The position numbers and the translations under genes were made by a program. The notes under the pieces were generated by a model. The model was not told the DNA's origin and did not search any database. It saw only the letters and a program-made list of their open reading frames with translations. A stretch of 42,057 nucleotides of DNA. Origin: Omnitrophica bacterium GWA2_41_15. GTDB taxonomy: Bacteria; Omnitrophota; Gorgyraeia; Gygaellales; Profunditerraquicolaceae. The DNA is taken from positions 1 through 42,057 of the forward strand of contig CAKKQZ010000005.1 of assembly GCA_919902445.1 (NCBI GenBank). The letters are read 5' to 3'. Position 1 is the first letter of the stretch; each line of letters begins with the position of its first letter. This document shows, piece after piece, positions 1 to 42,057 of this stretch.

Positions 1-108
1 GATAAATTTTACTTTATTATCCAGGATGCACCCTTTCATCAGCGGCTTGCATAATTTTTTTAATCTTTTACATTCTCCTTCTATTTCGTAAGGGCACGCC
101 CAACTCAT
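1..108 (-). CDS. small cysteine-rich protein, partial at window edge
   Basis: An open frame starts at an ATG 7 bases after the stop of the hemerythrin-like gene and runs off the window start, so only the first 36 residues are seen. Cysteines fall at residues 5, 12, 19 and 26, exactly seven apart, within a lysine-rich context (CPYEIEGEC, then KGC). Such spacing is unlikely by chance and suggests a small metal or Fe-S binding protein, which fits the Fe-S/di-iron cluster it ends. There is no clear Shine-Dalgarno, so it may be translationally coupled to the gene before it. I do not recognise the family. Its full length is unknown. Confidence 0.5.
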   Translation of the reverse strand, partial: MSWACPYEIEGECKRLKKLCKPLMKGCILDNKVKFI

Positions 109-115
109 AACATTA

Positions 116-868
116 TTATTTTATACAGTTAAAACCTTCTTTTATCTTCTGCCACCCATTTTTATCAACTATAAATTCAAGGGAGGCCGGATAAAAAATA
201 TAGGTCTCGCGGAATATATGGTTGCTTATATCAGAGATGAATTTATCTTTTGATTTTTTTATTTCTCCGATTTCTAAGGTGTTCGGCTGTTTAGGGGTAT
301 TTCTAAGAATATCAATTATTTTAGAAAGGGTATCCCTGAAATTCTTGTGTTCATCCCTTAAATTCTGCGGGTGCTCCTGCATACCGTTTGCCTCAAGTGC
401 TGGAAACAAAACTTCTTCTTCCTTTCTAATGTGCGTATCAAGTTCCGCATAATAATCTTGCGCCTCTTTGAGGGTATTTTTAATCTTCTCTAAAGAAGCG
501 TCTTTATCTATCCCTGATAAGGAATAGCTTAGTATTCTTAACTTCTTGATATTTTCCTTATGGTCGTTTGAAAGCATGGATAGCGGGTGATCATTCGCTA
601 AATTGTATTTCTGTCCTGCTAAATCCTCCTCTAATTCAGGAAGCGAAATAGAAAAGATGCGTTTAAGCGGCATACGCACATCGTTACATCCTTCTATCCT
701 AAAATTATTCTTCAGGATATCGGCTGCCGTAGTGACGAAAAATTTTGCCCCTACCTTATTCAAAATCCCGATAAGCATACCCCTTGCAGACTTTAATTCA
801 TCTTCGCTGGCATGCCCTGCCTTAAGTATCACTTTCATAAAATCACCCGCTATGCTTAAATCTTGCAC
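116..868 (-). CDS. hemerythrin-like di-iron protein with unknown N-terminal domain
   Basis: This 250-residue protein has a hemerythrin-type four-helix domain in residues about 90-230. Likely iron ligands are H103, H146 with E150 (HxxxE), H174, and H217 with E221 (HxxxE). Proteins of this class bind O2 or NO, or store and deliver iron. The first 85 residues form a separate domain I do not recognise. The start is a GTG at 868, preceded by AGAGGTG, 11 bases after the stop of the FmdE-like gene. It is one of three hemerythrin-like proteins in this cluster, each with a different N-terminal part. Whether it senses, scavenges or repairs is inference. Confidence 0.8.
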   Translation of the reverse strand: MQDLSIAGDFMKVILKAGHASEDELKSARGMLIGILNKVGAKFFVTTAADILKNNFRIEGCNDVRMPLKRIFSISLPELEEDLAGQKYNLANDHPLSMLSNDHKENIKKLRILSYSLSGIDKDASLEKIKNTLKEAQDYYAELDTHIRKEEEVLFPALEANGMQEHPQNLRDEHKNFRDTLSKIIDILRNTPKQPNTLEIGEIKKSKDKFISDISNHIFRETYIFYPASLEFIVDKNGWQKIKEGFNCIK

Positions 869-879
869 ATTGACACCTC

Positions 880-1512
880 TTAATTTAACTCCTGCACCTT
901 GAATAGCCCCTTGGCCTCTTCAAATAAAACTGCCTTTACCCTTTCCTGCCACATCCTTTTAAAATCCTCTTCCTGTTTTTTAGTTGCCGTTCCGACGATG
1001 CATTTGGTAAAAAGAGCGTGCATATTCTCGCTTTGAGGCAGGCTCTCGGGATGGTACGTTACCTTAACGGATTTTTTATTGTCATCCCGGGTAAATATGA
1101 AGGCGCTCGGCTCTTCATTTGCTTCGTCAAAAATAAGTTTGCCCTTGCGCGCAAACCTCTCCCCTAATCCCGCAAAGCCGGTTTCTGGAGCAGCACCGGT
1201 GATCAAGCTTATAACCTGCGAAATCGGGCCGTTTGCGCCATTATCGACATTTCCTAAAACCTTAACGCTTATTTCGCCCCTTACCGGCACCTGATCCTTA
1301 TACAACGCCTTCAGGGCTTTTTGAGTTACCTTATAGGCTCCGGATACAGCGGGACAGGAATGGCCTGCCAACTTTACCGCATCCTGATAAGTAAAAATAA
1401 ATTCTTCCCCTTCATCAATTGCTCCCAGAAACTCAGCCAGCGGCTCCCTAAGTTTAATAGGCTCCACATCGCCATAAAACGACTGCTTCCACCTTGTCTG
1501 AATACCGCACAT
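880..1512 (-). CDS. FmdE-like protein (formylmethanofuran dehydrogenase subunit E domain)
   Basis: This 210-residue protein matches the FmdE family as I know it: the motif AGHSCPAVSGAY near residues 49-60 carries the conserved H51 and C53 thought to bind metal. Stand-alone FmdE proteins occur in many anaerobes that lack formylmethanofuran dehydrogenase, and their function is largely undefined. There is no zinc-ribbon tail; a C-terminal helical part of about 50 residues follows. The start has a good Shine-Dalgarno (GGGAGGTTAA). The gene lies in the Fe-S/hemerythrin cluster, so a redox or metal-handling role is more likely than methanogenesis-type C1 chemistry. Confidence 0.75.
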   Translation of the reverse strand: MCGIQTRWKQSFYGDVEPIKLREPLAEFLGAIDEGEEFIFTYQDAVKLAGHSCPAVSGAYKVTQKALKALYKDQVPVRGEISVKVLGNVDNGANGPISQVISLITGAAPETGFAGLGERFARKGKLIFDEANEEPSAFIFTRDDNKKSVKVTYHPESLPQSENMHALFTKCIVGTATKKQEEDFKRMWQERVKAVLFEEAKGLFKVQELN

Positions 1513-1565
1513 AATTATTAACCTCCCAAGAAAATCGCTTCGCGATAACTTTAATGTGATAAAAA

Positions 1566-2078
1566 TTAACCTGCCTTAATAACTTCTTCCTGAACCGGCC
1601 ATTTATTTTTGGTGGCTACGGAGAAAATAGCTGCGCTGTCAGCTCCGGTTTTAGTGCCGGCAATCGCAACAACTTTTTCATCCCCTAAAACTCCACCCTC
1701 CCTTAGCATCTGGACAATAATATGGCAAACCTTAACTCCTGTTCCATATTTCTCCTTGACTTCGCTTAGGTGGACATACCAACGGGGAAATCCTAACCTG
1801 CCAAAAACCTTACCTATAATCTTACGCAATAAGACCATACGCGGATTATGCGTATAAACCACAGCCTTATTTGCCAAGAGAGCCTTGCGGATATCTTCGT
1901 TAAACCTTCTTTCCTGCGTTGGTTTACCCTCGTCGTGCGTTACAACAATCATCTGCAGGTTTTGTCCCTTAACCAACTCCAGAAGTTTTAGAGCAGTATT
2001 ACCGGTTGTAGAAGCAATCACTAATGTAGATATATTATTTTTCTTTGCCGCATCGATTGCAGGTTTTAATATACCCAT
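1566..2078 (-). CDS. stand-alone pyruvate kinase C-terminal (PK_C) domain protein
   Basis: The 170 residues resemble the alpha/beta C-terminal domain of pyruvate kinase, the part that binds effectors, with no catalytic barrel. Visible features are the IASTTGNTALKLLEL strand-loop-helix near residues 21-35 and an AIAGTKTGADSAAIF segment near residues 138-152. Free PK_C proteins are known in bacteria and archaea, and their role is unclear; a small-ligand or phosphate sensor is a guess. The ATG directly follows the TAA of the upstream gene (TAAATG), so the two are probably translationally coupled. Family is firm, function is open. Confidence 0.8.
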   Translation of the reverse strand: MGILKPAIDAAKKNNISTLVIASTTGNTALKLLELVKGQNLQMIVVTHDEGKPTQERRFNEDIRKALLANKAVVYTHNPRMVLLRKIIGKVFGRLGFPRWYVHLSEVKEKYGTGVKVCHIIVQMLREGGVLGDEKVVAIAGTKTGADSAAIFSVATKNKWPVQEEVIKAG

Positions 2079-2543
2079 TTAAGCCTGCACCCATTCCTCT
2101 GAAAGTATATCCCCCTGCAGGCTCACCACTATTGATTTAACGGGTATTTTTCTTTTCGCTGATTGCAGCGCCTGCTGCGCCATTGCCACTAAACCTCCGC
2201 AACAGGGAACCTGCATAATCATTACCGTAAGGGTATTGATTTGTGCGTCATCGATCAGGGACTTTATCTTCTCCACATACTCATCCTGCCCTTCATCCAG
2301 CTTTGGGCAGGCAATAGCGACTGATTTACCTTTAAGATAATCCTTGTGAAAATCTCCGACCGTAAAAGGGACGCAATCGGCGGAAAGCAGCACATCCGCT
2401 TTCTGATAATAAGGCGCCATCGGAGAAATCAAATGCAACTGTATAGGCCACTGCCTTAACTGGGACTCTCTTTTACCTGTCTCATCGCCTTTATTTTCTT
2501 TATCCCTGAAATCAAACGTTTTTGAACCCGGGCAACCATCCAT
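2079..2543 (-). CDS. C-terminal half of the SQLRQW ferredoxin family, encoded separately
   Basis: The 154 residues begin with MDGCPGSKTFDFRD, followed by SQLRQWPIQLHL and a Rossmann-like domain with C57, C79 and a C114-C115-GG pair. In my memory of anaerobe genomes this domain is normally fused behind a two-cluster ferredoxin in one protein of about 270-290 residues, joined at a CPGS motif. Here the ferredoxin half is a separate gene at 5340-5780 that also ends in a CPGT motif. The start ATG has a strong AAGGAGGT 6 bases upstream. A dispersed repeat lies immediately upstream of that site. It probably works in complex with the ferredoxin half; that is inference. Confidence 0.7.
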   Translation of the reverse strand: MDGCPGSKTFDFRDKENKGDETGKRESQLRQWPIQLHLISPMAPYYQKADVLLSADCVPFTVGDFHKDYLKGKSVAIACPKLDEGQDEYVEKIKSLIDDAQINTLTVMIMQVPCCGGLVAMAQQALQSAKRKIPVKSIVVSLQGDILSEEWVQA

Positions 2544-2556
2544 TTTATTACCTCCT

Positions 2557-2646
2557 TAATGAGCGCATAACTTACGAACACGCTTAGTGTGAGTAAGTTA
2601 TTTGCGCGAATTAATCCCGCTTCTTGCTTTCCTAAGGAACAGCGGG
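2557..2646. repeat. dispersed hairpin repeat, copy 1
   Basis: A long imperfect palindrome (2557-2613; arms with GCGCATAACTTAC and GTAAGTTATTTGCGC around a short loop) is followed by a second small hairpin bounded by CCCGC and GCGGG (2616-2646). It sits between the ferredoxin C-half gene and the hemerythrin-like gene upstream, and the upstream gene's last codons and stop lie inside it. Five further copies are listed separately. Confidence 0.85.
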
Positions 2647-3443
2647 AGAAGTTCAACTTTACCTGCCTTATAAAACTTTTCCTCTAATGCAAAAATAAAT
2701 TCCTCGTGCTTTTTAGCCACCCCCTCTCCTTTATTTTTATCGGCTTCATTAAATTTCTGATATATCTCTCCTATTTGGCTTACAGTCAAGCCCCTATCCA
2801 TCCAGGGGTATAATATTTCATCCTCTTTTTTGATATGCTCGGTTAAAAGCTCCTTATAACCGTTTAAGTGTTCGGCAACTGCAGCTTTATCCTTATTTTT
2901 CACCCCCTCAACCACGCACCTTACATGGCTTCTTCCTGCTTCGTGGTCGGTGAGCATGGTTTTAACTATATCCAGGTTCTGGTCAAAATATTTAAAAAGT
3001 ATGTCTTCTTCTTTTGCGTGATGGTATTTATCCGCGTAGGCGCGAATAAAATCAACGCTATCCAAAATCAGCCCCTTGCCTTCTTTAGTACTTAAATCCA
3101 TATTCTCAATAATGTCAGGTATCAACGCAATCAATCTCTTAATCAAAACATGCTCATCAACTAATTTTTTTATCGGCGGTGAATATTTTAACTCTCGCGA
3201 CTTTGGTTTTCTTGTAATCTTTGGTATTTTTATATCCCTATCCGGATAGACCGCCTTTGCTATTCTTATCATTAATTCCTGCTCTTCATCTTCAGGCAGA
3301 TTATGTATCTCGACTACATCCTTAAGCAGGCAGGTTCCAACATTGCAGGGAACGCAGCCGATATTATACTTATTAAGTATTTCGGCGACCTCAGGAAATT
3401 GCGAGATAATCTCTTTTATCCCCCTGTTAAGGTATTCTTCCAT
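2598..3443 (-). CDS. hemerythrin-like protein with N-terminal cysteine (DUF1858/ScdA-like) domain
   Basis: This 281-residue protein has a short N-terminal domain with CVPCNVGTC (C30, C33, C38) that resembles the DUF1858 or ScdA N-terminal type. A hemerythrin domain follows (H98, H142 with E146, H167, H203 with E207). The layout resembles RIC proteins (YtfE/ScdA), which repair Fe-S clusters damaged by NO or oxidants. The ATG overlaps the TAA of the DUF438 gene by one base (TAATG), so they are coupled. The last 15 or so residues (from ELLPLF to the stop) lie in dispersed repeat copy 1, so the natural C-terminus was probably replaced. Confidence 0.82.
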   Translation of the reverse strand: MEEYLNRGIKEIISQFPEVAEILNKYNIGCVPCNVGTCLLKDVVEIHNLPEDEEQELMIRIAKAVYPDRDIKIPKITRKPKSRELKYSPPIKKLVDEHVLIKRLIALIPDIIENMDLSTKEGKGLILDSVDFIRAYADKYHHAKEEDILFKYFDQNLDIVKTMLTDHEAGRSHVRCVVEGVKNKDKAAVAEHLNGYKELLTEHIKKEDEILYPWMDRGLTVSQIGEIYQKFNEADKNKGEGVAKKHEEFIFALEEKFYKAGKVELLPLFLRKARSGINSRK

Positions 3444-4213
3444 TATTTTTTCTTCTTTAGGTCAGCCGGGGCAAAACAACAGTATCCAATGGCGTCAAAT
3501 TTCTTGCGCACATCCTTCCATTCATCTTTCGAGAGAGTCTGTAAAGCCATGGGGTAAAGGATATTATCTTCTTTATAGATATGCTCATCAAGGTTCTTGG
3601 TCAGGAAATCTATTATCGGCTCAATAGCATTGACTAACTCACTGAAGCCTTTGCCTTCAGACATCATGGTGTTAAAAAATTCTTTCTTTTTTGCAAGAAA
3701 CTCCACGTGGTCTTCTCTGAATATCTGCGGCGGCTCGGTTATGCCATGGGCCTCAAGGCGCGGGAAAAGCGCGTCCTCTTCGCGCTTATGATGTTTTTCG
3801 GTTTCCACAAAGAAATGCGATAGCTCTTTTAAGGTATTAATTTCTTTTTTTGCTTTTTTTAAAGAGCCGAGGGTTTTTATCTTCTCCAGTGTTTTCTTAA
3901 GTTTCTTTAAGTTCTTCTTTATTATCGTATGCTCATCCATGCATATATGTATCGGATGCGAAACTGGCAGTTTTATCTTCTTGGCTGCAACCCCCAGCTG
4001 TTCTTTCATTACTTCAAGATGCACATCGCAGAGGCGCTTCATCTCCTGCCTTTGCGTGCCCTCCTGGATTAATTCCTGCTCGGCTAAGGCAAGCTCTTTC
4101 GGGTCTACATCTTTGAAATATTTTGCCGCTTCTTTCTTAACTGTCTCAAGCTCTTCCGGCCTTGCCTCATGGAGTTTCTTTAATATCGGCTTTAACTCTT
4201 CGCGGTTTGCCAT
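3443..4213 (-). CDS. DUF438-hemerythrin protein
   Basis: The start is taken at the ATG at 4213, which has GGGGTGA 5 bases upstream; an in-frame GTG at 4222 is less likely. Residues about 1-75 are a helical DUF438-type domain, and residues about 85-245 a hemerythrin domain with likely ligands H95, H142 and E146, H169, H211 and E215. DUF438-hemerythrin proteins in anaerobes are linked to O2/NO handling or redox sensing. The usual C-terminal PAS domain of longer family members is absent. A short CC pair and lysine-rich tail end the protein. The stop overlaps the next start by one base. Confidence 0.85.
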   Translation of the reverse strand: MANREELKPILKKLHEARPEELETVKKEAAKYFKDVDPKELALAEQELIQEGTQRQEMKRLCDVHLEVMKEQLGVAAKKIKLPVSHPIHICMDEHTIIKKNLKKLKKTLEKIKTLGSLKKAKKEINTLKELSHFFVETEKHHKREEDALFPRLEAHGITEPPQIFREDHVEFLAKKKEFFNTMMSEGKGFSELVNAIEPIIDFLTKNLDEHIYKEDNILYPMALQTLSKDEWKDVRKKFDAIGYCCFAPADLKKKK

Positions 4214-4230
4214 AACTATCACCCCGATTC

Positions 4231-4452
4231 TTATTGGACTGCTTCTACTTTCTTTATTTCCGGAACTACTCTTTTTATCGCCTTCTCAACGCCCATTGAT
4301 AAAGTCATCGAAGACATAGGGCATCCTCCGCAGGCGCCTTTCAGCCTCACCTTGACTATGCCATCCTTTACCTCAACCAGCTCAACATCTCCACCGTCTG
4401 CCTGAAGCGCGGGCCTGATCTCATCCAGCGCCTTTTCAATTCTTTCTCTCAT
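4231..4452 (-). CDS. NifU C-terminal domain (Nfu-type) Fe-S scaffold
   Basis: At 73 residues this is a minimal Nfu domain. The segment ALQADGGDVELVEV and the motif CGGCP (C41, C44) are the family signature; the two cysteines bridge a [4Fe-4S] cluster between two subunits. It would build or carry clusters for the ferredoxin and other proteins of the cluster. A Shine-Dalgarno (AAGAAGGGAG) precedes the ATG. It lies 17 bases before the DUF438-hemerythrin start. No other Fe-S assembly gene (SufBC, IscS) is in the window. Confidence 0.93.
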   Translation of the reverse strand: MRERIEKALDEIRPALQADGGDVELVEVKDGIVKVRLKGACGGCPMSSMTLSMGVEKAIKRVVPEIKKVEAVQ

Positions 4453-4481
4453 TTTATTCTCCCTTCTTTAGGTTTATATTT

Positions 4482-5210
4482 TTATAAGTATATCTTTTTT
4501 GCCAATTCTTTTCCCGATGCAGTAAGAAAAACTTTGTCAATTACCTTACTCAATTTCTCTTTTTCTTTTGTGTCAACTTCGTCTTTTAAATTTACCAGCC
4601 AGTCCGAATCGTATAAAACCTTGAAATTCTGCGTATTGGCCTTGGCCGGAGAATGATGATGCGCTATTATCTCGCAGATCTCATCGATATTCTCCTTGCT
4701 TAAACCTATCTTAAAAAGTATTTTCCTTGCAACTAAAGGCCCCTCTTTTTCCTGATAATGCCCGGCATTAGAACCGTATTTTTCTTCGGCAACTTTTATT
4801 CCAACATCGTGCAGAATACTTGCAGGAATAACAATATGCCAGTCGGCCTTCTCCTGCTTTAATAATTCCTCCGCGTAACCCATTACTTTTTTCGCATGGC
4901 TTATCCTCTTTGCGTCCTTGCCGAAATAAACCTCAAGCTCGCTTATGAGTTTATCTTTTATGGTTACTGCCCTATTTTTCATAAAATTACCATAGGCTTC
5001 ATCACCCACGCACTCTTTTGCGTATGCGCACCATTCAAGGCAACTTGCCCCCTGCTCCCGCACCACTGTTTTTTTACATTTAAAGCAGGTGGCCTTTACT
5101 TCATCCGTCCAGATCTCCACCTCTTGCGAACAGAACGGGCATTTTATGAATTCCGGCAGAGGTTGCCTGATTACCTTAGAACCCGGGCATTCAAAAGGGA
5201 TTTTATCCAT
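4482..5210 (-). CDS. zinc-ribbon/HD-domain phosphohydrolase-like protein with CPGS motif
   Basis: The start is taken at the ATG at 5210 (242 residues); an in-frame GTG 15 bases earlier lies inside a dispersed repeat. Residues 8-11 are CPGS, then a zinc ribbon (C24, C27, C42, C45), three more cysteines (C57, C61, C67), and an HD domain (H105, H134-D135, H184-186, D201). HD proteins hydrolyse phosphate esters or nucleotides; here the metal ligands look intact. The N-terminal CPGSKVIRQPLPE block recurs in homologues I remember next to Nfu and ferredoxin genes. The substrate is unknown. The CPGS motif is shared with both ferredoxin-half proteins. Confidence 0.8.
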   Translation of the reverse strand: MDKIPFECPGSKVIRQPLPEFIKCPFCSQEVEIWTDEVKATCFKCKKTVVREQGASCLEWCAYAKECVGDEAYGNFMKNRAVTIKDKLISELEVYFGKDAKRISHAKKVMGYAEELLKQEKADWHIVIPASILHDVGIKVAEEKYGSNAGHYQEKEGPLVARKILFKIGLSKENIDEICEIIAHHHSPAKANTQNFKVLYDSDWLVNLKDEVDTKEKEKLSKVIDKVFLTASGKELAKKIYL

Positions 5211-5213
5211 TTT

Positions 5214-5342
5214 TAATGAGCCCACGACTTACGGAACGTAAGTCGTTTGGGCGAATTAATCCCGAGCAGCTATAGGCTGAACGGGAAAATGAGCGCATAA
5301 CTTACGAACACGTTAGTGTGAGTAAGTTATTTGCGCGAATTA
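5214..5342. repeat. dispersed hairpin repeat, copies 2a and 2b
   Basis: Two palindromes lie in tandem. Copy 2a (5214-5258) has arms with GCCCACGACTTACG and CGTAAGTCGTTTGGGC. Copy 2b (5286-5342) has the GCGCATAACTTAC / GTAAGTTATTTGCGC form. A small hairpin with CCCG and CGGG ends (5261-5285) joins them. Relative to copy 2b, copy 2a changes both arms so that pairing is kept. The stop codon of the ferredoxin-half gene is the first three bases of copy 2b on the minus strand. Confidence 0.85.
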
Positions 5343-5780
5343 CTCCCTGAAATCGATAATCTGCGTGCCGGGGCATGCCTGATGGCCGCCGGCCTCATCC
5401 CTATTAAGTTCTGAAGAGCCTGAGCATAAAGGGTTTTCTATTCCCTGCTCATTTAAAAAGGTAAGCGCCTGGTTAAAAAATTCTATTTGGTTATGGCCTT
5501 TTAAATGTTCGAGGTGGGCCTTTATCACATTCCTGCCTTGGTTTACGATATTCCCCATGACCCTTCTTTCATCGTATACCTGTGCTTCTCTTTCTTCAAT
5601 GGTGATTGCTCCGACAGGGCAATGTCCGATGCACGCACCTAGGCCGTCGCAATACAGGTCGCTGACTAACCTTACCTTGCCGTCAATTACCTGCAAAGCG
5701 CCCTCCGGACAATTAGGTATGCATAAGCCGCAGCCGTTGCATTTTTCTTCATCTACCCTGATAATCTTTCTTTTTGCCAT
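5340..5780 (-). CDS. two-cluster ferredoxin-like protein, front half of a split family
   Basis: This 146-residue protein starts with a standard cluster motif CNGCGLCIPNCP (C14, C17, C20, C24). The second motif is CDGLGACIGHCP (C44, C50, C54), where Leu47 stands at the usual second cysteine, so the second cluster has only three ligands from this motif. A helical linker follows, and the protein ends with ACPGTQIIDFRE. In homologues I remember, the chain continues from a CPGS motif into the SQLRQW domain; here that domain is a separate gene at 2079-2543. The stop codon lies at the border of a dispersed repeat. Likely an electron carrier for the cluster. Confidence 0.85.
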   Translation of the reverse strand: MAKRKIIRVDEEKCNGCGLCIPNCPEGALQVIDGKVRLVSDLYCDGLGACIGHCPVGAITIEEREAQVYDERRVMGNIVNQGRNVIKAHLEHLKGHNQIEFFNQALTFLNEQGIENPLCSGSSELNRDEAGGHQACPGTQIIDFRE

Positions 5781-5795
5781 TGTCTAATCCCTCTC

Positions 5796-6191
5796 TTACA
5801 TCAAAGATGTTATGTTTATGGATTTTAACTGCGAAAAGACATGTTTTTCAATGCCGTTAATTTTCTGCCTAAGAATGCATGCGTTAGTATCAGGGCAGAG
5901 GTGTTTATTAAAAACGCATTCATTCAACTTAAGCGGCCCCTGAAATATCCTGATTAAATCCACCAGGTAAATTTTTCCCGGCGGAAGGGCGAGTATAAAT
6001 CCTCCGTTTTTCCCCCTGAATGATTTAAGCAGCCCTGCCTTATTTAATATTTGCAGTATTTTTCTTAAAAACGGCCGGGGCATCTTTAATTCATCAACCA
6101 GCTCATGCACAGATGTTATCCTGTTTTCATTCCTGGCTATCTGGCAAAGTGCCCTTGCCGCGTAATCCGTATCTCTTGTAATCAGCTTCAC
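5796..6191 (-). CDS. Rrf2-family transcriptional regulator with Fe-S type cysteines
   Basis: This 131-residue protein has an N-terminal winged helix (MKLITRDTDYAARAL to RGKNGGF) typical of Rrf2/IscR/NsrR. C92, C99 and C105 match the three-cysteine cluster ligands of IscR-type members, so it should sense cluster status, NO or oxygen. The start is a GTG with GGAGGAA about 10 bases upstream. It is the first gene of the cluster and lies just behind a promoter with a palindrome, so it probably represses itself and the downstream genes. The ligand cannot be told from sequence. Confidence 0.93.
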   Translation of the reverse strand: MKLITRDTDYAARALCQIARNENRITSVHELVDELKMPRPFLRKILQILNKAGLLKSFRGKNGGFILALPPGKIYLVDLIRIFQGPLKLNECVFNKHLCPDTNACILRQKINGIEKHVFSQLKSINITSLM

Positions 6192-6263
6192 CTAAGCTCT
6201 TCCTCCCGTTAATACCCGGCTCTTCTGGCCCGGAAAGGCTGGGTTCATTTTCTCATTACGGAT

Positions 6264-6293
6264 AATGATACCATATTAGTATCATTTTGTCAA
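6264..6293 (-). promoter_or_regulatory. promoter with embedded palindromic operator for the Rrf2 cluster
   Basis: On the minus strand TTGACA (6288-6293) and TATCAT (6265-6270) are 17 bases apart, a near-ideal sigma-70 promoter. Between and over them lies a perfect inverted repeat, AATGATAC - 7 bases - GTATCATT (6264-6286), covering the -10 box and most of the spacer. A repressor bound there would block RNA polymerase. The neighbouring Rrf2 gene is the obvious candidate; this pairing is inference. Confidence 0.8.
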
Positions 6294-6326
6294 GAAAAAT
6301 TTTTTTTCCAAAAGGTTTTATTAGTT

Positions 6327-6986
6327 TTATAGCAATCTTTTGCCGAAAATATAAATGGGCAGGTCCTTGTGCAGTAGATAATGCAAATACGACCTCCTGC
6401 CGGCATGTAACAAATTAAAGCCCTGCTTTTTAAAAAAAACTGCCGCTTTATCCGACATTGTGGCCAAGGATACTCCGGGAACTTTTTCTTTTACGAGATA
6501 ATCTAAATACGCCGACATTAACCTTGAGCCGATGTTTTGCTGCCTGAAATCTTTACCTACATTTATATGCAATGTTGCGGGATATTCTTTAGAAAAATCC
6601 GGTATGCTAAATTCGCACCTAAGAAAACTAAGCAGGCAGTTGAAAAAAAATATTAAATTCTTTTTTTTGAAAAACTCACCCCCAGTGATTGCCTTTATCA
6701 ATAAACGCGCTGCAGTCTTAAACTTAAAAGCCGCGGATATCGCCCCTCTATTTTTTGCGCCGATTAAATACCCGACCACTCTTCCTTCATTGTCGGCAAC
6801 GAAACAGGATTCCGGCTCGTAGTCGGTGAAATAAAGGGTGAGAAAATCTGTTAAAATCGTTTTCCCAAAGAAAAATATGTCAGCCGGGCTTCCTACAAAA
6901 GCTGTATCCCATGAAATATTCCTGACGGGTTCGCGGTCATCCCTGCGGTATTGCCTGATGATCGCATCCTTAAAATCATAGGCCAT
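6327..6986 (-). CDS. GNAT-family N-acetyltransferase
   Basis: This 219-residue protein has the GNAT layout: CFVADNEGRVVGYLIG (beta strands 2-4) near residues 61-76, then the acetyl-CoA loop segment HINVGKDFRQQNIGSRLM near residues 139-156 and a final FFKKQGFNLLHAG strand-helix part. The loop Q/RxxGxG/A motif is RQQNIGS, slightly off consensus. The substrate is unknown. A compact hairpin lies between it and the nicotinamidase gene. It is not obviously linked to the Rrf2 cluster downstream, which has its own promoter. Confidence 0.82.
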   Translation of the reverse strand: MAYDFKDAIIRQYRRDDREPVRNISWDTAFVGSPADIFFFGKTILTDFLTLYFTDYEPESCFVADNEGRVVGYLIGAKNRGAISAAFKFKTAARLLIKAITGGEFFKKKNLIFFFNCLLSFLRCEFSIPDFSKEYPATLHINVGKDFRQQNIGSRLMSAYLDYLVKEKVPGVSLATMSDKAAVFFKKQGFNLLHAGRRSYLHYLLHKDLPIYIFGKRLL

Positions 6987-7001
6987 TATTTATCCGCCTT
7001 C

Positions 7002-7042
7002 GCGTAGTCCACCTTTGCACTTCGTGCTTCGGTGGATGTCGC
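7002..7042. repeat. intergenic hairpin (REP-like)
   Basis: TCCACC (7008-7013) pairs with GGTGGA (7031-7036), with an inner GCAC/GTGC stem and an outer GCG/CGC pairing. It ends at the stop codon of the nicotinamidase gene. It is a different sequence from the GCGCATAACTTAC family and may be a small REP element or terminator-like structure without a U-run. Confidence 0.6.
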
Positions 7043-7630
7043 TTAAGGCTCCATATTATTTAAAGTGATTTCCTTTACGCCTGCCTTAACCATCCCTTTA
7101 ACCGCCTCTTTAGAATCATTCGGCTTTAAATTCACCCCCTTGATAGCATCCGTGAGTATTTTGACCTTGAGGCCGTTCTTAATAGCATCATAGGCAGAAA
7201 ACTTTACGCAGTAATCCGTTGCAAGACCTGCGATGAAAATTTCCTCTATACCCAAAACTTTTAGTAGGTTTAAAAAATTTATGCCATTTTCGTCTTCTGC
7301 CTGAAAAGCAGAATAACTCTCACTTTTCGGATACATGCCTTTATATAACAGGACTGTTTCTTTCGGTAATCTTAATTCGGGATGGAACTGCGCGCCTTTT
7401 GTACCCTGAACGCAATGAACAGGCCAGAGGCCTCCGTATTTTTTAAAATGCGCGGTCTTTTTAGGATGCCAGTCGCTGGTGGCAAAAATGGGCAACCTGT
7501 TGCGCGAGAAAATCTTTATGTATTTGTTTATATTAGGCACGGTTTTTTCGCCTCCTGGAACAGCCAAGGCCCCCTTTAGACAAAAATCATTCTGCACATC
7601 CACGACTAACAGTGCTTTTTTTAATTTCAT
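7043..7630 (-). CDS. pncA: nicotinamidase
   Basis: This 195-residue isochorismatase-fold hydrolase converts nicotinamide to nicotinate in the NAD salvage route. The expected catalytic triad is visible as D11 (VVDVQNDF), K97 (LLYKGMYPKSES) and C141 (ATDYCV). Metal-site residues are D53, H55 and H61 in SDWHPKKTAHF, with H72 nearby. Length is normal for the family. The start ATG lies 4 bases after the stop of the radical SAM gene, so the two are likely co-transcribed. No other NAD pathway gene is in the window. Confidence 0.93.
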   Translation of the reverse strand: MKLKKALLVVDVQNDFCLKGALAVPGGEKTVPNINKYIKIFSRNRLPIFATSDWHPKKTAHFKKYGGLWPVHCVQGTKGAQFHPELRLPKETVLLYKGMYPKSESYSAFQAEDENGINFLNLLKVLGIEEIFIAGLATDYCVKFSAYDAIKNGLKVKILTDAIKGVNLKPNDSKEAVKGMVKAGVKEITLNNMEP

Positions 7631-7633
7631 ATT

Positions 7634-8743
7634 CTATTTTGTTTCGCTAAAGACTCCGGGGATGAGAGTACCGCAATAACTACACTTTCCTTTTTCGATA
7701 TTATTCTCTAAAATATTGAAAACCTCTCTTTTGATTAAGGGTTTTTTGCAAATCCCGCAAAGCGTATCATTACCCAAGCCGTAAACATTGCCTACATAAA
7801 TAAATTTTAATCCTGCTTTAATGCCTATGCCGTGCGCTTTTTTAAGTGTTTCAAGCGGAGTAGCTTCGCGGCCAGTAAATTTATAATCTGGGTGGAATCT
7901 AGAGATATGCCAGGGAATATTTTTATCTACGCCGGCCAAAAATCTTGCAATGCCGTTCAATTCTTCTTCAGAATCGTTTTCCCCGGGGACAACCAGCGTG
8001 GTCGCCTCAACCCAAATTCCCAGTTCACGCATGAGCCGTATAGAATTTAGCACAGGTTCCAAGCTTGCGGCGCATACCTTCTTATATGAACTATCCTTGA
8101 AAAATTTTAAATCTATATTGGCTGCGTCCAGATACGGCCCTATCATCCGGATGCATTCCTTGGTCATATAGCCGTTAGTCACAAAACAATTGTAAATACC
8201 CTTCTCCTTTGCCAGTTTTGAAGTTTCGAAGGCATATTCAAAAAATATTGTCGGTTCAGTATAGGTATAAGAAATGCTTTTGCATTTATTTCTTATTGCC
8301 AAATCTACTATCTCCTGCGGAAGAAGGCGAGAATGAGAGACAGCCCCCTTGCTAAACGGGACAGTCTCCTTAGAAACTACTTTATTTAGCTCTGACGGAG
8401 GCTGTCCTGTAACTGTTTGCGGGGACAGTCCCTGTTCTCTAAACGACTGCTGGGAAATCTCCCAGTTCTGGCAGAATCCACAGCGGAAGTTACAGCCGAT
8501 AGTAGCTATCGAGAAACTAAATGTACCCGGAAGAAAATGATACAGCGGCTTTTTTTCAATAGGGTCGATATGCGCTGCGGCTACCTTGCCATAGGCATAT
8601 GTATACAACGCGCCGTCGATATTCTGCCTGACCCCGCAAAACCCAAACTTTTCTTCTGCTATACGGCAGTGATGAGAGCAGAGATAACAGTGGATTAATT
8701 TATTTTCTAATTTTTCATAAAGCAGGGCTTCTTTTTTTATCAC
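7634..8743 (-). CDS. amrS: AmmeMemoRadiSam-type radical SAM enzyme with repeat-derived insertion
   Basis: This 369-residue protein has the radical SAM motif CNFRCGFC (C84, C88, C91) behind an N-terminal cysteine block (CYLCSHHC, C36) and ends with a zinc ribbon-like CxxC pair (CGIC, CSYC). The rest (YTYTEPTIFFEY, VTNGYMTKECI, WHISRFHPDYKFTGREATP) fits the AmrS / PflA-like group. Residues about 99-142, between NWEISQ and EIVDLAI, are far longer than I expect (about 12-15 residues) and are encoded by palindromic repeat DNA. The natural reaction is not settled; partners AmrA/AmrB are not in the window. Confidence 0.88.
   Translation of the reverse strand: MIKKEALLYEKLENKLIHCYLCSHHCRIAEEKFGFCGVRQNIDGALYTYAYGKVAAAHIDPIEKKPLYHFLPGTFSFSIATIGCNFRCGFCQNWEISQQSFREQGLSPQTVTGQPPSELNKVVSKETVPFSKGAVSHSRLLPQEIVDLAIRNKCKSISYTYTEPTIFFEYAFETSKLAKEKGIYNCFVTNGYMTKECIRMIGPYLDAANIDLKFFKDSSYKKVCAASLEPVLNSIRLMRELGIWVEATTLVVPGENDSEEELNGIARFLAGVDKNIPWHISRFHPDYKFTGREATPLETLKKAHGIGIKAGLKFIYVGNVYGLGNDTLCGICKKPLIKREVFNILENNIEKGKCSYCGTLIPGVFSETK
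8318..8449. repeat. palindromic repeat inserted in frame in the radical SAM gene
   Basis: The segment holds two copies of a GGGACAGTC core (8368-8376 and 8422-8430) and inverted partners such as GGCTGTCC (8400-8407), able to fold as hairpins. It keeps the reading frame open and adds roughly 30 residues right after the radical SAM cluster motif. A similar GGGGACAGT core occurs in the element at 38273-38357. Boundaries are approximate, set by where protein similarity to the family breaks off and resumes. Confidence 0.65.
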
Positions 8744-8769
8744 GGTTTTTTTCTAAGGTAGGAAGCTTC

Positions 8770-9510
8770 TTAATTCGGCAATAACGCCTTGGCTAAAGCC
8801 ATAAAGATTATGCCGAGCAAAAAAGCGATAAATGCTAAGGAAGAACGCCTAAGGTTAGTTTCTTTGTGTATTTCCGGGATAAGGTCGCTTGCTCCGATAT
8901 AAATAAATCCTCCGGCTGTTAACGGGAGTATAAAATTCGAGAAACCTTTTGCAAAATCAGAGAGAAAATAACCTGCCAGAGCCCCTATAACTGCAGTAAA
9001 GGCAGTAAGAAAATTACAGAATAAAGCCTTCTTTTTTGTAAAACCGCCATAGACAAGCACTCCGAAATCTCCGAGCTCTTGCGGTATCTCATGAAGTATT
9101 ATTGCTATTGTTGTCACTATCCCCAAATTTACGGAATCAACAAAACTTGCGGCGATAACAACGCCGTCAATAAAATTATGAATCCCGTCTCCGAAAAGGT
9201 TTAAATAGGTAAAGGTGTGGACATCGCATACCCCGCTATGGCAATGACGCCAGTGAAAATACCTTTCCATAAGAAAAAACAGCACTATCCCAAGGATTAC
9301 ATAATAAAACATAACCTCACTCTGCATCTTCTCCAGCGCCTCAGGCAATAGATGCAAAAACGCCCCCCCGATCAATGCCCCGGCGGAAAACCCGATAAGA
9401 CAAAATACTAACTTGTGCAATAAATTCTTCTTTACGCAAAGCGTGATAATACCGACAAAAGATATGAGGCTGACTATAAATGTGCTGCTTAAGATCCAGG
9501 CTAAAATCAT
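8770..9510 (-). CDS. ZIP-family metal transporter
   Basis: This 246-residue membrane protein has about eight helices. The metal-site motifs of ZIP helices 4 and 5 are intact: HNFIDG (H111, D115) and HEIPQE (H140, E141, E145). A His-rich loop (HWRHCHSGVCDVH) precedes helix 4, consistent with Zn2+ or Fe2+ binding. It should import divalent metal into the cytoplasm. The gene lies 26 bases before the radical SAM start, so it may share a transcript. A double copy of the dispersed repeat lies upstream; no clear Shine-Dalgarno is seen. Confidence 0.93.
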   Translation of the reverse strand: MILAWILSSTFIVSLISFVGIITLCVKKNLLHKLVFCLIGFSAGALIGGAFLHLLPEALEKMQSEVMFYYVILGIVLFFLMERYFHWRHCHSGVCDVHTFTYLNLFGDGIHNFIDGVVIAASFVDSVNLGIVTTIAIILHEIPQELGDFGVLVYGGFTKKKALFCNFLTAFTAVIGALAGYFLSDFAKGFSNFILPLTAGGFIYIGASDLIPEIHKETNLRRSSLAFIAFLLGIIFMALAKALLPN

Positions 9511-9523
9511 GGGTTGGCTTTTT

Positions 9524-9672
9524 TAATGAGCACATAACTTACGAACACGCTTAGTGTGAGTAAGTTATTGTGCGAATTAATCCCGCATCTTGTTTTCCAA
9601 GGTAGCAGCGGGAGAGGTTCAACCGCATAACTTACGAGCACGATAGTGCGAGTAAGTTATTTGCGCGAATTA
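9524..9672. repeat. dispersed hairpin repeat, copies 3a and 3b
   Basis: Copy 3a (9524-9579) has arms with GCACATAACTTAC and GTAAGTTATTGTGC; the GCAC/GTGC bases replace GCGC/GCGC of other copies on both sides. A CCCGC-GCGGG hairpin follows (9582-9613), then copy 3b (9621-9672) with GCATAACTTACGAGCAC and GTGCGAGTAAGTTAT. These elements fill most of the gap between the ZIP gene and the EF-Tu-domain-like gene. Confidence 0.85.
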
Positions 9673-9674
9673 AT

Positions 9675-9725
9675 CCTCCGAAGCTCGTCAAAGCTATTAC
9701 AAGCCTATTAAAGGGCGAAGGAGGA
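9675..9725. repeat. CCTCC/GGAGG-bounded hairpin repeat
   Basis: CCTCCGAAGCTC at one end and GGGCGAAGGAGG at the other bound a segment of 51 bases that can fold back on itself. It directly adjoins copy 3b of the main repeat family. It looks like a second kind of small REP-like element. Nothing in it codes for protein. Confidence 0.5.
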
Positions 9726-9740
9726 TCACCTCTTTGTTTG

Positions 9741-9995
9741 TTAAGGAGTAACTTTGTAGACCTTGTCTTGAGGGTGCACCTTTCCAGTAACCTTTATGCC
9801 GACTGACTCACCGGGCCTGGCTTCGGTTACCTGGGCGTGTTCGATTTGCATGGAATCTATCGCTTGCTTAAAATCTTCGGAATGTCCTTTGATATGAATG
9901 TTATCCCCTATTTTTAGCGCATCTGAGAGCTCAATTACAGCCACATTTAAATGGCCGTAATAATGGGTGATTTTACCGACCTCAATTTCTTGCAT
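9741..9995 (-). CDS. EF-Tu domain 2-like small protein (translation elongation factor-like)
   Basis: The 84 residues form a single beta-barrel like domain 2 of EF-Tu/IF2: VGKITHYYGHLNVAVIEL, IGDNIHIKGH, SMQIEH and GIKVTGKVHPQDKVYKV. Stand-alone proteins of this type are known in bacteria and archaea as elongation factor-like, with no GTPase domain and no defined function. The start has GGGAGGG just upstream. A perfect 7-bp stem (10008-10026) lies next to that Shine-Dalgarno, and a 26-residue basic protein gene precedes it. Confidence 0.85.
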   Translation of the reverse strand: MQEIEVGKITHYYGHLNVAVIELSDALKIGDNIHIKGHSEDFKQAIDSMQIEHAQVTEARPGESVGIKVTGKVHPQDKVYKVTP

Positions 9996-10007
9996 ATAGC
10001 CCTCCCT

Positions 10008-10026
10008 GCCTGCCGAGGAGGCAGGC
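10008..10026 (-). promoter_or_regulatory. hairpin next to the ribosome binding site
   Basis: GCCTGCC and GGCAGGC form a perfect 7-bp stem with a 5-base loop, ending a few bases before the GGGAGGG ribosome site of the EF-Tu-domain-like gene. It could tune translation or act as a transcript-end stem. There is no U-run on the minus strand, so a strong terminator is unlikely. Confidence 0.4.
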
Positions 10027-10053
10027 TTTAGCCAAAATTTTTGCGGCTATTTT

Positions 10054-10134
10054 TTATCCTAAGCAGGGTTTTCTTCCCTTGTTTGCCCGCTTTGAACGCC
10101 AGTTAAGCTTTCCTCTTCTTTTTCTTTTTCCCAT
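10054..10134 (-). CDS. 26-residue highly basic protein
   Basis: An ATG one base after the TAA of the CsgG-like gene opens a frame of 26 residues, MGKRKRRGKLNWRS followed by KRANKGRKPCLG, with 12 Lys/Arg residues. The strong bias and the ordered MGK...RGK...GRKP pattern look like a real nucleic-acid or ribosome-binding peptide. The N-terminus recalls ribosomal peptide bTHX, but the match is loose. There is no Shine-Dalgarno, so coupling to the upstream stop codon would be needed. It precedes the EF-Tu-domain-like gene, which hints at a link to translation. The family is not identified. Confidence 0.5.
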   Translation of the reverse strand: MGKRKRRGKLNWRSKRANKGRKPCLG

Positions 10135-10135
10135 A

Positions 10136-10882
10136 TTAATATTTGTAGAAGTTTGCAGGCATGGCCTGCGAGATATAACGCACTGCCTCAATAATACACA
10201 CCCGTATGGCTTTTTCCATGGGTGTATTAGCGTAAGCGGATAACCCTCCTCCTAATGCCCAGCCGCCCAAGAACCCTGCGCCTATAATACCGGAAATATC
10301 CGCTGCCTGGCCTTGCACGCGCGTTGCTGCAAGAATCTCCGAGGTTGACGCGTCAACTATACGTATATCCAAAGCCATATGCGCTTTATTTAATGAAGCG
10401 CCTAACAACCCGCCTAATACGCCGCTTCCGACTCCGCCTCCGCCGCCTATCCCAGCCCTTCCGCCTGAGGCTTGCGGCTCAAACTCGGTAACTGCCGCGG
10501 TAATTATTAAATCTGCTGTCTTAATCTTTCCTCGTTGCGCTCCTCCAAGCCCCTGTTGGCTAGCGCCTGAAGCACCCAATTCCTGTTCCTGCATTACTGC
10601 GCCCAAAGCCTGGCGTTCTACTACTGAAAAACGGTTACTGTTTATGAGGGCGGTTACGAGCATTTCTCTAAGCCCTGTTCCAATCTCCCCACCTGCCTTT
10701 GCTGCCTTAACATCAAAGTCCGCAACGGCAATTCTCGCCTTAGGCCCTGAATAAGGAGGCAGGGTTTGCGCTCCGGCAGTATTCTCAACCTGGGCGCTAG
10801 GCTGCATTAATGCACCTAAAGATACGCATCCTGCTAAACTAATCACTAATAATGAAACTATAACAAAAAATGCCTTCTTCAT
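10136..10882 (-). CDS. CsgG/HfaB-like lipoprotein
   Basis: This 248-residue protein has a lipoprotein signal peptide ending at LAGC (C19). The middle resembles CsgG: RIAVADFDVK, the TGLREMLVTALINSNRFSVVER segment, and ADLIITAAVTEFEP. CsgG forms an outer-membrane secretion pore; shorter relatives are periplasmic-facing lipoproteins with unclear function. A glycine-rich stretch (residues about 145-165) replaces part of the pore-lining region, and a GG-rich end segment is present. The start overlaps the upstream gene by 4 bases (ATGA). Curli-type substrates are not in the window. Confidence 0.82.
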   Translation of the reverse strand: MKKAFFVIVSLLVISLAGCVSLGALMQPSAQVENTAGAQTLPPYSGPKARIAVADFDVKAAKAGGEIGTGLREMLVTALINSNRFSVVERQALGAVMQEQELGASGASQQGLGGAQRGKIKTADLIITAAVTEFEPQASGGRAGIGGGGGVGSGVLGGLLGASLNKAHMALDIRIVDASTSEILAATRVQGQAADISGIIGAGFLGGWALGGGLSAYANTPMEKAIRVCIIEAVRYISQAMPANFYKY

Positions 10883-11445
10883 CTATTTGCCTCCGCCTTT
10901 AACGCTTCTATTATTTTTCCTGCCAAGGTACTTCCTGCATTAGTTAATGCCTCTCTTCCTCCGCTAATTACATCCATATGCGCTGAATTACCCGACGCAT
11001 CCAAATAAACCAGGACCTTTCCGTCCTTTAGGCGGATAAGTTTTGCAGTGATATTTGCAAAACAGGAGACCATGCTTGAATGCGGCACTTTACTTCCGCT
11101 CGAAGCAATTGCCTTGCCTAAAATTACGTAGTCAGCCTTAGAGAGATTCCCGAGTTTTACTGACTCACCCTGAGAAAGGTTAACTAAGCGGAACGCGCGG
11201 TCTTGTTTTATAACCCTGGTAAGATTAGAGGGTTCTAAAACCTCAAATCCTGCTTCAATAAGTTTTCTTGTAACAGCCGCTTCGCTGGTTGACAAGTCTA
11301 TTTCACTCACCCACCAAGCGCGCTGCGGCCCTTCGATATTCTGTTCGGATATAAGCAGAATGACTTTAGTTTTTAGGTCTTTAGCGGATAAATTGGTAAA
11401 TCCAAGGAATAATAATACCAACAAGACAAGAATAATTCTTTTCAT
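10879..11445 (-). CDS. secreted CsgG/FlgO-fold envelope protein
   Basis: The start is taken at the ATG at 11445, which gives a clean signal peptide (MKRIILVLLVLLFLGF, cleaved near SAKD); an upstream in-frame ATG at 11460 lies inside a dispersed repeat. The protein (188 residues) has TRKLIEAGFEVLEPSNLTRV and ADYVILGKAIAS, a pattern of the FlgO/LpoB/CsgG-like alpha-beta fold. It overlaps the CsgG-like lipoprotein gene by 4 bases, so the two probably act together in the envelope. The exact family is not certain. Confidence 0.7.
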   Translation of the reverse strand: MKRIILVLLVLLFLGFTNLSAKDLKTKVILLISEQNIEGPQRAWWVSEIDLSTSEAAVTRKLIEAGFEVLEPSNLTRVIKQDRAFRLVNLSQGESVKLGNLSKADYVILGKAIASSGSKVPHSSMVSCFANITAKLIRLKDGKVLVYLDASGNSAHMDVISGGREALTNAGSTLAGKIIEALKAEANR

Positions 11446-11447
11446 CC

Positions 11448-11603
11448 TTAATGAGCGCATAACTTACGAACACATTAGTGTGAGTTAGTTATGCGCGCGA
11501 ATTAACCCCGCTTCTTGTTTCCCAGAGAAACAGCGGGATAGTTCGGACATATAAGTTATGTCGCTTACATTATCTTTAAAATATAGCTCCATAACTTATG
11601 TCC
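11448..11603. repeat. dispersed hairpin repeat, copy 4, with second palindrome
   Basis: The main palindrome spans 11448-11504 (GCGCATAACTTAC and a slightly worn GTTAGTTATGCGCGC arm). A CCCGC-GCGGG hairpin follows (11507-11538). A further inverted repeat, GGACATATAAGTTATG against CATAACTTATGTCC, spans 11544-11603. This fills the gap between the HAD gene and the two envelope genes. Confidence 0.8.
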
Positions 11604-11640
11604 TCATTTAATATATTACCAAACGTTCTAACTGTCAAGC

Positions 11641-12279
11641 CTATAATAATTTCAATAGTTGTGCGATCTTCGGAATGATGAAGAACGGCCCTTCTTTTTC
11701 TATCTCAGGCCTGGTGTTTGAACCTGTGGTGACGATAACTGTTTTGATTTTTGAGCGCCTTCCTGCCTGGGCATCCACAACCATATCACCGACATATAAA
11801 GCATTTTCTGGTTTTAGAGAAAACCTTCTTAGTATCTTATTCATAATCTCAGGGTTCGGCTTTCCCTGTTTTAACCTGTCTGCGCAAAGCACATAATCCA
11901 GGTATTTTTTTAACCCGAGGTGACGAATAAGGATCCAGGAAAACCTGGTGGGCCTGTTACTTGCCACGGCGAGTTTATACCCTTTTTCTTTTAACTGACT
12001 CAATAATTTCTTCGCTCCGGAAAATAACCTTGAATCCTTCAGAAGCGCTTTTTTGTGGTGCCTGCGGTATATTGTAAGCGCTTTTTTTAAATCCTTTTCA
12101 TTTATAAACGGCTTAAGAAGATTTTCATCCCCACATCCGACTGCCCTGCGAATAGCGGAGTTACTTTGCTGCCTCACTTTTAGTTTACTCATGGTGTAAT
12201 TAAAACTGCTGATTATCGCTTGATACGCGTCCACAAGCGTTCCATCAAGGTCAAATATTATGAGTTTTAAATCCTTCAT
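11641..12279 (-). CDS. HAD-superfamily phosphatase, phosphoglycolate phosphatase-like
   Basis: This 212-residue protein has all four HAD motifs: DLDGTL (residues 10-15), the Ser/Thr-type motif II as ASNRP, a lysine before PNPEIM (KQGKPNPE), and GDMVVDAQAG. The small helical cap after motif I places it with class I beta-phosphoglucomutase/Gph-like hydrolases. The substrate could be phosphoglycolate or another small sugar phosphate. It starts a few bases after a strong terminator hairpin and lacks an evident Shine-Dalgarno. Confidence 0.88.
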   Translation of the reverse strand: MKDLKLIIFDLDGTLVDAYQAIISSFNYTMSKLKVRQQSNSAIRRAVGCGDENLLKPFINEKDLKKALTIYRRHHKKALLKDSRLFSGAKKLLSQLKEKGYKLAVASNRPTRFSWILIRHLGLKKYLDYVLCADRLKQGKPNPEIMNKILRRFSLKPENALYVGDMVVDAQAGRRSKIKTVIVTTGSNTRPEIEKEGPFFIIPKIAQLLKLL

Positions 12280-12294
12280 ATTTAAATTAAAAAA

Positions 12295-12320
12295 GAAGGC
12301 AGGGGTTTTTCCCTGCCTTC
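12295..12320 (-). terminator. rho-independent terminator
   Basis: GAAGGCAGGG and CCCTGCCTTC form a perfect 10-bp stem with a 6-base loop. On the minus strand it is followed by a T-run (TTTTTTAATTT). It ends the transcript of the secreted protein gene at 12348-12851. The A-run on the other side gives some bidirectional character. Confidence 0.9.
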
Positions 12321-12347
12321 TTTTGTTCTATTTTTAGTTTAATAACC

Positions 12348-12851
12348 TTAGTATCCTGTTACCGGCTTATCTGAATGCCCTGCTTCAGGCATGGTAACGG
12401 TTTCAGGCGTTTCTATTATGGGGGCAACTTGTGCCTCTGGTTTTTCTAAGCTGAGATTTTTGGCGAGATTTTTTCCATCGGCAGTAACAATATAGTCAAC
12501 GCTTACGGTATCATTAGGCTTTATCTCATCCAGCGATTTGATATTCTCAAATGCCGTCTTTTCGTCTGTGGTTATGTTTATCTCTTTCTCCTGGTCTGTC
12601 TCATAATCAAGGGTCTTGACCAGTATAGTTTTATTCTGCGGGTCAAGGTTTATCACATCCCCATAAATCCATTGTGTTTCGGATTCCTTATCCTCAGGCA
12701 CAGCCGCGCCTTCTGTAACTGGATTTTGCGCCTCAATAGCATCCTCAGCAGCATCCGCCCTTGGTGCTACTTCCTGGCAAAGAACTGCCTTCGCAGCGAT
12801 AAAAATTAAAGAAACTATGATTACGGGTATTAAAAGATTCTTCCTGCCCAT
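12348..12851 (-). CDS. secreted protein of unknown function
   Basis: The start is taken at the ATG at 12851, with a strong AAGGAGGTG upstream; an in-frame ATG further up is not supported. The protein (167 residues) has a signal peptide (MGRKNLLIPVIIVSLIFIAA) and an acidic, Glu/Ala/Pro-rich linker. A small beta-rich region follows (WIYGDVINLDPQNKTILVKTL, then PNDTVSVDY, then KNLAKNLSL) that resembles a DUF5666/OB-like fold. It ends in a Pro/Glu-rich tail. It has its own promoter and terminator. Function is unknown. Confidence 0.8.
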   Translation of the reverse strand: MGRKNLLIPVIIVSLIFIAAKAVLCQEVAPRADAAEDAIEAQNPVTEGAAVPEDKESETQWIYGDVINLDPQNKTILVKTLDYETDQEKEINITTDEKTAFENIKSLDEIKPNDTVSVDYIVTADGKNLAKNLSLEKPEAQVAPIIETPETVTMPEAGHSDKPVTGY

Positions 12852-12878
12852 GCGCACCTCCTTAAACACAAGCTTACA

Positions 12879-12946
12879 CCAAACCATCCGATAGGTTTGG
12901 GTGTTAAATTAGAAGATAATTTAGCATAAATCAGCGCCCTTGTCCA
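12879..12946 (-). promoter_or_regulatory. promoter and 5' leader hairpin of the secreted protein gene
   Basis: On the minus strand TGGACA (12941-12946) and TAAATT (12918-12923) are 17 bases apart. The leader of about 60 bases holds a perfect 7-bp hairpin, CCAAACC - 8 bases - GGTTTGG (12879-12900), some 20 bases before the Shine-Dalgarno. The hairpin may affect stability or translation of the message. Confidence 0.55.
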
Positions 12947-12983
12947 GTAAAAAGTTTTCCTTTGATGTTTTCCTAAAAAAGTT

Positions 12984-14375
12984 TTACTTGTAAAAAGGTA
13001 AAAATACCAAAGCCACCCATACTACACAGGTTGTAATCAACCCTACGGTAAGCCCGACCCAAAACCACTTAAAGAAAGTCATACGGATATCCTTATCTTT
13101 TTCCAAGATGCCGATGGCTACAATATTTGCAGTTGAGCCCACCATGGTTATATTGCCTCCTAAACAGCCTCCAAAAAGAAGCGCCCACCACAATGGTTGA
13201 ACAGTTACATTTAAAGCATAAAACCCCTGTATCACAGGAATAAATGCGGCGACCAGAACTACATTATCAAGGACGCTTGAGCCGATAGTGCTAATCCAAA
13301 GTATTGTTCCAACCAGAACGTTAGGATTATTGCCGACTGAATTAACGATTTTCTCGGCAATAAAAACAGTCGCACCCGTATATTTAAGGGCTCCTGCCTG
13401 AATAAACAAAAGCAGGAAGAAAAGCAGTGTCCACCATTCCACATCCTTCTCAATATACTCACGCGCCTTCTGCCATTTCCAGATCATTACACAACCGCTT
13501 GCCACAAGCGGAACAATGAGTAATACCGTATTTGGCTCAAGTCCCCAAAAGATTTCAAGGCGATGGTGTATGGATATAAAAAAAAGTACAATACCAAAAA
13601 TACCCAAGCCTATTTTTAGGTTTCTCTCGGGTGGTACTGAAATAAGTTTAATCAAAAATTCATTTGCCCCTGATTTCTTTATATTCTCCTCCAATTTTTT
13701 CATAGGTTTTCTATACCAGAAGAACAAAATCACTATAGTTATAAACAGGCATACTGCTGCCAGAGGAAATGCCTTGACAATAAAATCTTCAAAGGTAAGC
13801 CCTGACTTAGAGGCAATAAGTATGCCGATAGGATTACCCAAGACCGTGGCCGCCGAACCAATATTAGTGGCAAGGACTGAGATTATAATAAAAGGGGTTG
13901 GCTCGACTTCAAAATAATCGCAGATTTCAAGGATCGCTGCCACCATAAAGACTATGGAAGTCACCTCATCTACAGTGCAGGCAAGCAAGGCAGAGATTAC
14001 GCAGATATAGAATACGAATTTTCTGGCGGTAAGGCGGCGAATACGCAAAATAAGGCTTACAATCCAGGCGAAAACTCCGGAATCTTTAAGCAGGCCTATA
14101 AGCACCATCATCCCTACTAGAAAGAGTATCACCTCTAGAGACGAAAATTTTATCATATGCTCCAGATCAATAGTCTTACTTACCAAAAGCACTGATGTGC
14201 CTAGAAACGCGAAGCTCAGGCGGAAATCCCAGAATAATAATGTACCTAATATGGATGCGGATAGGATGGTTATGGAGAAGGACTGATGCGTATTCATTCC
14301 CGTTGCTTTCGCTATGAAACCAAAGAAACCTGCCAAAAAAACAAGCGATAATAATTTTAGAAAAATGCCTTTCAT
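12984..14375 (-). CDS. ArsB/NhaD-type (ion transporter superfamily) permease
   Basis: This protein of about 463 residues has 11-13 predicted helices and the family segments EVILFLVGMMVLIGLL, DEVTSIVFM, NIGSAATVLGNPIGILIA and GSSVLDNVVLVAAFIPVI. The paired GNPxGI and SSVLDN motifs are typical of NhaD Na+/H+ antiporters and ArsB arsenite pumps. No ArsR or arsenate reductase gene is nearby, so Na+/H+ exchange is the better guess. The start may be the ATG at 14375 or a GTG 3 bases before it. It directly follows the CBS gene. Confidence 0.88.
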   Translation of the reverse strand: MKGIFLKLLSLVFLAGFFGFIAKATGMNTHQSFSITILSASILGTLLFWDFRLSFAFLGTSVLLVSKTIDLEHMIKFSSLEVILFLVGMMVLIGLLKDSGVFAWIVSLILRIRRLTARKFVFYICVISALLACTVDEVTSIVFMVAAILEICDYFEVEPTPFIIISVLATNIGSAATVLGNPIGILIASKSGLTFEDFIVKAFPLAAVCLFITIVILFFWYRKPMKKLEENIKKSGANEFLIKLISVPPERNLKIGLGIFGIVLFFISIHHRLEIFWGLEPNTVLLIVPLVASGCVMIWKWQKAREYIEKDVEWWTLLFFLLLFIQAGALKYTGATVFIAEKIVNSVGNNPNVLVGTILWISTIGSSVLDNVVLVAAFIPVIQGFYALNVTVQPLWWALLFGGCLGGNITMVGSTANIVAIGILEKDKDIRMTFFKWFWVGLTVGLITTCVVWVALVFLPFYK

Positions 14376-14378
14376 CAC

Positions 14379-14825
14379 CTATTTATACTCCTCAAATAAC
14401 GCTTTTACCACATCAACACGCGCGACAATCCCTACAATCTCCTTTGAGGCATTTAACACAGGCAGGCGCCTTACTTTTTGGGAGAGCATAAGATGCGCAG
14501 CTTCGCAAAGCGTGGTGTCTTCGTCAACAACAACAACATCCTTACGCATTATGTCTTTAACCTTCAACGAAGCCAAAGCAATAACCTTCTGTTTTATTGC
14601 CTTGGGGTTTTCTTCGTAACGAAAAATACCCACCTTTTCAACATAGCTTGGCAAAACCTTAGTCAGAATTTCTTTTTCTGTAAACATCCCCACGAGTTTA
14701 CCCTTCTCGTCTATGACCGGTAGTCCGCTTATCTTAAGTCTAAATAAACGGCTGAGGGCTTCGCCGGCAAAATCATCCGGCTTAACGCTCATTACCTTTG
14801 TAGTCATTATTTCTTTTGTCTTCAT
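14379..14825 (-). CDS. two-CBS-domain protein
   Basis: The 148 residues hold a tandem CBS pair: TKEIMTTKVMSVKPDD...GLPVIDEKGKLVGMFTEKEIL and VKDIMRKDVVVVDEDTTL...LPVLNASKEIVGIVARVDVV. CBS pairs bind adenine nucleotides and act as energy or ionic-strength sensors. The gene abuts the ArsB/NhaD-like permease on the same transcript, so it probably regulates that transporter. Length is typical for a free CBS module. Confidence 0.92.
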   Translation of the reverse strand: MKTKEIMTTKVMSVKPDDFAGEALSRLFRLKISGLPVIDEKGKLVGMFTEKEILTKVLPSYVEKVGIFRYEENPKAIKQKVIALASLKVKDIMRKDVVVVDEDTTLCEAAHLMLSQKVRRLPVLNASKEIVGIVARVDVVKALFEEYK

Positions 14826-14865
14826 TTTTAAACCCCCATGTTTAAAGGCGCCTTTACTGGCTTTA

Positions 14866-14893
14866 ATTATACATAAAAAGATAAGAATAGCAA
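14866..14893 (-). promoter_or_regulatory. promoter of the CBS-permease operon
   Basis: On the minus strand TTGCTA (14888-14893) and TATAAT (14866-14871) are 16 bases apart. It lies about 40 bases before the CBS start and directly after the terminator of the preceding gene. Confidence 0.6.
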
Positions 14894-14900
14894 AACAAAA

Positions 14901-14933
14901 AAGGGTTAGCTCTTTTTAAAAGAGCTAACCCTT
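14901..14933 (-). terminator. rho-independent terminator
   Basis: AAGGGTTAGCTCTT and AAGAGCTAACCCTT form a perfect 14-bp stem with a short loop; on the minus strand it runs into a T-rich tract (TTTTTTGTTTTG). It ends the small membrane protein gene at 14953-15171. Confidence 0.92.
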
Positions 14934-14952
14934 GTGTCTCGTTGAAAAATAC

Positions 14953-15171
14953 TTATTCCTTGGCTATTGCGAAAGAAATTATCGCGGCTAAAATCAGGCA
15001 CGGCCCGACAAAACCCTTTACCACCAGCCACGTAGCTTTCCACCATTGCCATTTGATGAGTAAATAGGCTGCTACCACCAAGAAAACCAGGCCTAAAAGC
15101 ACCTTAAAAATCATAGAAAGTGCGTTTTTTCCCTCTGCTTTCTTTTCTTCCTGTTTTACTTCCTCTGTCAT
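14953..15171 (-). CDS. small two-helix membrane protein
   Basis: The start is taken at the ATG at 15171, which has GAGGAGGTG 4 bases upstream; the frame is open further up but without support. The protein (72 residues) has a charged N-terminus rich in Glu and Lys, then two hydrophobic helices (residues about 20-42 and 50-69) joined by a Trp-rich loop. It stands alone with its own terminator. I do not recognise a family. Confidence 0.75.
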   Translation of the reverse strand: MTEEVKQEEKKAEGKNALSMIFKVLLGLVFLVVAAYLLIKWQWWKATWLVVKGFVGPCLILAAIISFAIAKE

Positions 15172-15189
15172 GTTACACCTCCTCGTATA

Positions 15190-15411
15190 ATATGAGCCCA
15201 CAACTTACGGAACGCAAGTGACGTAAGTTGTTTGGGCGAACTTCCCCAGCACCTGCACGCAGGGGCTGGTGAAGTTCAGTCATAACTTACAAACACGCGT
15301 AGTGTGAGTAAGTTATCTGCGCGAATTATTGAGCACACAAAGTTTCTATTAGCGAAATCCCGCGTAAGCGGGGACCCGCATCTTGCTTTCTTAAGGTAAC
15401 GGCGGGAGAAG
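15190..15411. repeat. dispersed hairpin repeat, copies 5a and 5b
   Basis: Copy 5a (15190-15241) has GCCCACAACTTACG and GTAAGTTGTTTGGGC arms. A hairpin of GAACTTC/GAAGTTC with inner CCAGC/GCTGG follows (15238-15277). Copy 5b (15277-15328) is joined to a unique tail (AAAGTTTCTATTAGCGAAATC and a GC-rich stem) ending in GGCGGGAGAAG at about 15411. The part from 15278 to 15411 recurs inverted at 18343-18482. Confidence 0.85.
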
Positions 15412-15424
15412 TTTGAGACATAAT

Positions 15425-16336
15425 TTAAACCGGTTTACTCTTCCACCTGCGATGAATCCAACCCCACTCTGCAGGATATTTCCTTATATAAGATTCGATT
15501 ATATTGGTTAATCTTTGTATATTTATAAGAACAGTTTCTTGAGGGGTTTTACCCTCCTCTAATTCCAATTGCGGCTCAAAGACAATCCTGTGCGTATCAT
15601 CCGGTTGCCTGATTATAAAACAGGGTAAAAGCGCTGCTTTTGTGCGCTGCGCTAAAACTACCGGCCCTGTGGCAGTTGCAGCTTTTTGGCCGAAGAAATC
15701 TACAAACACCCCGCCTGTGCCGAAATTCTGGTCAATAGGGATAAAAACAACCTCGTTATTACGCAATGTCCTAATGACCATCTCAACGCATACACTCCGC
15801 GGCTGGCTGTAAATAGTCTTTACATTGTATTTTTGGCGCTTCTTTACAAAGATTTTCTCCACTCGTTCATCGCGCATCGGCCGCATTATACCTGAGGCCT
15901 TGTAACCTTCCAGGCTTAATTTCGCCAAAAGCAACGGAAAATTTCCGAAATGAGCGCTTATTAAAATAACACCGTTCCCCTTTACAAGCGCCTCATCAAG
16001 ATGCTCCTTATTCATCAGGTGGATGCGTTTTTTTAAAAGTTGCGGTTTATCAATAAGAAACATAAGTTCAACCGCTGACCTAGCCATATAGGTAAAGCAG
16101 TCCTTTGCTATTTGGCTTATCTCATCGGCTGATTTCTCTCTGCCAAAAGCAGCGGATAGGCTCTCAAGGGCGGTCTTTCTTTGTTTTACGGCAAAAATAT
16201 ACCCCAGGAAAGTTATTTTTCTGGCGAAACCGTATAGGTAGCGCTCCGGGATAATCTTGATTATCAAAGAACATAGGCCTAAACCCAGCCAACCTGAGAA
16301 ACGGCTTAAGCTTTTACGTATTTTTTTAAAATCCAT
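15425..16336 (-). CDS. LpxL/HtrB-family lipid A acyltransferase
   Basis: This 303-residue protein matches the lysophospholipid/lipid A late acyltransferase family: an N-terminal membrane helix, the SAHFGNFPLL segment (residues 127-136), MRPMRDERVEKIF, and FIPIDQNFGTGGVFVDFFG. It would add an acyl chain to a lipid A precursor at the inner membrane. The catalytic HX4(D/E) motif reads H129-FGNF-P134, so the acidic residue is missing. It could be shifted in function or use another acid. It has its own TTGAAA-17-TATAAT promoter. Confidence 0.85.
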   Translation of the reverse strand: MDFKKIRKSLSRFSGWLGLGLCSLIIKIIPERYLYGFARKITFLGYIFAVKQRKTALESLSAAFGREKSADEISQIAKDCFTYMARSAVELMFLIDKPQLLKKRIHLMNKEHLDEALVKGNGVILISAHFGNFPLLLAKLSLEGYKASGIMRPMRDERVEKIFVKKRQKYNVKTIYSQPRSVCVEMVIRTLRNNEVVFIPIDQNFGTGGVFVDFFGQKAATATGPVVLAQRTKAALLPCFIIRQPDDTHRIVFEPQLELEEGKTPQETVLINIQRLTNIIESYIRKYPAEWGWIHRRWKSKPV

Positions 16337-16353
16337 TATACTCTAATAGTTGG

Positions 16354-16382
16354 ATTATAACAAATAGGCTTTATATTTTCAA
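16354..16382 (-). promoter_or_regulatory. promoter of the acyltransferase gene
   Basis: On the minus strand TTGAAA (16377-16382) and TATAAT (16354-16359) are 17 bases apart, 17 bases before the ATG at 16336. The message would have a leader of only about 10 bases and no clear Shine-Dalgarno. Confidence 0.75.
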
Positions 16383-16388
16383 GCATAA

Positions 16389-16871
16389 TTAAAGCTTAAG
16401 CCCAAGTTTACGCAAAAGTTCTTTTCGCAAGAATTTGTCTGATTCAGTTTCTGCGCCTTTCGGTTTTGCTCCGTCAATGACCCCCAATATACCTCTTCCG
16501 TTTTCTGATTCCGCAATAATCACTTCAACCGGATTTGCCGTCGCGCAATATATATTGCAAACTTCAGTGATATTTTTTATTGCATTTAGCACGTTTACCG
16601 GATAAGCATTATTCATAAGAACTATAAAACTGTGCCCGGCTGCCACCTCCAAGGCGTTGGTTGCCGCCAAATCTTTTAGCCCTGAATCATTTCCCTCACA
16701 CCTTACCTTACAGGCGCCTGATGATTCGCAAAAAGCGAGGCCGAATTTTATACCCGGCACATTAATTAATACCTCGTAAAGATCTTCGGCCGTCTTAATA
16801 AAATGGCTCTGGCCCAATATCAAATTTACATCTTCTCCCTTTTTTATCTTTACCGAAGTTAACTCCAGCAT
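16389..16871 (-). CDS. adenosine-specific kinase family protein
   Basis: This 160-residue protein matches a small family described as adenosine-specific kinase (Pfam PF04008). Conserved-looking segments are ESSGACKVRCEGND, AGHSFIVLMNNAYPVNVLNAIK, CNIYCATANPVEVIIAE and GRGILGVIDGAKPKG. Length is normal. The true cellular substrate of bacterial members is not well settled. It follows the PIG-L gene by 12 bases and is probably co-transcribed with it. Confidence 0.85.
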   Translation of the reverse strand: MLELTSVKIKKGEDVNLILGQSHFIKTAEDLYEVLINVPGIKFGLAFCESSGACKVRCEGNDSGLKDLAATNALEVAAGHSFIVLMNNAYPVNVLNAIKNITEVCNIYCATANPVEVIIAESENGRGILGVIDGAKPKGAETESDKFLRKELLRKLGLKL

Positions 16872-16883
16872 GAGCCGCCTCCT

Positions 16884-18293
16884 TTACCTTATCTCTATCT
16901 TGCGAAAACCAGTGGCATCAACTGGCAATGTTTCGCCATAGGCCTTCATAGAAGTAAGGATAAAATCTGGATTGCCTAAAATTTCAAGAGGGACCTTCAA
17001 TGTCAAATCATTGGATTTTAAATCTAAAGATATGCCATCTGGATTAATCCTGGTCCTTTTGTCAAATACCCTGAATTTTTTGTGCTTAGAAATAATGCGT
17101 AGTTTCGGCATTTGGGCAAACGGCGTCGTTTCGCTATAACCGAAAATATAAACCTGCATGCCGTACCTGCTGTTTAACTCTTTTGGGTTTTCGACATGAA
17201 TTAAAAAGGAGTTATCTACCACCGCGTAACTGATCTGCCCTTTATCTTCGGCCGCACCCTTCAGGGCTCCGGGAAAATCGCTGCTTGAATCCTCAAACAT
17301 CTTAGAAAAGCCAAAAAACGAAACTGCTTTTTCTTTTAAAGATGCTTGTTTTTCTAACTGGATTTGAGGATAATCCCCGAATAGCTCATTTTTGCGGGCA
17401 AAAGACAATAGATAAAAAGCGCTTGATTCTGTCTGGCTTTTATACTTTAATATTGCCTCATATTTTTTCTTTAATTGCCCCGTAGTTAATTCTAATTTTA
17501 ACCAGTTGATTTGAGTGCCGAAAAAGTTATGCGGGGCTTCTAAAGTCAATTCGGGATGGTAGTGCCTGGGAAGCGGCCAGCCTACACAATGAACAAGGTA
17601 AGGGTATATTCTCGGGCTTTTAATTGTCTTTCGTAAATCCTGCAAAGCAACCTGCAAAAATAGATAGAACGCCCTGTGATCAACATTGGTATCCGCTGGA
17701 TGAGAAACGAATATTTTATTGGGCTGAAACTCCAAAATTATCTTTTTTAAATCATCCAAAACACTTACTCCTATGTATGGAGCGCCATAAGAAAAGTTTT
17801 CTTTATAGGGAACTTTTTTTACCCGTGTCAATATACTTTTATAAGACCTTTGCGTACTCCAGTATTGGCTAAAAATCTTAAAGGTCCCGAAGTCCGGATA
17901 CCCTAAAAAAATAAGGTTATCCTCGCTTAACCCCAAAAGCTTCATCGCCTTTATCGCCTCTTTCCGGCGCACTTCACCCATATGTATAAATTCGCTCTTT
18001 TTAAAGGTGAGCCGTTTTTCATAGACCATGAAAGCGAGCTGATTAGCGTCTCCGTTAGTCAGATACACTACCTTTACTTTTGCGCCAACGCCCAACGCCT
18101 GTTGAATTAATCCGGCGCAGCCAATTGTTTCGTCATCAGGATGAGGCGCGCAGATCAAAATGTGGTCCTCATTTTTTAGCGGCTCAACGATTGACGTAGC
18201 CTGCGGCGCTAAAGTTTCAGGCGGCGTATCCGCGTAAACCGGAAAGAAGCAACCGGCAAAAACAACCAGAATAAAGGTTATATTTTTCAGCAT
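16884..18293 (-). CDS. secreted PIG-L (LmbE) family deacetylase
   Basis: This 469-residue protein has a signal peptide (cleaved near VYADTPPE) and an N-terminal PIG-L domain with the metal motif APHPDDE near residues 54-60 and HPADTNVDH near residues 199-207. Family members are zinc-dependent N-deacetylases of GlcNAc-type sugars. The C-terminal 180 residues (beta-rich, ending in FRKIEIR) are an extra domain I do not recognise. An exported enzyme next to an LPS acyltransferase suggests envelope glycan editing. Its promoter places the -10 box only 8 bases before the ATG. Confidence 0.87.
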   Translation of the reverse strand: MLKNITFILVVFAGCFFPVYADTPPETLAPQATSIVEPLKNEDHILICAPHPDDETIGCAGLIQQALGVGAKVKVVYLTNGDANQLAFMVYEKRLTFKKSEFIHMGEVRRKEAIKAMKLLGLSEDNLIFLGYPDFGTFKIFSQYWSTQRSYKSILTRVKKVPYKENFSYGAPYIGVSVLDDLKKIILEFQPNKIFVSHPADTNVDHRAFYLFLQVALQDLRKTIKSPRIYPYLVHCVGWPLPRHYHPELTLEAPHNFFGTQINWLKLELTTGQLKKKYEAILKYKSQTESSAFYLLSFARKNELFGDYPQIQLEKQASLKEKAVSFFGFSKMFEDSSSDFPGALKGAAEDKGQISYAVVDNSFLIHVENPKELNSRYGMQVYIFGYSETTPFAQMPKLRIISKHKKFRVFDKRTRINPDGISLDLKSNDLTLKVPLEILGNPDFILTSMKAYGETLPVDATGFRKIEIR

Positions 18294-18301
18294 AGTTGAT
18301 T

Positions 18302-18330
18302 ATTTTAACACATAAATAGCAGTCTCACAA
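18302..18330 (-). promoter_or_regulatory. promoter of the PIG-L gene, leaderless type
   Basis: On the minus strand TTGTGA (18325-18330) and TAAAAT (18302-18307) are 17 bases apart. Only 8 bases separate the -10 box from the ATG at 18293 and there is no Shine-Dalgarno, so transcription should start at or next to the start codon. Confidence 0.65.
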
Positions 18331-18342
18331 TATAAGATTTTT

Positions 18343-18485
18343 AATTCTTCTCCCGCTGCTCCTTAGGAAAACAAGATGCGGGTCCCCGCTTACGCGGGAT
18401 TTCGCTAATAGAAACTTTGTGTGCTCAATAATTCGCGCAGATAACTTACTCGCACTGATGTGTTCGTAAGTTATGCGCTCATTAA
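18343..18485. repeat. dispersed hairpin repeat, copy 6, inverted
   Basis: This is the inverted counterpart of 15278-15411, sharing the AAAGTTTCTATTAGCGAAATC tail that the other copies lack. The palindrome core (TAACTTACTCGCAC and GTGTTCGTAAGTTATGCGC) lies at the right end. The two copies flank the acyltransferase, adenosine-kinase-like and PIG-L genes. Confidence 0.87.
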
Positions 18486-18518
18486 AAAACTTTTCTTTTC
18501 AAACCGGATAAATCAATA

Positions 18519-18524
18519 TATAAT
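18519..18524 (+). promoter_or_regulatory. possible -10 box of the CDF gene
   Basis: TATAAT lies 7 bases before the ATG at 18532, with a weak TTTTCA 17 bases further upstream. No Shine-Dalgarno is present. This fits leaderless transcription but rests mostly on the -10 box. Confidence 0.4.
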
Positions 18525-18531
18525 TAAGCTT

Positions 18532-19419
18532 ATGGAACCATCTATTGAAGGGCATTACAACAATATAAGGCGTGTCCTGTTACTAACCCTTGCCCTTAAC
18601 TGGATAACAGCCCTGGTCAAAATTCTCTACGGCTTGTTTACCCGCTGCGAAAGTATGAGCGCTGACGGGTTCCATTCTCTTTCAGACGGAGCTTCCAATA
18701 TCGTAGGAATAATAGGTATACATTTTGCCTGCCAACCCGTTGACAAGAACCATCCTTACGGCCATAAAAAGTATGAAACATTTTTTTCATTAGGCATTGC
18801 CGCGCTCCTTTTTATACTCGCCTTTAATCTTCTAAAAGAAGGCACACATCATTTATTCTTCCCCCACACTATCGTTGCGCGCGTAGATTTTAAAAGTTTT
18901 ATAATAATGCTGGCTACCATGTCGGTTAACCTCTGGGTAATGCATTATGAGCATAAAGAAGGCGTTAAATTACGCAGCGATATCCTGGTATCGGATGCCA
19001 TGCATACAAAAGCGGATATTTTTACTTCTATCTCAGTCATTATCTCGCTTATAGTTATAAAAATAGGCTTCTCCCTTATAGACCCGATAGTTACTATAGT
19101 TATCTCGCTATTTATCGCCCATGCAGGTTACGATATCATAAAGAAAAGCTCTGCTGTACTCTGCGATACGGCAGCCATATTGGATGTCAAACAAATCTCC
19201 GATATTGTGTTAGGCATCAAGGGTGTAAGAACCTGCCATAAGATAAGGACCCGCGGGAGGCCTGATGATATATATGTCGATATGCATGTTCAGGTAAGCT
19301 CTGGAATGCATGTGGATTACGCGCATAAGATAAGCTATTCTATCGAGGAGGCCTTAAAGAAAAATATACCGCAGATTACCGATGTAGTGGTGCACATTGA
19401 GCCGAAGGAAAAGAGCTAG
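18532..19419 (+). CDS. cation diffusion facilitator (CDF) family efflux protein
   Basis: The start is taken at the ATG at 18532 (295 residues); an in-frame ATG at 18460 lies inside dispersed repeat copy 6 and would add 24 unrelated residues. Six helices are seen, with the metal motifs ADGFHSLSD and SDAMHTKAD of the Zn2+/Fe2+-type site and HPYGHKKYE between helices 2 and 3. A ferredoxin-like cytoplasmic domain ends the protein. It exports divalent metal against H+. Its stop codon overlaps the stop of the convergent MFS gene by 4 bases. Confidence 0.93.
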   Translation: MEPSIEGHYNNIRRVLLLTLALNWITALVKILYGLFTRCESMSADGFHSLSDGASNIVGIIGIHFACQPVDKNHPYGHKKYETFFSLGIAALLFILAFNLLKEGTHHLFFPHTIVARVDFKSFIIMLATMSVNLWVMHYEHKEGVKLRSDILVSDAMHTKADIFTSISVIISLIVIKIGFSLIDPIVTIVISLFIAHAGYDIIKKSSAVLCDTAAILDVKQISDIVLGIKGVRTCHKIRTRGRPDDIYVDMHVQVSSGMHVDYAHKISYSIEEALKKNIPQITDVVVHIEPKEKS

Positions 19420-20558
19420 AGGCCTTTCAATAAAATCCAGAATCCTATACTTGCAAAAATCCCCATAAACCCGCCGAAATAAAACGGAGCGGCAGGCCCT
19501 AAGAATTTCCAAAGCAGCCCCGCAAATAACGAAGCCGGCAATAAACCCGCTCCTACAACCGCGGCATGCAACCCAATAGCTGTTGCGCGTAAATCCGAAG
19601 GTGCAATATCGCTGATAAGCGCCTTTTCAACTCCCTCGGTAAAACCTATATATACGCCATATGCGCCGAATAAAACCCAAAATAAATTTATGCTATTGTT
19701 CAGTGCAAATCCGAAATAGACCAACCCATAAAATAGATACCCTATAACAAGAAGTTTTTTTCTCCCTATTTTATCAGAGAGGCGGCTTGCCGGATATACG
19801 AATACCCCGTAAACGATATTGTAAACAAGGTAGAGAAGTATTACCTGCGATAAACCGAGCCCTGCGTTTTTAGCGCGAAGCAACAAAAACTGGTTAGAGG
19901 AATTACCGAGCGTAAATAAAAAAGAAAATATCAGGAATAATTTTAGCCGCTTATCGAGCGCGCCCCATTTGAATTGTAACTTTTGGAGAGCCGGAGCCGG
20001 CTCATGTTTTTTTTCTTTCACCAGAAATAAAAAAACAACCCCTAAAAAAGCCGGAATCAGGGAAAATAAGAAGATATTCCTTAGGGGGCCCTTGAACCCT
20101 GTTACTAGAAAGTAAGCTAAGCTTACGCCTATGATTGCGCCCATAGTATCCATTGTCCTGTGTAAACCGAATGCCGCGCCTCTTTTCCCGTCTTTAGCGC
20201 TATCCGCAATAAGTGCATCCCTGGGAGCTGTACGGATACCTTTTCCTAGACGATCAATTATCCTTGCAAATAAGACAAAACCCCAACCGTGTGCAATGAA
20301 TAAAAAGAGTTTACCTATTGTAGAGCTGGCGTAACCGAAAATAGTGAAGGGTTTTCTGCGTTTTATCTTATCAGAAAAATATCCTGAGAAAACCTTAAGT
20401 AGGCTTGCCAAACTCTCCGCAATGCCTTCTATTAACCCCAGTATTGCTGGGCTTGCCCCGAGCGTAGTTACTAAAAAGACCGGCAATATGGGATAAACCA
20501 TTTCACTGGAGATGTCGGTCAGCAAACTAGTAATGCCTAATATGATAATGTTAAACAT
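19416..20558 (-). CDS. MFS transporter
   Basis: This 380-residue protein has about 12 helices and the typical loop motif GYFSDKIKRRKPF between helices 2 and 3, plus DRLGKGIRTAPRDALIADS and SRLSDKIGRKKLL. The subgroup is common in uncultured bacteria and has no established substrate; drug or metabolite efflux is possible. It begins 3 bases after the stop of the M23 gene, so it probably ends the prfB-secA-lnt operon. Confidence 0.9.
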   Translation of the reverse strand: MFNIIILGITSLLTDISSEMVYPILPVFLVTTLGASPAILGLIEGIAESLASLLKVFSGYFSDKIKRRKPFTIFGYASSTIGKLFLFIAHGWGFVLFARIIDRLGKGIRTAPRDALIADSAKDGKRGAAFGLHRTMDTMGAIIGVSLAYFLVTGFKGPLRNIFLFSLIPAFLGVVFLFLVKEKKHEPAPALQKLQFKWGALDKRLKLFLIFSFLFTLGNSSNQFLLLRAKNAGLGLSQVILLYLVYNIVYGVFVYPASRLSDKIGRKKLLVIGYLFYGLVYFGFALNNSINLFWVLFGAYGVYIGFTEGVEKALISDIAPSDLRATAIGLHAAVVGAGLLPASLFAGLLWKFLGPAAPFYFGGFMGIFASIGFWILLKGL

Positions 20559-20561
20559 TTT

Positions 20562-21047
20562 TTAAAGATACCTTAACGGATCCTGTGGGATACCGTTTTT
20601 TCTAATCTCAAAATGTAAATGCGGCTGGATATTCCGGTACTTGGCATTACCGGTCTTACCCACTGCCCCAATCACCTCGCCCTGCCGGACTCGCTGATTT
20701 TTTGCTGCAAAGAGCGCTGAAAGATGGCCGTAGATACTAATAAGATGGCCTTCATGTTTTATAACAATATAATTTCCCATGCCGCGGCTTTTTCTTGCGC
20801 TAACCACCACTCCTGAGCGGCTGGCTAAAACAGGTGTCCCGATTTCTGCCATAAGGTCAACCCCTTCGTGCGCCCTCCTGCCGCTCCTGGTTGCGGCAAA
20901 AAATCCCTCCCCGTAGTTATCGCAACGGATAATTATATCGCCTTTATAGCGGATAGGGCAAAGAAAATAGTCTTTGTCCAGAAAACTAAGGGATAATATT
21001 AGATAGGCCGGCAGGATAATCAGTAAAGCTGCTAATATTTTTCTCAT
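20562..21047 (-). CDS. M23-family peptidase (LytM-like)
   Basis: This 161-residue protein has one N-terminal membrane helix and an M23 domain with the zinc motifs HEGVDL (HxxxD) and HLHFEI (HxH), plus GNYIVIKHEG and YGHLS. It would cleave peptidoglycan cross-links or, if part of a divisome, act as a regulator of an amidase. The start overlaps the lnt stop by 4 bases (ATGA). Length is at the short end for the family; there is no coiled coil or LysM domain. Confidence 0.93.
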   Translation of the reverse strand: MRKILAALLIILPAYLILSLSFLDKDYFLCPIRYKGDIIIRCDNYGEGFFAATRSGRRAHEGVDLMAEIGTPVLASRSGVVVSARKSRGMGNYIVIKHEGHLISIYGHLSALFAAKNQRVRQGEVIGAVGKTGNAKYRNIQPHLHFEIRKNGIPQDPLRYL

Positions 21048-22594
21048 CTCTTCCTTAAAAAACGCGCTATTATAGCGCAGAGCAATAATAAAAGGCAGGC
21101 GCAGGGTAACAAATCTCCGTATCTAGTATAAAACGTGAGGTTTTTCTTACGGCTTATTATTTCCTGCGTATCAAACCCGCCGACAAATATATCTTTTCCT
21201 GCCCTGTCCTTAACCAGCGAAATAACCTCACCTGTGGGAGAAATAAACCCTGAGACGCCGCTATTTGCCGAGCGTGCTAAAAAAACGCGGTTCTCAACTG
21301 CCCTGAATACCGATGCCTGAAAATGCTGGTGAGCGGCGGCTGTTTTTTTATACCAGGCGTCGTTAGTGATATTTACTAAAAATCCGGCACCCCTCTTTAC
21401 AAATTCCCTTGAAATCTCCGGGAATAAATCCTCAAAGCAGATTAAAACGGAAAATGTATCCTGGGCCGGAGTGGTGCGATTCTGGATTTTGAATATACTG
21501 TATCCCTCACCGGCCGCAATATCTCCAATAGGCACTATCGTCTGAAGGAAGGGGAATAATTTCTTTAAAGGTATATACTCTCCGAACGGGACAAGGTGTA
21601 TTTTATCATAGCGCTCGCTGATTTTACCGGAAGAATCTATCAGTAATGCGCTATTAAAATATTCTTGCCTTTCTTTGCTTACGCTGCCGATGAGTAACGG
21701 CGATTTTATTGTTTTTGCCAAAGAAAATATACCCTCGAAAATCAAGGTATCTTCGCCAAACACACCCGGGCTTGAAGCCTCGGGCCAGATAATTAAATCC
21801 GGCCTATCTCTGGCTGCCTCTTTCGATAGTTGCGAGTATTTCTCTACGATAAAAGCTGCTGCTTTAGTCTCCCATTTTAATTCCTGCGGGATGTTTCCTT
21901 GGACTACGGAAACCCTAATAGGTCGTAGGTCGTAGGTCTTAGGTCTTAGGTATAAACGGTAATAGCCATAACCTAAAGATAAGGCTAATAGAAGAATTGG
22001 TAGTAGAATGATATTTTTAGTTCTTTTACCTACAACCCATAACCTATCACCTATCACCTGTTTTATAAGCACATTCACCATCATCACCAGGAAAGAAACT
22101 CCCCATACGCCCGTTATATCTGCTATCTGGATTACGGGCAAGTTAAGATACTGCGAGTATCCTAAAAGCGCCCAGGGAAAACCTGTTAAAAGATGTGAAC
22201 GGGCATATTCTAACGAGACCCAAAGAGCAGGAATTGTTAAAAAGTTGTAAGTTGTAAGTTGTAAGTTATAAATTAAACCAAAAATGCCAAAATAAAGCGA
22301 CAAATACAAAATAAGGATTATTGTTCCTGGCAGTGTGACATGTACTAACCAGTAGATTGTAACAGACCAAAAAATAACCCCCGTAAGATAGGAAAGTAGA
22401 AAGGCCTTTGGTTTGGACTTATTTCTAATTACAAAAAGTAGAGGCACGAATCCGAACCAGGCAAATACCCATATATTGTATCTTGGAAAAGACAGAATCA
22501 ATAATGCCGCTGATAGCAAGCACAAACAAATAGGCTTTACTAAAGCCAAACGGCTATAGGCTATAGACTGAGACTGATTTATCTTCCGCAGCAT
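21044..22594 (-). CDS. lnt: apolipoprotein N-acyltransferase
   Basis: This 516-residue protein has about six N-terminal helices and a C-terminal nitrilase-type domain. The catalytic set is visible as the Glu in [10 protein letters not shown], the Lys in [14 protein letters not shown] and the Cys in LICFEDLF. It adds the third acyl chain to lipoproteins, matching the lipoproteins in this window. The start overlaps the end of secA by 16 bases. Three heptamer tandem repeats and a short two-unit one lie inside the gene and encode residues about 6-14, 109-117, 178-189 and 214-226. Confidence 0.95.
21919..21953. repeat. heptamer tandem repeat in lnt (TAGGTCG/T x5)
   Basis: Five 7-base units in a row: TAGGTCG twice, TAGGTCT twice, TAGGTAT once. 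They encode residues about 214-226 of Lnt, in the linker between the membrane part and the nitrilase domain. Confidence 0.9.
22029..22063. repeat. heptamer tandem repeat in lnt (CCTATCA x5, degenerate)
   Basis: Five 7-base units: CCTACAA, CCCATAA, CCTATCA, CCTATCA, CCTGTTT. They encode residues about 178-189 of Lnt. Confidence 0.75.
22243..22270. repeat. heptamer tandem repeat in lnt (AGTTGTA x4)
   Basis: Four 7-base units: AGTTGTA three times, then AGTTATA. They encode YNLQLTTYN, residues 109-117 of Lnt. Confidence 0.9.
22552..22577. repeat. short tandem repeats at the lnt start
   Basis: GGCTATA twice, followed by GACTGA twice. They encode residues about 6-14 of Lnt, just after the start codon. 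Confidence 0.7.
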
Positions 22595-25518
22595 TTCTTA
22601 AATTTGATTGGCGCGCCTGTAACCGGGTCTTTTGCTCCACAGGGACAGGGGTCGTTACGGCCTACTTTTGGGTGGGTAGACTGAATGGGTTTATGCTCAA
22701 ACTTGGGCGTGGCTAGAGCCCTTTCTGGAACCGCTTCTTCCTGCAGCGGCCTTTCAAACTTGGCTGCCTCAGGATGTAATAGTTCCTGGGAAACAGAACT
22801 GAATACGCCTTTAAATCTTTCCGGCTTTGCGGCTTGAAGTTTAAATAATGTTTCAACTGCTTCCTCTTCGATAGAAGCGATCATCTGGCTGAACATTTCA
22901 AATGCCTCGCGTTTATATTCTACTAACGGGTCGCGCTGGCCATAGGCGCGCAGGCCAATCCCTTCTCGTAAACTATCCATAGCGTATAAATGATCCTTCC
23001 ATTTTGTATCTATTATCTGTAAAAAAACCATTTGCTCCATATGGCGCATCATGCCGGGGCCTATTGCTTTTTCTTTTTCTTCATAGGAAGAGATGGCTGC
23101 CTGATATAACCTTTCCTTTGCCTGTTCATTATTTAAATCATTGAGCTGCGATATTTCAAAATTAAGCCCGAATCTTAATTTTACCTCGGCGTCCAATCCG
23201 GCTAAATTAATTTCCTGATTTACCCCTAAAAAGAGATTCACTATCTCATCAATAACTTTTTGAATTATCCCTAAAATATCCTCTTTCAGAGAAGCCCCTT
23301 GCAGCGTCTGGCGGCGCTGGCCGTAGATTATCTCCCTCTGTTTATTCATCACATTGTCGTATTCAAGAAGCTGTTTTCTTATTTCAAAGTTCTGCTGTTC
23401 CACCCTTCTTTGCGCAATTTCAATGGAACTTGAAACCCAAGGATGCTCTATAACCTGCCCCTCTTCTAACCCAAGCTTATCCATTAAACCTACGAGACGG
23501 TCAGACCCGAACAAACGCATAAGTTCATCCCCTAGTGATACATAAAATCTCGATGAACCCGGATCCCCCTGCCTGCCGGAACGGCCGCGCAGCTGATTAT
23601 CGATACGCCGCGCCTCATGGCGCTCTGTCCCTAAAACATGCAGTCCGCCGAGTGCAACCACGTTATTATGCTCTTCTTCTGCTTCTCTTTTGTATTTCTC
23701 TAATATCGCTTTGTATTCTGCCTGATAATTTTGATCATCGGGTTTTAACTTCTGCTTTATCAGATTCTTAGCCATAAATTCAGGATTTCCTCCAAGGAGT
23801 ATATCGGTTCCGCGGCCTGCCATATTTGTTGCGATGGTAACGGCTTTATATCTGCCTGCCTGAGCGACTATCTGCGCCTCCATTTCATGGTATTTTGCAT
23901 TAAGCACCTGATGCGTTATCCCGCGGCGTTTGAGCATATCCGAAAGGCGCTCGGATTTATCTATAGTTATTGTTCCGACTAGCACGGGCGTACCCTTATT
24001 ATAAAGTTCGGCTATTTCTTCAACAACAGCATTAAATTTTTCCTTTTCTGTTTTATAGATACGGTCAGAATAATTTGCGCGGACTAAGGGTTTGTTCGTA
24101 GGGACAACCACGACATCCAACTGGTAGATACTTTTAAATTCATTGGCTTCCGTAAAGGCGGTTCCGGTCATACCGGCTAATTTTTCATACATGCGGAAAT
24201 AATTCTGGAAGGTAACGGTGGCAAGGGTCTGATTCTCGCGCTCTATCTTCATTCCTTCTTTTGACTCAACTGCCTGATGCAGGCCGTCTGACCAGCGCCT
24301 GCCGGGCATCATCCTTCCCGTAAATTCATCAACGATGATTACCTGCCCGTCTTTAACCACGTAATCTACGTCCCGCTCATAAAATTCCTTTGCCCGTAAT
24401 GCCTGAATAGTATGATGCCTGTATTCGATTGTTTCGATATTATGCAAACTCTCTACGCCCCATAACCGCGCAGACTTTGTCTCACCCTCATCGGTAAGCG
24501 CTATTGTCTGGGCTTTTTCATCTGCGATATAGTCAAAACCTTTAGTTAAATCCACCCCCTTATATTTCGCATCAATCTCATCCCGTTCTGTTACGCGCCT
24601 CCCCTTTAACTGGTCTGCTATTTTTTTTGCGCTGTAATATTTCTCAGTAGACTCCTCTGCTGGCCCGGAAATAATCAAGGGGGTGCGCGCCTCATCGATT
24701 AATATGGAATCGACTTCGTCAACTATTGCGTAAAAAAAGTGCCTTTGCACGAGATCATCTAAAGAATATTTCATATTATCGCGCAGGTAATCAAACCCGA
24801 ACTCATTATTCGTTCCGTAGGTTATATCGCAGCCGTATCCTTCCTTTCTTTCCTCATCCGACATACCATGCTGAATCACCCCTACGCTTAAACCCAAAAA
24901 TTCATAAATCGGGCCCATCCACTCACGGTCGCGCTGGGCCAGATAATCGTTGACTGTAACAATATGCACCCCTTTGTTCAATAGGGCATTTAGATACGCA
25001 GGTAAAGTGGCAACTAATGTTTTTCCTTCGCCTGTTGCCATCTCTGCGATTCTTCCCTCATGCAGCACTATGCCCCCGGCTATCTGCACGTCAAAATGGC
25101 GCAGCCCTATTGTGCGCGAAGACGCCTCACGCACCACCGCAAACGCTTCTGGCAATATTTCCTCAAAAATATTATTACGGGTATTCTTTATTTTCTCTTT
25201 TACCTTTCCTTTTTCTTCCGGGATTGCCACCTGAGCCAAGGCGCCATAGAGTTCCTGCAATTCCTGCTCGTATACCTCTGATTTTTCTAAAAGGAGGGCC
25301 TTGAACTCCTGGGTCTTATTTTTAAGCTCATCATCCGATAAAGCGCTTATTTTTTGTTCAAAGGAATTTACAGCGCTGACTACCTTGCTTACTTCGGCAA
25401 TTTTATTCATCGAAGGGCTTGGCATATCAGTATGCAGCTCAATGCGTACATTAGGGTATTTACGCTTAATGAGTTTTTGTTTACTCCCTAAAATTGACCT
25501 TTTAATTAATTTAAACAT
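22579..25518 (-). CDS. secA: preprotein translocase ATPase
   Basis: This 979-residue protein drives Sec export. Walker A is MATGEGKT (residues 160-167), the [15 protein letters not shown] segment is intact, and the C-terminus has the zinc motif CPCGAK...KKCCGR that binds SecB or ribosomes. Two oddities: an N-terminal extension of about 30 residues before [10 protein letters not shown], and an extra charged helical stretch of about 40 residues (80-118) before [13 protein letters not shown], where family members have a short linker. It lies 6 bases after prfB. Confidence 0.97.
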
Positions 25519-25524
25519 ATTCTT

Positions 25525-26626
25525 TTAAACTGAGGCCTGTTTTTTTAAATAGGCCTCGATAAATTCATCTATCCCGCCGTCCATGACCTTATTAACATCC
25601 CCTGTTTCAAAATCAGTGCGGTGGTCTTTCACCAAATTATAGGGATGCATCACGTAGGAGCGTATCTGGCTGCCGAATTCTATTTTCTTTTTTCCCGCAG
25701 CGTAAAGCTTTTGCAGCTCCTGTTCCTTCTTCTCTCTCTCAAATTCATAAATACGCGCCTTTATAATCTTTAATGCGGTCTGCTTATTCTGGTGTTGCGA
25801 GCGTTCATTCTGGCACTGTGCAACTATACCCGTAGGAATATGCGTAATCCTTACCGCAGAATCAGTGGTGTTTACGCTCTGGCCGCCCGCGCCTTTAGAG
25901 CGATAAACATCAATGCGCAGCTCTTTTTCTTCTAATTTTATATCGATATCCTCTTCTATTTCCGGAATAACATCAACGGATGCAAAAGAGGTGTGGCGGC
26001 GTTTATTGGCATCAAATGGAGAAATACGCACTAACCTGTGCACTCCGCGCTCTGCTTTAAGGTATCCGTAAGCGTATTCCCCTTCGATTAAAACTGTGAC
26101 ATTCTTTACCCCCGCTTCTTCCCCAAAGAGCGTGTCTATAGTTTTTACATCGTATCCGTGGCGCTCTGCAAAACGCGTATACATCCTAAGAAGCATTGCC
26201 ACCCAGTCGCATGACTCTGTCCCGCCTGCGCCTGCATTGATACTCAAGATAGCGCTACTGCTGTCTAGTTCTTCTCCAAGCAGGGCTTTGAATTCCAATT
26301 TCTCGGTTTCGCTTGCGAGCGCTTCGATATTATTAATTAAATCAGAAATTAACTCCCCGTCTTCGGATTTAAGTAAAGTGGCGAGTTCGTGCAGTTCCTG
26401 ACATTTCTTAAACGCTGTCTCCCAGGGTTCAATTGCGGACTTCAGGGCTTTTAGTTGTTTTACTACTTTTCCAGAAATTCTTTCAGGCCCCCAGAATCCC
26501 TCGGCCGACATCTGCAAAGACAATTCCTCGGCGAGCTTCTTTTTATTATCTACGTCAAAGATAACCTCTTAGTTGTTCAAGGCGGCTTGATATGTATGAA
26601 AGTTTTAATTCTATATCTTTTAGCAT
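25525..26626 (-). CDS. prfB: peptide chain release factor 2 with programmed +1 frameshift
   Basis: Translation starts at the ATG at 26626 and reads 23 codons to an in-frame TGA at 26555-26557. There the sequence TATCTTTGAC, with AGAGG just before it, matches the classic RF2 frameshift site. A +1 shift (CTT then GAC) joins 343 further codons, giving 366 residues, the usual RF2 length. The SPF anticodon-like motif (RISPFDA) and the GGQ motif (GAGGQSVN) are present. RF2 releases at UGA and UAA and controls its own level through this shift. secA follows 6 bases after. Confidence 0.96.
26554..26568 (-). promoter_or_regulatory. RF2 programmed frameshift site
   Basis: On the minus strand the bases read AGGTTATCTTTGAC. 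The CTT slippery codon, the UGA stop and the following C are the conserved core of the RF2 site; the upstream AGAGG acts like the internal Shine-Dalgarno seen in E. coli. Confidence 0.93.
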
Positions 26627-26651
26627 GGCTTCTCCCTTTCTTTAAGTAAAG

Positions 26652-27725
26652 TTAATCCTTCTTTATGCCTTTTAGGGTAAGGATGAATTCATCCTTATTA
26701 TCAGCAAATTCCGCGGCCACCTCTTCGCTTACCAATCCATTCCTGACTAACTTTATCAGCGATTGATTAAATGTCTGCATTCCGTAAACCGCGCCATCCG
26801 CGATAAACTGCGGCATCTCCCAGATCTTACCTTCCCTGATAAGGCGGCTTATGGTGGGAGTAAGCAGCATAACTTCGTAAGCAGGTATTCTGCCGGAGCC
26901 GTCTTTTAAAGGCACAAGCCTTAAAGATATCACGCCCTTTAACAGTAAAGACAATTGATTTTTCATCTCCTGATGCTGGTGCGGAGGAAAAAAGTTAATA
27001 ATCCTTTCCACGCTCTGGCTGGCATTCACAGTATGCAACGTGCTTAAAACCAGTACCCCTGTTTCTGCAGCAGTCATAGCAGAGAACATCGTTTCCTGGT
27101 CCCTTATATTGCTTATGTATATTACGTCAGGGCTTTGAAAGGTGAGGGCGCGAAGCGCAGCCGGATACGATGAAACATCAATACCCAGCTCTCTTTGGTT
27201 GATCAGGGAGGATTTATCCTGAAAGGTAAATTCAATGGGCTCTTCAACAGTCAAAATATGTTTTTTACTGTTGCTATTGATATATTCTATCATGCTGGCT
27301 ATAGTAGTAGATTTACCGCTACCCATGCTTCCGGTTAAAAGCACAAGGCCTCTTTTTTCCAAGGACAATTTCTTTAATACCTCGGTAGGAAGATTGAGTT
27401 CTTCGAATGTCTGCGTTAACTTGCTTATATTCCTGATAACGATAGATGGCGAATTCCTCTGCATAAATATATTTACGCGAAACCTTCTATCGAATTCCTC
27501 TATGTATAAAGCAAAATCTACATCCAGTGTTTTCCTAAAGAGCTCTTTTTGCGCAGGCGTGGCCAATTCTTCCATTGCCGCCATAACTTCCTCAACGTTT
27601 AATACCTGTTCATCAACAGCTATAATTTTGCCGTCCAACCTGAGGCGCGCCGTGCTTCCGGCGCGAAAAAATAAATCCGAAGCATTTTTATCAACCATCT
27701 GTTTTATAAATTCTTTTACGCCCAT
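26652..27725 (-). CDS. PilT-like pilus ATPase with altered Walker B
   Basis: This 357-residue protein matches the PilT/PilU retraction ATPases: N-terminal PAS-like domain, Walker A GSMGSGKST (132-140), and the His box HTVNASQSVERI near 231-242. The acidic box is TVEEPIEF and the Walker B region is DVIYISNIRD (200-209), where family members have GE in place of SN. The Glu at that position is the expected catalytic base, so ATP hydrolysis may be weak or lost. It could be a PilU-type helper. No other pilus gene is in the window. Confidence 0.88.
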   Translation of the reverse strand: MGVKEFIKQMVDKNASDLFFRAGSTARLRLDGKIIAVDEQVLNVEEVMAAMEELATPAQKELFRKTLDVDFALYIEEFDRRFRVNIFMQRNSPSIVIRNISKLTQTFEELNLPTEVLKKLSLEKRGLVLLTGSMGSGKSTTIASMIEYINSNSKKHILTVEEPIEFTFQDKSSLINQRELGIDVSSYPAALRALTFQSPDVIYISNIRDQETMFSAMTAAETGVLVLSTLHTVNASQSVERIINFFPPHQHQEMKNQLSLLLKGVISLRLVPLKDGSGRIPAYEVMLLTPTISRLIREGKIWEMPQFIADGAVYGMQTFNQSLIKLVRNGLVSEEVAAEFADNKDEFILTLKGIKKD

Positions 27726-27755
27726 CCTGCCTCCTGCAATTTAATAAATATTATA

Positions 27756-29243
27756 TCATTTTTTTACCTTTTCAGTAGGATTAAATTCCATATACCTTCC
27801 CAGCATAAGCCGGCTTTGCGCATCAAGGGCAGGGGTTGAGCCTAAAATCAGTATCACAAAAGGAACGATTAGCCATTCCAAGACTATTAGGGCGCTTTTT
27901 ATCCTGCTCACCTCTTTAGGGCGTGGCGGCAAAGTTGTGCGGCTTAAAATTATCCAGGCAAGGCTTGTTGCAAGCGTAAAATTAAAAAGCAATCCGGTGA
28001 TCTTCGGCAAATTGTATCCGATAGCCATCTGCCTAAAGAATGTGCCTCCTAAAATAAGCGGGAGCGGCCCTATAACAAACAAGATAATCGCCCATACCGC
28101 CCAAGTAATATGGCCCTCCAGAAGCTGGAATGACCTCCTTATCTTTTTTAAAAGAGGGATTTCTTTACTTTCAAGGAAACCCATCACTAAAAAGGGGAAA
28201 TTCTCTATTCCCCAGGCCCATCTCCTCTTTTGTTTATATTGCACTACAATCGTATTAAAAAGGCCCTTAGCGTATGCAACATCCATCGAAACCGTTATGT
28301 ATAAAGGCACAACGCGGTAATCCCCCTTATAAAAAAGATAGGCCTTCCAGTAAATTACCGAGTCATCCGAGATCATATTCACCGGCCAATAGCCAATATC
28401 TACAAGTGTCTTAAAGCTCATACTGTGGCTTGAGAAGGTCACGAACTTTTCAAGGCGCATACTTTCAATAAGCTGGGAGAATGACGAGCTGATTTCAACA
28501 AGGCGCGCAAATGAAGGAGCCTGCCAGACATTATTATTGTAAACCGGCATTGGTTGATAGCTTGCCTGATGCGGTTTGGGTATGGTAAAAAAATGATATG
28601 TGAGGCATTCAAAATATTTTTTATCTACGCATGTATCTGCGTCAAAACAAGAAAGTATGACATTTTCATCGGGTATACCCTTGCTATCAATAAACTCTTT
28701 TGCCTTACGGGCAGCCCAGGTGGCATTAGCGCCTTTGGTACGATTTTCTCCGGGGATTCCATCAGGATGAAAGGTTGATATATAGGCAAAGAAATCTTTC
28801 TTAAACTCCGATTCCAATACTGCGGCGTTCTCCCTTGCTTTAGGATTTCTCTCCTCAAAAGCAACTACTACAATCATTTTATCCTTAGGGTAATTGTTTT
28901 GCCTTAACGACTCTAAGGATGGCTTTAAGATATCCGGGCTCTCTTTATAAACAGGGAAAATAACCAAATGATATAATTTCAGTAAGCCGGAACCGGCACC
29001 GATCCTCTGACATTCGCTAAGCCAGTCCCTCCCCCGTTGCCTGGAAAGTTTGCGCTGCGCCATAACTAAAAGCGTCGTCAGATAAGTGGTGCGGATAATC
29101 CAGTAGAAATCAAAAACGATGATAAAAATAGCGCAGGCAACGGGTTTAAAAATAGCGAGCAGGATAAAAAAAATAATTATCCCCCAGGAAGTTAATCCAG
29201 GCAGAATCTCCAATATCCTTTTTATCCTTTGATTACCCTGCAT
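27756..29243 (-). CDS. membrane glycosyltransferase, family 2
   Basis: This protein of about 495 residues has two N-terminal helices, a cytoplasmic GT-A domain with the DxD-type segment SCFDADTC and an ISDDSVIYW segment, the QxxRW-type motif KQKRRW, and four C-terminal helices. The layout matches processive GT2 enzymes (cellulose or hyaluronan synthase-like). It probably makes or exports an envelope polysaccharide. The ATG at 29243 is preferred over a TTG 3 bases before, with AAGGGG upstream. Confidence 0.88.
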   Translation of the reverse strand: MQGNQRIKRILEILPGLTSWGIIIFFILLAIFKPVACAIFIIVFDFYWIIRTTYLTTLLVMAQRKLSRQRGRDWLSECQRIGAGSGLLKLYHLVIFPVYKESPDILKPSLESLRQNNYPKDKMIVVVAFEERNPKARENAAVLESEFKKDFFAYISTFHPDGIPGENRTKGANATWAARKAKEFIDSKGIPDENVILSCFDADTCVDKKYFECLTYHFFTIPKPHQASYQPMPVYNNNVWQAPSFARLVEISSSFSQLIESMRLEKFVTFSSHSMSFKTLVDIGYWPVNMISDDSVIYWKAYLFYKGDYRVVPLYITVSMDVAYAKGLFNTIVVQYKQKRRWAWGIENFPFLVMGFLESKEIPLLKKIRRSFQLLEGHITWAVWAIILFVIGPLPLILGGTFFRQMAIGYNLPKITGLLFNFTLATSLAWIILSRTTLPPRPKEVSRIKSALIVLEWLIVPFVILILGSTPALDAQSRLMLGRYMEFNPTEKVKK

Positions 29244-29279
29244 CAAAACCCCTTTATGTTTTTAGTAGCTAAAGTAAAC

Positions 29280-30182
29280 TCAAAAAGGCTTGGCGCTTAG
29301 CTCCAGTTTATAAACATTATCATAGAATCTTCTATCCTCTGCCATCTGCGAATCCAAAAAATACAGCGTGTCTTTTTCAACGCTATAAAAACAGGTGATA
29401 TTCCTTTTGTTAATATTCGCCAGGATAACGGGCGCTGCATCAGGCCTTGCCTCTAAAACTTCAACCGTCCTTTCGGTGATTAAAATGAGGTGATAATTAT
29501 CCGAATGCCAGAATATATCGGAAATTTTACGGTTAGAAAAATTCAATACAAAAGGCGGCCCTGCTGACGGCATCCTGCTGGGCGACCCTAAAGGCACAAC
29601 CGCAACCTGATGAGGATTAAAACATACAAACAGTTCTCTATCTGGCGATATTTTCCATTTTTTAGGAAGGCTGGACATCTCGGGAAGATTACCTATCTCT
29701 TCAAAATTATCCCCTTCCAAATCAGACCTGTAAATGGCTAGGCTTTCCTGGTCAAAGTAATAAATTTTAGATTTTTCTGTATTTACCCAAAAAGAAGAAA
29801 TCCTTTCTTTATTAAGTTGTTTTATATTCGTCCTTACGGGGAAAAGGATTATTTTCTCAAGCTGCGTTACCTTCCCCGCTTCTACATTTACCTGGCTACC
29901 CCAAGGATAATATTTCTTCAGTTCAAGCCGGAGGCTATATTCACCGGGCAAAAGTTCTGTAATAGTTGTGGGGGTTTTCTCGTTAAGCAGCTTTGAGCCG
30001 AAATAAACGTTTGCGCCGGACGGCTGGGTTTTTATGGCCATTAAACCCGTTTTCCTGAACTTAAATGTGCGCGTGTCAAATTTATAACTTAGCGCAAAGG
30101 ACAGGATAAAGGGAAGGCCTATAAGAAAAATAGATACACATAAATAAAAAAGATATGCCCTTATTTTCTGTTCACCTGACAC
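29280..30182 (-). CDS. membrane-anchored PEGA-domain protein
   Basis: This 300-residue protein has one N-terminal membrane helix, a PEGA domain (residues about 48-115: GLMAIKTQPSGANVYFG, PTTITELLPGEYSLRLE), then a beta-propeller-like part with repeated SFWVNTEKSKIYYFDQES and ISDIFWHSDNYHLILIT units. PEGA proteins bind cell-surface or pilus-related partners. The start is a GTG that overlaps the MGMT-like gene by 22 bases. Exact function is unknown. Confidence 0.83.
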   Translation of the reverse strand: MSGEQKIRAYLFYLCVSIFLIGLPFILSFALSYKFDTRTFKFRKTGLMAIKTQPSGANVYFGSKLLNEKTPTTITELLPGEYSLRLELKKYYPWGSQVNVEAGKVTQLEKIILFPVRTNIKQLNKERISSFWVNTEKSKIYYFDQESLAIYRSDLEGDNFEEIGNLPEMSSLPKKWKISPDRELFVCFNPHQVAVVPLGSPSRMPSAGPPFVLNFSNRKISDIFWHSDNYHLILITERTVEVLEARPDAAPVILANINKRNITCFYSVEKDTLYFLDSQMAEDRRFYDNVYKLELSAKPF

Positions 30183-30439
30183 CTATACAGCTTCCTTTCT
30201 ATGCCTAAAAGTGATTTTTTAACCTCAATTCCAAACACATACCCGCCTATACTATTATCGCTTTTTACCACGCGATGACAAGGGATAATCAAGGGGCAAG
30301 GGTTATTTTTTAATATGCTCCCTACAGCGCGGTATGCGTAAGGTGAGCCGCACTTTTTCGCAACCCACTTGTAACTACGCACCTCACCTAACGGAATTCC
30401 TGATACAGCCTTGTATACTTTTTTAGCAAAAGAGGCCAT
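30161..30439 (-). CDS. single-domain MGMT-like DNA repair protein
   Basis: The 92 residues are the DNA-binding domain of O6-methylguanine-DNA methyltransferase: IPLGEVRSYKWVAKKCGSP, RAVGSILKNNPCPLIIPCHRVV. The active-site PCHR is present, not the PWHR of alkyltransferase-like (ATL) proteins, so it should still transfer alkyl groups. The N-terminal domain of full-length Ogt is absent. It directly precedes the PEGA gene and follows uvrC. Confidence 0.93.
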   Translation of the reverse strand: MASFAKKVYKAVSGIPLGEVRSYKWVAKKCGSPYAYRAVGSILKNNPCPLIIPCHRVVKSDNSIGGYVFGIEVKKSLLGIERKLYRCQVNRK

Positions 30440-31747
30440 CTATTTGCCTATTATCTTTTTTCTCCTTAAAATATGGTGGTAGAAATTCGCAAACCTGTGC
30501 GCTTCATCGCGGACCCTTCTTAAAAGGTTCAATGCCGCTATATCCTTTTTTAACTTTACGGGCTGTGGGCTATCTTTAGTATAAATATGCTCTCCCACTT
30601 TAGCGCGCATAAAGCCGTCGGCTTTTTTACTGGGCTTGGCAATGCTTGCTAAAGGAATGTTCAGGCCTAAATTCTTGAGCGCCTTTTGTGCTGTCAATAG
30701 ATGGGCCCTTCCTCCGTCGATGATTATTAAATCCGGCAATGGTAGTTTCTCTGCGATAAGCCGCGAATACCTGCGATGAACTACTTCGAAAAGCATTTTA
30801 TAATCATCTGCGCGATTAACCGTCTTAATCCTGAATTTACGGTAATTATTTTTGTCGGCTATTCCGCGATAAAAACTGACCATTGAGCCGGTTGCCTCTT
30901 TACCATAAATATTTGATATGTCGAAGGCCTCAATGCGCCCAGGAAGGCGTTTTAGTTTCAAAAGGCTTTTCAAGCACTCCAGTTCAAACTGGCTCCCTGC
31001 AAAAGTATTTGCCTGGCCTATGGCGCTCAAAGCGGTTATCTGGTCCCGGATTTTTGCCGCCTCTTCATATCTTTGGTCTTTGGATTTTAAAACCATCTCC
31101 CTTGAGAGCTTCTTAATCAGGTCTTCAGTCCTGCCTTCTAAAAGCAGTATAATATTTTTTATAGTTTTCAGGTATTCCTTCTTATTTATTCCTCCCAGAG
31201 CTGCACCCGGAGAAAGGCCTATTTTATGGTAAATGCGCGCTTCTTCAGGAAGTTCGCCGCATACACGATAAGGAAAATTGCGGCGGATAATCCTTAGCGC
31301 CTCTCTTAATAAACTTGCGCTGGTAAAAGGCCCGATATACCGTGAACCATCAACTTCTTTTTTTCTAGTAACGCAAATTGCCGGAAACTCTTCGTTTGTT
31401 ATCTTCACAAGAGGGAAACTTTTGTCATCGCGAAGAGAGATATTATATTTAGGCTTATATTTATGTATAATGCTTGCTTCTAAAAGCAGGGCCATACTTT
31501 CGGTCGGGCAAAGCCTATATTCTATATCGCATACATTAGGCATCAGCATGGCAGTTTTTAAAAGAAAGCCCCTGCAAAAATAGCTGCTTACTCTCCTCTT
31601 TAATGACTTTGCCTTGCCTACGTAAACAATATTGCCTGACTTATCCTTCATAAGATACACCCCTGCCGTATCCGGCATCGCGGCAATTTTAGATTTTAGA
31701 TTAGAGGTGGTTTTCATATAACCAGTTCCATAGCTCCCGCATTTCAT
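30440..31747 (-). CDS. uvrC: UvrC-like excinuclease subunit, compact form
   Basis: The frame gives 435 residues; a start at 31717 (MKTTSNL) is also possible. An N-terminal GIY-YIG nuclease (GVYLMKDKSGNIVYVGKAKSLK) is followed by a UVR motif (about 212-246) and an RNase H-like nuclease with FDISN (D276), IIIDGG (D344) and DEAHRF (H417). Compared with the usual 600 residues, about 100 between UVR and the RNase H fold (the Cys-cluster region) and the C-terminal helix-hairpin-helix pair are missing. Both catalytic sites look intact. It overlaps the end of murJ. Confidence 0.88.
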   Translation of the reverse strand: MKCGSYGTGYMKTTSNLKSKIAAMPDTAGVYLMKDKSGNIVYVGKAKSLKRRVSSYFCRGFLLKTAMLMPNVCDIEYRLCPTESMALLLEASIIHKYKPKYNISLRDDKSFPLVKITNEEFPAICVTRKKEVDGSRYIGPFTSASLLREALRIIRRNFPYRVCGELPEEARIYHKIGLSPGAALGGINKKEYLKTIKNIILLLEGRTEDLIKKLSREMVLKSKDQRYEEAAKIRDQITALSAIGQANTFAGSQFELECLKSLLKLKRLPGRIEAFDISNIYGKEATGSMVSFYRGIADKNNYRKFRIKTVNRADDYKMLFEVVHRRYSRLIAEKLPLPDLIIIDGGRAHLLTAQKALKNLGLNIPLASIAKPSKKADGFMRAKVGEHIYTKDSPQPVKLKKDIAALNLLRRVRDEAHRFANFYHHILRRKKIIGK

Positions 31748-33314
31748 TAACCCTAAAGATAAAACAGAAAATTACATAAGAAATAAACCCTGATGCGAGC
31801 GCAAGGCAAAGATTCAGGTATCTGTTTAAGCTAAGCTTAGAAACAAAATAACACACTATCCCCATGCAAATGCTTGCGCAAAGGATACGCATAAAAGAGG
31901 CAACAACTCTTTTTATCTCAAAATCGATAACCAGTTTTCGCAAAATATTAAAAAGCATACAAAAACTTACTATCCCTGAGATTGAAGTAGCTAATGCTAT
32001 ACCGCTTATTTTCAAAGGAAACATAAGTATTGAATTTAAAATTATATTAAGAATCAACGCCAGTCCGGCTATTTTTGCGGGTGTAACCGTATCTTTAAGC
32101 GCAAAAAAACATGACTGCAGGACCTTCGTGGAACCGTAGGCAAATAAACCGATACTGTAAAAAAACAAGGCGCTGGCAGTCAGGCTGCTTGAATGCGCGT
32201 CAAACCTTCCCCCTGCGAAAATAGCCGAGACTATAGGTACAGATAAAACCATAAGCCCGACAGAAGCAGGCAGCAGGACAAAATTTGTTGCCCTTAAACC
32301 CCAGGAGAGGGTCTGCTTTAATCTGTCCTGATTATCCTCGAGCGCCTGCGTGGAAAATGCCGGGAGCATGGCTTGCGAGAGCGCGTTGCTAAAAATTCCC
32401 AAAGGAAATTGGATCAGCCTGTAGGAAAAATATAAAACCGCAACTCCTCCCTCGCCTACTATCCAGGCAAGAGAACCGAATATAGAATCCACAAAATTAT
32501 TCAACTGATAAATTCCTGAACTCATAACCCGGGGAAGCATCAGCCTGCCTATCGTCTTTAAAGCCGGGTGTTTAAACCCAGTTAGAAATTTTACAGCACC
32601 TCTTTGCTTAGGCGGTATTTCTAACGGGCTGAATCTATGCAACAGCCTTAAGCGAAAACCCTTTTTGTAGAGCACCGGTATCTGCACAGCCAGCTGCAAA
32701 ACTCCGCCGACAAGAACGCCTAAAGCCAAACCCTTTATCCCTTCTCCGAATAAAAGTGCGAATACTATTATGGAAATATTAAGCAGGCAGGGAGCAAAGG
32801 CAGGCACAGCAAAATGCTTCAGGGAATTAAGTATCCCCATGGAATATGCTGTAAGGCTTATTAATAAAATATAGGGAAAGATTATCCGGTTTAACCTTAT
32901 TGTGGCTGCTAATTTTTCAGGTGAGGCGATGAAACCGGGAGCGATTAACCGCACAATGACAGGAGAGAATATAATCCCAAAGAGCGTTATAGCGGTGAGT
33001 GCGACCAGTAATAAATTAAGGACAACATTGGCTAGTTCCCAGAATTCTTCCTTTGTATGTTTTAACGTGTATTCGCTGAATACCGGCACAAAAACGGCGT
33101 TAGTTGCGCCTTCTCCCACGAAATCGCGCAATAGGTTTGGAATCCGGAAGGCGATAACAAATGCCTGAGCGTAAATATAGACACCGAATAGCCTGGCGAT
33201 GACCACATCACGGATAAGCCCCAGTATGCGCGAACATAATGTGGCAAATCCGATTAAGCCGGCTGATTTAGCTATTAGGCGGTGAGGCCGATGCGTTGAT
33301 TTGCCTGTTGACAT
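31701..33314 (-). CDS. murJ: lipid II flippase
   Basis: This 537-residue protein has about 14 helices and the MurJ/MviN hallmark segments SAGLIGFATLCSRILGLIRDVVIARLFG, AFRIPNLLRDFVGEGA and FVPVFSEY. It flips lipid II across the inner membrane. It starts at 33314 divergently from rpsT, with no clear Shine-Dalgarno; a weak CATAAT lies 9 bases upstream. The rpsT promoter -35 box overlaps its start codon. Confidence 0.95.
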   Translation of the reverse strand: MSTGKSTHRPHRLIAKSAGLIGFATLCSRILGLIRDVVIARLFGVYIYAQAFVIAFRIPNLLRDFVGEGATNAVFVPVFSEYTLKHTKEEFWELANVVLNLLLVALTAITLFGIIFSPVIVRLIAPGFIASPEKLAATIRLNRIIFPYILLISLTAYSMGILNSLKHFAVPAFAPCLLNISIIVFALLFGEGIKGLALGVLVGGVLQLAVQIPVLYKKGFRLRLLHRFSPLEIPPKQRGAVKFLTGFKHPALKTIGRLMLPRVMSSGIYQLNNFVDSIFGSLAWIVGEGGVAVLYFSYRLIQFPLGIFSNALSQAMLPAFSTQALEDNQDRLKQTLSWGLRATNFVLLPASVGLMVLSVPIVSAIFAGGRFDAHSSSLTASALFFYSIGLFAYGSTKVLQSCFFALKDTVTPAKIAGLALILNIILNSILMFPLKISGIALATSISGIVSFCMLFNILRKLVIDFEIKRVVASFMRILCASICMGIVCYFVSKLSLNRYLNLCLALASGFISYVIFCFIFRVNEMRELWNWLYENHL

Positions 33315-33336
33315 AATTTATTAATTATGGTAAAGT
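33308..33336 (+). promoter_or_regulatory. rpsT promoter
   Basis: TTGACA (33308-33313) and TAAAGT (33331-33336) are 17 bases apart. The -35 box covers the murJ start codon on the other strand. The leader to the rpsT ATG at 33375 carries AAGGAG. Confidence 0.7.
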
Positions 33337-33374
33337 TAACTCCGTTGTAATTTTTTTCAGACAAGGAGAGTGCT

Positions 33375-33638
33375 ATGCCAAGACGCAAAACATCTTTAAA
33401 GAGAAAACGCGCGGATAGAAAAAGGCACGATAGGAACTTAAAGATAAAACAACAGCTTAAAAAGACGATAAAAAAATTTCAGGCGTTATTGTCTTCAAAG
33501 AATACCGACGAAGCAAGGGCTTTGATTGGAAAGGTATTTGCCCAGCTTGACAAGGCAGCTAAAAAAAGAATCATCCACCCTCAAACCGCAAACCGCAAGA
33601 AATCCCGTTTAATGAAGAGGCTTGGCAAGCCCGCATAG
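33375..33638 (+). CDS. rpsT: 30S ribosomal protein S20
   Basis: The 87 residues are strongly basic with the S20 pattern MPRRKTSLKRKRADRKRHDRN near the start and RIIHPQTANRKKSRLMKRL near the end. Length is normal. A good Shine-Dalgarno (AAGGAG) precedes the ATG. Its last 30 bases overlap the end of the convergent holA gene. Confidence 0.97.
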   Translation: MPRRKTSLKRKRADRKRHDRNLKIKQQLKKTIKKFQALLSSKNTDEARALIGKVFAQLDKAAKKRIIHPQTANRKKSRLMKRLGKPA

Positions 33639-34259
33639 GCTTACCACAAGTTTTTCCAGGGCAAAATGAGGCTTCATCCTCCCCGTTTTTATATCGAGAT
33701 CGCAATTCAGCAGAAGATTCAGCCTTCTTTTCATTGCAAAATCCGCAGCAGTATCTTTTTCCCACACATACCTTAAGCCACCGAGGATTCGCTCCGGTTT
33801 TTCTCCCATCTTTAAGAGTTGGTTCAATACCTTAAGCGCATAATCCGGCTTATTCATATTTATCTGGCGGCTTAAGGTAAATGTATCGCTGCGAGGCACA
33901 TCCTTAAAAGTAAAGACCTTAGAATATCTAAATAAACTGCTCAAGAATGCGTCTTTTCCCTCCTGCCGGTTAAAATCTAAGATAAAGACAACTTGTTTAG
34001 GGGGTTTTTTTACGTATTGAAGTATAAAGCCCTTAACCTCTTCTTTTAATTCTTGGGCATCCCTTAGCGCAACTATTCTTTTCGGACTTTTTACAGGCAG
34101 GCAAAGCAACCTAGACTGAAGGTCTTTTAAATCTAAGCCTTTAGCGTATAAAATATCCAGGTTGAACTCTTCTGTTTCTTTAACCAGGTATTCCTGTCTT
34201 ATTTTCTTGAATTGAATATTCTTGGAGAGAGAGTCTCCACCGATAAAAAGGTAGACCAT
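33609..34259 (-). CDS. holA: DNA polymerase III delta-like clamp-loader subunit, short
   Basis: The 216 residues start MVYLFIGGDSLSKN and end with the delta-type segments DYALKVLNQLLKMGEKPERILGGLRYVWEK and LLNCDLDIKTGRMKPHFALEKLV. The delta subunit opens the sliding clamp. The usual length is about 330-340, so the N-terminal AAA-like part is shortened here. The gene starts the minus-strand run that continues from lptE and overlaps rpsT at the 3' end. Confidence 0.85.
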   Translation of the reverse strand: MVYLFIGGDSLSKNIQFKKIRQEYLVKETEEFNLDILYAKGLDLKDLQSRLLCLPVKSPKRIVALRDAQELKEEVKGFILQYVKKPPKQVVFILDFNRQEGKDAFLSSLFRYSKVFTFKDVPRSDTFTLSRQINMNKPDYALKVLNQLLKMGEKPERILGGLRYVWEKDTAADFAMKRRLNLLLNCDLDIKTGRMKPHFALEKLVVSLCGLAKPLH

Positions 34260-34278
34260 CTACTGATTCCTCAGTAAG

Positions 34279-34830
34279 CTACCACTCTTCAACCGTACGT
34301 TCAACAATCCTGCGCGCCAAATCTTCCAGGGCCTCATTTACTGCCTGTCCTTCGGATTTTACCTGGCTGCCGGTGGTAAAATATGTGGTGTTGCCCGTAA
34401 AGTTCTTTTCTTCCCAGGCTAATTTGTTTTCCTTATTATCCCGGAGGATAAGATTTACTATAAGGTTAACGCGGTATTCCGTGACATTATTATCGTCGTC
34501 GTATCTTAATGGGTCTTTGCGGAATTCCATAAGCTCGCCCTTTAAAATTAAATCCGCCGATCCCTCTTTTGCCGGCCTTAAATTTCCGTCAAAAAGATAC
34601 TTGTTTATAACCGCCTTAGTAACATCTGTCTCTAAAAGAGGCCTGTAGATACGGTATTTATTCCCGGCATACTCTTCCCGGGCAATATCTATCTTGTTTA
34701 CAAAAGGCACTATATATATGGTCCTATATTTACTAGAAATCATGGAACGCGTGGTGTAACCGCAGCCGCATATGGCATACGGCATATAGCATATGGCCAA
34801 TAAGAAAAAAAATATTTTACGAGTCATCAT
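34279..34830 (-). CDS. lptE: LPS assembly lipoprotein LptE
   Basis: This 183-residue protein has a lipoprotein signal peptide ending at ICGC (C23) and the LptE pattern: CGYTTRS, TIYIVPFVNKI, ETDVTKAVINKYLFDG and ADLILKGELMEF. It forms the plug of the LPS export pore with LptD. A heptamer repeat encodes residues 12-21, the end of the signal peptide. It lies 19 bases before holA and 20 bases after the TPR gene. Confidence 0.92.
   Translation of the reverse strand: MMTRKIFFFLLAICYMPYAICGCGYTTRSMISSKYRTIYIVPFVNKIDIAREEYAGNKYRIYRPLLETDVTKAVINKYLFDGNLRPAKEGSADLILKGELMEFRKDPLRYDDDNNVTEYRVNLIVNLILRDNKENKLAWEEKNFTGNTTYFTTGSQVKSEGQAVNEALEDLARRIVERTVEEW
34770..34797. repeat. heptamer tandem repeat in lptE signal peptide
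   Basis: Four 7-base units: ATATGGC, ATACGGC, ATATAGC, ATATGGC. They encode residues 12-21 of LptE, right up to the lipobox. Confidence 0.85.
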
Positions 34831-34850
34831 TTCTTCTTCTCCGTTGCTTA

Positions 34851-35789
34851 TTATTTATCCAGTTCCTCCAGCCTCTGGAGGCACTTTGCTGCCCAGGGGC
34901 TGTCAGGATAATTATCTATTGTGTCATTATAATAAACCCTTGCGGCTCCGTATTGTTTTTGTTTTTCATAAAACAACCCGATATTATAATTGCCCTCTGC
35001 CTCTTTCTCTTTTAATTTCTTTATATTCTTTTCCGCTTCCGCAGAGAGTGCGGCTTCGGGATTTTCCTTGATAATCTCTTCAAACTTCTGTTTTGCTTCC
35101 TGCATCGCGCCTTGATCATATGCCGGACCGCGGGAAAGTGCCGCACGGCATTCGGCAATCTGGAACTTTGCAGCTTCAACCCATTCGCTGTCAGGATAAC
35201 TTGAAATCACCTTATTAAATGCCTCTTCTGCTTCGTAGTAACGCATAAGCCCTTTTAGCAGGAGCCCTAATTTATACTGCGCCTTTGCAGCCAGCGGCCC
35301 GTAAGTTGAATTCTCCACCACCTTTGTAAGTATTTCTATAGCCGGATTCTCAACGGGCAATGCTACCCCTAAAGCTTTACGTTTTTGGCCTGCGATAAAA
35401 GACTCGGATATTTTATATTCCCGCTCAATAATTTCTTGGACCCTCTCCGAGAAAGGATACTTATCAATAACCAGCTGATATGCCTGAAATGCTTCGTAGA
35501 GATTGTCTTTTGCTTCCTCGATCACACCGAGATAATACTGGCTTTCTGAGGCCTCAAAGGACTTCGGGTATGCCTTAAGGAGTTTCTTGAATTCACGCTT
35601 GGCATCATCATATTTTTTTAACTCATAAAACTCCAAGGCAAAGTAAAACTGTTCCTTTGGGCTGGGTTTAACCATTGTCTTAGGGTTCAACCATTTACCT
35701 GTCTTTGGGGTCCAGATCCAGTAAGGATATGCCGGGCTTGCAGCTATAATTAAGAAAATACCCGCCATAACAAGGATTACGCGCTTCAT
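34851..35789 (-). CDS. BamD/YbgF-like tetratricopeptide protein
   Basis: The 312 residues have a signal peptide (MKRVILVMAGIFLIIAASPAYP) and repeated TPR-like units of about 36 residues, with typical YPDSEWVEAAKFQIAEC and YPDSPWAAKCLQRL segments. Similar proteins bind outer-membrane assembly factors (BamD) or cell-division envelope parts (YbgF). No lipobox cysteine is seen, so it is soluble periplasmic. It starts the lptE-holA run. Confidence 0.85.
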   Translation of the reverse strand: MKRVILVMAGIFLIIAASPAYPYWIWTPKTGKWLNPKTMVKPSPKEQFYFALEFYELKKYDDAKREFKKLLKAYPKSFEASESQYYLGVIEEAKDNLYEAFQAYQLVIDKYPFSERVQEIIEREYKISESFIAGQKRKALGVALPVENPAIEILTKVVENSTYGPLAAKAQYKLGLLLKGLMRYYEAEEAFNKVISSYPDSEWVEAAKFQIAECRAALSRGPAYDQGAMQEAKQKFEEIIKENPEAALSAEAEKNIKKLKEKEAEGNYNIGLFYEKQKQYGAARVYYNDTIDNYPDSPWAAKCLQRLEELDK

Positions 35790-35798
35790 AATAGGTGA

Positions 35799-35827
35799 AT
35801 TTTAACATGCGTAAAGGTTTTTGTCAA
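35799..35827 (-). promoter_or_regulatory. promoter of the TPR gene, leaderless type
   Basis: On the minus strand TTGACA (35822-35827) and TAAAAT (35799-35804) are 17 bases apart. Nine bases separate the -10 box from the ATG at 35789 and no Shine-Dalgarno is present. Confidence 0.8.
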
Positions 35828-35847
35828 TCGTTAAGGAAGGTAAAAAA

Positions 35848-35868
35848 CCCGCCACTAAAGATGGCGGG
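35848..35868 (-). terminator. rho-independent terminator
   Basis: CCCGCCA and TGGCGGG form a 7-bp GC-rich stem with a short loop; a T-run (TTTTTT) follows on the minus strand. It ends the transcript of the secreted protein gene at 35927-36412. Confidence 0.88.
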
Positions 35869-35926
35869 CTAATATCTTAAAAAATCGGCAAAATCCGGTT
35901 TTATCCCCTGCCGCTTCTACCGGCTA

Positions 35927-36412
35927 TCAATATGCATATCCTTCTTGCTTGATATCTTTTGGAAGGTCAGTCAGAACCCACTTAGCGCTCTCAGAAGCTA
36001 TATCAGAACAAATCCAGCTTTTTCCTTCTTCCATATCCAAAACAATTGCCGGTATTTTATAGTCTTCTCCTGAATACGGTGGAATACTAATTATATATTT
36101 TCTTTTAGAGAGCTGTTTATCGGAATTTTTACCGAGGTCGGTTTTAATCCATAAAGGTTTTTCATTCTTTGTATCTTGGCATCTCCAGACTATCCCCAGA
36201 TAACTATCTAAAACGATTGCCGGCGTTTTCTTCTGTAAAGTTTGTGTACCTGTATACCCCCTCACCTTATTTACCGTTACTAATACATACCTGCCTTCTT
36301 GCGTTCCGGTTGTATTGTATCCGGTAGCAGCATCTTCAGCGAACACGTAATGACCGGAAAGAAACAAATAAAAGATAAAAGCTAATAATGCTAATATCGT
36401 CTTCCCTCGCAT
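35927..36412 (-). CDS. secreted protein with internal repeat, unknown function
   Basis: The 161 residues have a signal peptide (cleaved after YVFAED) and two related halves: RYVLVTVN...PAIVLDSYLGIVWRCQD...WIKTDL and KYIISIPP...PAIVLDMEEGKSWICSD...WVLTDL. Each half has one Cys in a WxC position, so a disulfide-like link is possible. It has its own promoter and terminator. I do not recognise a family. Confidence 0.8.
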   Translation of the reverse strand: MRGKTILALLAFIFYLFLSGHYVFAEDAATGYNTTGTQEGRYVLVTVNKVRGYTGTQTLQKKTPAIVLDSYLGIVWRCQDTKNEKPLWIKTDLGKNSDKQLSKRKYIISIPPYSGEDYKIPAIVLDMEEGKSWICSDIASESAKWVLTDLPKDIKQEGYAY

Positions 36413-36439
36413 CTCTACCTCCTTGATATATTGCCTATT

Positions 36440-36468
36440 ATTTTAACAGGAATTCTCGGGATTGTCAA
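36440..36468 (-). promoter_or_regulatory. promoter of the repeat-containing secreted protein gene
   Basis: On the minus strand TTGACA (36463-36468) and TAAAAT (36440-36445) are 17 bases apart. A Shine-Dalgarno (AAGGAGG) sits in the leader, 5 bases before the ATG at 36412. Confidence 0.8.
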
Positions 36469-36486
36469 AAAAAATGGCTCCAACGT

Positions 36487-37893
36487 TTAAGGAAGGTAAA
36501 AATAGGCGGCGGGAAGCTTTAGCATAAGGGCATTCGCCTTAAGCAGGAGTAAGACAGCGGCTTCGCAACAAGGGGCAAGAAATTGAGCAAGCGGTAAAAT
36601 TGCCAACATACTAAACCCGCACAAAGTAATTAATGTTGCCAAAGGAACAATAATAATGTTTGCTAACACCGTTACGGGAGAAAAAATCCTAAAATAGTAC
36701 GCAATGAATCCAAGGGTCCCAATCCATGCAGCAAAAGAAACCAGGCAGCTATCAAGCAGTAATTTTAAGAATCTGTTCTTTAGGGAACCTGCGCGTAAAA
36801 TTGATTTTATCCTGGGATATAAGTAAATTATTGAGATAACGCTTGCGAAAGAAAGTTGAAAACCTATGTCAAATAATTGTAACGGGTTAAACGCCAGTAT
36901 AAATAACGCTGCTATACATAAAGAGTTGGGGATATCCGGCTCTCTTCTGATAATATGCGCGATTATAAAAACTACGGCCATAACTGTTGCTCGCACAACA
37001 GGAGTAGATGAGCCGGTCATAAAACAATAAACGACCAAGCAGGGGATCATAGTAAAAAAACGCATCCTGCGAGGGAACCTTAACAGTTTCAAAAGTATAA
37101 TAACGATAAAAACGACTATTCCAACGTTAAAACCACTAACAACCAAAATATGAACTGTGCCTGTTTTCATCATTTCCGCGGATACAAACCAAGGGGCACT
37201 TCTCTTTTCCCCTAAAATCATCGCATTCAATATGCCCGCGGTTACCGTTGATGTATGCTTTAGAATAGCTGTTTCGACCTTACCCTTAAGCCAAATTGCA
37301 AAGCGTTTAACCGGAAAGCCTTTATTTATCCTAAACTTGAGAATACCGGAATCATTTTTTACATTCATTACAAATAACCGTCCTTGATGGTATGGGAAAA
37401 AATTATAATTTCTTAAACGCCTCCTGTCTTTTCTAAAAGACGGGTATAGGTTTCCGTAAAGCAAAAGTTCCTCTCCGTAAAAAAAACGCGATTTGCTTTT
37501 AACATAAACGGTGATATTACCGGAGCATGAACGTGCTAACCTTTCAACATGTATTTCTTCTGTTTTGAAGAGAAAAGCGGCCCTGTTATTTATATATTGC
37601 GGTTCGTTTTCTATTATGCCTTTTATCGCATAAGGAGAGGCGCTTTTAAAAAAATAATTTGAAATATCATCGGCGGGCATGATAAACGCGCTTTTTAAAT
37701 TAAGGAGGCCTAGTAAAAAAACAAGTATTAATAAAGCGGCGTTAAAGATTGTCTTTTTTTTAGTTACGCGGTAAACAAAGATCAGGAACAAGAAGGTGAG
37801 TATATAAATAGGCAAAAAGTGGACCTTAATAAGGCTGGCAAAAAAAATCCCTAAACAAAACGCGAGCGTTAAGGAAACCAATGGCCGTTCCAT
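36487..37893 (-). CDS. comEC: ComEC/Rec2-type competence protein, membrane part only
   Basis: The 468 residues cover the ComEC N-terminal OB-like region and the competence membrane domain: AGILNAMILGEKRSAPW, VHILVVSGFNVGIVV and SSTPVVRATVMAVVF are typical. The C-terminal metallo-beta-lactamase domain present in many ComEC proteins is absent. It should form the DNA import channel at the inner membrane. The start directly abuts the end of comEA, so they form a small operon. Confidence 0.92.
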   Translation of the reverse strand: MERPLVSLTLAFCLGIFFASLIKVHFLPIYILTFLFLIFVYRVTKKKTIFNAALLILVFLLGLLNLKSAFIMPADDISNYFFKSASPYAIKGIIENEPQYINNRAAFLFKTEEIHVERLARSCSGNITVYVKSKSRFFYGEELLLYGNLYPSFRKDRRRLRNYNFFPYHQGRLFVMNVKNDSGILKFRINKGFPVKRFAIWLKGKVETAILKHTSTVTAGILNAMILGEKRSAPWFVSAEMMKTGTVHILVVSGFNVGIVVFIVIILLKLLRFPRRMRFFTMIPCLVVYCFMTGSSTPVVRATVMAVVFIIAHIIRREPDIPNSLCIAALFILAFNPLQLFDIGFQLSFASVISIIYLYPRIKSILRAGSLKNRFLKLLLDSCLVSFAAWIGTLGFIAYYFRIFSPVTVLANIIIVPLATLITLCGFSMLAILPLAQFLAPCCEAAVLLLLKANALMLKLPAAYFYLP

Positions 37894-38222
37894 TATTTCA
37901 AGGTTAAATAATCCCTTATCTTTTCATATTTATGCCCTGTTACCCCTTTTATGTATTTCAATTCTTCTATCGAGCTAAAACCGGCTTGCCTGTGCCTATA
38001 TTCCAGAATACGCAGAGCCAATTTCTCTCCAATGCCAGGTACGCTCATTAATAAATCTTTTCCTGCCAAATTCAAATCTATTTTGCCGATGTCTTCGTAA
38101 AAATAGGCGAGGCCCCTTGTTGGAGAATAAAACTTCATCAAAAAGTTTATACTTATTCCTAAAAAAGCTGCCGTGATTAAAAACAATGCCACCTGCCGTT
38201 CCTGTCTTGTTAGATTAAGCAT
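37893..38222 (-). CDS. comEA: ComEA-like helix-hairpin-helix protein
   Basis: This 109-residue protein has one N-terminal membrane helix and a helix-hairpin-helix pair (KIDLNLAGKDLLMSVPGIGEKLALRIL, FSSIEELKYIKGV). It binds incoming DNA in the periplasm and hands it to ComEC. It overlaps the start of comEC by one base, supporting the pairing. Confidence 0.92.
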   Translation of the reverse strand: MLNLTRQERQVALFLITAAFLGISINFLMKFYSPTRGLAYFYEDIGKIDLNLAGKDLLMSVPGIGEKLALRILEYRHRQAGFSSIEELKYIKGVTGHKYEKIRDYLTLK

Positions 38223-38272
38223 GACGCCCCTCCTTCTATTCTAATAGACGCTAGAAAGGGCCAAATCTAACG

Positions 38273-38357
38273 AAAATAGGGACGTTTCTTAAGTTAGCTA
38301 TAAGGTGTCCCCGAAACGGGGACAGTTTATATTCAAGTTAAGAAACGTCCCTATTTT
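38273..38357. repeat. small palindromic element with perfect 20-bp ends
   Basis: AAAATAGGGACGTTTCTTAA (38273-38292) and its exact reverse complement (38338-38357) bound 45 inner bases that hold a CCCCG/CGGGG hairpin and a GGGGACAGT core. It lies between comEA and leuS, 1 base from the leuS stop. It looks like a non-autonomous transposon or REP element, with no transposase in the window. Confidence 0.85.
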
Positions 38358-38358
38358 T

Positions 38359-40809
38359 CTAAACTACGATATTGACGAGTTTTCTGGGGACGAAAATGAA
38401 GTTTTTGGGAGGCCTGCCCTGAAGCCAGGGTTTTAATTTCTCATCGGCAAGAACCGATGCCTTAAGTTTTTCTTCGGAGATATCTGCGGGGATTTCAATT
38501 TTTGAACGCACTTTTCCGTTTACCTGTATGGCTATAGTTACCTTCTCTTCCACTAAGAGATGGGGATCGTATTTTGGCCACTTTTGTTTACAAATACTTT
38601 CCTTGTTGCCGAGAATCTGCCAGAGCTCTTCGCAAAGATGCGGCGCAATGGGAGAAAACAAAATTACCAGGGTTTGGAAAACTTTTTTATCCGCCCCTGA
38701 CTGATAAATGGCATTGGTTAATTCCATAAGGCTGGCGATAGCGGTATTGAATTTAAAACCCTCTATATCTGCGGTAACTTTTTTTATTGTCTTATGTAGA
38801 ACCCTGAGTAAAGCGGGATCCGCTTTATCTTTTTCCCGCCAAACTTTTCCTGCAATAGGGCGGGATACCGCTTGCACTCCAGAGGGCATCGCGGGAAAAT
38901 TATCCTGAATGCGCCAGACGCGGTTTAGAAATTTAAAAGCCCCTTCTATGCCCCGGTCATCCCACTCTAGTTCTGTCTCAGGAGGAGCGGCAAATAAAAT
39001 AAATAGCCGTAATGTATCTGCTCCGTAATTTTTAATAATAGAATCCGGGTCAACAATATTGCCGCGCGACTTGGACATCACTTCCCCGTCTTTTAAGACC
39101 ATCCCCTGCGTAAGCAGGCGTTTAAACGGCTCATCAAATTCAATCATCCCCAGGTCTTTAAAAAATTTAGTAAAAAAGCGCGAATATAATAAATGTAAAA
39201 TCGCATGCTCGATTCCTCCGATATACTGGTCGACCGGCATCCAGTATTTAACTTCACCAACGTCAAAAGGCGCTTTTTCAAATTTTGGCGAGCAGAACCT
39301 TAAGAAATACCATGATGAATCAAAGAATGTTGCCATGGTATCTGTTTCGCGCCGGGAAGGGGCTTTACATTTAGGGCAGGGCGTATTAACAAATTCCTTA
39401 ACTTTGCCTAAAGGGCTTCCTCCCTCTCCGGTAAAAGGAGCGTCAGGCGGCAATTTGACCGGCAGATCCTCATAAGGCACAGCGACAATCCCACACTTTG
39501 CGCAGTAAATTATCGGAATAGGCGTACCCCAGAAGCGCTGGCGCGAGATAAGCCAGTCGCGCAGGCGCCAATGCGTTTCTATTTTACCTATGCCGGTTTC
39601 TTGCATCCATTCGGCTATCCTTATTTTAGCTTCCTTATTTATCAGTCCGTTGAATTGGCCGGAATTAACCTGAATGCCATCGCCTTCGTATGCCTCATTC
39701 ATATCTTTTGCGGAATCCTGCCCTTTTATTACTATGCGCATAGGCAGCCCGTGCTCTTTAGCAAACAAAAAGTCGCGCTGGTCATGAGTGGGGACTGCCA
39801 TAATCGCGCCTGAGCCGTATTCCATCAAAACATAATCCGCTACCCAAATAGGCACCTCTTCGTTATTAACGGGATTTACTGCAAAACATCCGGTAAAGAT
39901 ACCCTCTTTTTTCACTTCTGTGGCTTCCCGGATGGCCTTGCTTGCCTTCGAGGTTTTTTCTATGAACCTTAAAACCTTTTTTTCTTCCGGATTTCCTTTG
40001 ATGATTTCTTTTACCAAAGGGTGCCCGGGAGCTAAAACTATGTAGGTTGCGCCAAAAATAGTATCGGCCCTGGTGGTAAAAACAGGGATTATTTTTTTGC
40101 TATCCTTAAGTTTGAAATCTACCTGCACGCCAGGACTTTTCCCTATCCAGTTTGTCTGCATGCTCAAGACTCTTTCAGGCCAGTCTTTCAACTGCTTGAG
40201 GTCTTCCAGCAGCCGCTCTTTATATTCGGTTATCTTTAAAAACCACTGCTCTAAATCCTTTTGCTCGACTTTTGTGTGGCAGCGCCAACATTCTCCTTCG
40301 ATAACCTCTTCGTTTGCAAGGGTTGTCTCGCAGGCTACGCACCAGTTAACAGATGAGGACTTTTTATAAGCAAGCCCCTGTTCGAGCATTTTCAGGAATA
40401 TCCACTGGTTCCACTTGTAATAATCGCTGTCGCAGGTTGAGAGTTCCCTCTCCCAGTCATAGGAAAAACCCATCTTTTTCAATTCAATTTTCATCCATTC
40501 AATACATTTATAGGCCCAAATTCTTGGCTTTGTCTTATTTTTAATAGCCGCGTTTTCGGCCGGCTGCCCGAAAGCGTCAAAACCCATAGGATGCAAAACA
40601 TTAAAACCCTGCATGATCTTAAAACGCGCTGCCACATCGGCGATAGTATAATTCCTGACATGGCCCATATGTATTTTTCCCGATGGATAGGGAAACATTT
40701 CGAGCAGGTAATATTTCTTTCGCTTAAGGTCAGCCCGGGCATTAAAGGATTTACTTTTTGTCCATGCCTCTTGCCATTTTTCTTCGATTTCTTTAAAAGG
40801 ATAGCTCAT
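38359..40809 (-). CDS. leuS: leucyl-tRNA synthetase
   Basis: The 816 residues have the class I signature HIGH as HMGH (residues 47-50), an editing domain, and KMSKS as VMSKS near residue 570. Length is normal. It charges tRNA-Leu. The start overlaps the stop of a 23-residue upstream frame by 4 bases (ATGA), and nfo precedes it; both likely share the nfo promoter. Confidence 0.97.
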   Translation of the reverse strand: MSYPFKEIEEKWQEAWTKSKSFNARADLKRKKYYLLEMFPYPSGKIHMGHVRNYTIADVAARFKIMQGFNVLHPMGFDAFGQPAENAAIKNKTKPRIWAYKCIEWMKIELKKMGFSYDWERELSTCDSDYYKWNQWIFLKMLEQGLAYKKSSSVNWCVACETTLANEEVIEGECWRCHTKVEQKDLEQWFLKITEYKERLLEDLKQLKDWPERVLSMQTNWIGKSPGVQVDFKLKDSKKIIPVFTTRADTIFGATYIVLAPGHPLVKEIIKGNPEEKKVLRFIEKTSKASKAIREATEVKKEGIFTGCFAVNPVNNEEVPIWVADYVLMEYGSGAIMAVPTHDQRDFLFAKEHGLPMRIVIKGQDSAKDMNEAYEGDGIQVNSGQFNGLINKEAKIRIAEWMQETGIGKIETHWRLRDWLISRQRFWGTPIPIIYCAKCGIVAVPYEDLPVKLPPDAPFTGEGGSPLGKVKEFVNTPCPKCKAPSRRETDTMATFFDSSWYFLRFCSPKFEKAPFDVGEVKYWMPVDQYIGGIEHAILHLLYSRFFTKFFKDLGMIEFDEPFKRLLTQGMVLKDGEVMSKSRGNIVDPDSIIKNYGADTLRLFILFAAPPETELEWDDRGIEGAFKFLNRVWRIQDNFPAMPSGVQAVSRPIAGKVWREKDKADPALLRVLHKTIKKVTADIEGFKFNTAIASLMELTNAIYQSGADKKVFQTLVILFSPIAPHLCEELWQILGNKESICKQKWPKYDPHLLVEEKVTIAIQVNGKVRSKIEIPADISEEKLKASVLADEKLKPWLQGRPPKNFIFVPRKLVNIVV

Positions 40810-40877
40810 GGTAAAATTATTTTATGCGTACACGAATCAATGAAATCATCGTCTACGATTAATATCCTATTAGCCAT
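40806..40877 (-). pseudogene. remnant of a response-regulator start, coupled to leuS
   Basis: A frame of 23 residues reads MANRILIVDDDFIDSCT and six more before its TGA, which overlaps the leuS ATG. The first 11 residues are the classic start of a receiver domain (strand 1 and the acidic pair), but the rest of the domain is missing. A good Shine-Dalgarno (AGGGGTG) sits 3 bases upstream. It is probably a decayed gene start; whether it is still translated and feeds leuS by coupling is open. Confidence 0.55.
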
Positions 40878-40890
40878 AAGCACCCCTATT

Positions 40891-41739
40891 TTAATTTTCC
40901 TGTCTTAATTTTCTGACTGTATTTAAATTCATTTCGTCATCGCCTTCAGATTTTTTGGGTGTTTCGAGTATAAAGGGGATATTTCTTAATTTAGGATGGT
41001 TAATGATCCTTTTCATCCCCTCAAGCCCGATATTCCCTTGACCGATGTGTTCGTGACGGTCATGCCTTGAGCCCAATTTATCTTTAGCATCGTTTAGGTG
41101 GATAAGCTTGATAAGATTTGTACCCGCTGATTCTTCTATCTCATAGAGCATTGTTTCCAGGCCTTCCTTTGTGGCTATATCGTATCCTGCCAGATAGGCA
41201 TGCGCTGTGTCAAGGCATAAACTCACGCGCTCTTTATTTTTTAGGCCCTGCAAAACTATTTTTTGGTGGCCGAATTTATAACCAAGCCAGGAACCAGAAC
41301 CGCTGGTATTTTCCAATAATATCCCCACTTTTGCGTTTTTTGTCTTATCTAAAATTGTATTAATGGCTGCGGTCAATCTTTTTAATCCTGCCGGCTCCGA
41401 TGTTTCTTTATGGCTTCCCATATGCGTCACTATATAATCTGCCCTTATCTCATTGGCCTCTAAAATATCCTCTATATACGCCTCAATCGATACTTCATAA
41501 AGCTTTGGGTTAGGCGAGGCAAGATTGATAAGGTACGGTATATGGATAAAAAACGGATGAATCTTTAGCTTTTCCTGCCTGCGGTTAAATTCTCCTATCT
41601 CAGGCCGCCCCAGGAAATCTTCGCGCCATCTCTGGGGATTGCGGCTGAATACCTGCATGGTGTTACATCCCAGCGAGGCAGCGCGGCCTAAGGCCTCATA
41701 AATCTTCCCGGCACCTGAAACATGGACACCTAAAATCAT
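40891..41739 (-). CDS. nfo: endonuclease IV
   Basis: The 282 residues match the AP endonuclease IV family: HPFFIHIPYLINLASP, LLENTSGSGSWLG, LDTAHAYLAGYD, HLNDAKDKLGSRHDRHEHIGQGNIG and FILETPK contribute the three-zinc site. It nicks DNA at abasic sites. Length is normal. It is preceded by a TTGACG-17-TATAAT promoter with the -10 box 10 bases before the ATG, and it leads to leuS. Confidence 0.96.
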   Translation of the reverse strand: MILGVHVSGAGKIYEALGRAASLGCNTMQVFSRNPQRWREDFLGRPEIGEFNRRQEKLKIHPFFIHIPYLINLASPNPKLYEVSIEAYIEDILEANEIRADYIVTHMGSHKETSEPAGLKRLTAAINTILDKTKNAKVGILLENTSGSGSWLGYKFGHQKIVLQGLKNKERVSLCLDTAHAYLAGYDIATKEGLETMLYEIEESAGTNLIKLIHLNDAKDKLGSRHDRHEHIGQGNIGLEGMKRIINHPKLRNIPFILETPKKSEGDDEMNLNTVRKLRQEN

Positions 41740-41749
41740 AATATATCAG

Positions 41750-41778
41750 ATTATACCCTACTTACAAATCAGCGTCAA
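41750..41778 (-). promoter_or_regulatory. promoter of nfo-leuS, leaderless type
   Basis: On the minus strand TTGACG (41773-41778) and TATAAT (41750-41755) are 17 bases apart. Ten bases separate the -10 box from the nfo ATG at 41739 and no Shine-Dalgarno is seen. Confidence 0.82.
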
Positions 41779-41801
41779 GGTCATACTTGGCGCATAAAAA
41801 A

Positions 41802-41820
41802 AGACGGATTTAATCCGTCT
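41802..41820 (-). terminator. rho-independent terminator of the tRNA gene, bidirectional
   Basis: AGACGGAT and ATCCGTCT form an 8-bp stem with a 3-base loop, flanked by an A-run on one side and a T-run on the other. It lies downstream of tRNA-Ala on the minus strand and separates it from the nfo promoter. Confidence 0.88.
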
Positions 41821-41882
41821 TTTTTTAGAAGCAGCACCCTACCAACCATGGTGGAGGCCGAATTACATTATTTCGGCACTGC

Positions 41883-41910
41883 AAATAAATTTTATTAATG
41901 AAATTTATTT
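41883..41910. repeat. AT-rich inverted repeat at the tRNA 3' end
   Basis: AAATAAATTT and AAATTTATTT form a perfect 10-bp inverted repeat with an 8-base spacer; its end touches the last base of the tRNA gene. It may help 3' processing of the precursor. A second hairpin (GCCGAA/TTCGGC) lies just beyond. Confidence 0.55.
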
Positions 41911-41982
41911 GGAGCTGAGGGGGATCGAACCCCTGACCCCTTGCATGCCATGCAAGTGCTCTCCCAGCTGAGCTACAGCCCC
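41910..41982 (-). tRNA. tRNA-Ala (anticodon GGC)
   Basis: The 73-base gene folds as a normal cloverleaf: acceptor GGGGCTG with CAGCTCC, D-arm GCTC/GAGC, anticodon arm CTTGC-ATGGCAT-GCAAG with anticodon GGC, and T-arm AGGGG-TTCGATC-CCCCT. The discriminator is A. CCA is not encoded. It reads GCC and GCU codons. Confidence 0.96.
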
Positions 41983-42057
41983 ATATCATTCCCTTTATCA
42001 AACAACCCGCCTTTGGCGCAATCCGTCACTGGTGTGGAAAATCGTACAGCCGAAACC

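Follow-up and report, generated by a model that had tools for sequence, protein, structure and literature searches.

The window, a stretch of 42,057 nucleotides from Omnitrophica bacterium GWA2_41_15, carries on its minus strand a 26-codon gene that very probably encodes the Omnitrophota form of the large-subunit ribosomal protein bL37. This form, hereafter W-type for the GKLxWRS segment ahead of its conserved core, is predicted to sit in the pocket formed by 23S rRNA helices H39, H40, H72 and H89 and by 5S rRNA, where it would stabilize either the 50S subunit during assembly or the peptidyl transferase centre (PTC) on its A-site side. The prediction draws on profile comparisons and on analogy with solved bL37 structures. 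No report of bL37 in Omnitrophota was found in the literature searched, and the peptide is most likely a previously unannotated member of the known bL37 family.

The gene (10054–10134, minus strand) begins with ATG at 10134–10132, ends with TAA at 10056–10054, and specifies the product MGKRKRRGKLNWRSKRANKGRKPCLG, in which 12 of 26 residues (46%) are Lys or Arg. It is present as a single copy in its genome. A 45-residue version initiated at a TTG at 10191 is possible on paper, but was rejected because conservation starts at the ATG. Including the stop codon the gene spans 81 nt, whereas the usual minimum for gene callers is 90 nt, which agrees with the view in an earlier note on this DNA that the frame had been overlooked for being too short. 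That note's other descriptions, of 26 residues that are nearly half Lys or Arg and of a start one base after a stop codon, are likewise accurate, and the strand is the one item missing from them. Two segments of the peptide can be distinguished by alignment. Residues 12–23, WRSKRANKGRKP (10066–10101), appear to be the counterpart of (R/K)xSKANHGKRP in bL37 and include Trp12 and Gly20, which are invariant in Omnitrophota. The basic N-terminal segment MGKRKRRGK (residues 1–9; 10108–10134) would be positioned as a helix on H89 by analogy with bL37 (PMC5876184).

Immediately upstream is a CsgG-like lipoprotein gene (10136–10882, minus strand; PF03783, E 6e-38), whose TAA is separated from the ATG by one base. 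This TAA-T-ATG junction (10132–10138) suggests translational coupling. A Shine-Dalgarno-like motif is present in 70 of 89 homologues and is absent from the window copy. Since this copy lacks the motif and its start abuts the upstream stop, the peptide is likely translated by reinitiation after csgG. On the downstream side lie a gene for an 84-residue protein resembling EF-Tu domain 2 (9741–9995, minus strand; PF03144, E 2.4e-5, below the curated cut-off) and, beyond it on the same strand, a ZIP transporter gene (8770–9510), so that the earlier placement of the frame between envelope and translation-like genes was a fair one. The csgG-like gene is directly upstream in 46 loci and the ZIP transporter gene downstream in 35, while the lone EF-Tu domain-2-like protein adjoins the peptide gene in 12 homologous loci. 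Because these co-directional neighbours are non-ribosomal, the neighbourhood is uninformative on function, and it is the peptide itself that supports the ribosomal reading.

The 26-codon frame is a genuine coding gene under purifying selection. An intact copy was found in 37 of 40 relatives, mostly at 88–100% identity. In a broader sample of 384 genomes from the phylum, a family profile recovered copies in 66 of 71 genomes from the same family, in 14 of 16 from the same order and in many from the same class, mostly with E values of 1e-9 to 1e-16. Other classes in this sample gave weak matches only (E above 0.01), and a recognizable copy was absent from many families of the same class as well as from other classes of the phylum. 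The peptide is therefore not essential to all Omnitrophota ribosomes. Among 51 close sequences, the pooled pS was 0.72 and the pooled pN 0.078, for a pN/pS ratio of 0.11; 48% of comparisons differed at the third codon position and 6.6% at the second. Thus, synonymous change is saturated and amino-acid change is small. The other five frames of the same DNA gave ratios of 1.6–2.9, except for the antisense frame with the wobble position in common, where the ratio was 0.29. Frames of similar size are common, with many nearby in the window, and a chance frame without a product might have been suspected on that basis. Given the pN/pS ratio, the saturated synonymous sites, and the retention of start, stop and frame in scores of genomes, the probability of such an accident is negligible. 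The earlier note had proposed that a lack of protein-level conservation, or frameshifts in close strains, would speak against a real microprotein; the contrary was seen, and its proposal of a real, overlooked basic microprotein stands.

A consensus of 31 diverse Omnitrophota members reads MxKRKRRGKLxWRSKKANHGxKPxxG, with M1, R6, W12, G20 and G26 invariant. Two members of the same class (L064 and L065, family f37) are divergent: they read MSRRKRRGKLSWRRRRKKNKGRKPCLG/CRG, have gained one residue by insertion, and show KKNKG where others have KANHG. Each of the 31 members was compared by itself with 18,950 NCBIfam models at a threshold of E 10; only two families were matched, and both are 50S protein bL37. 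The mycobacterial bL37 model matched 19 members, with a best E value of 5.2e-6, and the planctomycete model matched 14, whereas eight shuffled members used as a control matched no NCBIfam model. The curated bL37 cut-off of 30 bits was not reached by Omnitrophota members tested singly, which scored 11.7–13.4 bits. Because the NCBIfam models represent the mycobacterial and planctomycete subfamilies, scores below the cut-off would exclude membership in those subfamilies, and not in bL37 as a whole. A bL37 protein is expected to be very short (24–32 residues), basic and encoded by its own short gene, and the window peptide fits this with 26 residues, 46% Lys or Arg, and its own conserved start and stop.

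The reverse comparison used solved bL37 chains from the PDB, namely those of M. smegmatis (MAKRGRKKRDRKHSKANHGKRPNA), M. tuberculosis (MAKRGRKKRDRKYSKANHGKRPNS) and C. acnes (MGKTGRKRRARRKKGANHGKRPNA), retrieved with a query sequence that we took to be bL37 and that the search confirmed. A profile of 21 Omnitrophota sequences scored these chains at 24.3, 24.1 and 21.6 bits, respectively, and none of 5000 composition-matched shuffles reached the score of any of them, so that the likeness to bL37 extends beyond amino-acid composition. When bias correction was applied, bL37 came second in the PDB ranking of the Omnitrophota-only profile, at E 7.2, behind a ciliate mitoribosomal protein. A pooled profile placed the bL37 chains at E 4e-9 to 2e-6, although bL37 and bridging forms are themselves part of that profile. 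Some depositions, among them 7kgb and entries related to it, label the bL37 chains of mycobacteria '30S ribosomal protein THX', an apparent misnomer. Taken as sequence evidence, these comparisons establish kinship of the Omnitrophota family with bL37, within the limit that 26 basic residues set on such proof.

The window copy itself has the core KRANKGRKP (ANKG for ANHG), while most class-level Omnitrophota members, and L010 and L027 from the same family, carry KKANHGxKP. Direct scans with the window peptide alone returned no NCBIfam, Pfam or PDB match, as expected for 26 residues of skewed composition at the detection limit, and the two NCBI bL37 models miss this copy in its own genome. Its score against bL37 was reached by 182 of 5000 shuffles and is not significant. 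By the same measure, the peptide of L010, a single substitution (K19H) away from the window peptide, was equalled by 5 of 5000 shuffles, and that of L070, from the same class, by none of 5000. The window copy is thus tied to the bL37-like family through its near identity with relatives such as L010.

Further forms came from searching 257 Gb of genome sequence with a codon pattern that encodes KKANHGx[K/R]P, which returned at least 119 loci. These are not independent evidence for the KKANHG core, which the pattern demands, but the taxa returned and the anatomy of the mini-genes are independent. Among the matches listed, which come from Actinomycetota, Planctomycetota, Chloroflexi and Omnitrophota, nearly all are short basic frames resembling bL37 mini-genes, and one (L205) has the look of a chance match. 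Peptides among these listed matches include those of Streptomyces (MAKRGNKKRARKKKKANHGKRPNA), Acidimicrobiia (MSKRTVKRKLRAKKKANHGKKPNCGRG), Planctomycetia (MAKPHRKLKKANHGARPASSKARKAKRKHIRT), Scalindua (MAQSNKRGKLKWRSKKANHGRKPNRGKQRGKL) and Chloroflexi (..GKLGWRSKKANHGRKPTMGRGTRN). GKLxWRS, the segment seen in Omnitrophota, also occurs in the Scalindua and Chloroflexi peptides, whose scores do not reach the NCBI cut-offs. Intermediates in Scalindua/Brocadiaceae, Chloroflexi and Acidimicrobiia link the W-type to the known bL37 types. Two records titled Acidobacteria (L133 and L136) carry Acidimicrobiia-like bL37 peptides and are possibly mislabelled bins.

The best PDB match of the Omnitrophota profile is the Tetrahymena mitoribosomal protein mL102 (6z1p, chain AQ; E 0.34, or E 0.015 with the pooled profile), which carries KKANHGARPC within residues 68–79. 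This protein lies between the central protuberance and the L7/L12 stalk and extends to the A-site tRNA (PMC7326499). mL102 is a possible mitochondrial relative of bL37.

The earlier note had suggested either a bTHX-like ribosomal peptide or a new RNA-binding microprotein. The peptide does resemble bTHX, a small-subunit peptide in the head of the 30S subunit, in its length, charge and MGK...RRGK(L/I) start. However, at a threshold as permissive as E 10, none of the 31 members matched a THX model of either Pfam or NCBIfam, whereas the positive control, a sequence that we took to be T. thermophilus THX, was recognized by the NCBIfam THX models with E values of 1e-18 and 8e-15, which confirmed its identity. 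Against the family profile, THX did not stand out from its own shuffles, 88 of 5000 of which reached its score, and it has no counterpart of the conserved ANHG-x-KP core. We therefore consider the bTHX-like part of the suggestion very improbable. The identity of the peptide with bS22 (AURKAIP1-COX24) was also rejected, since 2111 of 5000 shuffles reached the score against the family profile of the sequence that we take to be bS22.

It is unlikely, though less so than a bTHX identity, that the gene encodes a conserved RNA-binding microprotein with another function, such as an assembly factor or a protein of another ribosomal site, and that its ANHG-x-KP likeness to bL37 arose by convergence. 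Tiny basic ribosomal peptides do arise independently, as illustrated by the unrelated peptides (CLaSP and a uL30 extension) that fill the bL37 cleft elsewhere, and co-transcription with non-ribosomal genes would suit such a function. Convergence is difficult to reconcile with the graded intermediates that lead to the bL37 of Actinomycetota and Planctomycetota in size, core and N-terminus, or with the shuffle controls, in which the scores of three bL37 chains against the family profile were reached in 0 of 5000 trials. The earlier expectation of a ribosomal or RNA-binding microprotein thus holds to the extent that the peptide is very probably ribosomal, through its kinship with bL37 and not with bTHX.

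As a bL37 protein, the Omnitrophota peptide would be expected by homology to do the same job as its solved relatives. The Arg/Lys-rich N-terminus would fold into a short helix lying along the H89 phosphate backbone, and the AN(H/K)G-x-K-P loop would occupy the cavity bounded by H39, H40, H72 and the 5S rRNA tip. In this position, the peptide might link 5S rRNA to the peptidyl transferase region and stabilize either the assembly of the 50S subunit or the PTC on its A-site side. We infer that the peptide is expressed, that it binds the ribosome at this position and that it acts on the PTC.

The Omnitrophota peptide also bears on the origin of bL37, which has been proposed to have split off from a long uL30 (PMC10618245). 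Protein uL30 (PF00327) was above the cut-off in 0 of 40 Omnitrophota genomes compared with 13 of 14 controls. Of 12 genomes, 10 showed both the uS5 and the uL15 gene, that of the window included (C13, near 45280), and in these uS5 is followed directly by uL15 with no uL30 between them. Omnitrophota therefore appear to lack uL30, and the presence of bL37 here without any uL30 sits poorly with the proposed split. A trade-off between bL37 and a uL30 extension was rejected, because uL30 is missing in all sampled Omnitrophota, with or without a recognizable bL37. It is possible, though doubtful, that bL37 is an old ribosomal protein of Omnitrophota, Planctomycetota, Chloroflexi and Actinomycetota that was kept in ciliate mitoribosomes within mL102 and that arose independently of uL30.

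Ribosomal RNA was compared between bL37 carriers and non-carriers. No difference was seen in 5S rRNA length, nearly all being 117 nt. Within H89 of 23S rRNA, CTCGAGAG...CGACAG was found in seven of 10 readable carriers (examined loci L271, L278, L279, L283, L284, L292 and L295), and CCAAGAG...CGACG in four of five non-carriers. This difference in the helix touched by bL37 is suggestive of a tie to bL37 carriage, although shared descent may explain it.

If the assignment is correct, an unannotated ribosomal protein, expected beside the PTC, is added to the large uncultured phylum Omnitrophota, and a component published as actinobacterial would be spread over several phyla. The peptide would also offer a concrete sequence test of the origin of bL37. 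It would also mean that gene finding continues to overlook ribosomal protein genes as small as some 80 nt. The basic view of the ribosome is unchanged.

Among known systems, bTHX resembles the peptide in length, charge and MGK start, but it has no significant sequence relation and belongs to a different subunit. A short helix and a loop make up the bL37 of M. smegmatis, which occupies a pocket lined by H39, H40, the H41/H42 joint, H72 and H89 and has been described as restricted to actinobacteria (PMC5876184); in C. acnes bL37 also contacts the 5S rRNA tip and is proposed to stabilize and coordinate the surroundings of the PTC (PMC10085706). The 5S–23S cleft is filled in Borrelia by an N-terminal extension of uL30 (PMC10618245) and in Coxiella by CLaSP (PMC13392368), whose unrelated sequences make them positional analogues only.

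Actinobacterial bL37 (NCBIfam NF047428; PDB 5o60, 7kgb and 8crx) and the W-type are both basic peptides of about 24–26 residues encoded by a lone short gene. Each has a basic N-terminus that leads into the core, K-A-N-H-G-(K/R)-(K/R)-P or, in most class-level Omnitrophota members, KKANHGxKP, and each ends in a tiny tail. Unlike the actinobacterial form, the W-type has GKLxWRS before the core, making it one to two residues longer, often has Cys or Asn and a terminal Gly after the Pro, carries ANKG in the window's own family, and falls below the 30-bit model cut-off. NCBI models extend bL37 beyond the published actinobacterial accounts to Planctomycetes, whose form (NF047429) shares the KKANHGxRP core with that of Omnitrophota. 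In the planctomycete form the N-terminus is shorter, KKANHG being preceded by eight residues, and the C-terminal tail is long and basic, whereas the reverse is true in Omnitrophota. The W-type peptides of Scalindua/Brocadiaceae and Chloroflexi (L126, L199, L203 and L184) are near-identical to the Omnitrophota form across GKLxWRSKKANHGRKP but carry C-terminal extensions of 5–10 residues. Of these, L126 and L184 were scanned and, like the Omnitrophota members, fell below the NCBI cut-offs.
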